Below are positions 1-64,000 of a DNA stretch of 64,000 bases, in pieces (the first letter of the stretch is position 1; each line of letters starts with the position of its first letter). The notes beneath the pieces were generated by a model. The model saw only the letters and a list, made by a program, of their open reading frames with translations, was not told the DNA's origin and ran no database searches. Origin of the DNA: Ascidia mentula. Taxonomy: Eukaryota > Chordata > Ascidiacea > Phlebobranchia > Ascidiidae. Position numbers and translations under genes: made by a program. The DNA is taken from positions 2,046,001-2,110,000 of the forward strand of contig OX387203.1 in the NCBI GenBank assembly GCA_947561715.1, in the 5' to 3' direction.

Positions 1-47
1 ACATAAAAACCTTTATAATAAAATAAACGAGTTCTTAATACGAAAAC

Positions 48-2801
48 CTGTTCAGCGTGGGAGTGAACAACATCTAAAGCGCTTCTAAACTGTTTTCCTA
101 CAGAAGTCCTCCAAAAAATGAAATCAGGGAATAGGTAAGGAGTCTCCATACGTTTGTTGTATATTTGAGCGATTTCCCTTACAGCTTTAATGTATGGGTG
201 TTTTTCTCTGAGGAAAAAAAAACACATTTGTTTTGCATTAGAAAATAAAGCCGTTCTAATGTACCTTTTCAGTTGACAATCGGTGTGTGACGACATAGCA
301 CATCTTAATATGGTATCCAATGCCATTAAATTGACGTCAACAAATACGTCGAATGAACGATCAGTCTGTTCCTCCCACTTGTCCAACATTATTTTGGTCG
401 ATTCGTCCACAACTTTAGCATAGCTGCGAAAGCACGATAATTTTTTAAAATGCATCCATTTTCGATCGAATCGCATTGGCACAGGTTTGTCTAACCCGAA
501 GGGCGCATGTGACGATTTCCCACATGACGAAAATGTGCCATTTGGTGCATATTTACATGGACTAGCATTCCGATTTGATCAGTATGATGGCTATTTACTA
601 TTTCAAACATCATCGTAAAGCATCATTTGTAGAGACAATTGCTGCGCATGCGGCGATTTCAGCGTGTGGGTATACATCCTGTCAAGTGGCACACAAACAT
701 ATTTCCAAATCGCTTTCGGCCCTTCAGCCAATAAATGATTAAACCCTCCTGCTTGGCGCTTGTGCATTGGTAAATTTGCTACACTTGCATACAGCGTAAC
801 AGTTTGGTATATACAAGTAACTTTGTTAAAGAGAATCAGAGACACATTTCACAAATTAAATACGCCATAGAGATCAATAATGAATTCCATTGGTTTCAAT
901 GATAGCTTGTTTTACTAAAAGATACAAATACTTTACTTTTACTATATCTAAAATCACTTGGACTGGTGAGACCTTACAGGGCGGAGCAGGGTGTGCACCT
1001 CTCTGCAGCCTTCATTGACTATTATAGCTCTTTTGCACATATTAAATCACTTGCTTTTTAAGTATGCTGAAATGAAAGACAGGCGTAAGCAGGTGTCTGT
1101 TCCTCTGCCATTTCTTTCCTTTGCTCGTCACCAACCCGTCTCCAATCCACGGACGCAAAAACCCGTATGCAAGTTCTGCTTTCGGTGCTGAAGAAAAAAG
1201 CTAAAATCATTCCTTGAAAATGCAACGATTGTTCAATTATTAGAACAGTGGTTCTTAATCAGTGGGAGATTATTGGGTTGTAGGTGGGTAATTGGTTGGC
1301 AACAAAATATACAAAAGTAGTTGGAAAAGAAATATTATGTTCTGTATTCACTGTATGTTGTACACTAATTGGCAATTGGTCATGCCATACAGTCGAAAAA
1401 GGTAAAAAATATATAACAGATATAGCGCAAATGCAATAATTAAACTCTTGGTTAGAAAAATTAAAGGCTAGTGGGAAGAAGGGATTTTGTTTAAACTGGA
1501 AACCGCTGTCCTAGAAAACACTGTTTGATACAAGGTTGCTAAATTTTCCTAAAATACCTCCACTTGAAAGTAAGGGAATAGCCACGTCCGGATGGTGCAG
1601 CGTTAACGCGGTGATGAGTGGCCCGAACCAGTGGTTCAGCATGGTCGGATTGGTTGAAAGTACTTTGCATCTGTTCAGAAGCCCCTCCTGGCTGGTCGTG
1701 AACTGCAAAATGTTTTGCTCATCATTTTGATCTTATTCAAGAATTTTAATCGGTCGGTCGGTGACACTGCAAGTTCCCGAATCCTGTACAGTGAAATTTT
1801 TAACTTTTAACAAAGCTTTAACAAAACAATTTGTGGCTCCACTCACTGTAACCTTCGGAAAACATGTAACTGTGATGTGGCAAAAAAGTTTTCTTCCCAT
1901 AACTTGCTTATCTGTTTAGGCCCAAGGGCAAACATTACGGTCACAACTTTACCAAGAGATACCACCTTGCCTACCATATGGTGGATATAGTTACTCGGTT
2001 ATAGTGGTTTGTTGAGTGTAGACTGAATACACGTTGGTAAAGGATTTGCGGAAATCATACTCAGCAAATACATAAGGTGCCGTTTATCGCAAGGAAAAAC
2101 GACAAGTCGCAGTTTTTGCCATGTATAATGGTATGTTGTTACGGGTATATCGAGGGAGGATGGATTTGTTATAGTGCCAAAAAAGACCCTGTAGTGACAG
2201 ACAAAATGTTATGAGATTAATTTTTCAACATTTCTTGTGCTTTGTCTGGCGCATACATAGCTATCCACATTTTTTCATTAGACTGGGATTTAAACCCACG
2301 TCATCCGGTCCACGAATTCCGATCACGTTTTCATCTTGTGACAGTCGGACGCCATGACTGCCGTTGCCGATTGCCCGTCAAAAAAACAGAATTTTAGTGC
2401 GTCATGATATGGTACGAACAGAAACCGCACGCCTCCACCCATATACAGAAACTTCCACAATAACATGTGGTATACTTAACACGCCTCACTCACGTATTTT
2501 TTAAATCAGTACTGAGGACACTGTTTATTTTTGAAACCATACAAAATTTTAACATTAAAGAACCATCAAATAGTGTGGCTGTAGTAAGATTGATATATAC
2601 CTCTTTATTGTGGCCGAAAAGCCAATGTTTCTTAGTACGTCCTGCGGCCTCTTCAAGGTATTGTACCAGCTTGTATCTTTCATGTATCGGCTTTACGATA
2701 TTCCAGATCACATAACCAAGGGTTATGAATAATATAAAATCCAAGAAAAGTTTTGAGGTGACAAAGCCACTTGTGAGAAATACAGCTTGCAAGAAGGACA
2801 T
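48..2801 (-). CDS. CYP4-type cytochrome P450, gene A (5' half; 3' half beyond window)
   Basis: N-terminal half of a CYP4 monooxygenase on the minus strand. Exons from 5' to 3': 2601-2801, 1558-1702, 1055-1187, 265-423, 48-207; exons 6-11 lie left of the window. The 266 residues include an N-terminal membrane anchor (about residues 15-37), the FGHNKE end of exon 1, and the C-helix stretch [11 protein letters not shown], whose WxxxR contacts a haem propionate in P450s. The start is the ATG of MSFLQAVF, matching the start of B; an in-frame ATG 14 codons upstream is not shared. Intron 3 uses a GC donor (GCAAGT), as in B. The gene is a near-identical tandem duplicate of B. A hammerhead-bearing element is inserted in intron 3, just beyond that donor. 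Product family is secure; substrate is unknown. Confidence 0.9.
961..1043 (+). mobile_element. Hammerhead mini-element, decayed copy in CYP4 gene A intron 3
   Basis: An 83-bp insertion with a decayed hammerhead core (CTGGTGA at 963-969, then a GACCT/AGG stem and CTCTGCAG) and the family tail ending TTTTGCACAT. It is bracketed by a perfect 10-bp duplication AAATCACTTG (951-960 and 1044-1053). The same site in gene B (6913-6922) is empty. It sits immediately beyond the GC donor of intron 3. Confidence 0.82.
2278..2365 (-). repeat. tRNA-like SINE fragment, family 2 (CYP4 gene A intron 1)
   Basis: On the minus strand: GATCGGAATTCGTGGACC followed by a B box GTGGGTTTAAATCCCAG. The matching piece at 8085 shows it predates the A/B duplication. 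Confidence 0.55.
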
Positions 2802-4253
2802 TTTACATAAACCGTCTGCAAAAACGCCTGGCAAAAACTTCATTTAGGTTTGTGGTATTTGTCCCAATGTGATAAAAATAAACAGCTAATTTTGTGGATC
2901 AACACACGGTACAAGTTCTGCATACACTTATTTATCACCTTGTGGCTGGCTACCTACTTTAATCATTGAGGAAGCGAATTCGGACGTTCATACAACTCTT
3001 GGTCAGTAAAGAATTTATTGTGTCTGCACTGTTGAAAGAATATCGACGCATCGACAAAACTGCTAAACCGTGTCATTTTAACAGTGTTGCAACTTGTAAT
3101 AGCTGACTGCATATACTGCCTTCTGCAAATCCTTTTTATGGCAATGTACAAGAGTGTGCAGTTAGCTGCTTATTACTTCGTAATCTTATTTTCCTGCTAC
3201 TAATGCTGTAAGTTTGGTTACAGAAACCCACAAGCCTCGACAACTAGACTGATATTTACTTGACCTCGAGTTACCTCTTCATCACAAAGTCCAGAGACAA
3301 GCTGAATGTTTGTGCTGCTTTTTTTCCTTTCTACGCGCGAATTTTTTTCCCTCGATGTGCTTCGTTAAGCACGCTTATAATTTCTATCCTATTCTTAGGA
3401 CTAACTTGATTTGCGAACGTCAATGTTTTATTCAAAAGAAAAAAAAACATTACGGCAATTACCCAGTAAACAATTTTGACATTAATGTGTGGTCGTGAAA
3501 CGAGCATAAAACAAAAGTCACTGAAGTGTGTACATTTAAAACCAACTGCATTTTTTACTGTCTTGTAACTAAATATGTTTGGCGATGTCTCCCGGCTCTT
3601 CCATCAAGTAGCACAAATGGCATTATAACCGAACCCCTATAACAGTTGCTTCCAGAACCATTTCGACCTATAAAGATTATCTATTTTCTACATTTGAGCA
3701 TGCAAGACTCATTTCTACACGGTTTTTGTACATCAATCCCTACTAACGTGGTTATATTTGTCGCCCAACTGTAAAATACAATAGATGACTTTGCTTTGAA
3801 TTACAAAGACCAGTTAGCGCAATGCACGTCCCTCTCAACGAAATTTTCCATACAACTTCATGCTCACGATTTGAACAAATCCCCGAATTTATATTTCTAT
3901 AAAAATTGTGATGCAGAATAAACAGGTCCCAAACTTTGTTCATCGACGTGATGAGTATGCATACAAATATTGAAATGTCACAAATTAGAAACGTCCTGAA
4001 ATTGTATATTAGGAAATGACAATGAAGGGCCCATTATATTTACCGTTAGATACCTTGTACATGGATGCTACACTGTCCTAATTTTAAGCACTGATGAACT
4101 TGGTGTCATTATTTGTATGTTGCTTTGACTCGAAATATGTTGCAGCCTTTTGTACGATATGCATGTGTCGAGACATATTAGCTGCTAAAGATTTTATGTG
4201 CTGCAAATAAGTACCTTTGTTTGTCGTCAGTGATATTTAATATATACATTATT
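2802..4253. other. Intergenic between CYP4 genes A and B
   Basis: Upstream region of gene A and downstream region of gene B. Roughly 2843-3560 aligns with 8990-9790 upstream of gene B, marking the extent of the tandem duplication. No gene seen. Confidence 0.7.
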
Positions 4254-4259
4254 TTTATT
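4254..4259 (-). promoter_or_regulatory. Poly(A) signal, CYP4 gene B
   Basis: AATAAA on the minus strand, about 65 bp after the stop codon. Confidence 0.6.
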
Positions 4260-4323
4260 GACTATTATGCATACTCAACGACCAATACAATAATCGTATC
4301 CGGCGTTCTTATGCGAACAACTC

Positions 4324-7300
4324 TTATAGCAAACGTTCAATTTTAACGTGGATTCCGTCCTTGCTTTGTAAGGTTATAAGAGCATGCATTATTGGTTCAG
4401 GTGTTTCTTCATCCAAGTACAGGCGATATCGTTGAAGTGTTTTGGCAAGCACTATCTTTATTTCATTCATGGCAAAATTCTGTCCGATGCAGTTTCTAAA
4501 ATAAGCAGATGCACTACATGTCGTTGCTTAGCATCATTTTCGATGTTTACTACAAGGTAGATCATCTGGCAATAATACTTCTTATAGTAATAAAAATACC
4601 TGGCAGCATGATTCAATGAATTAATTTAGATGCTTACCTGGGACCAGCAGAAAATGGTATGAAAGCATGTGGAGAACGCTTTGCTATATTCTCCTTCGTA
4701 AATCTCTCCGGATTGAATTCCTATTACATTACAGCGTATTTGAAATAGTGTAGTACATATATAAATCGTTTAGTGTTGCATTTTTACCAGCGGTTTATCC
4801 CAAATTAATTCATTGCGATGGTGGGCAAAAATGAATAGAAAGCAGTTTGTTCCTTTAGGTATCACAGTTTCGTAGTTCTTATTTAGTTTGCTTCGTAAAG
4901 TTATCGGTTCGTCCAAAGTCCTTCCAGTTCCATTTATAGGTGTGTATAATCTCATACTTTCTTTTATGAACATCGTCAAATACTCAAGTTTCGGCAAGTC
5001 ATTCCTGAAAATCATCAAAAACATGAGAAAGCAGAACAGCGTTATAAAAAATTCAAGAAACAATTCTAAACGTTGGGTTAGCGAGGTTTCCTGTTTGTCC
5101 TGTGAAAAATACGTAAACATTTCTCATTCATTATTTTAGTTTGTCTATGGTTGGGCCTGTACAGATGCGAGACAGATATGGTAAAATGTACCAAGGAATG
5201 CGGACAATATTTTCCGCAATCTTTTTTCTTTCAAAATTTACCATTCAACAGATTGCCTTTCTCCAAGCACTTCTTTTACCTCATCTCGACATTTTTCTTG
5301 CATATCAGGGTGTTTCGACAGGTTGTACATTGCCCAGGAAATAGCTAAAAAACGTTTTTCATTGGTTGTTTGAGATTAAAGTTGATTATTCCACTATTAA
5401 GCGCCAGTAGTTTTGTGAATATATTTACCACTTGCTGTTGTATCGTGTCCGGCAAGGAGAATTGTATTGACTTCATCTTTAATTTCACTATCAGTTAAAC
5501 CTTTACCGTCTTCATCCTAACAACAAAATAATCTTCAAGCAAGTTTACTAGCTTCGCAGCATATAGAGCTGGATAGGCCACCTTTTTTCGGACAAGCTAC
5601 TGGAACCCTGTGGATAGAGTGCTGTGCCTGGGTATCTCAGGGTCCTAAGTTCAAACCTTACCGAAAGCTTGATTTTTCAGATCTAGGGCAATTCTGCCAG
5701 ACATGCGGTTGCAGTTAATTAGCAGTAAATTAATGATTTAAAAAAAGTTTCCTTCGAATTTCAGTCTGACTCACCTTTGTCTGCAAAAGAATATCAAGAA
5801 AATCTAGCTTTCTTTTTCTCTTGTAGATAGATTCTTCATCGTCCAAATCGCTTGCTACTAAGTTGGGTTCCGCGTTTTGCAAAGCTTTGCGCCGTTCCGC
5901 AATTACCTGAAAATTTATGTTAATTGTTACCTCTGTAAAACCTTCCACGTAAAGTCAAATATTTTTCGATGGCAAACAAGTTGATGTTGAGAGTTGTAAG
6001 GGATTCTATCTCTGTGGTTTCATAATTAATTTTTAAACACGTTTTAGAGTTTAAACTGATACCAGGGTAATTTTGCATGAATGTTTTTGGATGAGTGAGT
6101 GTTGGAACAATGTAAGGACGGTCTTTAAAAAAGATTGAAACTTTGTTGGTAATGATCGAAATTCGCCTAAATGATTGTTTGTTCCTATACATAAAAACCT
6201 TTAACATAAAATATGCGTGTTTTAATACGAAAACCTGTTCAGCGTGGGAGTGAACAACATCTAAAGCGCTTCTAAACTGTTTTCCAATAGAAGTCCTCCA
6301 AAAAATGAAATCAGGGAATAGATAAGGAGTCTCCATACGTTTGTTGTATATTTGAGCGATTTCCCTTACAGCCTTAATGTATGGGTGTTTTTCTCTGAAG
6401 AAAAAAAACATTAGTTATGCATTAGAAAAAAAAGCCGTTAACATTGGTACCTTATAAGTTGACAGTCGGTGTGTGACGACATAGCACATTTCAATATGGT
6501 ATCCAAGGTCATTAGATTGACGTCAACAAATACGTCGAATGAACAATTAGTCTGTTCCTCCCACTTGTCCAGCATTATTTTGGTCGATTCGTCCACAACT
6601 TTAGCATAGCTGCAAAAGCACGATGTTATATTAAAATGTATCGAGTTTCGATCGAATCAAATGGCCTGCAAACATATTTCCAAATCGCTTTTTGACCATC
6701 AGCCTATGAATGATCGAACCCCCATGCTTGGCATTTACGCATTTGGCACTTTGCCAAATAGAAATCCGAGCCACATGTCTCGTTCGGAGACACATTATCA
6801 CAAATTAAAATCGACATAGAGAAGAATAAGAATTCCATAGGTTTCCATGGTAGCTTGTTTACTAACAGATGATGAATTCGTTGAAAAACGTTCTTTACTT
6901 TTACCATATCTAAAAGCACTTGCTTTTTAAGTATGCTGAAATGAAAGACAGGCGTCAGAAGGTGTCGGTTCCTTTGCCATTTTCTCCCTTTGCTCGTCAC
7001 CAATCCGTCTCCAATCCACGGACGCAAAAACCCGTACGCAATTTCCGCTTTCGGTGCTGAATAAAAAGTTAAAATGATTCCTTGAAAATGCAACGATTGT
7101 TCTATTCTTAAAACAGTGGTTCTTAATCAGTGGGAAATTATCGGGTTGTTAGGTGGGTAATTAGTCGGCACCGAAATAAACAAAAGCATTTGGAAAAGAA
7201 ATATTATGTTCTGAGTTCACTGTGTGTCGTACACCTATTGACCATTGGTCATGAAAGTATAAGAGAAAATGCAATAACTAAATTCTAAGTTAAAAAGTAA

Positions 7301-8718
7301 ATGCCAATGGGAAAAAAGGATTCCGTTTGAACTGAAAACGGAATCATTTTTTCCCATTGGCATTTACCGCTGTCCTAGAGAACTCTGTTTGATACAAGGC
7401 TTGCTACAGTTTTCCTAAAATACCTCCACTTGAAAGTAAGGGAATAGCCACGTCCGGATGGTGCAACGTTAACGCGGTGATGAGTGGCCCGAACCAGTGG
7501 TTCAGCATGGTCGGATTGGTTGAAAGTACTTTGCATCTGTTCAGAAGCCCCTCCTGGCTTGGCGTGAACTGCAAAATGTTTTGCTCAATATTTTGATCTT
7601 AGTCGAGAATTGCAAGTACCCAATCCTTGTACAGTGAAGTTTTAAACTATTTAAATAGCTTAAACAAAACATTTTGTGGCTCCACATACTGTAACCTTCG
7701 CAAAAATATTTAACTATGCTATGGCAACAATGCTTTTATTCCCATAACTTGTTTATCTGTTTAGGCGCCAGGTCAAACAACACGGTATTTACGGTCACAA
7801 CTTTACCGGGAGATACCACCTTGGATGGATAGAATTACTAGGTTATAGTGGTTTGTCGAGTGTAGGCTACACGTAGGTAAAGGATTGGCGAAAACCATAC
7901 TCAGCAAACACATAACGTGCAGTTTTTGTCATGTATAATGGTATGTTGTTACGGGTATGTAAGAAGAAAATATCGAGGAAGGATGGATTTGTTATAACAC
8001 TAAAAACGATTATATAGTGACAGACAGAAGGGTATGAGTTCATTTATAGTGCTTTGTCTGGCGCATACATAGCTATCAACATTTTTCATCAGACTTGGAT
8101 TCGAACCCACGTAATCCGGTTCACAAATTCCGATGTTTTCATCTTGTGACTGTCGAACGCCATTACCGACGTTGCCGAAACGGAATTTTAATGCGTCGTA
8201 ATAAGGCAAGGACAGAAACAGCACGCATCCACGCATATACAGAAGTCCCACATTAAAATGTGGTGTACTTAAAACGATTTCCACGCCTCAGTCACGAATT
8301 TTTGCGTCATAATGAGGTAAGGACAGAAACTGCACGACAGAAATCGCACGACAGAAACTGCACCCATATACAGAAAGTCCCACAATAACATAGATGTAGT
8401 ATATACTTAACACGATTTCCAGTCACGTATTTTGAGATCAGCATTTTAGACACTTTTTATTTTTGAAACCATACAGAACTTTAACACTAAAGAACCATCG
8501 AACAGAGTGGTTGATACCTCTTTATTGTGGCCGAAAAGCCAATGTTTCTTGGTAGGTCCTGCGGCTTCTTCAAGGTATTGTACCAGCTTGTATCTTTCAT
8601 GTATCGGCTTTACGATATTCCAGATCACATAACCAAGGGTGATGATTAATATAAAATCCAAGAAAAGTTTTGAGGTGACAAAGCCACTTGTGAGAAATAC
8701 AGCTTGAAAGAAAGTCAT
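4324..8718 (-). CDS. CYP4-type cytochrome P450, gene B (complete, 530 aa)
   Basis: Complete CYP4-like P450. Exons 5' to 3': 8518-8718, 7424-7568, 6924-7056, 6451-6609, 6235-6394, 5775-5906, 5429-5516, 5242-5344, 4788-5004, 4638-4720, 4324-4495; total 1593 nt including TAA. Seen: N-terminal anchor, I-helix [11 protein letters not shown]-helix KESMR (ExxR), FNPERF, and haem loop FSAGPRNCIG with ligand Cys about residue 476. Known of the family: CYP4 enzymes are ER-bound monooxygenases, often omega-hydroxylases of fatty acids and eicosanoids, and many attach haem covalently through a Glu in FEGHDTT. B has Ala332 at that place, unlike C, D and E. Intron 3 has a GC donor. Intron 6 holds a tRNA-like SINE, intron 2 a 30-bp palindrome, and a MITE lies just upstream of the start codon. 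Substrate is unknown. Confidence 0.93.
5590..5715 (+). repeat. tRNA-like SINE copy, family 1 (CYP4 gene B intron 6)
   Basis: A degenerate A box (GGATAGAGTGCTG) and B box (AAGTTCAAACC), then a tail AAGCTTGATTTTTCAGATCT and GCGGTTGCAG. The tail matches the minus-strand copy at 10640. Confidence 0.6.
7298..7366. repeat. 30-bp palindrome in CYP4 gene B intron 2
   Basis: Arms 7298-7327 and 7337-7366 are complementary with one mismatch, spacer 9 nt. Gene A has only one arm at the same place (around 1463-1490), so the second arm arose after the A/B duplication. Confidence 0.8.
8085..8170 (-). repeat. tRNA-like SINE fragment, family 2 (CYP4 gene B intron 1)
   Basis: Paralogue of the 2278 fragment; minus-strand B box GTGGGTTCGAATCCAAG. 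Confidence 0.55.
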
Positions 8719-8766
8719 TTTACATAAACCGTTTGCTAAAACACCTGGAAAAAACAGTATTGGAAA

Positions 8767-8990
8767 GTCTGCAGAATGTGGCAGTTTTCGACGAGATCTT
8801 TGGCGTGCAAGACTAAATCTTTTCGCCTGCGCACGTGCAACGACAACGATAAAACGTCTATCTGTTAATTGTTTTATTTTTAGACATTCGCGTGACGAAA
8901 AAAATTTTCGTGTGCTGTCAGAAAAATTTGACGTGCAAACAAGAAAAGTTGAAGAAAAACTTGCGCGTGCAGCTGCCAAACTCTGCAGAC
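8767..8990. mobile_element. MITE-like insertion just upstream of CYP4 gene B
   Basis: A 224-bp block with terminal inverted repeats: left GTCTGCAGAATGTGGCAG, and the right end reads GTCTGCAGAGTTTGGCAG on the other strand (16 of 18 identical). It is absent from the corresponding place upstream of gene A (around 2830-2850). It is G+C-richer than the flanks and by chance keeps the gene B frame open upstream of the true start. A target duplication is not clear. Non-autonomous DNA transposon is the likeliest class. Confidence 0.72.
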
Positions 8991-9526
8991 TGGATTATAG
9001 GTGTGTGGTATTTGTGATAAAAATAAACAGGAAATTCAACGCACGGTAGAAGTTCTGCATACACTTTTTTTATCACCCTGTAGGTCGCTACCTAATTGAA
9101 TCATTTAGGAAGCGAATTCGGGATCATAAATTGTAAAAGAGCAAGCCACTTTTACAAGCAAAGGTCAGAAAAGAATTTAATGCAATTGTACTGATGAAAA
9201 ACATCGACGAAAGTGCTAAACCGTGTCGTTTCAACAGTGTTACAACTTCTAACAGCTGGCTACATATACTGCCTTATGCAAAACCTTTTTATAGAATGCA
9301 CAAGAGTGTGCAGTTAGCTGCTTATGGAGAGAATACTTCGTAATGTTATTTTCCGGCTACTGATGCTGTTTCTTACAGGAACCCGCAAGCCTCGATCGCC
9401 GACTGAAAACTCTTCATCACAAAGTCCACAGACAAACCGAATGCTTGCGTTGCCTTTTTTTCCTTTCTTCGCGTAAAACTTTTTCCCTCGATTTGCTTCA
9501 TTAATCACGCTTATAACTTCCATCCT

Positions 9527-9608
9527 GCCTGATGAGACCTTACAGGTCGAAACAGTGCGTGTACACACCCTGTCTGCAGATTTGCAATATTATGGCTTTT
9601 TTTGCACA
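9527..9608 (+). mobile_element. Hammerhead mini-element between CYP4 genes B and C
   Basis: An 82-bp insertion with a full hammerhead core: CTGATGA (9529-9535), stem II GACCT/AGGTC, GAAA, stem III ACAG/CTGT enclosing a GTGTACAC palindrome, and a GTC cleavage triplet ending at 9574. Stem I is short, about 4 bp with a bulge. The flanks are 15-bp near-perfect duplications (9512-9526 and 9609-9623). The paralogous region upstream of gene A (3376-3390) is empty. Confidence 0.85.
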
Positions 9609-10082
9609 TATAACTTCTATCCTATTATTAGGACTAACTTGAGTTGCGTACGTCAATATTTTATTTGAAAACATTTATAGCAATAATCCAATAAACAATT
9701 TTCACATAAATATGTAGACGTGAAGCGAACCCAAAGCAAATATCACTAAAGTGTGTACATTCAAAACCAACTGCATTATTACTGTCTTGTAACTATATAT
9801 ATTTGAAGAAGTCTCCCGGCTCTTCCATTAGATAGGACAAATGGAATTATAATATAAAGCTGAGAACCTCTATTTAATTGCCTTTCTTACCAATAAAATT
9901 ATCCAGCCGTTTTCTATATTGATTTTTCAAGATTCATTTCTACGTAGTTATTCTACATTAATCCCTTCTAACGAGGTTATAATTGTCTCTCAACTGAAAA
10001 AAAGAGAATTATTAATTGCTATGACTTACATAGATCTTTTGATGCCTTACTTAATGGTTTAGTTGTGCATGCAGGCAAAATA

Positions 10083-13000
10083 TTACGGCTTAATGCGTTC
10101 AATTTTAACGTGAATTCCGTCTTTGCTCTGCAAGACCAATCTTGGTTCCATTATTGGTTCAGGTGTTTCTTCATCCAAGTACAAGCGATATCGTTGAAGT
10201 GTTTGGGCAAGCGCTATCTTCATTTCATTCATGGCGAAGTTCTGACCGATGCAGTTTCTGCAAGTAATAAAAGTTATATAGATCTCCGTACAGTAGTCCA
10301 TACAACACAAAGAGGTTACCTTGAACCAGCTGAAAAAGGTACGTATGCGTGAGGTGATCGTTTCGCGATGTTTTCTTTTGTAAATCTTTCAGGATCAAAT
10401 TCCTGAAAAAAAATATATTTACAGCAGTGTAGTGGGAAATTGATTACCTGTATGGTTAATGATTTGGTTATATTGTGTTTGTTCCTTTTTTTGCTAATTT
10501 ACAAAATCATTTTATTTGTTCCATCCTATGATAAATTGCTTCGAGTTTCCACGGAATCCTCTTATTGGTGTTTGATGTGTAGTCATTATTAATTTTAAGT
10601 CGCTAAACATGTGTTAGGGGCACAGACTTAGAAGCCCGGGCATTGCAGCCTAGCTGGATCAGACACTTTTCCCGACAAGTCAGAGCGAGATCTAAAAAAT
10701 CAAGCTCCCAGTGAGGTTTGAACTCACGACCCTTGTGATCGCCAAGCAAGGACCTGCGATTGCATGAAATATTATGCTAAATTTGTTGTGATATAGGTCG
10801 GTCATTCTATCAATCCAATGCTTATTAATAGTAAAGTATATACATTGTAGCGTCTCGTATTGGTCGCAAAAAAATGCTCATAGAAATCACAGTTTGTTTA
10901 AAGTCACCGCCCACGTACTCAAACCAATAGAGTGTCGCCAATCTTACTGTTATAAGGCCATAGATTGTTTACCACTAACATGCAATCCTACCAGTGGTCT
11001 TTCCCAGATGAGTTCATTGCGATGAAGGGAAAATATATGGAGACAGGCGTACATCCCATTTGGCACCACTGTTTCGTACAGTTTGTTCAACTTGCTTCTC
11101 AAGGTCATTGGCCTTTCTAACTGCCTTCCAATTGCAAACACTGGTGGATAAAGTCTCATGCTTTCTTTGATAAACATCGTCAAGTAGGTGAACTTCGAGA
11201 GGTCATTCCTGAACAAACTCTTAACATGAAAATCTTTGCATAATCTTTAATTTTTTGCATAAAGCAACAAGTCAATGTTAGTTGATTTATAACTCTAGAA
11301 AAATCGACTTTGCATGTTTTGCTTTCTCAGAAACTGATGACGATGTAAATGCAGTACGTAGGCGAAATCGGCTTTGCTTGAGCAACAAATCGGATGACAT
11401 CAGTCACAAACATTTTGTTTCATTAAAAACATAAAACTTAAGGTAACTTAAGTTGCCTGTATGAAGAAAATAAATGCCTAACAGAGGACCATTCTATTGT
11501 GTTTGTTATATCAAAACAAAATTCTAATTTAGCATCAAAACAAGCAGAAAAATAAACTTTATTTTATGCCATTTGTGACAAAAAATTTGGGACTGTCAAT
11601 TTGAATTAATTTTACTCAATTCACTTTACTTAAATGGTTTATAAAAGTTTGTTCGTGGTTTCTATCTGGTTCATTCAAAAACATCCAATAAATTTGTAGG
11701 TCTACTTGCCATTCTACGTAGTCTTTTTCCCCCAGGATATCTTTACCTTCTTCCCTGCATTTCTCCTGGATTGAAGGGTGTTTCGCAAGATTGTATATTG
11801 CCCACGAAATACCTGAGTAACACGTTATTAATTGGTATCATATGTAGGTTTGTACCGAGTAACCGTCTGTGTTTTACCGCTAGATGTCGTATCGTGGCCT
11901 TCGAAGAGAAAAGTGTCGACCTCGTCACGAATTTCTCTATCGGTCAAACCATTGCCGTCTTCATCCTAGCATGTAAGGTATGGACAACATAGAAAAATGG
12001 TATTGTGGTATTCAAGTCTTACTCTTGTCTGTACTAAAATATCCAAAAAATCAAGAGTTTGTTTGCTTGTGCTGATAAAGTCTTCATCGTTAGAATTGCT
12101 ACTTTTCTTGGCTTGTTTAAAGTTGTTCAAAGCAGTCTTCCTTTCCTCAATTATCTACAAACAAAAAAGGTAGCTATAATTACAGTTTGTATGGTTTTAT
12201 GATGAAAACCTGCTACATTATAAGCAATAGAACCAATAAAATTGTTTAAGTAAGTCTTTGCCTTGCTGTTTATCTGACAAGATCGTTACCAGTCCCTAAG
12301 CTGCACAGACGAGACATAATAAGTTGCAAAAGTAGTGTTTTAACTCACATTACTGTATTAATTTTTACGACGTGCACAATCAAAAGTTCAGAATATTAGT
12401 ATTAGGTGTGAAGATTTGGCACCTGTTCAGTGTGTGAATGGACAACATGTAACGCTTGTTTAAACCGCTTTCCAATGGAAGTTCTCCAGAAAATGAAATC
12501 CGGAAACAGGTATGGTTTTGTAATCCTCGTCATTATTGATTGAGCAATCTCCTTTACCGCTTTTATATACGGATGTCCTTCCCTTAAAAACGCAGGAGTT
12601 TATTTAAACTATACGTTTAACTTAATGACTTAAATTTCGGTCCAACGCTTGCCTTACCTCACGTTTTGGCAATCCGTATTTGAGGACATAGCACATCTTA
12701 ACATTGTATCCAGTGTCATCAGACTGACGTGTTCGGTTACGTCAAAAGATCGAAGTGCATTCTCTTCCCATTTGTCAAGCATGATTTTGGATGATTCGTT
12801 TGCAATCTTAGCGTATCTGTGTATTTAGTAAGACAATTACACAACCACAACTACTTGTCTAAGTAAAATATTTAAATTGGTATAAAGTTGTCCAAAACCA
12901 AAACTCGTGTGTATTTGTTTGAATTTTCTATACTGCCTGACTATAAACGTTGAAAAGAGGTGCGCTGAAGGTATAGTCGCTTTGTGAATACCCTTTGAGT

Positions 13001-14340
13001 ACGTTGAAATGAAAGGCAGGTGTCAACAAATGTCGGTTTCGATGCCATTTCTTTCCTTTGCTAGTCAACAAGCCATCTCCAAGCCAAGGGCGTAAAAATC
13101 CGTACGTCAGCTCGTTCTTAGGAGCTAAAATAAAGTTAGGCCTAGTTTATTTTAAGCCATATGCTGGGGGGTAGTCCAAAATTAACCATAAATCACTTTT
13201 AGTGACTGAAACGTGCAAAACAAATTGGGTTTAAATTTCTTTAAAGCAGTAGTTAACGAAAAACAGAGAACGTATTTAGGTGCTTTTATCAACTGGTATG
13301 ATCTCCCAGGAAAAACAAAGCTCGAACTGCTTTAAATTACCCCAAAATCTACAACTTTGCAGAAAACCATTTTATAAACATATCAAGGTTAATTGAATTG
13401 TGGGCAAATTGAACGTACCTCCACTTGAAAGTAAAGAAATTGCCACGTCCGAATGGTGCAAATTTATTACTGTGATAAAGGGTGCAAGCCAGTGTTGAAT
13501 CATGGTTGGGTGCGTGGACGTAACCTGTGACCTTTTGAGAAGCCCATCCTGATTTGCTGAAAACTAAAATGCAAGTTAAGACAATTTACGCAATATTTTT
13601 TTAAAAAAGCACATAAGCGTTAATGCTTATTGAAAAAGTACAGCCAGCAGCTTCAACAAAATAAATCATATGCATTATGCGTAAAAAAACAACATGAGAA
13701 ACAACAAACAATTTGGAAGCTTTGAAAGATAAATCACAGCCTTCAGTAGGATCGAAAACTGGCAGCACTTAAAGTTAATGGCTTACGACAGCCGACTGCA
13801 GTTGACGTTTTGGAAGTTGTACACCTACTGTAAAACTATTTGCAGTTTCCGCTGCATATCTGATTTACTATTTTGACCATTAGAATCATGTTTTTGTATA
13901 TTTCAATTGTAATTTATTTCATTTTCGTTATCGTAAGCCAAAAATTAAACACAAATTGTGAAGACGAATTAGCTGTAGACGGCGCTAATAAACCGGTAAA
14001 ACCATACTTGATCGTAAAGCCTGCCCTGGCAAAAGTATAAGCGTTGCAAGAAACAAACCAAAAACGCCAATTTAAAGGACTTTTTTATGTAGCATAAAGG
14101 TCAAACACAGAACACGCATTGTTAGGTTACCTCTTTACTGTGGCCGAAGAACCAATGCCTTTTACTTGCACCAGCAGCCTCTTCTAAATATGCCACTGTT
14201 CTGTATCTTTTGTATGCTGGCTTAACGATGTTCCATGCTGTGTAGCTTACAACGATAAAAATCCCCACGTCAAACAATAGGGTAGATGTAACGAAACCAC
14301 TGGACCAAAGATAGCTGAACAAACGTTCAGAAACAGCCAT
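10083..14340 (-). CDS. CYP4-type cytochrome P450, gene C (complete, 534 aa)
   Basis: Complete CYP4-like P450. Exons 5' to 3': 14131-14340, 13419-13563, 12992-13124, 12658-12816, 12423-12582, 12023-12154, 11878-11965, 11710-11812, 10992-11208, 10320-10402, 10083-10257; total 1605 nt including TAA. Seen: membrane anchor about residues 18-38, C-helix [12 protein letters not shown]-helix [10 protein letters not shown] with the possible haem-linking Glu335, KESMR, FDPERF and FSAGSRNCIG with Cys about 479. Intron 8 uses a GC donor (GCAAGT); splicing there restores EW before NDLSK, as in B. The gene is head to head with D, 1.35 kb apart. A hammerhead-like fragment lies about 90 bp upstream of its ATG. 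Family assignment is secure; the ligand is unknown. Confidence 0.93.
10640..10775 (-). repeat. tRNA-like SINE copy, family 1 (CYP4 gene C intron 9)
   Basis: On the minus strand: a B box GTGAGTTCAAACCTCAC, then AGCTTGATTTTTTAGATCTC, GTCGGGAAAAGTG and CCAGCTAGGCTGCAATG. The tail after the tRNA part is shared with 21415 and 5590. Confidence 0.62.
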
Positions 14341-15694
14341 TACTGCCCAATTGAACCTTAGAAAACCTTAATGAAAACACTTAGTATAGCATAAAACTGT
14401 TAACTTTGTTAAGTTTTATGGCAACTGCTGTTTCGACCTACGAGGTCTCATCAGTGCAACTTGTATGGTGCGATTACAAACGTTCCTGTCGGTCAAACGC
14501 GTTCAGACAAAACAGTGTATGTCTGGAAAGTTGAATATTAACAAAGTTATCATCACGAGACTGGGAATATTTCAAGACAAACAAGGGCATGTAGCGCAAC
14601 TGACATAAACTACAACATTTTTGCAAGTAGCTGCAGGATGCCAGTCACTGCTGTATTGCGTGCAAATTCCAAAAAAATAGGCAAGACAACGAAACCTTTT
14701 CGAAAAGCGCAACACTATTTAGTTCTGAAAGTTTATGCAGGAAAGTTTATACCTCTCACCTTTTGGATACAAGAAATTGCTGACCAATAACTAAGGCTGT
14801 ACGTACACTACATGTACAACATATCTATACTGTGTAAGCCAATCACTCTCTATCAAAAAGGAGGGTGGCAATGTGTTTAGAAGTAAGAACAAAGAGCTTA
14901 ACAAACAGTTTCGACAAGGCGCTGATCTCTTTAAATAACCAAGAACGACTAAGTTGGCTGTATTTGCTACATTGCTTTCGCAAACAAAGTGGAAAATCTT
15001 CTTGTTAACTGACGCTGCAGCCAACAAGGACGATGTCAACATCGAATAGGTTTGCCCGTCATTGCGGGGAATTTGATCCAAGACCATGGGTTGATTCCTA
15101 AAGGTTCTTTATATGCACTAGTTTATAAATTCGCGTCCTATAGTCATTTCTAACGAGAGCAACTGACCACGCTGGCAAGGTTTCACATACATAGGCGAAT
15201 AGCATAGCACTAACCGAGCCAATCTTGGTGTATAAAACGTAGCCAGTTCAATCTAATAAAAATAAATTCTGAAATAGTAAAAATTTAACTGGACTCCAGT
15301 ACTTATGTGCGCTCACGCATACTGAATATACAGCACTAAACAAAAAACCTTGACGGCTTGCTGAATTGCTGCGGTTGTATCATGTTTATCCAACCGTGTC
15401 GATTTTCTCCAGTATTGCCGTATCTTTGTACCACTGCAATCGCAAAATTCGAGAGCATTAGGCGTTGTGTTCAGACTTAGACAACTAGATGTTTCGCAGC
15501 TTTTTTGAATTATACTGGAGTCAAAATGCAAATAGAATAAAAAGCACCGAAACCAACAAGAAAAACGCGTTTTACGTTGGTATGCGTTACATTGTACATT
15601 CAACTACAACCATTGCCATGTATTTTTGGTAATCCAATGTTAAAACTTACGTATTTGTGCAGTAGAATAAGTAGATGATAGAATTGTAAATAAA
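14341..15694. other. Divergent intergenic region between CYP4 genes C and D
   Basis: Shared upstream region of two head-to-head CYP4 genes. Apart from the hammerhead fragment no element or exon was recognised; any promoter signals could not be pinned down. Confidence 0.6.
14425..14460 (-). ncRNA. Hammerhead-like fragment upstream of CYP4 gene C
   Basis: On the minus strand the motif CTGATGA (14449-14455), a perfect stem II GACCT/AGGTC and GAAAC are intact. Stem III is reduced or lost and the family tail is missing, so this is a truncated copy. It lies about 90 bp upstream of the gene C start codon. Confidence 0.6.
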
Positions 15695-19758
<4,064 letters not shown>

Positions 19759-19827
19759 CATTGATGCCAATGTTATTTGATGAGTGTTGAGAAATGATTA
19801 CTGTTGTTTTTCACGCAGCACAACTTG

Positions 19828-19833
19828 AATAAA
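19828..19833 (+). promoter_or_regulatory. Poly(A) signal, CYP4 gene D
   Basis: AATAAA 70 bp after the stop codon. Confidence 0.65.
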
Positions 19834-20454
19834 AATGCATTTAGTTGGGAGCAAATACAAGTACGTAAAGTGGACAAAAATGATTACGAAATATTATCTT
19901 TTCATATCACAAATGCATGATTACAAAGTTACAATTTTTTCCGCGCAATTTCAGAAATCTAAAAATTTTCTATTATTTTTCAGTGCCAAGAAGTTTGCGA
20001 ATGTTAACAGTTTTGTAAAGTATACGAATATATTTTTGCCTGTTTGTGAAATTGTTTTCGAATTCATAAACGAAATGGGTTTGTTTTTAATTAGAAAAAC
20101 TGCCGTTACTGCTTTAACGCGCGTGTTATATTGTTAAAAGTCATCAATAGGTCAGTTCTTGATTATTGGAATTCGAATAAACTGATTTTTTCATTAATTT
20201 TTCTTCCTTTATAACACGATTATATCTTGCCACATTCGTGCAAAGAAAATCCAATTAGGTTTTCCACATGATATTGTTTCGCAACTTGGAAAATACATTA
20301 TAAAAAAACTCGAATAGGGCCGGTTTACTCATTAGAATGTGGGTTGAACTCACTGACCGATCTGCTCAATTGCTCGCCTATGTGCGTAGTTGCCGCAGGT
20401 ATATAGCGACACCTTGTAACAAAAAAATAATATTTAGATAGTCGCAAGAGAGCG
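19834..20454. other. Intergenic between convergent CYP4 genes D and E
   Basis: A+T-rich DNA with no convincing exon; it ends at a SINE copy. Confidence 0.6.
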
Positions 20455-20590
20455 CAACGCGGAAAGCTCAGGCGTTTGACTGGGCGGTTGGCAGCATCGG
20501 TCAAGTGCCCGATCCTTATACCAAGAAGAAAACTTGATCGGAACTCGTGGCCAGGATATCCTGGGTTCAAATCCCGGTGTGGTTGAAAAA
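20455..20590 (+). repeat. tRNA-like SINE copy, family 2 (between CYP4 genes D and E)
   Basis: AAAACTTGATCGGAACTCGT followed by a canonical B box CTGGGTTCAAATCCCGG. The upstream part contains an A-box-like CTGGGCGGTTGGCAGC. Confidence 0.58.
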
Positions 20591-20726
20591 GATAGGTTTG
20601 AATAAAGAATACAAGTGTGGAAAAAACACAGCTCAATAAAAGTTCTCTGCAATAGAAAAAAACACCACAAACTCACTACAATTCACTAGTTTGAACCACA
20701 AATTTTTTTTACAGTGTATGTGAAGT

Positions 20727-23700
20727 TTACAGTTTCTGAAGTTTCAGGTATATTCCGTCCTTGCTCTGCAAGATAAGACGCGGCTCCATCTTTGGTTCAG
20801 GGGTTTCTTCGTCCAGATAGAGTCGAAATCGTCTGAGAGTTTGCGCAATCACCACTTTCATTTCATTCATCGCGAAGTTCTGACCGATGCAGTTCCTGCA
20901 AAAGGCAACCCTTTCTTTAAATAAAACACCCTTATATTTCCGCCATAAATGACTTCATATATTGAATATTGAAAAAAAACTGAGATCTAAACCATAGACC
21001 ACATATGCTGGCCTAGCGATCACTGTATACCTTCCGTAATGACAATATTTTGTGTGCATATTACGGAAGGTATACAGAGTTCGCTAGGCAAGCGTTGTGC
21101 ATATACTTCCGCCAAGACGGTTTATTCCATAGACGACATGGGGGATCAGATAAGACAAAGTTACACTTTCATGAAGTTTTAAAAGCTTCTGTGTTTATTA
21201 TCTTGAAGGCTGTAAACATTCAAGCGCCGTTTTGTGCAGTCAAGATTAAGCGAGATATTTAGTTTGTTTCCGCAGTTTCTTTTTAGCGTAGTTGATATCA
21301 TGTGATCTAACTATCAAATGCAAACCAAAAAAACAGACACCAAAATATAGGAAAGATATTGTGCATGGTTTCAATATTACCGCGTTTGTTTGTTAGAGCA
21401 GAAAAACTGCAACGCGGCTTATGTCATTGTAGCCAATAGCTGGACCAGCCACTTTTTCCTGACAATTTGGAGCGAGATGAGAAAAAGAAAGTTCCTGGTG
21501 AGGTTTGAACTCACGAGTTTGGGCGTTACGAGGCCCTGCGCTCTACTGACTAAGGTTAAGATACACTGGTGCGCATGCGCACATCTTTGCCAGTCAACAT
21601 CTGGAGGTAGGGGATCTCTACCACAATAATCAAACAACGTGGGTGAAGTGCGACGATACTAAACGAATTAGGTTTACCTGGAACCGGCTGAAAACGGCAA
21701 ATAAGCATGAGGTGGACGTCTGGCACTATTTTCCTTGTTAAATCTTTCCGGGTCGAAAACCTGTAACAAATAACAACAAAATCATAAGTCAGTAAGATTA
21801 ACGCAACTATGACCATATGTTGCCAAGCATTGGTAAAAATACCGGACTGCGAATGAAAATTAATCTGTCTACAGCACAGTCTCTTAAATGTGTCGAAAGC
21901 ACAGTCTCCTAAATGTGTCTACAGCACAGTCTCTTAAATGTGTCTACAGCATAGTATCTCAAGGTTATGTATGTAGACCAAGGGCCCCGTGGATGTCAGT
22001 AACGAAAAGAAAAACAGCTTTTGCCGAAAAACAGGTAATAGGTCTTGATAATGATTCATAGAATCCTTAAGTTTTGAAAACCCCCTTTGGGGAAACCCCG
22101 ATCTAAGGCTTGAATTGGATGAAAACATCCCTGAATAATATATGGACTGACCTCGGGATTTTCCCAAACATGAGGATTCCTATGTAAAGTAAATATGTGC
22201 AGAGAGACAGTGCTTTCCGTGGGAATGATCATTTCTTTGATGTGGGTGAGTTTGCTTTTCACGCTCATCGGTTCCTCCAGCTTTCTGGAAACGACCACAA
22301 CAGGTGGAAATAATCTCATGTCTTCCTTGATAAACATCGTCAGATATTGAAATTTCGACAAATCCTCCCTAAAACGTTTAGAGTTGTTTCTTCAAGTAAA
22401 AATCAATCGTATTTTGCGTCAAAAAAGTACTGCGCAGATGAACAATAACCAAAAGAAGCACAATGGCACGTTGGACACTGATTTCATGAAAATTTTATAT
22501 TTTATAATGAGTCAGGCGCCATGTGCGGCAGACCGTGCCTGCTATAGCAAAATTCATTTTAGTTGTTTTATTTTTGCATGGGATATCTGTGTGTCAGTAC
22601 GTTGAATTCAAATAAATGATATTTTAGTGGAGACAAACTTAAACGTGTCTGACAGTCAGTGTCTCCTTCTGCAGGCCCCCGGGCACCAGCTTTTGTATGT
22701 CACATTATATCGACACTATAGATAAACAATATATAAATTACGCACGGTATAACCAGAGATACGGTGATGTCAGTGAAAACAATGCACAACATTTGTTTTG
22801 TGACTGGTTGTTTAATATCATTATTCAATAATACGAAAATATTTTACCATTCAATAGTCTCTCTGTCCCCAAGAACTTCAAGGACCTCTTCCCGACATTT
22901 CTCTTGGTATTCTGGGTATTTTGCCAGATTGTATAGAGTCCACTGTATTCCTGTGGAAGCAAAACATCAAACACGCAATAAACATAAAATACACGTTCTA
23001 TATTGCCGCATTATAAATAATCATTTTGACACTTCTTGTTTAAATTTGTGTTTTTTCAAAAAAAGTATAATGAATGCATTTATTTGCAAGACGTGGCTTA
23101 TTTTCGAATAATGTGCTCAGTTCGATTAGTTTTTAATCATTACAGGTTGGTTTATTAATGCGGCAGACTTTATGTGGCAATAGAAGTTTGTATATAACCC
23201 AAATCGCTAGAATCGTTACGTCTAAGTGTTTTGAAATCACCAATGTTGAAAGTCAGCGAATATAGCAAAAATCGCAATAAAATCGTTACGTCAAGACTAA
23301 AGCAAATCACAAGAAAGTAAGAAACCACATTGGATCATCGCAAAGCAGTGGCCTTTTTCGCTTTTTGGCAGGCAACCTTAAGCGTGTGGGCCGCAGGGAA
23401 TTGCGAACAGGTCAGCTGTGTGTAATCAGTGATATGGCCATGACTTATACACGTCACCAATCACACATTGACTGCGTGTACCCCAATTGAAATACATTAC
23501 AAACAATTACAACTATAGCACATTTGGCCCAAAGCAAGTTCAATTTTGGTTGTTCAGTCAAAAAAATTCAAATTACCGCTAGATGTCGTGTCGTGTCCTT
23601 CGAAGAGAAAAGTATCAACTTCATCACGAATTTCTCTGTCAGTCAAACCTTTTCCGTCCTCATCCTGTTTAAACACAGGTTAATTGTCGCAGAATCCTTT

Positions 23701-26700
23701 TTTTGTGAATTTCTACAAATGTTCCATATGTTATCACACAAAAACTGTACAAAGGTAAAGTTACCACTACCCCTCAAATCAAGACGTCTGATAATCGTCC
23801 AACCCAGGGAACCCCATCGACCTGTGCCAATCCGTGACTTATTCGTAAACGCCCCGTACAAAAATGACAAACCATTGGCCATAATTTATTTGGGAACACT
23901 AATGTAAACACTTCTTACCCGCAGCGTTCAATTCAGGAACCTTTAAATGTGACGTGTTATTGCCTTTCAAGGGTCGTACTTTACTCATGTTCATAAATTT
24001 AACAATGGTTTACAACTGACACACCTTCAAGGTCGGTCACGTAGCCAACATAGCGCGCTTAGTTGTCACTTACGACGAAGATATGACTCACACACATTGC
24101 TGGGTGGCAGAACTTTTGAACTATGCCCGGCAGGGAGTATATATAGTGGGTATCTTGGTACGGAATATCCTTTGTTGGGATAGTTTGCAAGATTTGGGTT
24201 ATATCTTATCTAAAGAGTTTTTGTGGAATTCTTCTTAGAGATTTAATCGTAATAAATGTCGATAAAGCCTTACTTTGTGCCATTTAAAGACAAAGAAAAT
24301 GTAATACAAATGTACTAGTGTATACAGTTGGAATTGATTAGCCAATGAGCAATAGGTCCCCCAGCGGATAAGGTTTGTAAATATGCTTAAGGTTTGCCCT
24401 TGGAACCGCAATCCATTAACAGGCCTCCGGCATATGGCCTAAGTACCATAAATAAATAAGTGGAGAAAGCACATAGTACGTGTATAGGAGACCTTAACGT
24501 TAGAGTGCAAACAATACAAAATACAGCGTAAGATCAATACATATTAAACGGAAGTCGATGTACACCTAAAAGCAACCCCTTAACATGCAAAAGCATTACA
24601 AATTAGTACAAGGGACTTGTATCCAAGTTAACCATCAGTTACGTAAACGTGCTCATTGCTAACCATAACTCGTAAGTGTAATTAATCCACAAGAAGACAA
24701 CGTATACTATTCCTGCTGATGCCAATATCTACAACACCAGCACATGAAGATTAAAGGTATTTATGTGACGTGTCACCAGATTTAGAAATCCCGAAATTTT
24801 AAATCAGGCACACCATCTGTGTAAATATTTCTAAGCCGGGTTGAATGGTTCACCCCAAGGGCGAATAAAATTTATCCAGGGGTGTATTAGAGGTAAATAA
24901 TACATTCATCCTACTATAACATTGGTCGTGGTTTAGCTGGCATTCACATCGTCCCTATTTCCAAGATTTGCCCCTGGTTTTGATCATATGTGACATGACC
25001 TCTCAAATAAAACATCGCACATTTTTCTGCCTAAACATCGTACAAAAGTAAAGTAGTAAAGTGCAGTGGCAGCCCACGACAAGTGGTGGATGAAATGACA
25101 CAACCTTAATGAAGAGTGAACGTTATGAAGCACTAATCTGTTGCTACAATTCGTACCTTTGTTTGTAGAAGTATGTCTAGGAAGTCGGTCGTACCACGCT
25201 TAGGAATATGACCATCCAGATTGTCGTCTAGACATTCATCAACGCTTCCTGCCTCCCGTGTGTGAATAGGGTCGCGATTTTCGATTAACCGCTTCTCTAG
25301 CGTTTGTTTTCTGTTTCGTATTATCTGGAAGAACGGAGATCTTTTGATGACACAACTACTGTGTTGAAATACACAGCTTCGGTTCAGCATACTTTGTCGT
25401 GGTATGCGCATCGTTAAGTGATAAAACCTTTGAGCTAACAAACTGAAATATTTATGAGTATATTGCACAGAAACGACCGCATTTTTGACAATAAAACTGC
25501 TGGTAATGAAAGTGTCCTGTATAGTAGGGAATGTGAATAGCGCCATGAAACAACTATCACCAGGTTGGTTGTAATGTGTTGAGAAGAGCATTATTTTATT
25601 TGCCTTGAACGTCATGTGGGTACAATGATACCGCGAATTTTTGGAATTTCCTGAGTCATTGCGGGCAGACTAGCTGAACATAATTTGGTTGCGGGAGAGG
25701 TAATATTACTCACCAATACGTGTAACACTTGCACTCTCATCGCGGGTAAAGGCGGGGAAAATGAACAGACCATTTTTGCCAATAGCAATATTATTCCCAA
25801 GACACAGAAATTGAGAAATTTGAGTAAGCGTCTACTTCTAATATATAGAAATAAACACCTTTTCTGCTTCAGCATGTACAAGGTTTGCGGCTTCTTTAAA
25901 TCGCTTTCCAGCTTTGGAATTCCAGAATATGAAATCGATCAAAAATATTGGTTTGTTGATTCGTAGTATGATGAGATGTGACAGGTCTTGTACAGCTTTT
26001 ATATATGGTTGCGAATCTCTAGAAAGTTAGTAATTTGGAAATCAATTTCGCTGCCTTACAATGGTGTACTACAGGTTTATACCAAAACCGATAAGGGCAA
26101 AATAATATGTGAGACTCAGCAAACGCATGTTTTCAGCACTTTCTTACGATATAAGACGTGCTTATTCAACTGTGAATGCATCACATTGATGAGAGCGGTT
26201 TGTTGTGCAGCTAGATGTGCAGCTAATTGCAAATTTTTTTACGATGCAAATACTCAATAGGTAGTCCTTTGTATGTTGATCTTACCGAAGTTGCAAACAG
26301 TTAGTTTTCGATGACATTGCGCATTGCAGCATGGTGTCCAGCGTCATTAAACTGACGTCTGCAGATACTTCAATAGGAACATCAACCACGTTTTCCCACT
26401 TATCTAACAACTCAATCGCAGTTTCGTTGAAGACTTTTACGTATCTGAAAACGTCACGTATATAGCCTTGCTTACTGGCGGAAGAATATGCAAATGACGG
26501 AAATTGGTTTGCGCTATTGTTCATGTTACCCTTTGAGTATGTTAAAGTGGAAGGCAGGGGTTAGCAGATGTCGGTTCCGTTGCCATTTCTTTCCTTTGCT
26601 CGTCAACAATCCATCTCCGATCCATGGACGCAAGAATCTATACCCCACATTGTTTTTTGGTGCTGCAATTAAAAGCGGACAACTTTAATTCAGTTGAAGT

Positions 26701-27125
26701 GATTCATTAACAAGTCAAACCAACTCAAATTGCCTACCCCCACTTGAAGCAAGTGCGTTTGCAGGTTCTGGATGGTACACGTGAAGAAACGAGAAACAAG
26801 GCGCTATCCAAAAGTTAAACATCAGTGGAAACGTAAGTGGTCTTTCCTGTGCGCTTCGTAGTAACCCGTCATGGTTGGGTGGATACTAAATTATAGGCTA
26901 TGTTAAACTTCATGACTGTGTTTAACGTCAGATATCAAGTGTGTAAACGTGGCGTAGCCACAGTGTAGAACTGACCTTCTTGATGTGACCGAAAAGCCAA
27001 TGTCTCGGAGCAGCTCCAACAATTGCGTCGATATGCTTCGTGAACAGAAACAGGTTGAAGAGTGGTTTTACCACTTTCCACCATAGTAAACACCCGGCCA
27101 GTACCAAGCACGCAGCAAAGGACAT
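20727..27125 (-). CDS. CYP4-type cytochrome P450, gene E (complete, 525 aa, divergent)
   Basis: Complete but more divergent CYP4-like P450. Exons 5' to 3': 26976-27125, 26738-26885, 26530-26662, 26286-26444, 25859-26018, 25157-25324, 23577-23664, 22848-22950, 22152-22368, 21678-21760, 20727-20895; total 1578 nt. Seen: a short N-terminus of 50 residues in exon 1, C-helix [11 protein letters not shown]-helix [10 protein letters not shown] with Glu328, K-helix KEDMR (still ExxR), FDPERF, and haem loop FSAGSRNCIG with Cys472. Exon 6 is 36-42 nt longer than in the others, with extra charged residues before [10 protein letters not shown]. Intron 6 is 1.5 kb, the longest in the cluster. Introns 9 and 10 hold a 28-bp tandem repeat, an inverted repeat and a SINE fragment. 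It converges on D. Product class is secure; substrate is unknown. Confidence 0.92.
21012..21088. repeat. 29-bp inverted repeat in CYP4 gene E intron 10
   Basis: Arms 21012-21040 and 21060-21088 are complementary at 27 of 29 positions with a 19-nt spacer, forming a strong hairpin or a solo MITE. Confidence 0.65.
21415..21575 (-). repeat. tRNA-like SINE copy, family 1 (CYP4 gene E intron 10)
   Basis: Best-preserved tRNA part on the minus strand: A box TTAGTCAGTAGAGCGC, an anticodon-arm-like CTCGTAA loop, B box GTGAGTTCAAACCTCAC, then the shared tail with ATCTCGCTC and GGAAAAAGTGGCTGG. Not a functional tRNA: there is no acceptor pairing. Confidence 0.65.
21867..21960. repeat. Short tandem repeat in CYP4 gene E intron 9
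   Basis: About three to four imperfect units of roughly 28 bp with the core CTACAGCACAGTCTCTTAAA. Confidence 0.65.
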
Positions 27126-30100
27126 ATCACAGTACTACAATGCGCTCGCAATGCAAAGCACAGAGCGTGAAGCGCAGCTAAAGTGATTAATTCTTATACC
27201 ACGACCGACAAACCACAGGCTTTAGAACTGTAATGTAAATATCACGCATTGTGGACGATGGACAACAAAGTCATCATGGTGCCAGTATTTCCGTGTTCGA
27301 TATTTGGACCGATTGTGTACATAAACTACGTCATAGTCTGTTATGATTCTGTGAAGCTTTATCTGCTTTCTGTATGTGTCCGATTAAAATACCAACAGCG
27401 CACCTTTCCATTATCGCATGTCAAATGTATTTAAAGGTGTTCGAAATGTTAGACTACATACCTGCCTATAAACAAACTCACAAAAAACGGAATGACAAAC
27501 TTACACATAAGTTCATAGCTGACAAAATGACATTGGACAGGGTGTACAATAGGCCCAGAAGAAAAGTATATACTGTAGATTCTTATGACAATCAGCAAAG
27601 CGGCAGCCTTACACCGTTACGCCAGCGCATTTTCACATCCGTAGTAAGAAAAATACACAATGCAGTTTAAAATTCACCTCCGTGCTGTTCATTAAAACAG
27701 TCGCCCTGTGTTATCGTTGCAGGTCATTTACGGTGCCTTGTTTTTGCATCATTCTGACACGATTATAAGCCATAGTTAATGGCAATTAGGAAAGTCTATA
27801 ATGTGTCCATTCCAATGATGTTTTGCTAGGTAAACAATGCTTTCACTGTACCCTGAATATCTAACTGTCAGGTACACGACGTTCGACGTACTAACATTGC
27901 TGTCCAGCAATGAACAAGTCATGTATAACCTAAATGTCAACGAGCAATAACTCCACAACATCAACAAGCACAAAGCAATTTTTCAAACCACAATATTTTG
28001 CGAAAAAAACCCTGTACAATACAACGAAAACGCTCCATGCATTCAAACGTCAAGTAAGGCTTCCCGACTGTATTGTGACAGGTTTTTATGCACAACGCGA
28101 CTACGTTGAATTGAGAATTTCTTTTTTCTGTAGGCGCTGTCTGAGATGATGCCCACGCACTCCAGTTCATGAACTGATTTTTTAAGCTTACTGTAAATAT
28201 CCCACCTTTACTAAACGGAAGTTGAATATTTGTTGCGCTTTGATTTATGGTGGTGACCTGCAGTACTTCCCAGACAGCCTTTAAATGACCACGGTCACCC
28301 AATATGAATTCTTTTGACAAGAAATGTTTTTTTTTCTGGTGCGTAGTCCACCTTCTTAACTTTTTTATTCTGTTTATTTAAATTATAATATAAATTTAAT
28401 GAAATTCCCCGTCCGCATTCAGACATCGTGCGCATACGTCGGGTGCTGTATGGAGGTTGTCTTGAGCGCGCTCTAGCGCTTTTGTAGAACGAGTACCAAC
28501 TATGTGTTCAAAGTACTTTCAGTTTACTGTCTCGTGTGCGACAAAACACAGTGACCACAGAACACGACAATAAGCATTAAAACCTTTCTCTTATTACCAA
28601 AGACAAGTCTTTTGTGTCGAAATATCGAGTGAACTTTTGTGTCAGCTCATATGAAAACGCTGTCGTGTGGCATCGCATGACAATAGACGCGCGTGCAGAT
28701 AAGCACGAGGTCAATCAGGTGACCTTTTTGTCTCATGACAGTTTGTCAGTTCATCGCAATACATATTGATTGTTTGAAAGTACATCCGATTGGCTAATAC
28801 ACAAATATTTCAAGTGTAACAAGCGTTATTTATAACCACAAGCATCATTCGCCGAATTGCGACCAACAGCGTAGAACTTTAAAGAGAAATTGACATCAAT
28901 TTCCTATTTCTTCAGGGAAAATATTGCGGTATTTTTATACTCAATAACGCCTTTCGGCATGCATTTTTGCAGCGCTTTTTATGTACAAGCTCGTGCGAGA
29001 AGCCTTTTTCTAGCTTCTTTATTAATCCCTAGTACTTTCATGAAGCAGCATTCAGACGTTTGTTCTACACCTGTAATTCCATCATCATCAACACCAATAC
29101 TACTACTTAACAGCAATGTATGTTATAATTACTTTAATTGAGCAGAAGTAGTGGGAATACCAGGGTAATCAGACTGAAAATCCGCCGGAAAGTTGGCTTT
29201 ATTCCAATTAGGAAACGATCGACTGGTTTCACACGGTGTGACCAGGTTACTCGTGTTTTCTGCTGATCCAACTCATAACAAGTATTTGTCATATTCAGGA
29301 TATACAAATTTGTACGAGTTCGGACTGAGCTGCTTTCACATAGAACCTTGGAGACTGTCGGTTTTCCCAAGACTTGGCCCAGATTCGAAATGAGATTTTA
29401 TCAGTGTCCTTGTGAGTAAACAAATCTGCTGTTGCCAGACATTCTTTTCTGGAAATCATAGGGTGCATTCCCCTGCTGTACAAAACCCTTAGTTTTGAAA
29501 CAAACAACGACTGCCTATGCTGGGTATCCTGGACTCATATGGGGTCGCCAAACGACTGCACTCTTTCTCGTGGGGTAGATTATGTGTCGTTTGCTATGGC
29601 ACTAAATATGCTTAAGCGTGGCTTAATAAATAAATACAATAACACCAGCTAACGTAAAGTACAACAACACAGCGAGGTCTCGCTCGGCGACAAGCTTGTA
29701 ATAAAACAAATACATTTACAGCAGTAACCTTGATGAAGGTTAACAACCATCGGATGAGCGGTAGTACTTAAAACCGAAAGAGCACTAATGTAGTACGCGA
29801 TGGTACTTTGCTCAAACACAATTCGATAGAACAATAAAACAACCCGAGCACCACTACAATTCAAAACTCTGTTCTATTACAGAAAATGGGCGCAGGGCTA
29901 CGAGCATGCTTGTAGGTTGCTATGGTTCTGATGGTCGTAAATGGTGGGATTTGGTTGCCATGGGCATTGTAGGATGTTAGATTATTTTGGACCACAAGAT
30001 GGTGCGTAGGGTTTACCACTGCTCCAGTTCAAATACAATCAATAGTGGAAGTACCTTGTACGAATTCCAATGGTAAATTTCCGTTTTGGATTTCATGTTT

Positions 30101-30416
30101 TTATGTGTAAACAAAATATGGGGCAGGGAGTCCACGGTTAAAGCACAGTCTACATTCTAAAACTTAAGGAAAGGAAAACCCGAGGCAAATTCAACTTAAA
30201 AGGGCAGAGTAAGGTCAAGTACAGCACAAGGCAATTTCTTGGTACTTGTTACTCTGTAGCAATCAAAACAAAGAAAACAATGGGTTCGTATGCTTTAAAA
30301 CGACGGAGAAACCCAAATTAGGCGTTTCTATTTGTCCTGCTGATGACAGAATCACGTGACATATAAGAAGGCAATGACGTGCAGCCAGAATGGCGAGTTT
30401 CCATGGCTACAAGCAG
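27126..30416. other. Gene-poor region upstream of CYP4 gene E
   Basis: Several short open frames (for example 27374-27670 and 29134-29507) have no recognisable domain, no paired splice sites and no similarity to other parts of the window. Pieces ending in TAAATAAATA near 24455 and 29630 may be SINE tails. Confidence 0.5.
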
Positions 30417-33400
30417 TCAAGCGGATCGACCATATATGGAAGAGGAATTAGGCTTGTAACGTTTCTTCACATCCAGCATCAGATGAGTCCAGATCAATTC
30501 CTTTAGCTGTAAATTTCGACAAACAGAATTATGCACAGTAAGTTACATGTTCGTTGTTCACTGCGGTAAAGGACTTGTCTGAGAATAACAAAAATAATCA
30601 CAACATTACAAGCATACGTCTATAATAAGTATCAACGAATCTTATTGCTTTCAGATTTAGTCTGAAATCATTGGGATTTCACAGTATTACTGCTACATAA
30701 AGTAAAGATATCACTTTGTTATTAAAACTTCTTTTACAAGAAAAAAGCTGCACTGATGAGACCTTTTAGGTCGAAACAGTGGCCATCTGTCTGCAGCTTA
30801 TACACAATTCATATTATTGGCTCCACATTGCTTATCATAAGAAAAAAAATGTTTGATTAATAAAAAGATATCTTGACATGTAATACAATAATCCTTTTTT
30901 TTAATAAACAGCACTATTTTAAAATGCAACGCTAGTATAGTCAGGAAGACGAGCATTTTTATACTCTTGTTTAGTTTAGTTTTAGGTAATTACTGGCAAA
31001 TGCTTTCATGTTTTTAACATTACTGAAGCTAACATTTGTTCATTGATTGTTTAACTCGCCACTTCTTGCAATGAATGGAGTGTTTCACTTTGACCAGAAG
31101 ATTCCTCCTTACTGACGGATCATTAATGTTTTCGCGTAAGCATTGGAATCGGTCCATGATCTGCAACATGAATAAACAGGTTTATATATTGCTTGGATGT
31201 ATATGTTAACATTAGCAGTTTACAATATATTTTTTGTAATTTTATACACTTTCTCACCAGGAATAAAGCATCCTCTACTCTGTCGTCGGTAGAGTCGGTT
31301 ATTTTTATGGTGTCCAAGATTAAACGAATAACATTCTAAACACAAAAATCATGATTCGTTACAAATTCTGATCACAAAATGGTTGACCCATAACGCAGAA
31401 AACATGACATATTTTATTTATTTGACTTATTCAGTAATAACTTGTGCCATGAAGTGCTGGCATTGCTACCAAACACAAGTAAAACATATTAATCATGACA
31501 CTATTTTGAAGTGTAAAAAGGGCAATTGAGATAACGTAACACACAACATTGTGGTGATAAATGAAAAATTTATTATCATCACAATATCTCAAAAAATGTT
31601 TCCGAATGTTAAGAAAACTTATTTTGAAATTTAGAGCAAAACTTTGTGAACAATTCCTTACATTTAGGGTATTTTGCTCAACAGATTTCCTTTTTCTTGA
31701 CTTTCCTCTTTGCAGAAGTTCATTTGCAGTGCAGTTGGCGGCCTCTGGTGGTTCCTGGGCACAAATAACAACAAAAAATCACAATATAACAAAATAAACA
31801 GCAAACAGTTACTGAAAGGTACCACAAAGTGGAAATTTTTCAGTCTCCCAATTTAATAGCCGGTCCAGTACCACAGTCACCAGGTGCACTGATGAGACCT
31901 TATAGGTTGGGACAGTGTGTACTACAATCTACAGTTCTCAAGCATTTTATTCTTTGAAGAAAAGTAATTTCATAATTTTATATTTCATAAAATTATTATA
32001 CTTCATTTCATAACAATGAAGAATTTTATTTAAAACCAAGCCAAAAAGTACTGAATATGCACAAAAAATGTAATCATACACTACACAAATATTATGTAAA
32101 CGTACTTGTTTGATTTCCGGATATCTTACATACAAATTTCTACGAAAATCTTCAGTAACGACACGAAAGTCTGGAGGCATGTCGCTCCGAGATACTTCTG
32201 ACACTTCAGGTAAGGCCTGAAAAAGCAATAATTCCTGTATATTTATGAGAAACTAAAAAAATGCGACTAACAAGCCCTATCCTGGCTCTGTCTCTGACAT
32301 GATAAGATATGACAATGATAAACTGTACATTGAATAACCATTAATAAACAAAAAAAAAGTATTTAATTTATTATGTTACCTGTGTCGGGGCATGTAGTGG
32401 AGTGTTGGAAGTAACTTGTACCACAGTTATGTCACCATCATTATCCACTTCTCGTTTCTTTCTGCAAATAAAAGCAAGATGTTGCAGCAATTTGTATACA
32501 CACAGAAAACACAATTGGATGAGTCACATTTTGTGTAAGTTTTTGGGACAATCATTTAGGTTTCAGTAATATTCTGGTATATTTTTTTCTGTAGTTAATC
32601 CAAATATTCGTGAATTCATATTAATTGCATACACCAGGATGGTCCAAACGTGGTAAATAGTTTCTTCCAACATACAGAGCACTTTAGAATAATTTCCAGT
32701 TAATAATGTTTTTAAAATATTTTTAAGATTGTTTTATGTTGAACGTTTTTGTTGTGTTTGGGAGAAGTTTTTAAGGAGTTAACTTATTTGTAGGCGGCAT
32801 TTGCAGTCCATTTATGTGCTGATACAGTATTACAGTTCCTTATCTTAATAAAGCAGGACCATTCTGTTACACACCACAAAACTTTTGCGTGGTTAAAGTT
32901 AACATTTACAACCACATATTTTGCATGTTCGTAAAAAAAATACCTTTTCCTTGTTGGTTCTGTAACAACGGGGGTGGAAACAACAGATGGAAGAGTTTGT
33001 ATATTCGGAACGAGTTTGGGATCAACTTTTCCGTGGAGACGAGTTTGTTCAAGTTGAAGTCTCTGCAGCTGTTGGTGTTGTTGACGAAGTTGCTCAACCT
33101 TTAAAAGTCCAACGTTTAGACTGAGGCATTTTAATAAAACATTGTTGAATTCTACACAACCCTTGTTATCAGTATATATAATAATAGTAGCACTTGGTAT
33201 TATACCTCTGCCATCATTATTTCACAGTTTAGCTTTTCCTGGGTAACCATTCCTGGATTGATTCTACAAATAAAGCAGACACAATGTTAGCATTTGTCTA
33301 TGAAATAATTTTAAAGTGAGCCATTGAATGTAAAATTTCAGGGTTACTATAAGTTTGCAAGCAGATAAATATTATAAAAAAATTCCATTGTGGCCAACAT

Positions 33401-35798
33401 ACCTGTGGACAGTGGTTGCTTGCTTTTTGGCAGCAGATGTCTGTAAAGCAGGAAGTATACATACAAATTTTTAATACACAAAGAATGAAGTCAGCACAAT
33501 TGTAGAGGATCACACAGGGTGTAAACAACCCATCTTTATGAACAAACGATAATGCAAAAACCATATCTATATGAATATGCAAAAACAGTTATGCAAAGTT
33601 TGTGATAAACGCACCTTATTTTGCTTGTTTCCACCATCAGGACTAAAATAAAATCAAAATTGTCAACTTCAAAAGTATAAAAAATATCTATATAAGTTAT
33701 TTTATTTGCAATTACAAAAGGTGAAACTTGGAAGTTTAACTTACGTTTGGAAATATTATTACACGAAAGTATAATTTTACAAACATAACAGAACTTGGAT
33801 AAACAGAGAGAGCAAAGTTTTACCTGTAATCATCGTCATCCTCCCAGTTCTGTAAAAAACAATCACATTTAAAACACTTAGAACAAAAAATGCATTTAAA
33901 TATCAGTTAAACCTTCAATTTTTACAAGTTTGAAGTTATATATGCTAATATGTTGTCCATACCTTTTCTGAGTTAGCATTTGGATTGTGAGAATCTGAAA
34001 TAGAAAAAAACAGGGAAAACATGCAATAAATAAGATCGTGTCAGTGAAGCATGTCATTAGTTACAATAATTTTTGGCACAAATAAACACCTAACATATTA
34101 AACACCTTTAATGTAACAACACCTTGATGCAAATACACTTAAAGACATGTATTTATGCAATATCAACATGTACAGTTCTTGTTATTCAGTAAGGATACTT
34201 ACTGTTATTAACAGGTTGCAGCAGATTATATTTCCCCCTAGAGATCTGAAAATAGAGTATTCCATGAGAACATAAAGTGGAACCATATTACATCTTATGG
34301 CTAATTTCTGCAATGCGCCGTACCAGTCTAAGTATAAGCTTGTGCAAGCCCGTGCCAATGAAGTTTTTAAAAGCTAAAAGCAGTAAATACCTACCAGAGC
34401 TAATCTGTTCTCCACGCCCCCGAATGGCTTGGTGACCTATAGTTTCAAAAGTCCTGGACTAAATCACACTTACTTTGCCATCATCAGTTGAGACTTGAGT
34501 AGAAACTGATTGCTGACAAAAGGCATTGCACATAGAAACAACCTCAGGTAGCTCAAGATATGCGGCAGTCATCCATACAGGCATTACTGTTTGTTGTTCT
34601 ATTTTCAGTTCACCAATGTAAAAGTAATCCAACAATTTCTGAAAAAATGCAGATTTCCAGCTTTATTTTGCTAAATTTGGACACATTTACAAAAAAATTA
34701 TGTGAAACACTTCTGCATTTGCTAAAAGTTTAGACATCATTTGCAAATATACACATGTATACATCACACAAAATCATCTTGCATATACATTACTAACTGA
34801 TATTTTGTTAATGTTGTCAACACAACTATACACTTACATAAAGGCCCATATTTACACAGGTGTAACATACCTCAAAGCCAACAGGACTGACTCCCTGAAT
34901 TTCTATTTCAATATCTTGACTGTTGCTGTTGTGACCGATTGCGTCCTGCAATAATCAACCAAACATGCGTCAAAGTGTCAGTTGTAGGTGAACACAGCAA
35001 TAATCTTTCAATTTTATAGAAAAGTTTTAAACTGGACCTTTTTACTTGAAAGTGAGTCGATATAAATTATGCCTTCTTTTATATTAAACATTATAAAAAT
35101 TATGTAGCTCACCAATATCAAGGCATCAAGCTTTGTGCTGTTAGCTGACAACACACACTTGTGTGCAAGAAATCGCTTGTCGGAAACACACACACAAACA
35201 TCACAGTGCTTTCCAGAATCACGTTGCTGTGATAGATTTGCTGCCTGCAATAATATTTATGGATTTAAATAGCACACCTGGGCAACCAAAATAAAAAATT
35301 ATATGTTATGTTTTCAGCAGATGTTAAGTGCATCCATTTGTAGTTTTTTGTACCAGTAATGTATTATTTTGTTGCACATGTCAATGATATAAGTTATGAA
35401 GAAATGTGTGTAAGGTTTTATAAAATTTTTTCCTGAGCATACTCTAGATTGAAAAGTTTGTAATTTGTGTGGAGAATTCTTTGAGGGAATTTTGTGCAGA
35501 TAATGAGTCAACTACACCACAATATTTGTATATTTATGTAGCTTTTTTTTAAACTTTACAGCATGGTTAAAATGTAGGCAAGGATATAGACTGCCAGATT
35601 GGAAAAATTACACTTTTGCAAAAATTTACCAATAATCTGCATAATATTAATTAGCTGACACACAACAAACAAACTTTCCAATCTGGATAGGCTACAAGTA
35701 AGAACAACAACAGTAATCAAAATTGTAATAATAATATTTAAGCTATCTCATCTCACCAGTTTTGCAGCATGATCAACATCGACTTTATTTAATGGCAT
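30417..35798 (-). CDS. BTB/POZ-domain protein with coiled coil (17 exons, 431 aa)
   Basis: Exons 5' to 3': 35757-35798, 35113-35244, 34871-34945, 34474-34638, 34203-34245, 33963-33994, 33824-33849, 33615-33642, 33403-33440, 33206-33263, 32944-33098, 32380-32461, 32106-32216, 31662-31754, 31258-31335, 31113-31160, 30417-30506; total 1296 nt. Residues about 1-138 read as a BTB/POZ domain: CDVCVCVSDKRFLAHKCVLS, then LDYFYIGEL and AAYLELPEVV. BTB domains dimerise and recruit co-repressors or Cullin-3. Further on are an acidic NWEDDDDY, a Gln/Leu-rich coiled coil around residues 214-232 and a basic cluster GKSRKRKS fitting a nuclear signal. No zinc finger, Kelch or BACK repeat was seen. The C-terminal helical part (DTIKITDSTDDRVEDALFL to LMLDVKKRYKP) was not recognised. 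Without splicing at 31113, exon 16 would run to a stop at 31029-31031 and give 429 residues. Introns carry hammerhead copies (last intron and intron 13) and a MITE (intron 1). Confidence 0.82.
30745..30799 (+). ncRNA. Type I hammerhead ribozyme (intact core)
   Basis: All invariant parts are present. Stem I: 30745-30752 (AAGCTGCA) pairs perfectly with 30792-30799 (TGCAGCTT). Core CTGATGA at 30753-30759. Stem II: GACCT (30760-30764) with AGGTC (30768-30772), loop TTT. GAA at 30773-30775. Stem III: ACAG (30776-30779) with CTGT (30787-30790), 7-nt loop. The cleavage triplet is GTC, with scission expected after 30791. It lies antisense within the last intron of the BTB gene. Known: type I hammerheads occur in animal retrozymes and Penelope-like retroelements. 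Confidence 0.88.
30747..30838 (+). mobile_element. Hammerhead mini-element, intact-ribozyme copy
   Basis: A 92-bp insertion consisting of the hammerhead plus a short 3' tail with TTGGCTCCA. It is flanked by a 9-bp direct repeat AAGAAAAAA at 30738-30746 and 30839-30847, which fits a target-site duplication, though the A-rich repeat is low in complexity. The tail also follows the copies at 18706 and 41207. Confidence 0.7.
31885..31940 (+). ncRNA. Decayed hammerhead copy in BTB gene intron 13
   Basis: TGCA then CTGATGA (31889-31895) and GACCT-TAT-AGGT are kept. The GAA element and stem III have diverged and no tail was seen. Unlikely to cleave. Confidence 0.6.
35594..35686. mobile_element. Short MITE with CCAGATTGGAAA ends in BTB intron 1
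   Basis: A 93-bp unit with perfect 12-bp terminal inverted repeats (35594-35605 and 35675-35686). Its sub-terminal sequence GGAAAGTTTGTTTG also occurs in the larger copy at 35923. Confidence 0.7.
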
Positions 35799-36971
35799 AA
35801 TTTATTTAAAGCTTTGTTGGATAAAATCAGTTTTACACAGAAGCCATTTCCCTAAATATTAACACGAGGTAACTCTGAAAGAAAATAGGATACCAATGTT
35901 ATTAGAGAGACAGACACATACACCAGATCGGAAAGTTTGTTTTATGCGCGGAGGATTTTGTTTCAGCGATTATGCGCGGAGGATTTTGTTTCAGCGATCG
36001 TTAATTGCGCGGACGATCGCAACCTTTTTTTGTACATTAGCTAATTAATATTGCTCGGATTATCGGTAAATTTTCGCAAAAGTGTGGATATTTCCTCCGC
36101 GCGCGACATTTTTTTTCAATCTGGCACATACATGGGGTTAAAAACTATTTATATACAATCCACACAATATTAGAAAATTAACCAGAAGTTAACCCAATAG
36201 CCTGTACTAAACTTTTTCTGCAATAACAGTTATCAAACATGTAATTGAGTACAGTGATCATAAAAACAGCCAAAATTGCTGCGGTACAGCCCAAGACAAA
36301 AACTGCCAAGGTTTAGAAATTTGAGGAATTTTGGACGAAAAACGGCCAATCTGGCAACCCTGGTTTAAGTGTAATAAGACGGTACAAGTGTGAGTGTTTA
36401 GTAGTAAAACCTGTTCTAGATTAAAAGTTTTTTAATTATTTTAATAGTTTTATTCTTTCCAAAGTCCAAGGACCCATTCAAATCAAAATTTACTTCCAAC
36501 GCCAGGTGTTCCGTATATTTATTATTTATAATTTCACGTAGTCGATAGGAGTTTCAAAAAGCAATTATTTTATAGATGAGATGTATTCGGATGCACGTTT
36601 CAGTAGATAACAGGTGTCAGTTAAAGAAAAATACATGCAATTGTAACTTAAACGTTTCAAAAAACAGATTCATTAAAAAAGATTCATCAAAAAAAAAATT
36701 AAAAAATTAAATTCGAAAACACCTTGACAAATTGTAAGTTCGGCTTCAATCGGACCAAGAACGTTACTAGACTGAATTTAACATTAAATGGAATCTGTTT
36801 GAAGTATTGTACTGATATTATAAAAAAATGCAAAGCCTAATTACCCATAAAATTGATGTGTTGCCACTGTGCGCGACGGCACAAGCCTGCCAGTTCTGTT
36901 GTCGTATGTGACTTAGTCAGATCTTTCGTTGGTGAAGGCCGCCTTACGTGTTATGATTCCTTGCGTACCAG
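35799..36971. other. Upstream region of the BTB gene
   Basis: Contains the 35923-36124 MITE and A+T-rich DNA. No exon recognised. Confidence 0.5.
35923..36124. mobile_element. Longer MITE of the CCAGATYGGAAA family, upstream of BTB gene
   Basis: A 202-bp unit with ends CCAGATCGGAAA and, on the other strand, CCAGATTGAAAA. Inside is a perfect 28-bp tandem duplication (35943-35970, 35971-35998) and G+C-rich GCGCGG motifs. It lies about 125 bp upstream of the BTB start codon and may affect that promoter. A lone end-like motif occurs at 37816. Confidence 0.62.
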
Positions 36972-37172
36972 TGGTATCTTGGCCACAATATTCCCGCTGA
37001 CCTTCGAGCTTCTGCACTACAGTCGGTAGAACAATTGGTCGGTAAGCTCAACTTAATTTTTTCATATCTCGCCCCCCAGTTGTATGAAAAAGTGGATTCC
37101 CTCCAGGTTGGTTTGCCTAGGGCTATGGTCATTACGCTTAAAGAAAGGGGGACAGTCCCATTTTCTGTGTAG
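36972..37172 (+). CDS. Possible C-terminal exon of an unidentified protein
   Basis: After a plausible acceptor (gcgtaccag) an open frame of 66 codons runs to TAG at 37170-37172. It begins WYLGHNIPADLRASALQ and ends LKERGTVPFSV. Its composition is protein-like (leucine- and valine-rich amphipathic stretches), unlike the surrounding A+T-rich DNA, and the stop is followed by A+T-rich sequence with an AATAAA at 37761. The family was not recognised and no matching upstream exon with a start codon was found between here and the BTB gene. It could be a terminal exon, a processed fragment or a chance frame. Confidence 0.3.
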   Translation, partial: WYLGHNIPADLRASALQSVEQLVGKLNLIFSYLAPQLYEKVDSLQVGLPRAMVITLKERGTVPFSV

Positions 37173-39388
37173 TTTGCGCTGCAGAAAAATTTAAATCCCC
37201 AAAGCGGTCATGCAAATTGCTTGTTGATGACAGCAGTTTGGAACGTAAACTTTTCAGGAAATGTGCTCCGTTGTACCGTATCCGTTGTCAGAGAAACAAT
37301 CACCAGAGTTTGATGTGTTGTTATATGTTCCAGATTGCCCTAAACTGCAGAAAAAATAGTTGTTTTCGTGAATTTTACTTCACAAACGTGGCGTTTAATT
37401 ACCGGTTACGAACGTTAAGAATCACGTGACTATCGAAATGTGAGTTTACAGGAAGCCCGAAGGCTGGTTTATGAACGCACAAAGAATTTGCTAATTGCCA
37501 CAATTTATTGAAGATAATTCCAAAGTTATTGATTCGTTTTAGTCGCGGATTCTTTTTATGAAACTATCAAGTCTTGTGTATTTTGCTGACTATGGCGTAG
37601 ATTGAATTGAATTTTTAAAAAAAAAAAGAAACGCTAAGCAACCCGTAGGTATATATGAGAAATGCTTTTAACAGTATTTAATATACATTTTAAATTAGTG
37701 TAAGTTTGTCCATGCTTTAGGGCAAGGTGGAGCACTACGTGTCTTATTAGTGTTTAACTAAATAAAACGTTCCAGCACCACGTGGATTTATTGCTAGTTT
37801 TTCAAAACACTTTTACCAGATCGGAAAACACTTGACCCAAATCATGGAACGGTTTCTTTGATCCCATTACGTACTCGCTGTCATACACAACTCAAATATT
37901 TATTGTGTAAAAATTCTAAACGCTTTTTTTTTTTTTGACAAACACAACAAACTGTATCTTGGAAAAGAATTGAATGTTGCTTCAAATTTTAGAAGTAACA
38001 ATTTCGAACTAGCGGCACTCCTCATTTGGGACGGGTATTCCCCGTTCTTAGGACTTCCGCTTTTCGAAAAACGCCTTCCTTCTATTTTTGGATGCAATAA
38101 CAACAACAATTTAAAATAGACTGATTTTCGAGCATAAAATTAACGTACTGTATTTTTTCGATGTTTCGTTTACCATACGGCCAGATGTCGCAAGAATACA
38201 GAAAGTTTTATGCCGGAAGATCAGTCTATTTTAAATTGCAATATGCCTGGCAGTAATAGTAGTGCAATAACTACAGTTTAGCGTTTTTGTTTAGGAAAAG
38301 AAGTGATTTTCTCAACTAGGTGCCTCATAAAACAAATTGCCGACAGAAGCATGATGAAATTAGCGCCAGCCACGCGTAAAGGTCGTGCGAGCGATAATCA
38401 AAGAACTTTTGCAATGTTGTCACGTTTCGGAAATAGATTCCGTTGTGTGATGCAACAAGTTTTTTCAAGGAAACACCGCGATTTTCTTTATTCGATTTAC
38501 ATTTAAGGACCAGTTTTTATAGCCTTTTTCGGCATCACTTTGTTTTTTTTTCAATGTTTTATTCAACAGACTTGCAAACCCAATTGTAAAATATTCACAG
38601 TAGTTTTTTTGTCATGTTATAGTAATGCAATTTTAAAGTAAAGTATCGTTGGCCGGCAGAATTCAGACTATGAACAACAGCTATACTCCAAACGCTGCAC
38701 GCTGAATTGCAGAGGCGTACAGCGTGACATATCACGAACAGGCTTCCGGATAGCTCACGGCCAAAGAGGGAGAAGACTGGCAATCATTTTATTATCAAGC
38801 CTCGTTGTTATTCAGCTGAATCAAATGGCCAACGGTGACTTACAGATGGTACCTTAGCCCAAGGCGCTTTTGCGATAGCTCGAAAAAAATTAAATTCGAA
38901 GAACGCAGCACAAGGCTGTTTTGTAACGACATTTTTTGTCTATTACGTCATAATCAGAGTTAATGAGGGCGCCGCAATTTGTCGTGGTTACAACAGCTGA
39001 GAAAGGATTAGCGTCAAATTGTCGCAACAACACGCATTTCTGCGCTTCCTTAGCTTCGTGAACAGATATTTCTCGTTGTTTAAACAGGATGTCGTGTTCG
39101 GGGATGAATGTTTGGTTGCAGAAGCTGAGAGATGTCGCGCATTTGTTTAAGTTGACTGATATCGCGGAAAGAACGTTTTTAAATCATAAACATAACGAAA
39201 AGTTTGGTGGATTTGCTTTATATGCTTGACTATACATAACCTAACCTTTCATTTTTAGTGCACATAGCAGTAAACATTATTTTCAATATTTCTTGATATT
39301 TTGCATGTTGTACCTGAATAATGCAAACCAAATTATCTGTTTGTTTTTTTTTGTTAATTTTTACAGACCAGTGTTTTTCACAATTGAA
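37173..39388. other. Intergenic before the globin gene
   Basis: Holds the 38107-38238 inverted repeat. A 46-codon ATG frame at 39089-39229 is unassigned. Nothing else supported. Confidence 0.5.
38107..38238. repeat. Inverted-repeat element with 19-bp perfect ends
   Basis: A perfect 19-bp inverted repeat (38107-38125 and 38220-38238, built around TTAAAATAGACTGAT) encloses about 94 bp. It looks like a small MITE; no target duplication was recognised. Confidence 0.6.
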
Positions 39389-41744
39389 ATGGGCTTATCT
39401 GCCATCGACATTAAGTTAATTCGAGATAGCTGGAAAAAGCTTGTGGACGCTGTCGGCCTGGAAACGTTGGGGTTGGTCGTTCTGCAAGGGTAAGTTCGTT
39501 CCTTTGAATGTTATGTTAAAACTATAGGCTGCATGCCACAAATCAATTATGCAAATCAATATGTTGCACGATTTTAAAATAAGATAATAAATTCATTTAA
39601 AACGTTTTCTGTTATCTAACTTGAATAAATTGATGTATTCTAGACTTTTCAACCAGGCCCCAGAGACAAGAGTGCTTTTTATCCAGTTGGGAATTAAAGA
39701 GGAAGGCGATAAAATGTACACAATTGAAGAGTTAAAGAGTATTGATAAAGTTCTTAAACACGCGAATGAGTAAGTAGCAGTAGGCTATGTTAAAAACCTC
39801 TCGCTTGTCCTCTGTCACCGATACAGTAGTTTGAATTGGAGTGGAAAGTAATACTGACCCAAATTTGCGTGTGTAAAAAGCAAGATTAAATGTGTTCTGA
39901 AAAATTAAATGAATATCAAAAGCAATCGCGATGTGCGAGTACCTTGTATCTTTGTATCCTCTACTAGTTAACCCTGGAAGATACAATCTTGTATACGAGA
40001 TGTTTGGCTATTTGCAACATAGTTTAAGGCGCTCTCATACACTAAGTAGAAATACCGGATCGGGATGCGGAAATATAGGATATGACCTGGGTTCGAATCC
40101 GGGTCGGGTAAAAAATAAACAAAAAAATCAAATATCGGCCCTCGACTTATATATCAAGCAGAAAACCTTATCAAGATTCATAGCTATAAGACAACCTTAT
40201 TGGCTCGAACCCAAGTTCGATAAACACAATAAATAAATAAAATGTGAAGAAACACCGGTCAAGGCGCTCGACTCAAACATTCAGGACAACCCGAAAATAG
40301 AAACTTGATCGGAATCCAGGATAACGTCAAATGTTCCGACAACGTTGACGGCCACATAACGCCTTAATCTTTTGGTCAAATGCAATGTAATACAGGAACA
40401 TCTTCTCAATAGCGATAATGTTTCGGTGTAGCCTATAGTCCATTGGGCATACAAATATATAATGCAAGTATTCAAAAGGCCAAACTTATGTAAACCTTTG
40501 AAATGTGATTTCGTTTTTAAGCAATCGCTTTCATGGAAAACCGTGTTCGCTGTGACAAGCGTTCCTGGATGGTAATAAAACATGATTTAAAATCGTTATA
40601 ATCTGAGCCTAATTGTTGTGCGATTTAATTGCGGTGGGTCGCAAGATACCCCACTGCACGCTTGCACGCACAATTGCATATAACTGCGTGTGGTAATTCT
40701 AACATGGCGTAATATTTTGAATTCTTGAGAAAGAATAAGCACTTATTACAACGTTTACGAAACTTATTGTAGTAATGTTTGTTATTACTTTACATATTTG
40801 TGGTTTGAATTAGTGCCAAAAACGTGTGGGGCGAATTGTGTAAAACTCGTTATTCCGAAATAGGCAAGCCCTGCAATCAGATGCAAACCTTTACGGTTCC
40901 CTGTGCGTTTCACCCTTTATTGATTCGACTTCGTTGGACGAGGTACGCGGCTAAACTTGCATTATATTCCACTAAGCCAAAGCCTAAAAGGATAAAATAA
41001 TCTTTCCTTCACCACAAAAACGTGCTTTTGTTATTTACCTGTTTTCTTTGCAGTCTCGCTAACACTGTGAATGTACTTCTAAGTATTTTGGAAGATACAG
41101 ACGCTGCTGTTCAAGCCCTCAAGGATTTGGGAAGTGTTCACGTCGCCCACAACGTCACACATAAACATATTGACGTAAGGTTGAAATAGATAAGTTTCAT
41201 GCATAAGCAATGGAGCCAATAATAGTTTTAAGTGAGCTGCAAAAAGGGCTACTTTTCGACCTATTAGGTTTCATCAGTGTAGCTTTATTGACCATACGAC
41301 GATTTTCCCACCAAACGGCTGGGGAACGGCTTGGTTGTATCTGGTCTGGTACCCAGCGGTGTCGCCGTCTACATAATCAAATTTTCGCCTACTGGTTTTG
41401 GCGTGCAAGATCGCCGTATAGTTCAACTGTACCGGATAAGGATGTTTGACAGATAATTGTATTCTGCACAACAGTAAAGTATTATGCCGTCTACAAAATA
41501 GAATACCACATATTTTTTCGCAATGAACAACCGAATTAAACGTTGGTTCGTTGGTTTAAGAACTCTTTAATATTTTGCACTGGTACAACTAATTAAGGAT
41601 AAATTTTATTTTTGATATTTTTAGACTCTTGGGCCGATTTTGTTGAACGTGATTTGCAGTAACCTGTCTCTACCAGAAACTTCGCCAACGGGCATTTCAT
41701 GGGGAAAACTATACACCATTATAGCTGCCTGCATGAAAGTATGA
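39389..41744 (+). CDS. Globin (four exons, 155 aa)
   Basis: Exons 39389-39489, 39644-39769, 41054-41174 and 41625-41744, 468 nt including TGA. The protein shows the globin pattern: A-helix LIRDSWKKLVD, LFNQAP in the B-C region, Phe46 as the probable CD1 residue, His73 (KHAND) as the distal E7 candidate, His105 in LGSVH as the proximal F8 histidine, and an H-helix with SWGKLYTIIAACMKV. Introns 1 (phase 2, end of B) and 3 (phase 0, before the G region) fit the two ancient globin positions; intron 2 (phase 2) falls within helix E. Reversible oxygen binding through a haem is the family role. The ATG follows a ttttacag acceptor 23 nt upstream, which may be a 5'UTR intron end or a trans-splice acceptor. 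Intron 3 carries a hammerhead relic. The E7-CD1 spacing is longer than in vertebrate myoglobin. Confidence 0.88.
40030..40115 (+). repeat. tRNA-like SINE fragment, family 2 (globin intron 2)
   Basis: CGGATCGGGATGCGG, then the perfect B box CTGGGTTCGAATCCGGG. A related headless piece (CTTGATCGGAATCCAGG) lies at about 40303. Confidence 0.55.
41207..41285 (-). mobile_element. Hammerhead mini-element in globin intron 3
   Basis: On the minus strand: CTGATGA (41271-41277), stem II AACCT/AGGTC with one weak pair, GAAA, a degraded stem III, TGCAGCTC for stem I, and the tail ATTATTGGCTCCA shared with the intact copy. Partly decayed; no clear target duplication was found. Confidence 0.65.
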
Positions 41745-43616
41745 CCCAATCTTTCTGCGGTACTAAAATCATCATTCAAGATGCATTTAAAATTTCCTAC
41801 AACAATCTGTATTATACCCGTTTGCATAACACTTCGTCAAATATATATTTCTCGATAACTTATAAACGCCTTGGTTTCGTTCGGTTACCGGTTCAATGGT
41901 CACTTGAAAGGAACTTCTATTGCTGATATAGTGAAAATATTTCTCTGGACTTAACTACATTTTATTGAACATGAAACACTTCGATGATTATCTTACTTTT
42001 AAGAGAACAGTTAAAACCGCAAATTTCAAAAAGAAAATTTAGGTTTAGGAAAAAAAATACCAACCGCAGTGATTTTATAAAACATGTAAAAATTTGGATT
42101 TAATTTTTGGCATTTAGGTTTTGGCAATGACGTTAGAATCGGCAGGCAATGTTGTTTTCTTGGCATTACGAACACTTTCACTGTGTATAAAATAATATAA
42201 ATTGCATGAAAGCAAGCTAGTTCGTTGAAAAATCTAAGTTACATGGTTTAATCAGATGCGTGATGGGAGAAATGCTGACGATTACAGTGAACTTATCTAC
42301 ACTGTAAGTTATGATTACGCTCAATACAACTCTCCTAAAGTCAGAATGATTAATCGGAAGTGAAAACAGCCAAATGGACAAACGACGCGAATGCGTTAAA
42401 CGACTTATGGCACCAGTGGTCGTTGGCAGAACACAATGCAATTCGTGACTACTGGAATGCCAAGATTACGCACGTGAAGGTGAAACTAAGTTCGCGTGTG
42501 CGATTAGGTTTGGTGTTTGCTTTGAACCATGGCCATAGCATTCCCCTATCATGTCAAGCATTCTCTCACAGCAGTTTTTAAAGTATAACTGTTACCTGTG
42601 TTAAATTGCGTGTAAGATATTTCAGAGATGGAAGCAGCAAAACAAAGTTAAATTTGACGCCAAATACATTTCACAAATCACAAGAAAAAGTTAACTTCTT
42701 CATCACTTATCCAAAAGCGGCTTGAATTTTTATACTACTAATGCCATTTACCATTTCTAAGTAGTTTAATAAATAAACTTACTATATAGTTAACAGCTAA
42801 CAGGATGTACTAGAACGCGGAGCTATTATCATAACACGTCCTGCGACTGCATCATCCATAACTATAATTTGCCTTTCCAAAATGAGAAAGCACTGAATTT
42901 ATGTCCTATGCTTCCTTCCATATCTAATGTGCTCACTATGGTTGCTGGAACGTTAAAACAAACGAATGGATTTTCCAGTGTTGTTGTCGCTCTATCGGGA
43001 AGATGTAGTGTTTTAATTCAACTTCTTGACAATCAAGGTAATAACTCTACCATTGTGAATGCCGAAATGCCCATTTCCAAAATTGACATGCTATGGCCAA
43101 ACTCAGTCCTACAGCGCGTCGTTTTCCAAGGGCCTGTGACGTAGAAATTTAATCATAAAAGAAGTTTTTGGGAAAATAGAGGCAAACACCATGTCATCTG
43201 TGATTGATAAATGTACAGTGAATAATAAGTGCTTAACAAGCAAAAATGATTGAGAACCACCGCTTTAGTATGATTGATGAAAGGCACGAACCTGTTTTAT
43301 ATATAAGTTAACAAAAAGTCAAATTCATGTTAGGCGTACAAATTACATTTACGCTGCGATTTATTTGCAAATTATCAAAATGATCGATGCAATTTTGAAG
43401 GGATGTTACTGTTAACAGGAAAAAAAAGTTTAGTCTGCTGAAACAGCTAACAACACTAGCTTATATTTTAGTTACGAGTAATACCATCAGCACATTCTAT
43501 AAAGAGTAAAATAAGCTAGTGGTAAGAAGTGCCATCTTGTCACGGAAACTAGATCTGTTTAGATACTCATTGCAAGCTGGTTTAGGCTTTTGCCACATCA
43601 TCATTTTGAAAACACA
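41745..43616. other. Intergenic between globin and transporter 1
   Basis: No convincing gene. A 91-codon frame at 42869-43144 has no domain, splice context or relative in the window. Confidence 0.5.
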
Positions 43617-46560
43617 ATGCCACAAGCATCGGTAAGTAAAATAGTGTCGGTAGAAAAGCTGTACGACCAGCACGTTGCTGTCTCGATAGCTCACTTTAAT
43701 TTGAACATGATGTAGCAATATACCGCTTCAATATAATATACATGTAGCTTTATTACGTGTGTTGGTAGAGTTTTAACTTGCTCCGTATACACCATCAACT
43801 TGTATTAAATATTAAATTTTTTGGTATTCATTTATATAAATTTATTTATGTCAGGTCAACTCTTGGTTTGGTGTTTTCGTATTGTTTACAAGTGGACCGA
43901 TGGGATTGTTTTTCATGGGGTTTCATTTTGTAGCACTTGGGCCGGTAATTCCGACTCTACAACATATGTACAACACCACATACATGGTGAGACATAACAG
44001 TGTGCTTGCTGTACTTTATCTCTGACAATCCTATTAACAAATCGAATATACACTCACAACGTGTGAGGTTTTATTGCCACACAACAGCATATGTTGCAAG
44101 ATTAACGTGAAAATATTTAATTAAGCAACGCATTGGGAAACCTTTGTCAGAAGACAAGTGGTTACTATTGCTCTCTTTAACAATGTCTTCCATCATCCTT
44201 GGGAGCTTTGTCGGCGGAACAAGCAGCAAAATGTTTCTCTCTTTCCTCTCTCCTAAGCAAACACTGCAACTTTGCCATGTGCTTAACATTATAGGAGTTC
44301 TCGTCATGTCATTGGTTGCAGGAATCACGTGGTCATACGAAGCGATGATCATTGGTCGCTTTGTAGTTGGCATTTGTATCGGCGTTAGTTTTGGTAAGTT
44401 TACGACAAAAAATTGACGTGTAAATCCATACGTTACGGTTTACATGAACAAGCGTGAAATTACAACATGTTAACAGCTCTATTACCATCTATAATGAAGG
44501 AGATGTGTGCGAGTAATAAAGTTCCACTTTGGCAAAGTTACGGTGGATTAAGTGTAGCAGTGGGAAGTTTGATAAGCTCCGCAATAGCACATCCAAAGGT
44601 ATGTGCAAATAGCAAAAAAAAGGCCTTTTAATTTTTTTGCTTTGTTGTTTTTTTTGTTTATTTTGCAATTTTATTGGTGTCGAGTTTTAAGGCACTTGGA
44701 AATATTAAGTATTGGCCGATGCTCGTTGCCATAGCAGCGATTCCTTCTGTCATCTACTTGGTTGCCAGCCCTTGGATTCCAGAGTCGCCATTCTATTTGA
44801 CGCGGAAGTTAATGTTGGAGGAAGCGATAGTGACCTTGAGAAAGCTACGTCAGTGTGATGACGTAATTATAGAGTTATGTAAATTACACAGAGTATGATG
44901 GATATTTCTGTTGTTGTCAGAGTGCCTGTCAACTTGAACTTAACTCAATAAAGGAGGAAATTAATCGAAGCACTAACAATGTTGGCATAAAGGAATTATT
45001 CACTACTAAACAATACAGGTACTTTCTAAAACCAACGTATTTCTTCAGTTAACTCAATGTTTCAGCAAAAGAAAATTATAATTTTGTGTTAAAAAGATTT
45101 AAATATCCAAATGACGCTTTGTGTTTCTACAATAAAGAAAATGTTTTTCTCGAGAACGTTTGTGACAAAGAATTCACGTTGCAGAAATCAAGCATTGACG
45201 ATCATTGCTGTATATTCGGGACTCACACTTACTGGCGTCAATAACTTTGTTATCTACAGTGACCAAGTGTTTTTGCAAGCTAACATTGATCCGGAAATTG
45301 TCACTTTTTGTACAATCGGAATTTTTGCTCTTGAAGTTCTTGGAGGAGTGATTGGTGTAGGTGAAGTAAAGAAATGGTCAACATAATTTAATTTTCTGCA
45401 TAAATTTTGCTTAAAATTTGTTTCTCATTCGTTACGTTTTTGTGTCCAGATATTTCACTTCTAACTTCATTTAATTTTAGGCCAGATTGGTTGATCGATT
45501 TGGTGGAAAGAAAGTTAATGTCGGTTCAAACATTGCCATCATTTTTGCCCACTCTTTGTTCACAATGAGTCAAGCTACGTATCACCATGCACCGAATATT
45601 ACGCCTTACTTTTCCATCATCTCAGTTGCTATTTTTATGACGTAAATTTTGTTTTTGAAAAGCTGCTCTTTATTCTTAAAATTTTTGAGATTTAATTTAT
45701 CTTAAAGCTCAAAAGCTGTAACACCTGATCATGTGGTCTGTTGTTCTTATGACAAAGACATGCAGACACGTTCTGTTCAATTTCAAGTTTGTTTTCGGCA
45801 AACCACACAAAAGCGAACTGTATATGCAATAAAAACATTTTGTAAAGCATGATATTGCGGTCGCCATGTTTGATAACACGTTTGAAATACGTCCGAAAAA
45901 ATGGTAATAAACAAGTATTTTGTTCAAGACCTATCAAAACCTTGCTGGTTTTACTAAAACATTATGAGCTGCATGATACCAGATCTAACCAGCACGTAAA
46001 TTTATTTGTGTTTGCAGTTTCTTCAGTGGAAGCAACTCAGCCTCGTTGGTGTTATTGGGAGATTTAACCATTGAACCAACCAGAGCGACCGCCCTTGCTT
46101 GTGGTTCTTTCGTATTTTGGATTTTAGCATGGTTCACTGGTTTCATACCACCTTATCTACAGGTGTGTGCAATGAGGCATTCAGTTTCTGAATATCTCTA
46201 ATTAAACCTTCGGGCTGCAGAAAGTATTAAAACCCAGTTTTTCTGCATGGCATGTTTAACATTTCTATACTGAGTGGGGTTATATACATTTTCTTTTCGT
46301 CCATTGCCTGAGAAAAAAATCTAAATATGTTCGGACCTCAATACGAATAAAGACACCCAAAATTTTGTGTTTTAGATTACCATATTTCACAACAACTCAT
46401 GTCCAAGTCAATGTTATTTTTGCTTTCACAGATTGCTCTTGGCGCTTACTCAATGACAATCTGGCTTGGATGTTTGATTGTGTTCCTCATCTTTCAGCTG
46501 GTGTACCTTCCCGACACACAAGGGAAAACCTTTGACGAAATCCAAGCTCACTTTAAGTGA
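43617..46560 (+). CDS. SLC2/GLUT-like major facilitator transporter 1 (470 aa)
   Basis: Exons 43617-43631, 43855-43986, 44126-44393, 44477-44598, 44692-44862, 44921-45018, 45185-45356, 45481-45641, 46018-46162, 46432-46560; 1413 nt. The first exon codes only MPQAS before a perfect gtaagt donor; the neighbouring copies start with the same five-codon plan. Membrane segments alternate as in the 12-TM facilitator fold. SLC2 marks seen: GxFxxxxxxLGPVIP in TM1, SYEAMIIGRF in TM4, PESPFYL at about 209-215 after TM6, VDRFGGKK between TM8 and TM9, and the C-terminal PDTQGKTFDEI. The QLS motif of sugar-binding TM7 is replaced by LTLTGVNNF, and the TM2-TM3 loop lacks the usual D-R-x-G-R. A facilitative solute carrier is likely, but glucose transport is not established. 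AATAAA lies at 46766. This is the most diverged member of the array. Confidence 0.86.
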
Positions 46561-46765
46561 AACTCAAATTAAAATATTCCCGTTTTTAGTCTTTCTATCA
46601 TAAGCATTACATGAACTCATGGTGATCTGTAATTCAAATGACTGAAGTTTGTCATATTTTTTGCTTACAGTGGATTGTAAGTTCATTAAATGTTTATTTT
46701 GTTTATATTTCGTGCTTTCATGCCATAAATGTAAATGGCGTGTTTATCTATGCACCGAAATTATC

Positions 46766-46771
46766 AATAAA
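46766..46771 (+). promoter_or_regulatory. Poly(A) signal, transporter 1
   Basis: AATAAA 206 bp after the stop codon. Confidence 0.55.
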
Positions 46772-47183
46772 AATGTTTATTCATTGGGTTTTTTATTATT
46801 CCCACGTACTCCTTTGATGTGAAGATAGTTTAGTAAAAATATGGTTATTCCATATTTTACAACATGAATTTCGAACGTACGTGGAACCAAAGATATGCCC
46901 GATTGTGCCAACATTACAGCAAAACATCAGCGCAAACAAAGATTGTTTGTCTTTACTTTTGTGTTTTGTACAGTTTAGTGGCCATCACATCGATTGTATA
47001 CAGTTTTATATTAACCAAAGAAATTAAAACAAATAAAGGCAATCATCACACACAAACAATTGTTATTGCTACTGTCATTTTTTCCATTTACAGTTGATCC
47101 GCGTTTGAATTCAAAGCTGTTTACCAAACCAGGATTACAAGCGTCTAAACCTACTTTGCGGTAAACGAACACGAAATCGTCGC

Positions 47184-48070
47184 GGACGTGAAACCGATAC
47201 TAACAGTTAGTTTTAATTTCTTGCTAATCAGCCGCGGAGTTGTTAAGCCATCCTTGTCAGGACTTTGGATACGTGCAGAATGCACAAATACTGTCGAGCT
47301 TGCGTGAAACCAACATTAACAGTTGGTCTTGTTTTTTTCTGATAATCACCCACGGTGCTGTTAAGCCATGCTTGTCAGGACTTTGGATATGTGCAGAATG
47401 CACAAATGTAACCGAAATTAGCTTGTCTTGGGCCTAGGCTACTCTGCACTAACGGCCTATCGCAGAGGCCTGGAGTCACACGACCAAGGTGGCTATTTTT
47501 GTAATACAAGAGAAAAACGCTAATAGGTATAAAAAGAATAAAACGATAAAAGCGCGAATAAAACAACGTTTGTTCTAAGACTGGCACAAAATACACATTC
47601 CACGACGACTAGCGTTCATCAGCAATTACCACATAAGATCTCCCACCAAAAACAGTGTTTACCACACGCCACCACCAGAGAACTGTCTGGCTTTTCGCTC
47701 ATTATTTCTCTCGCCAGCGCTTGACCAATCATTTCTGCCCGCGTTTGCCACGCAAGCATGAACGAGTAAATTGCAAAATAATTACAAATATATTATAAAG
47801 GTGAGTGTGAAAAGTAAACAAAGAAAAACATGTGAGTTAAAGTGAAGGTGAAGTGAAAATACAAAAAGAAATAAAGCGTGTGAAAAACAAAACGAACAAA
47901 GACGTTTACACAAATACTGTCGAGCTTGCGTGAAACCAACACTAACAGTTGGTCTTGTTTTTCTGCTAATCACCCACGGTGCTGTTAAGCCATCCTTGTC
48001 AGGACTTTGAAAACGTGCAGAATGCACAAACACCGCGAGCTTGCAGAGGTATTTGCAGACGTCCGACAAA
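47184..48070. repeat. Repeated units of roughly 120 bp, interrupted by about 500 bp
   Basis: Two adjacent units (47184-47406) and a third (about 47900-48035) share AACCAAC-TTAACAGTTGGTC, GGTGCTGTTAAGCCATCC and GTGCAGAATGCACAAA. The interrupting block (about 47407-47905) is not repeated in the window. CACAAAT occurs on both sides and may be a target duplication. Single diverged units lie after transporters 2 and 3. Confidence 0.6.
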
Positions 48071-48860
48071 CCTACGTCAACAGGACTTAAAAGGGCCCGA
48101 GTCGGTTTGCAAGGTAATTTTTGTTCAGAACACGGTGGGCAATAAGTAGAAACAATAGCTCCATGGTAAACAACTTTGTTACCACGTTAAGAAAGAATTT
48201 CACTTGATCAACTGAAAGTTTCATGTTAACTTTTACGTAGGTTATCTATTTGTTAGGTATAGGGTTGCGCTAATTCGAAACTTTTACTTAGGGATCCTTG
48301 TTAAAACAAATCTTAATCTCCATGTGGTAATTTTAAGATAAAATGTTACACATCTGATGGCTACGCATTGTATAATTTGCAAATGGGTGCAAGCCATAAC
48401 AAATCAGGAGGTCATGAATTGCGGGACACAGATATCATTGTTTACTTTGAAACTGACAGATTTCTTCCGCAAAGCCTTGGGCCCACCTATAATCTCATAT
48501 TTTTCCTCTCGTTGGTCGTGCATGAAAAGCTCTATCTTGCAGCGAAGAAGAAGAAAGTAAAGAAGGTTGTAAATCTTATAAAATGACTCGAAAGCGTGAG
48601 AAACGGCAGAAAGATAGTAAAACGCGATATTACTATAAGGTAAACCATATCGCAAGAATATTGTGGAACGTGTCGCTGAATGAGCAGTGTTGAAATGTTC
48701 GCAAATTAACCTATGGCAATTTTGTTGTTTGTTTGTTCCGATTGCTCAATATATTTGGAAACTTTTCTATTGTTGCATGTTGCAGGTGAATTGGAGCAGA
48801 TCATCGTTTAAATTTGGTTACTTGTACCTCTTTTGCACTGATTAACAATTTTGTAAGGAG

Positions 48861-51800
48861 ATGGCAGATGAATCGGTAAATGAAACTTAATAGACAAATA
48901 GTAGAATAACAGGTTTACAGGCTTCGCAGCCAAGCAATCAGGGGCCATCCTGCCAATCATACCAGTGTGTAAAACATTACCACTTAGTCGATTAAACAAA
49001 TACTTCTTTTGTCACAAGGCCAACTCATGGTTTGCTGCGTTTGTGATGTTCGTGACTGCTCCTCTGGGATTTTTTTGCGTCGGTTTTCATTTCACAGCGC
49101 TCGGCCCCATTATACCAGCTCTACACTCCATGTACAACTCCACGTACATCGTAAGTAACCACGAAAATAAATTAAGTTACCGTTGATTTTATTTGTTGTA
49201 AGATTCCTTGCGGAAATTTGCGAAATGCGGCAAATTCTGGATATTTTTAAAGTCGTTTGACCCAGCAGTTATTTTTGCATTGCACAAAAATATTTTAACG
49301 TATGGATGACAGGACAATAAAATTAAATAGTAAAGTGGCAATCGGCCCCGAAAACCGCGTCCTTGCGATAAAATGATAAAAGTCAGAATTATCCAAATAC
49401 CAACAGATTTTCCTGCGAAAAAAATTGTTGCTACTAAAGGCATTGTTATTTGTTTAGGAGAGAAATGGTGTTCCAATTCCTGACGACAAGTGGCTTCTTC
49501 TCCTAACCCTTACAATGTCGTTTCTCATTGTTGGTGGCATCATAGGAGGAACGAGCAGCAAAATTATGCTTTGTTTTCTTTCCGGAAAACGTTTACTGCA
49601 ACTTTGCCACGTGCTTAACATTATAGGAGTTCTCGTCATGTCATTGGTCGCTGGAATCACGTGGTCGTACGAAGCGATGATCATTGGTCGATTGTTCAGC
49701 GGTTTTCCTCTTGGTGTCTTTTATGGTGTGTTAATTTTCACTAGTAGAGACAATGCATCAGGTCATGAAAACATGAGTCTAATTTATTCACAATTAATTC
49801 ATTATCAATGATGAAACATTATTATTATGTTTCTTTTTGTTTGTATAGCTCTGCTGCCGTCTATGGTTACGCAATTGTGTGCGAGAAAGAGAATACCTGT
49901 TTGGCAAAGTTATGGTGGAATAAGTTTATCAGTTGGCTGTCTGCTCGGTCCATCATTTGCACATCCGAAGGTAACTAGATCCAACTTGTACATTTACGAA
50001 CCTTGCCGTTGTTTTATCACTCAAATACAGGAATTGTGGTTGTCAATCAATCCTGGTTACAAAATCCAAACCATTTTTTTCCAATTTTTGTTCCTCTAGG
50101 CGCTGGGCAACATCCATTACTGGCCTGTGCTGGTTGCAATCGCAGCAATCCCATCTTTGATTTATTTAATCACAAGCCCTTGGATTCCAGAGTCGCCGTT
50201 TTATTTGGTTCGAAAATCGCAGTTGAAAGAAGCAACGGAGTCTTTGAAAAGGTTACGAAAAGGAAGCACAGTAAGCTTTGGAGTCCAGTGTCAAACGTAG
50301 TTTTATATACGTTTCATTCCAGAGCGACTGCAAAAGGGAACTTGACACAATTGAAACCGAAGTGAACAAGAGCAGCAAGCTTGTTGGAGTGAAAGAACTA
50401 TTCAGAACAAAACAATACAGGTATTTTGTTGCCTATTGAAAACACAGACGTGTCACAGTTGTGAGTACAAAACAACCAAACCATAAAAAAAATACTTAAT
50501 TTTATTAAAGACGTGTACATATCCATTTATCAAAAAAACTTGCCGAAAACAGTAACCATGAAAAAAAATCTTACCTTTAGAAACCAAGCCTTGACTATTA
50601 TTGCTGTGTATTCGGGATTCATGCTTACTGGAGTCAACAACTTTGTCATCTACACTGACCAAGTGTTTTTGCAAGCCAACATTGATCCGGAAATTGTCAC
50701 TTTCTGTACAATCGGAGTTTTTGCTCTGCAAGTTTTTGCAGGAATAATCGGTGTAAGTGTCAAAAATTCCTGAATCAATCTACCTTCAGTTTCATCTGGA
50801 AACATATTCCAAAAAGTCTATACCAACACATGGCAATTTTAAGGCTTTTGGTTTAAATTGATCCAGTTTTCTTATTCTGTAGTCGCATGACAATTTTAAT
50901 TTATTTTTAATCAAATTTCAACATTACTTAAAAATTTTATAATCATCTTTGTTACGTTTTAGTCCAGGTTAGTTGATCGGTTCGGTGGAAAGAAGGTTAA
51001 TGTCGGTGCAAACATTTCCATAATTTTTGCTCTCACCTTATTCACAATAAGTCAAACAACAGCTCACCTCGCACCCAATGTAATGCCTTACTTTGCTATC
51101 ATCTCTGTTGCGATCTTCATGGTTAGGTTAGTGATGCTTTCATAGTAATAATTAATACAAATTGTACTTATGGCACTTATATTACGTTTGTGTTTTTTGT
51201 AACCAACGTTATAACCCTAAGGAAGTCTCGCAAGATTGTGGAAGAAACGTTGGTTACAATAAACACTTTCCTAACTTAAGTGCCAGAGGAACGATTTCTT
51301 TTAATTACTATGCTTAGAATAGCTCTATAAAGTAACATAGTTTTGTTTCCCATGAATGTGGAGGTCGTATTACTTTCCCTTCTTCTGTGGTCCAATTTTT
51401 GCCAAACACAAAAATGCTGTCGTGCAATAGGAGATAATATTGCGTGTTATTGAAGGCTTGTTTTCTTTCTGGACAACGCAAATAGATTGAAGGCTGCAGA
51501 AAGCTGTTGTTTACTTGTTGTTAGTTCTGTACCGGTGGAATGAATATAAGATGAGATTTTATGATAAGATCCTTCAATTAATCCGCTTTTAATTATGTCT
51601 GGGATTAGAATAATCAGAACATGCTTTGAAGATGCATTGTAACTATATGCGTTGTCTCGACGTCGGGCTTTTTGCGTAAACCCTCCCGACCGTCTGGAAT
51701 TCAGTTAACCGCGGTGACAGCAGATTGCAAAACATCAGGCACACCTTAATCCGCGAAGCCATGGACGCACGAGACAAATACTCACGTTTCTTGATTTTGT

Positions 51801-52271
51801 TACAGTTTCTTTGGAGGAAGCAACCTGGGAACACTCGTGTTGCTCGGAGATTTGACTATTGAACCGACCAGAGACACAGCCCTTGCTTGTGGGTCGTTTT
51901 TCATGTGGGTTCTCTCCTGGTTTGTGGGTTTTATCCCCCCTTATTTACAGGTGAGGAAATAAAAAGTTTCGATATTTGCCAAAATAATTCTGTGTGCTTA
52001 TCATAGAATTTTGCTTTGGTTGTCAAACATTTTATACCTGTTTTTGGCCAGAGAAAGGAACAGTTAGCTGAAGAAAATGTATTGTACACATAGAAAATAA
52101 AACTGACAAAATGGGGATTATAATTTATATTTTTTAATGCAGATTGCCCTTGGTCCCTACTCAATGACAATCTGGCTTGGATGTTCGATTGTGTTCCTCA
52201 TCTTTCAACTGGTGTACCTTCCCGACACAAAGGGGAGAACCCCGGATGAGATCCAAGCTCACTTTAAGTGA
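48861..52271 (+). CDS. SLC2/GLUT-like major facilitator transporter 2 (471 aa)
   Basis: Exons 48861-48875, 49019-49150, 49458-49725, 49849-49970, 50100-50270, 50323-50420, 50581-50752, 50963-51126, 51806-51950, 52143-52271; 1416 nt. The start is MADES in a 15-nt coding exon; the acceptor of exon 2 joins it to ANSWFAAFV in phase 0. Marks: SYEAMIIGRL, PESPFYL, VDRFGGKK, and the C-terminal PDTKGRTPDEI. It differs from copy 1 by one extra codon at the exon 8/9 junction (MVSFFGG versus MTFFSG). Bodies and introns from exon 5 to exon 7 are almost identical to copy 3, while its 5' flank is diverged. Intron 1 contains a short dispersed repeat (around 48916-48940) absent from copies 3 and 4. Predicted plasma-membrane or organelle solute carrier; substrate unknown. 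Confidence 0.87.
51199..51257 (+). repeat. 12-bp inverted-repeat hairpin, transporter 2 intron 8
   Basis: GTAACCAACGTT and AACGTTGGTTAC form a perfect 12-bp stem with a 35-nt loop containing GGAAGTCTCGC. Related copies lie in intron 8 of transporters 3 and 4. Confidence 0.7.
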
Positions 52272-53640
52272 AATCAATGTTCCAGTTTTGGGCTTGTGTA
52301 ACATACGCATGATGCGTAATGCGACAGAGGATTCTAACATAATAAACCTTGGAGAATGTCTAATGACCTTTGTATATACGTGGGTGAAATAAATAAACAT
52401 ATAACAAACATGTATTGTGGGTTTGTTTCAACATTACACAACAGACGCCGAGAAACTTTTGGACGCAGCAGACCGTATGTTCAATTATCAAAAACTCCTT
52501 CGCGATCCGAATGACTGTTTTTAGTACTTACTCGCGATGATCGATCATTGCATTTATTACATAATGAAAACAGATTGCAGTTTTAGAAATTACATTTTTC
52601 GTAAAACTTTTGCATGTACATTTGTACGACAATTCCGTGTCGGCAGACACCACAATTTATGCCATGTTTAAACTTTAAATACATTCACGTTTTCATTAAG
52701 AAAAACGCAATTTAAATTCCCTGTGTACTTCAGCGCACGGATTGTAAACCACCGCATGTGAGAGACATAGATAAAATCTTCGTATTTACCAAAGAAATTA
52801 TAACAAATGACGGCAATCATAATACAAAAACAATATATTTATTTTGGAACACAACTTCTCATAGCTCTGGGTATAAATAGGCCAGTCTTATCACACTCAG
52901 AATATATTTATTACTACAGTCATTTTTCCATTCAATGTTGTTCCGCGTTTGAATTCATATCTGTTTACCAAACCAGGATTACAAGCGTCTAAACCGACTT
53001 TGTGGCAAACAAACACGGAATCGTCGGGGGCGCGAAACCAATACTAACAGTTGCCTTTGTTTTCCTGCTAATCAGTTTTGCCAAGGAGCAGCTAATCCAT
53101 CCTTGTCGGGACATTTGATACGTGCAGAATGCGTAAATATTGTCGAGCTTATTGCAGAGGTATTTGCAGACACCCGACAAACCTACGTCAACAGGACTTA
53201 AAAGGAACTGAGTCGGTTTGCAACGTAATTTTTGTTTAGAGCACAGTGGTTAATGAGTAGACACGATTACTCTAAGGTAAACAACTGTGTTACCACGTTA
53301 AGAAAGAATTGCACTTGACAATTTGGAAGCTTCTGGTTAACTATTACGTAGGTCAAATCTTAATCTCCATACATGTAGTAAATTTCCTAACAAATGTTGC
53401 ACACGCATTAGCCACACATTGTTTATTTTTAGGGATGTTCCAATGCAAAAATAATTGAATTGCTCGAATCCTTTGTATTTTTGCTTTAGCGCAATTTCGC
53501 TATAAATCAGAAATCTCATAAATATTAACATTTAGGATTAGTCATAATAAAAAAGGACTGTTAATGCTTGTAGCAAAAAAGTAAAATTTGCAAAATTATA
53601 TCTTTTAAACTAATTTTATTCAGATCCAGTTGGGTGCAAG
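52272..53640. repeat. Duplicated transporter 3' flank (matches 57628-59000)
   Basis: The intergenic DNA after transporter 2 recurs almost base for base after transporter 3, about 5.36 kb away. It includes the motif GTGCAGAATGCGTAAATATT that is also related to units at 47184-48070. No gene was seen in either copy. Confidence 0.85.
52341..52346 (+). promoter_or_regulatory. Poly(A) signal, transporter 2
   Basis: AATAAA 70 bp after the stop; another AATAAA follows at 52388. Confidence 0.6.
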
Positions 53641-54118
53641 GCATAGCAAATCAGGAGGCCCATGAACGGGGGACACAGATATCATCGTTTACTTTCAAAC
53701 TGACTGTTTTTTCCCGCAAAGCCTTGGGCCCACCTACAATCTCAGATTTTTTCCTCGCAGTGGTCGTGCCTTAAAAGCTTAATCTTGCAGCGAAGAAGGC
53801 AGTGTAAAGAAGATTGTAAATCCTTAAAAATGACTCACAAGCGTGAAAAACGACAGGAAGATAGTGAAACGTGGCGACATTATTAAGGTAAACCATATAG
53901 CAAGAATATAATGGAACGTATCGCTTAATGAGCTGTGTTAAACGGTTTCCAATTAACCTATGGCGACTTTGTTGTGTTTTTTGCTCTATAGATAGTGATT
54001 GCTCTATAGATTAGTAAACTTTTTTATTGGTGCATGTTGCAGGTAAATTTGGTGCTGATTCTCTTTTGAATTTGGTTACTTGTACCTCTTTTGCACTGAT
54101 TAACAATTCTGTAAGGAA

Positions 54119-57100
54119 ATGGCAGATGAATCGGTAAATGAAACTTCATAGCAAAATATTCATTCTAGTTTACAACATCAATGCTAGTAAATTAACCAAA
54201 TAATTCTTTTGTCACAAGGCCAACTCATGGTTTGCTGCGTTTGTGATGTTCGTGACTGCTCCTCTGGGATTTTTTTGCGCCGGTCTTCATTTGACAGCGC
54301 TCGGTCCCATTATACCAGCTCTACACTCCATGTACAACTCCACGTACATTGTAAGTAAACACGAAAATAAATTAAGTTACCGTTGATTTTATTTGTTGTA
54401 AGATTCCTTGAGGAAATTTGCGAAATGCGGCAAATTCTGGATATTTTAAAAGTCGTTTAACCCAGTAGTTATTTTTTGCATTGCACAAAAATGTTTTAAC
54501 GTATGGATGACAGGACAATAAAATTAAATAAAAAAGTGGCAATCGGTCCCGAAAACCGCGTTCTTGCGATAAAATGATAAAAGTCAGAATTTACTGCGAA
54601 AAAAATTGTTGCTACTAAAGGCATTGTTATTTGTTTAGGAGAGAAATGGTGTTCCAATACCTGAAGACAAGTGGCTTCTTCTTCTAACCCTTACAATGTC
54701 GTTTCTCATTGTTGGTGGCATCATAGGAGGAACGAGCAGCAAAATTATGCTTTGTTTTCTTTCCGGAAAACGTTTACTGCAACTTTGCCACGTGCTTAAC
54801 ATTATAGGAGTTCTCGTCATGTCATTGGTCGCTGGAATCACGTGGTCGTACGAAGCGATGATCATTGGTCGATTTTTCTGCGGTTTTCCTCTTGGTGTCT
54901 TTTATGGTGTGTCAATTTACACAAGTATAGTTAATGCATCAGGACATCAGGCTTTCGCCTTTTGATGAAAAAATGAATTTAATTTATTCACAATTAATTG
55001 ATTATCAAGTGATGAAATGTTATTATTATGTTTCTTTTTGTTTGTATAGCTTTGCTGCCTTCTATGGTTACGCAATTATGTGCGAGAAAGAGAATACCTG
55101 TTTGGCAAAGTTATGGCGGAATAACTTTATCAGTTGGCTGTCTGCTCGGTCCGTCATTTGCACATCCGAAGGTAACTAGATCCAACTTGTACATCTTGCC
55201 GTTGTTTTATCACTCAATCATTTACGCCTTAGCGCGCATAACAGCCTGGTTGCAAAATCCAAACCACATTTTTTCCAATTTTTGTTCCTCTAGGCGCTGG
55301 GCAACATTCAATACTGGCCTGTGCTGGTTGCAATCGCAGCAATCCCATCTTTGATTTATTTAATCACAAGCCCTTGGATTCCAGAGTCGCCGTTTTATTT
55401 GGTTCGAAAATCACAGTTGAAAGAAGCAACGGAGTCTTTGAAAAGGTTACGAAAAGGAAGCACAGTAAGCTTTGGAGTCCAGTGTCAAACGTAGTTTTAT
55501 ATACGTTTCATTCCAGAGCGACTGCAAAAGGGAACTTGACACAATTGAAACCGAAGTGAACAAGAGCAGCAAGCTTGTTGGAGTGAAAGAACTATTCAGA
55601 ACAAAACAATACAGGTATTTTGTTGCCTATTGAAAACACAGACGTGTCACAGTTGTGAGTGCAAAACAACCAAAGCATAAAAAAAATACTTAATTTTATT
55701 AAAGACGTGTACATATCCATTTATCAAAAAAACTTGCCGAAAACAGTAACCATGAAAAAAAATCTTACCTTTAGAAACCAAGCATTGACTATTATTGCTG
55801 TGTATTCGGGATTCATGCTTACTGGAGTCAACAATTTTGTCATCTACACTGACCAAGTGTTTTTGCAAGCCAACATTGATCCGGAAATTGTCACTTTCTG
55901 TACAATCGGAGTTTTTGCTCTGCAAGTTTTTGCAGGAATAATCGGTGTAAGTGTAAAAAATTCCTGAATCAATCTACCTTCAGTTTCATCTGGGAACATA
56001 TTCCAAAAAATCTATACCAACACATGGCAATTTTAATTAATTTTTAATCAAATTTCAACATTACTTAAAAATTTTATAATCATCTTTGTTACGTTTTAGT
56101 CCAGGTTAGTTGATCGGTTCGGTGGAAAGAAGGTTAATGTCGGTGCAAACATTTCCATAATTTTTGCTCTCACCTTATTCACAATAAGTCAAACAACAGC
56201 TCATCTCGCACCCAATGTAATGCCTTACTTTGCTATCATCTCTGTTGCTATCTTCATGGTTAGGTTAGTGATGCTTTCAAAGTCATAATTAATAGAAATT
56301 GTACTTATGGCACTTCTGTTACGTTAGTGTTTTTTCGCAACCAACGTATAACCCTATAAAGGAAGTCTCGCCGTATGGTGGACGAAACGTTGGTTACAAT
56401 AAACACTTTCGTAACTTAAGTGCCAGAGGAACAGTTCTCATTGATTACTATGCTTGGCACAAAGAATAGCTCTATAACATAGCTTGTTTTCCACGAAATT
56501 GGAGGCGAAACAAGTCATATTACTTTCCTAAACCACGGGATCACGTCTCGACATCGCGCTGTTTGCGTAAACTCTCCCGACCGTCTAGCTGCGGTGACAA
56601 CAGATTGCAAAACACTGGGCACACCACAATTCCTTTTAATTACTATGCTTACTATGATTAGCTCTATAAAGTTACATAGTTTGTTTTCCATGAATGTGAA
56701 TGCGCAACAAGTCGTATTACTTTCCCATTCTCATGTGGTCAAATTTTCGCCAAACACGAAAATGCTGTTTTGCAATAGGTGATAATAAGCTTGTTATTGA
56801 AGGCTTGTTTACTTTCTGGACAACGCAAATATACCGAAGGCTGCAGAAAGCTGTTGTTTACCTGTTGTTAGTTCTGTGCCGGTGGAATGAATATAACTTG
56901 AGGTTTTATAATAAAGCCTTCAAGTAATCCGAAAGTGACACTTTCGATTATCTTTTGGATTAAAATAACTAAAACATGCTTTGAAGATGCATTTTAACTG
57001 TGCGTTGTCTCGACGTCGGGCTTTTTGCGTCAACTCTCCCGACCGTCTGGAATTCAGTTAACCGCGGTGACAGCAGATTGCAAAACATCCGGCACACCCT

Positions 57101-57627
57101 ACTAATCCGCGAAGCCAATGACTCGACGCAAATACTCACGTTTCTTGATTTTGTGTACAGTTTCTTTGGAGGAAGCAACCTGGGAACACTCGTGTTGCTC
57201 GGAGATTTGACTATTGAACCGACCAGAGACACAGCCCTTGCTTGTGGGTCGTTTTTTATGTGGGTTCTCTCCTGGTTTGTGGGTTTTATCCCCCCTTATT
57301 TACAGGTGAGGAAATAAAAAGTTTCGATATTTGCCAAAATAATTCTGTGTGCTTATCATAGAATTCCACTTTGGATGTCAAACGTTTTATACCTGTTTTT
57401 TGGCGAGTGAAAGGAGCAGTTAGCTGAAAAAAATGTATTGCACACATAGAAAATAAAACTGACAAAGTGGGGATTATAATTTATATTTTTTTGTGCAGAT
57501 TGCCCTTGGTCCCTACTCAATGACAATCTGGCTTGGATGTTCGATTGTGTTCCTCATCTTCCAACTGGTGTACCTTCCCGACACAAAGGGGAGAACCCCG
57601 GATGAGATCCAAGCTCACTTTAAGTGA
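54119..57627 (+). CDS. SLC2/GLUT-like major facilitator transporter 3 (471 aa)
   Basis: Exons 54119-54133, 54219-54350, 54639-54906, 55050-55171, 55294-55464, 55517-55614, 55775-55946, 56100-56263, 57161-57305, 57499-57627; 1416 nt, all splice phases as in copy 2. The reading frame is intact and keeps SYEAMIIGRF, PESPFYL, VDRFGGKK and PDTKGRTPDEI. TM1 reads FFCAGLHLTALGP, slightly changed from its neighbours. Intron 8 is the longest of the array (897 nt) because it contains two related blocks in tandem, one like copy 4 and one like copy 2. The 3' flank is nearly identical to that of copy 2 and the 5' flank to that of copy 4, so this unit is a mosaic from unequal exchange. Substrate unknown. 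Confidence 0.87.
56337..56397 (+). repeat. Inverted-repeat hairpin, transporter 3 intron 8
   Basis: Orthologous copy of the element at 51199, with a slightly shorter stem (one mismatch near the left end) and GGACGAAACG at the right arm. Confidence 0.65.
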
Positions 57628-57696
57628 AATCAATGTTCCAGTTTTGGGCTTGTGTAACATACGCATGATGCGTAATGCGACAGAGGATTCTAACAT

Positions 57697-57702
57697 AATA
57701 AA
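57697..57702 (+). promoter_or_regulatory. Poly(A) signal, transporter 3
   Basis: AATAAA 70 bp after the stop, same context as transporter 2; a second lies at 57744. Confidence 0.6.
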
Positions 57703-59479
57703 CCTTTGAGAATGTCTAATGACCTTTGTATATACGTGGGTGAAATAAATAAACATATAACAAACATGTATTGTGGGTTTGTTTCAACATTACACAACAG
57801 ACGCCGAGAAACTTTTAGACGCAGCAGACCGTATGTTCAATTATCAAAAACTCCTTCGAGATCCGAATGACTGTTTTTAGTACTTACTCGCTATGCTCCA
57901 TCATTGCATTTATTACATAATGAAAACAGATTGCAGTTTTAGAAATTACATTTTTCGTAAAACTTGTGCATGTACATTTGTACGACAATTCCGTGTCGGC
58001 AGACACCACAATTTATGCCATGTTTAAACTTTAAATACATTCACGTTTTCATTAAGAAAAACGCAATTTAAATTCCCTGTGTACTTCAGCGCACGGATTG
58101 TAAACCACCGCATGTGAGAGACATAGATAAAATCTTCGTATTTACCAAAGAAATTATGACAAATGACGGCAATCATAATACAAAAACAATATATTTATTT
58201 TGGAACACAACTCACGGGTTTTCTCATAGCTCTGGGTATAAAGAGGTCAGTCTTTTTACACTCAGAATATATTTATTACTACAGTCATTTTTCCATTCAA
58301 TGTTGTTCCGCGTTTGAATTCATATCTGTTTACCAAACCAGGATTACAAGCGTCTAAACCGACTTTGTGGCAAACAAACACGGAATCGTCGGGGGCGCGA
58401 AACCAATACTAACAGTTGCCTTTGTTTTCCTGCTAATCAGTTTTGCCAAGGAGCAGCTAATCCATCCTTGTCGGGACATTTGATACGTGCAGAATGCGTA
58501 AATATTGTCGAGCTTATTGCAGAGGTATTTGCAGACACCCGACAAACCTACGTCAACAGGACTTAAAAGGAACTGAGTCGGTTTGCAACGTAATTTTTGT
58601 TTAGAGCACAGTGGTTAATGAGTAGACACGATTACTTCAAGGTAAACAACTGTGTTACCACGTTAAGAAAGAATTGCACTTGACAATTTGGAAGCTTCTG
58701 GTTAACTATTACGTAGGCCAAATCTTAATCTCCATACATGTAGTAAATTTCCTAACAAATGTTGCACACGCATTAGCCACACATTGTTTATTTTTAGGGA
58801 TGTTCCAATGTAATAATAATCGAATTGCTCGAATCCTTTGTATTTTTGCTTTAGCGCAATTTCGCTATAAATCAGAAATCTCATAAATATTAACATTTAG
58901 GTTTAGTCATGATAAAAAAAGGACTGTTTATGCTTGTAGCAAAAAAGTAAAATTTGCAAAATTATATCTTTTAAACTAATTTTATTCAGATCCAGTTGGG
59001 TGCAAGGCATAGCAAATCAGGAAGTCCATAAACGGGGACACAGATATCATCGTTTACTTTCAAACTGACTGATTTTTCCCGCAAAGCCTTGGGACCACCT
59101 ACAATCTCAGATTTTTTCCTCGCAGTGGTCGTGCCTTAAAAGCTTAATCTTGCAGCGAAGAAGGCAGTGTAAAGAAGATTGTAAATCCTTAAAAATGACT
59201 CACAAGCGTAAAAAACGACAGGAAGATAGTGAAACGTGGCGACATTATTAAGGTAAACCATATAGCAAGAATATAATGGAACGTATTAATGAGCAGTGTT
59301 AAACGGTTTCCAATTAACCTATGGCGACTTTGTTGTGTTTTTTGCTCTATAGATAGTGATTGCTCTACAGATTAGTAAACTTTTTTATTGGTGCATGTTG
59401 TAGGTAAATTTGGTGCTGATTCTCTTTTGAATTTGGTTACTTGTACCTCTTTTGCACTGATTAACAATTCTGTAAGGAA

Positions 59480-62400
59480 ATGGAAGATGAATCGGTAAAT
59501 GAAACTTCATAGCAAAATATTCATTCTAGTTTACAACATCAATGTTAGTAAATTAACCAAATAATTCTTTTGTCACAAGGCCAACTCATGGTTTGCTGCG
59601 TTTGTGATGTTCGTGACTGCTCCTCTGGGATTTTTTTGCATCGGTTTTCATTTCACAGTACTCGGCCCTATTATACCAGCTCTGCACTCCATGTACAACT
59701 CCACGTACATCGTAAGTTAACGCGAAAATAAATTAAGTTACGGTTGACTACATATATTGCAAGATTCCTTCAGGAAAGTTGCGAACTACGGCAAATTCTG
59801 GATATTTTAAAAGTCGTTTGACCCAGGAGTTATTTTTCGCATTGCTTAAAAATGTTTTAACGTATGGATGACAGGACAATAAAATTAAATAAAAAAGTGG
59901 CAATCGGCCCCGAAAACCGCGTTCTTGCGATAAAGTGATAAAAGTCAGCCAAATACCAACAGATTTTCCTGCGAAAATTTTTTGTAACCTTCTGAAAAAT
60001 TGTTGCTACTAAAGGCATTATTATTTGTATAGGAGAGAAATGGTGTTCCAATTCCTGAAGACAAGTGGCTTCTTCTCCTAACCCTTACAATGTCGTTTAT
60101 CATTGTTGGGGGCATCATAGGAGGAACGAGCAGCCAATTTATGCTTTGTTTTCTTTCCGGAAAACGTTTACTGCAACTTTGCCACGTGCTTAACATTATA
60201 GGAGTTCTTGTCATGTCATTGGTCGCAGGAATCACGTGGTCGTACGAAGCGATGATCATTGGTCGATTGTTCAGCGGTTTCCCTCTCGGTGTCTTTTATG
60301 GTGTGTTATAATTTACACAAGTATAGTCAATGCATCAGGTCATGAGAACATGAGTCTAATTTATTCACAATTAATTGATTATCAAGTGATGAAATGTTAT
60401 TATTATGTTTCTTTTTGTTTGTATAGCGTTGCTGCCGTCTATGGTTACGCAGTTGTGTGCGAGAAGGAGAATACCTGTTTGGCAAAGTTATGGCGGAATC
60501 ACTTTATCAGTTGGCTGTCTGCTCGGTCCATCATTTGCACATCCGAAGGTAACTAGATCCAACTTGTAAATTTACGAACCTTGCTGTTGTTTTATCACTC
60601 AAATACAGGAATTGCAGTTGTCAATCATTCACGCCTCAACGCGCATAACAACCTATAGTTACAAAATCCAAAACACGTTTCTTCCAATTTTTGTTCCTCT
60701 AGGCGCTGGGCAACATCCATTACTGGCCTGTGCTAGTTGCAATCGCAGCAATCCCATCTTTGATTTATTTAATCACAAGCCCTTGGATTCCAGAGTCGCC
60801 GTTTTATTTGGTTCGAAAATCGCAGTTGAAAGAAGCAACGGAGTCTTTGAAAAGGTTACGTACAGGAAGCACAGTAAGCTTAAGAGACCTGTGTCAAACG
60901 CAGCTAATATACGTATTATTTCAGAGCGACTGCAAAAGGGAACTTGACACTATTAAAACTGAAGTGAACAAGAGCAGCAAGCTTGTTGGCGTTAAAGAAC
61001 TTTTCAGCACAAAACAATACAGGTATTTTACTGTCTATTGAAAACACAAATGTGACACAGTTGTGAGTGCAAACCAAGCAGACCATAGAAATATATTTTT
61101 TGCGTTTGTTTAGAGACGTGTGATTATGTAGTACGTTCATGAACGTTAATAATAAATAAATAAATTGTGCATTTAAAATCACAACTTTTTATCCAAAAGC
61201 AATATAAATGCTAGACTGTGCACATAAAGCATTTCCATTTATCAAGAAACCACTTGCACAAAACAGTCACCATGAATTAAAATCTTAATTTTAGAAACCA
61301 AGCATTGACTATTATTGCTGTTGATTCGGGATTGATGCTTACTGGAGTCAACAACTTTATCATCTACACTGACCAAGTGTTTTTGCAAGCCAACATTGAT
61401 CCGGAAATTGTCATATTCTGCACAATCGGAGTTTTTGCTCTGCAAGTTTTTGCAGGAATAATCGGTGTAAGTGTAAAAAATACCTGAATAAATATAACTT
61501 CAGTCTCATCTGGGAACATATTCCAAAAAATCCGTACCAACACATGGCAATTTTAAGGCCTTTGGTATATATTCATCCAGTTTTCTTATTCTGTAGTCAC
61601 ATGACACTTGTGACAATTTATTTTTAATTAAATTTCAGCACTACTTTTATGATAAGTTTCAAAATTATCTTTGATACGTTTTAGTCCAAGTTAGTTGATC
61701 GGTTCGGTGGGAAGAAGGTTAATGTCGGTGCAAACATTTCCATACTATTTGCTCTCACCTTATTCACAATAAGTCAAACAACAGCTCACCTCGCACCCGA
61801 TGTTATGCCTTACTTTGCTATCATCTCTGTTGCTATCTTCATGGTTAGGTGAGTGATGCTTTCATAGTAATAATTAATGTTTTTTGTAACCAACGTTATA
61901 TCGCTGAGGAAGTCCCGCCAGATTATGGAGGATACGTTGGTTACAATAAACTTGTTCGTAACTTAGGTGCCAGAGTAACAATTCTTATTGATTACTATGC
62001 TTAGCAGAAAGAATAGCACTATAACATAGCTTGTTTTCCACGAAATTAGAGGCGAAACAAGTCATACTACTTTCCTAAACCACGGGGTCACGTCTCGACA
62101 TCGCGATGTTTGCGTAAACTCTCCCGACCGTCTAGCTGCGGTGACAGCACACCTTGATAATCAGCGAAGCCATAAATACTCACGTTTCTTGATTTTGTTT
62201 AAAGTTTCTTTGGAGGAAGCAGCCTGGGAACACTCGTGTTGCTCGGAGATTTGACCATTGAACCGACTAGAGCCACGGCCCTTGCTTGTGGGTCGTTTTT
62301 TATGTGGGTTCTCTCCTGGTTTGTGGGTTTTATCCCCCCTTATTTACAGGTGAGGAAATAAAAAGTTTCGATATTCGCAAAAATAATGCCGTGTGCTTAT

Positions 62401-62673
62401 CATAAAATTCCACTTTGCATGTCAAACGTTTTATACCCGTTTTTTGGCCAGAGAAAGGAGCAGTTAGCTGAATAGAAAATGTATTGCACACATAGAAAAT
62501 AGGACGGACAAAATGGGGATTATAATTTATATTTTTTAATGCAGATTGCCCTTGGTCCCTACTCAATGACAATCTGGCTTGGATGTTCGATTGTGTTCCT
62601 CATCTTTCAACTGGTGTACCTTCCCGACACACAGGGGAGAACCCCGGATGAGATCCAAGCTCACTTCAAATGA
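59480..62673 (+). CDS. SLC2/GLUT-like major facilitator transporter 4 (471 aa)
   Basis: Exons 59480-59494, 59580-59711, 60033-60300, 60427-60548, 60703-60873, 60925-61022, 61295-61466, 61685-61848, 62205-62349, 62545-62673; 1416 nt. It starts MEDES and otherwise follows copies 2 and 3. Differences visible in the protein include FCIGFHFTVLGP in TM1, a Gln for Lys in GTSSQFMLCFL, and PDTQGRTPDEI at the C-terminus. The exon 9 acceptor is a poor gtttaaag rather than a pyrimidine-rich cag, which may lower splicing efficiency. The 3' flank is unlike copies 2 and 3 but matches the orphan exon downstream. AATAAA at 62742. Substrate unknown; a solute carrier role is inferred from the family. Confidence 0.86.
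61886..61944 (+). repeat. Inverted-repeat hairpin, transporter 4 intron 8
   Basis: Copy of the same element with a CTGAGGA motif and an 11-bp stem. Confidence 0.65.
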
Positions 62674-62960
62674 AATCAATATTCCAGTTTGGGCTGATAT
62701 ATGCATGATGCTTAATTACATGAGGCAGAAGATTCTTACCCAATAAACCTTGGAGAAAGTCTAATTCCCTTTGCATATGCGCAGATAAAATAAATGCATA
62801 TAAAATTAACCACCATGTATTGTGGATTTGTTTTAACAATAAACAGCAGTGGTCGAGAACCTGTTGGACGCATCAGGCCGGATATGTAATAAGATTAAAA
62901 CGTGAACTCCTACGCGATCTGAATGACTGTTTTTAGTACACTCGCGATGCTCTATCATTG
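62674..62960. repeat. Transporter 4 3' flank (matches 63747-64000)
   Basis: The region after the transporter 4 stop codon, including CAGCAGTGGTCGAGAACCTG, is repeated after the orphan exon up to the right window edge. Confidence 0.85.
62742..62747 (+). promoter_or_regulatory. Poly(A) signal, transporter 4
   Basis: AATAAA 69 bp after the stop codon, in the diverged 3' flank. Confidence 0.6.
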
Positions 62961-63587
62961 TATTAATTACATAATGATCGACAGATTGCAGTTTTAGAAA
63001 TCACGTTTTGCGTAAAACTTCGTGAAATTCATTACTGACATTATTCCTTGATTGTTCAAACAACGCAGTAATATTTAAAAACAATTGCATGAATGGCAGG
63101 ATTGCCCCACTCCCCCCAAGAAGAACCATTGTGTAAAGTTGTATCCACTTCTAACAAACAAATGTCATGATTACATGATTTATTATAAAGATTGAAGGTT
63201 GCAAAAACTATTTGAGAAGTACGCTCGTTGGATTTCAGCAAGCAGAATAAATCATGTCCTGACATATGCAGAAGTAATGCCATGCTTGTCAGGAAATGTG
63301 GATGATACAGTTTGGCTGCAATGCCTTGGCTGCGAAGCCTGTAAACCTTATGTCCTGACCTATCACATCTTTTTAGTGGTTTACGGTGCTTCGTACATGT
63401 ACTTCAAAAACCACCGGAGCCGATTCCATGGTGCCGAACTTTTCACGATTAGGTAAACCTCATTCTATTGCCTCCAACGTAAAAATACCCGCGTCACTGG
63501 GAGTCTCGTGATTATTTCTAAATATTTCGTAACCTTCTTTGTAAAAAGCAGATCGTCGTGGCAGCGATATTTCCTGAAAATCGAAAA
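62961..63587. other. Unique DNA between transporter 4 and the orphan exon
   Basis: Includes a 24-bp segment (about 63327-63350) that is the reverse complement of 48917-48940 in transporter 2 intron 1, a small dispersed repeat. No gene supported. Confidence 0.5.
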
Positions 63588-63617
63588 TGGGATGATAATT
63601 TATATTTTTTAATGCAG

Positions 63618-63746
63618 ATTTCCCTTGGTCCCTACTCAATGACAATCTGGCTTGGATGTTCGATTGTGTTCCTCATCTTTCAACTGGTGTACCTTCCCGA
63701 CACACAGGGGAGAGCCCCGGATGAGATCCAAGCTCACTTTAAATGA
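63618..63746 (+). pseudogene. Orphan duplicate of the last transporter exon
   Basis: A 129-nt copy of exon 10 of the transporter genes, with intact acceptor (aatgcag) and stop, followed by the same 3' flank as copy 4. It reads ISLGPYSMTIWLGCS and ends PDTQGRAPDEIQAHFK. No copies of exons 1-9 lie between copy 4 (ending 62673) and this exon, so it is a partial duplication rather than a gene. It could serve as an alternative terminal exon for copy 4 if exon 9 at 62205-62349 were spliced to it; phase is compatible (phase 0). Confidence 0.75.
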
Positions 63747-64000
63747 AATCAATGTTCCAGTCTGGTTTAATATATGCATTATGCTTAATTACATGAAGCA
63801 GAAGATTCTTACCCAATAAACCTTGGAGAAAGTCTAATGCCCTTTGTATATGCGCAGATAAAATAAATGCATATAAAATTAACCATCATGTATTGTGGAT
63901 TTGTTTTAACAATAAACAGCAGTGGTCGAGAACCTGTTGGACGCATCAGGCCGGATATGTAATAAGATTAAAACGTGAACTCCTACGCGATCTGAATGAC

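What the first reader, a model, noticed from the sequence alone, without database searches (positions are those of the whole stretch)
30745..30838. Complete type I hammerhead ribozyme in a dispersed 80-92 bp mini-element
Seen: every conserved hammerhead part is present, with a perfect 8-bp stem I, 5-bp stem II, 4-bp stem III, CTGATGA, GAAA and a GUC cleavage triplet. Related copies occur at 961, 9527, 14425, 18706, 31885 and 41207. Known: type I hammerheads with an open stem I occur in animal retrozymes and Penelope-like elements. Inference: in this genome a tiny non-autonomous retroelement consists of little more than the ribozyme and a roughly 40-nt tail with TTGGCTCCA. I cannot say whether this family is already described.
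Basis: partly seen in the sequence, partly recalled or inferred. Interest (0 to 1): 0.87.

Follow-up and report, generated by a model that had tools for sequence, protein, structure and literature searches.

The report
Sea-squirt hammerhead retrozyme, Penelope-style insertions
A self-cleaving RNA motif in a sea-squirt genome is a short, cut-off copy of a small jumping element (a 'retrozyme'), and the scars of sampled copies suggest that it is copied into DNA by the machinery of Penelope-type retrotransposons, which had been suspected for such elements but is not settled.

Summary
Rfam's models stay below threshold.

The '80-92 bp mini-element' is a 5'-truncated copy, with a short target duplication, of a 285-bp retrozyme that also occurs in tandem. 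Its core occurs 1638 times in the genome, which fits the ascidian Ascidia mentula.

Main result: insertion anatomy. Of 74 sampled insertions, 38 have 9-14 bp target duplications, mode 12; of the 24 two-ended ones among these, 23 are head-to-head with a ~33-nt tail at one end only. All 16 fully readable insertions of four resident Penelope-like (PLE) families show the same mixed ends, 15 with 12-14 bp duplications. Retrozyme target sites read AAAC|N12|GTTT.

This supports PLE machinery as mobiliser, only a 'strong candidate' in the retrozyme papers seen. The helper is not identified; cleavage and circles were not tested.

The parts
30747..30838 (+). 5'-truncated retrozyme insertion, 92 bp (unit positions 241-285 then 1-47), with tail
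30745..30798 (+). type I hammerhead ribozyme; predicted cleavage between 30791 and 30792 (GUC^U); the outermost one or two A-U pairs of stem I may be supplied by the target duplication
30738..30746 (.). left target-site duplication AAGAAAAAA (8 or 9 bp; boundary with stem I ambiguous; A-rich, so weak on its own)
30839..30850 (.). right target segment AAGAAAAAAAAT, of which 30839-30847 match the left copy; followed by GTTTG at 30851, so the site reads TTAC|N12|GTTT like the family motif
   Evidence: read; motif
30806..30838 (+). tail: segment between the tail-less end point (about unit position 14) and the tailed end point (about 47); holds TTGGCTCCA
18706..18846 (.). two-ended (head-to-head) retrozyme insertion, 141 bp: minus-strand hammerhead 18711-18759 with tail-less end, plus-strand decayed hammerhead 18751-18814 with tailed end (last 9 bases not aligned)
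18694..18705 (.). left 12-bp target-site duplication GTACGTTGTATT of the 18706 insertion
18847..18858 (.). right 12-bp target-site duplication of the 18706 insertion
961..1043 (+). truncated family-2 copy, 83 bp, decayed hammerhead, tailed end, 10-bp duplication AAATCACTTG at 951-960 and 1044-1053
9521..9608 (+). truncated family-2 copy, 88 bp, tailed end, 9-bp duplication TATAACTTC at 9512-9520 and 9609-9617
14423..14462 (-). fragment with the 5' half of the hammerhead
31881..31936 (+). decayed hammerhead copy (family 2-like)
41203..41319 (-). diverged copy with tailed end; hammerhead 41235-41285; no duplication found

Best explanation
The feature is a 5'-truncated genomic copy of a non-autonomous metazoan retrozyme (type I hammerhead, 285-nt family 1; a 295-nt family 2 coexists). 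Inferred life cycle: tandem copies are transcribed, the hammerhead cuts multimers into monomers (probably circularised), and the RNA is reverse-transcribed by a Penelope-like element (PLE). The insertion step is read from the scars: the endonuclease cuts both strands about 12 bp apart, on each strand just 5' of GTTT, leaving two 3' overhangs. Each overhang primes reverse transcription at one of two internal start sites, at about unit position 14 (no tail) and about 47 (with tail), nearly always one of each in two-ended insertions. The two cDNAs meet head-to-head or, if one is missing or short, leave a one-ended 5'-truncated copy like the one at 30747-30838. Shown: anatomy, end points, duplications, target motif, and PLEs with the same architecture. 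Inferred: ribozyme activity, circles, overhang polarity and priming order.
For: Hammerhead. Copy number: 824+814 exact core matches against 0 for the reversed pattern. Tandem units of 285 bp. Duplications of 9 bp or more: 34 of 75 insertions against 0.43 expected from re-paired flanks; 38 of 74 in the refined run, 18 of the 38 exactly 12 bp. Ends: of 24 two-ended insertions with duplications, 23 have one tailed and one tail-less end, 0 have two tails, 0 have none, 1 unclear; in the C1 subset not chosen for a tail, 8 of 8 with duplications, and 2 mixed plus 1 unclear without. PLEs in the same genome: 121 GIY-YIG matches among 150 scored candidates; families A and B carry RVT_1 and GIY-YIG; PLE untranslated regions carry sequences like minimal hammerheads. 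PLE insertions with the same mixed ends: family A 5 of 5, duplications 12 bp; B 5 of 5 readable, 12-14 bp as matched; C 5 of 5 readable plus one with an end out of view, 12-13 bp; D 1 of 1, no duplication found. Target motif in 27 retrozyme sites: outward from the tail-less side G 15, T 22, T 20, T 16; from the tailed side G 11, T 20, T 19, T 14; the window site fits it too. PLE family C flanks on the tailed side begin with GTT in 4 of 6. The two arms of one insertion are on average more alike than arms of different insertions (mean rank 0.72 over the 22 of 31 family-1 pairs with 45 or more aligned bases). Frangieh 2024 (PMC11167929, main text read): a PLE cuts and extends both strands and starts internally at two sites that bound the 'tail'. 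Arkhipova 2013 (PMC3846280, passages read): head-to-head pLTRs, a 31-bp tail optionally on one of them, duplications of 8-10 bp.
Against: None of the four PLE families seen shares the retrozyme's tail sequence by eye, so the helper is not identified. PLE families A and B have different flank letters from the retrozyme. Frangieh saw no difference of start site between strands in vitro. Hairpins predicted in the tails of both retrozyme families are not better than shuffles (z -1.4 and -0.7). Covariation inside the family is uninformative because the copies are too alike. No transcript or cleavage data; no LINE was examined. 30 of the sampled loci (L069-L098) were chosen by similarity to a query that contained the tail, so only the C1 subset is fair for tail frequencies. 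One two-ended insertion (L088) breaks the rule. 36 of 74 sampled insertions have no recognisable duplication; among those, two-ended calls are 3 mixed and 7 unclear. End classes use position windows chosen after seeing the data.
Confidence: 0.85

Rival explanations
1. One reading: an 80-92 bp mini-retroelement whose whole RNA is ribozyme plus tail, moving as an 85-92 nt circle.
For: 92-bp copies with target duplications exist; match starts pile up at the ribozyme border, 18 of 109 in nine positions.
Against: Insert sizes run from 43 to 1823 bp without a gap around 92; copies start at many other unit positions; the 285-bp units form the tandem arrays seen, and no tandem 92-bp array was seen in the sampled loci.
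Confidence: 0.05
2. The retrozyme is mobilised by a LINE (target-primed reverse transcription, with twin priming giving the inverted arms).
For: Target duplications and 5' truncation are also LINE-like; twin priming can give inversions (recalled).
Against: Both outer ends of two-ended inserts are RNA 3'-side end points, head-to-head, at two fixed places about 33 nt apart used once each, as in PLE families of the same genome. LINE inversions by twin priming are internal (recalled).
Confidence: 0.07
3. A MITE-like DNA transposon whose inverted ends happen to hold hammerheads.
For: Head-to-head inverted ends and fairly constant duplications.
Against: Ends are unequal (one tailed, one not), many copies have only one end, tandem multimers exist, and arm lengths vary freely.
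Confidence: 0.02

Closest known systems
Metazoan non-LTR retrozymes (Cervera and de la Pena 2020, PMC7229834)
   Same: Type I hammerhead, tandem units of about 170-400 nt, many copies, coexistence with PLEs, duplications longer than 4 bp.
   Different: A sequence family in an ascidian for which I found no report. Head-to-head inserts and tailed/tail-less end pairs do not appear in that paper: 'inverted', 'tail' and 'truncated' occur 0 times in its main text. No circles shown here.
Penelope-like elements, Penelope/Poseidon type (PMC11167929, PMC3846280)
   Same: Inverted head-to-head ends, a tail of about 30-40 bp on one of the inverted copies, short duplications, tandem arrangement, hammerhead near the end.
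   Different: The retrozyme unit is too short for a reverse transcriptase and carries a hammerhead with stem III where the PLEs here have minimal ones. It would be a passenger, not a PLE.
Plant LTR retrozymes (PMC4918200, search listing only)
   Same: Non-autonomous, hammerhead, proposed circular RNA.
   Different: Type III hammerheads in LTRs and 4-bp duplications, as stated in PMC7229834.
Hammerhead-bearing SINEs and satellites (schistosome SINE, newt satellite 2; recalled)
   Same: Short repeated DNA with type I hammerhead.
   Different: Not compared by sequence here.

Membership tests
Type I hammerhead ribozyme | Three helices round the core CTGANGA..GAAA..UH with stem I open | tested here: met
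Type I hammerhead ribozyme | Rfam gathering threshold | tested here: not met
   no hit at threshold; sub-threshold RAGATH-1-hammerhead only. A curated cut-off, not a structural feature
Type I hammerhead ribozyme | Helix covariation | tested here: inconclusive
   95.4% of cells paired but no more covariation than shuffles; copies too alike
Type I hammerhead ribozyme | Self-cleavage | not testable with these tools
   needs a transcription assay
Metazoan non-LTR retrozyme | 150-450 bp repeat unit with type I hammerhead, in tandem copies | tested here: met
   285-bp array L099, further arrays L101, L102
Metazoan non-LTR retrozyme | No LTR and no coding capacity; non-autonomous | tested here: inconclusive
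   units of 285/295 bp are too short for a reverse transcriptase; LTR features were not searched for separately
Metazoan non-LTR retrozyme | Expressed as linear and circular RNA of unit size | not testable with these tools
   no transcriptome held
PLE-type insertion (mechanism, not membership) | Head-to-head outer ends with a tail on one of the two | tested here: met
   23 of 24 two-ended insertions with duplications
PLE-type insertion (mechanism, not membership) | Same end architecture and duplication length in PLEs of the same genome | tested here: met
   16 of 16 fully readable PLE insertions mixed; 15 with duplications of 12-14 bp, family D without
PLE-type insertion (mechanism, not membership) | Tail sequence shared with a resident PLE | tested here: inconclusive
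   no likeness by eye in the four families seen; other families not examined
Penelope-like element | Reverse transcriptase plus GIY-YIG frame | tested here: not met
   the retrozyme unit is too short; PLE families A and B of the genome do have both domains

The most novel reading that the evidence does not exclude
PLE-type integration is a coupled two-strand reaction with a fixed division of labour: the endonuclease makes a 12-nt staggered cut with a dyad motif (cut before GTTT on both strands for the retrozymes), and the two 3' overhangs start reverse transcription at two different internal sites of the RNA, one each per insertion, so that the 'optional tail' is in fact obligatory on exactly one end of every two-ended insertion. 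Animal retrozymes exploit this in trans as the PLE counterpart of SINEs.
Probability: 0.55. Interest if true: 0.75.

Novelty: new member of a known kind. Interest (0 to 1): 0.6.

Why it matters
What mobilises animal retrozymes is open: the papers seen name PLEs only as a strong or likely candidate. This genome gives a physical signature: the same paired tailed/tail-less ends and duplication length in retrozymes and in resident PLEs. It also turns the 'optional' PLE tail into a quantitative rule (23 of 24 retrozyme insertions with duplications, 16 of 16 fully readable PLE insertions) that a model of PLE integration must explain, and that the published cell-free PLE assay could test.

Tried and rejected
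Chance hammerhead: rejected. Bacterial or phage origin: 60 stretches of viral contigs match a loose core pattern; not analysed, taken as ordinary phage hammerheads (recalled). Conserved tail hairpin as a recognition signal: predicted, but not better than shuffles. Enrichment of left ends at the hammerhead cleavage site (evidence for cleaved linear templates): few match starts at or near unit position 1, several of them query-boundary artefacts, so not claimed. Covariation as proof of structure: uninformative. Rolling-circle against multimer template: arm similarity and private unit differences seen in L099 fit one template per insertion but do not decide. Identifying the helper PLE by shared tail: failed for the four families seen, judged by eye. 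The hAT search was a poor choice and is unused. An early host guess, Clavelina lepadiformis, was dropped: its assembly statistics do not fit, while A. mentula's longest scaffold equals contig C1 to the base.

Rows dropped before counts: 22 duplicate loci and 1 cluster at a locus edge, of 97 clusters. The C1 subset skips one pair (C1:4552388/4552800, not fetched), and its locus L179 is counted under L097, outside the subset, because the two share flanks. Of 30 insertions with duplications of 11-14 bp, 3 (L158, L090, the small one in L147) were left out of the motif table. PLE pair C69a could not be read; family C pair C1 has its tail-less end outside the fetched stretch. PLE locus L133 was counted as the same insertion as L124, and L117 as L116. 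PLE ends of families B, C and D were called by eye from the printed flanks.

Full report
What was checked. The sequence at 30745-30799 holds every part claimed. Exactly one place in the window satisfies a strict hammerhead descriptor, this one, and none in 100 dinucleotide-preserving shuffles. Rfam's own models do not reach threshold, so Rfam at its thresholds misses the copies in this window. The best single-strand fold competes with the hammerhead fold by 1.4 kcal/mol.

Host. The window lies in a 195.8 Mb assembly of 79 contigs. Its mitochondrial COX1 reads AGA/AGG as glycine at conserved positions, the ascidian code (conserved positions recalled). Contig C1 is 27,920,005 bp long; the genome note of Ascidia mentula (PMC11109543, passages read) gives 27,920,005 bp for its longest scaffold, and its chromosome 7 (19.87 Mb) fits contig C71 (19,871,177 bp), which carries the window. 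The total given there, 197.0 Mb in 95 scaffolds, is slightly larger than the copy held here.

What the repeat is. The exact core CTGATGAGACCT..GGTCGAAACAG occurs 1638 times, the reversed control 0. In array L099 six direct copies lie about 285 bp apart beside one inverted copy. A second family of 295 bp, read in full in one locus (L100), shares the ribozyme and part of the tail. The window copy corresponds to unit positions 241-285 plus 1-47, where position 1 is the base after the predicted cut: a 92-bp, 5'-truncated insertion, 30747-30838, between copies of AAGAAAAAA at 30738-30746 and 30839-30847. That repeat is A-rich and weak alone, but on the right it runs on as AAGAAAAAAAAT followed by GTTTG, and on the left it is preceded by TTTTAC, so the site fits the family motif described below (read). 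The outer one or two pairs of the 'perfect 8-bp stem I' may come from the flanking A-run. The tail 27-mer is found at 848 places with up to 3 mismatches, while a 49-mer that continues past the tail is found at 177, also with up to 3 mismatches; the longer pattern is stricter, but the gap suggests that most tails stop about where the window copy stops.

Insertion anatomy. I sampled loci in three ways: exact-core hits on C1 in order from 0.30 to 5.35 Mb (L001-L008, L099, L100, L143-L182; one pair skipped), the best 30 matches to the window copy (L069-L098, which favours tails), and chosen pairs or arrays (L101-L105); copies in the window were added. After removing 22 duplicates and one edge case of 97 clusters, 74 insertions remained. 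38 of 74 have a direct repeat of 9-14 bp at their edges, 18 of them exactly 12 bp; in a first run 34 of 75 had 9 bp or more, against 0.43 expected when left and right flanks are re-paired at random. Outer ends with duplications fall at two places: about unit position 10-19 (no tail) and about 39-50 (tail) in family 1, and about 10-11 and 36-40 in family 2. Of 24 two-ended insertions with duplications, 23 have one of each, none has two tails, none has two tail-less ends; the exception, L088, has one tailed end and one that stops inside the ribozyme. In the C1 subset it is 8 of 8 with duplications; without them 2 mixed and 1 unclear. The one-ended, 5'-truncated insertions with duplications number 14: 9 tailed, 4 tail-less, 1 unclear; one of them, L081 (same insertion as L082), on inspection carries a 15-16 nt inverted tail-less end fused through the stem I palindrome. 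The 36 insertions without a recognisable duplication include 10 two-ended ones, 3 mixed and 7 unclear.

The resident Penelope-like elements. GIY-YIG gives 121 matches among 150 scored candidates of 382; families A and B carry reverse transcriptase and GIY-YIG domains, and PLE untranslated regions carry sequences like minimal hammerheads. Their insertions end the same way. Family A: end points about 37-44 bp apart, 5 of 5 insertions mixed, 12-bp duplications in all 5. Family B: 5 of 5 readable pairs mixed, duplications 12-14 bp as matched. Family C: 5 of 5 readable mixed, 12-13 bp, and one further pair with its tail-less end out of view. Family D: 1 of 1 mixed, no duplication found. That makes 16 of 16 fully readable PLE insertions.

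Target site. Orienting 27 retrozyme empty sites with the tailed side to the right gives AAAC|12 AT-rich bases|GTTT (counts). If both cDNAs were primed from target 3' ends, the element can follow the duplication on both sides only if both strands were cut just before GTTT, leaving 12-nt 3' overhangs (inference). PLE family C has GTT at the tailed side in 4 of 6 sites; families A and B differ. The helper is therefore more likely a PLE of the C type than A or B, but this is weak.

Comparison with print. Cervera and de la Pena 2020 (PMC7229834: abstract, first of three parts of the results, discussion and passages read) call PLEs 'a strong candidate' for retrozyme mobilisation; the words inverted, tail and truncated do not occur in its main text. 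The 2020 review (PMC7761336, passages read) says likely candidates. Frangieh et al. 2024 (PMC11167929, main text read) show in vitro that a PLE cuts and extends both strands and starts at two internal sites bounding the tail, with no strand difference seen; here two-ended insertions use one of each, which suggests coupling in vivo (inference). Arkhipova et al. 2013 (PMC3846280, passages read) describe the tail as optionally present on one of the inverted pLTRs. Searches for a paper that shows retrozyme insertions with PLE scars, or an ascidian retrozyme, listed none that I recognised as such in the held open library (mostly listings only); subscription papers are not covered. A Didemnum genome paper reports 9 type I hammerhead loci (PMC8704543, one passage read).

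Limits. No RNA evidence; helper not identified by sequence; tails of the four PLE families seen differ from the retrozyme's; no LINE examined; covariation uninformative; sampling covers 74 insertions while exact cores alone number 1638; end classes depend on position windows chosen after seeing the data; PLE ends of families B-D were called by eye.

Noticed in passing
window 43000-64000: Tandem array with sugar-transporter-like pieces (PF00083 in three frames tested, one of them just below Pfam's cut-off) in units of about 5.0-5.6 kb, up to 99% alike in some stretches.
   Followed up: partly
window 1-30000: Cytochrome P450 gene pieces (PF00067 in two of three frames tested), with repeats that lie in both orientations.
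   Followed up: partly
window 7297-7367: Near-perfect 32-bp hairpin (97% complementary, 7-nt loop), hit below threshold by two MIR models; looks like a MITE or fold-back.
   Followed up: no
window 51146-51310: Inverted pair of 65 bp (78% complementary) with 35 nt between, related to arms in other units of the transporter array.
   Followed up: no
G000:C67:6134028-6146916: PLE array with units 2870 bp apart, two reversed and three direct, open frames up to 892 aa, one 12-bp duplication round the whole array.
   Followed up: partly
L145, L146, L149-L151 and L153-L156 (C1:1.4-2.0 Mb): Retrozyme copies that share flanks within each group, so spread by duplication of surrounding DNA rather than by transposition.
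   Followed up: no
unit positions 235-243 of the retrozyme: 18 of 109 match starts lie at the 5' border of the ribozyme; may reflect strand transfer at the stem I inverted repeat or divergence of upstream sequence between subfamilies.
   Followed up: partly
L125:686-743: A diverged hammerhead, perhaps a third family, near a PLE copy, with a different sequence after the ribozyme.
   Followed up: no
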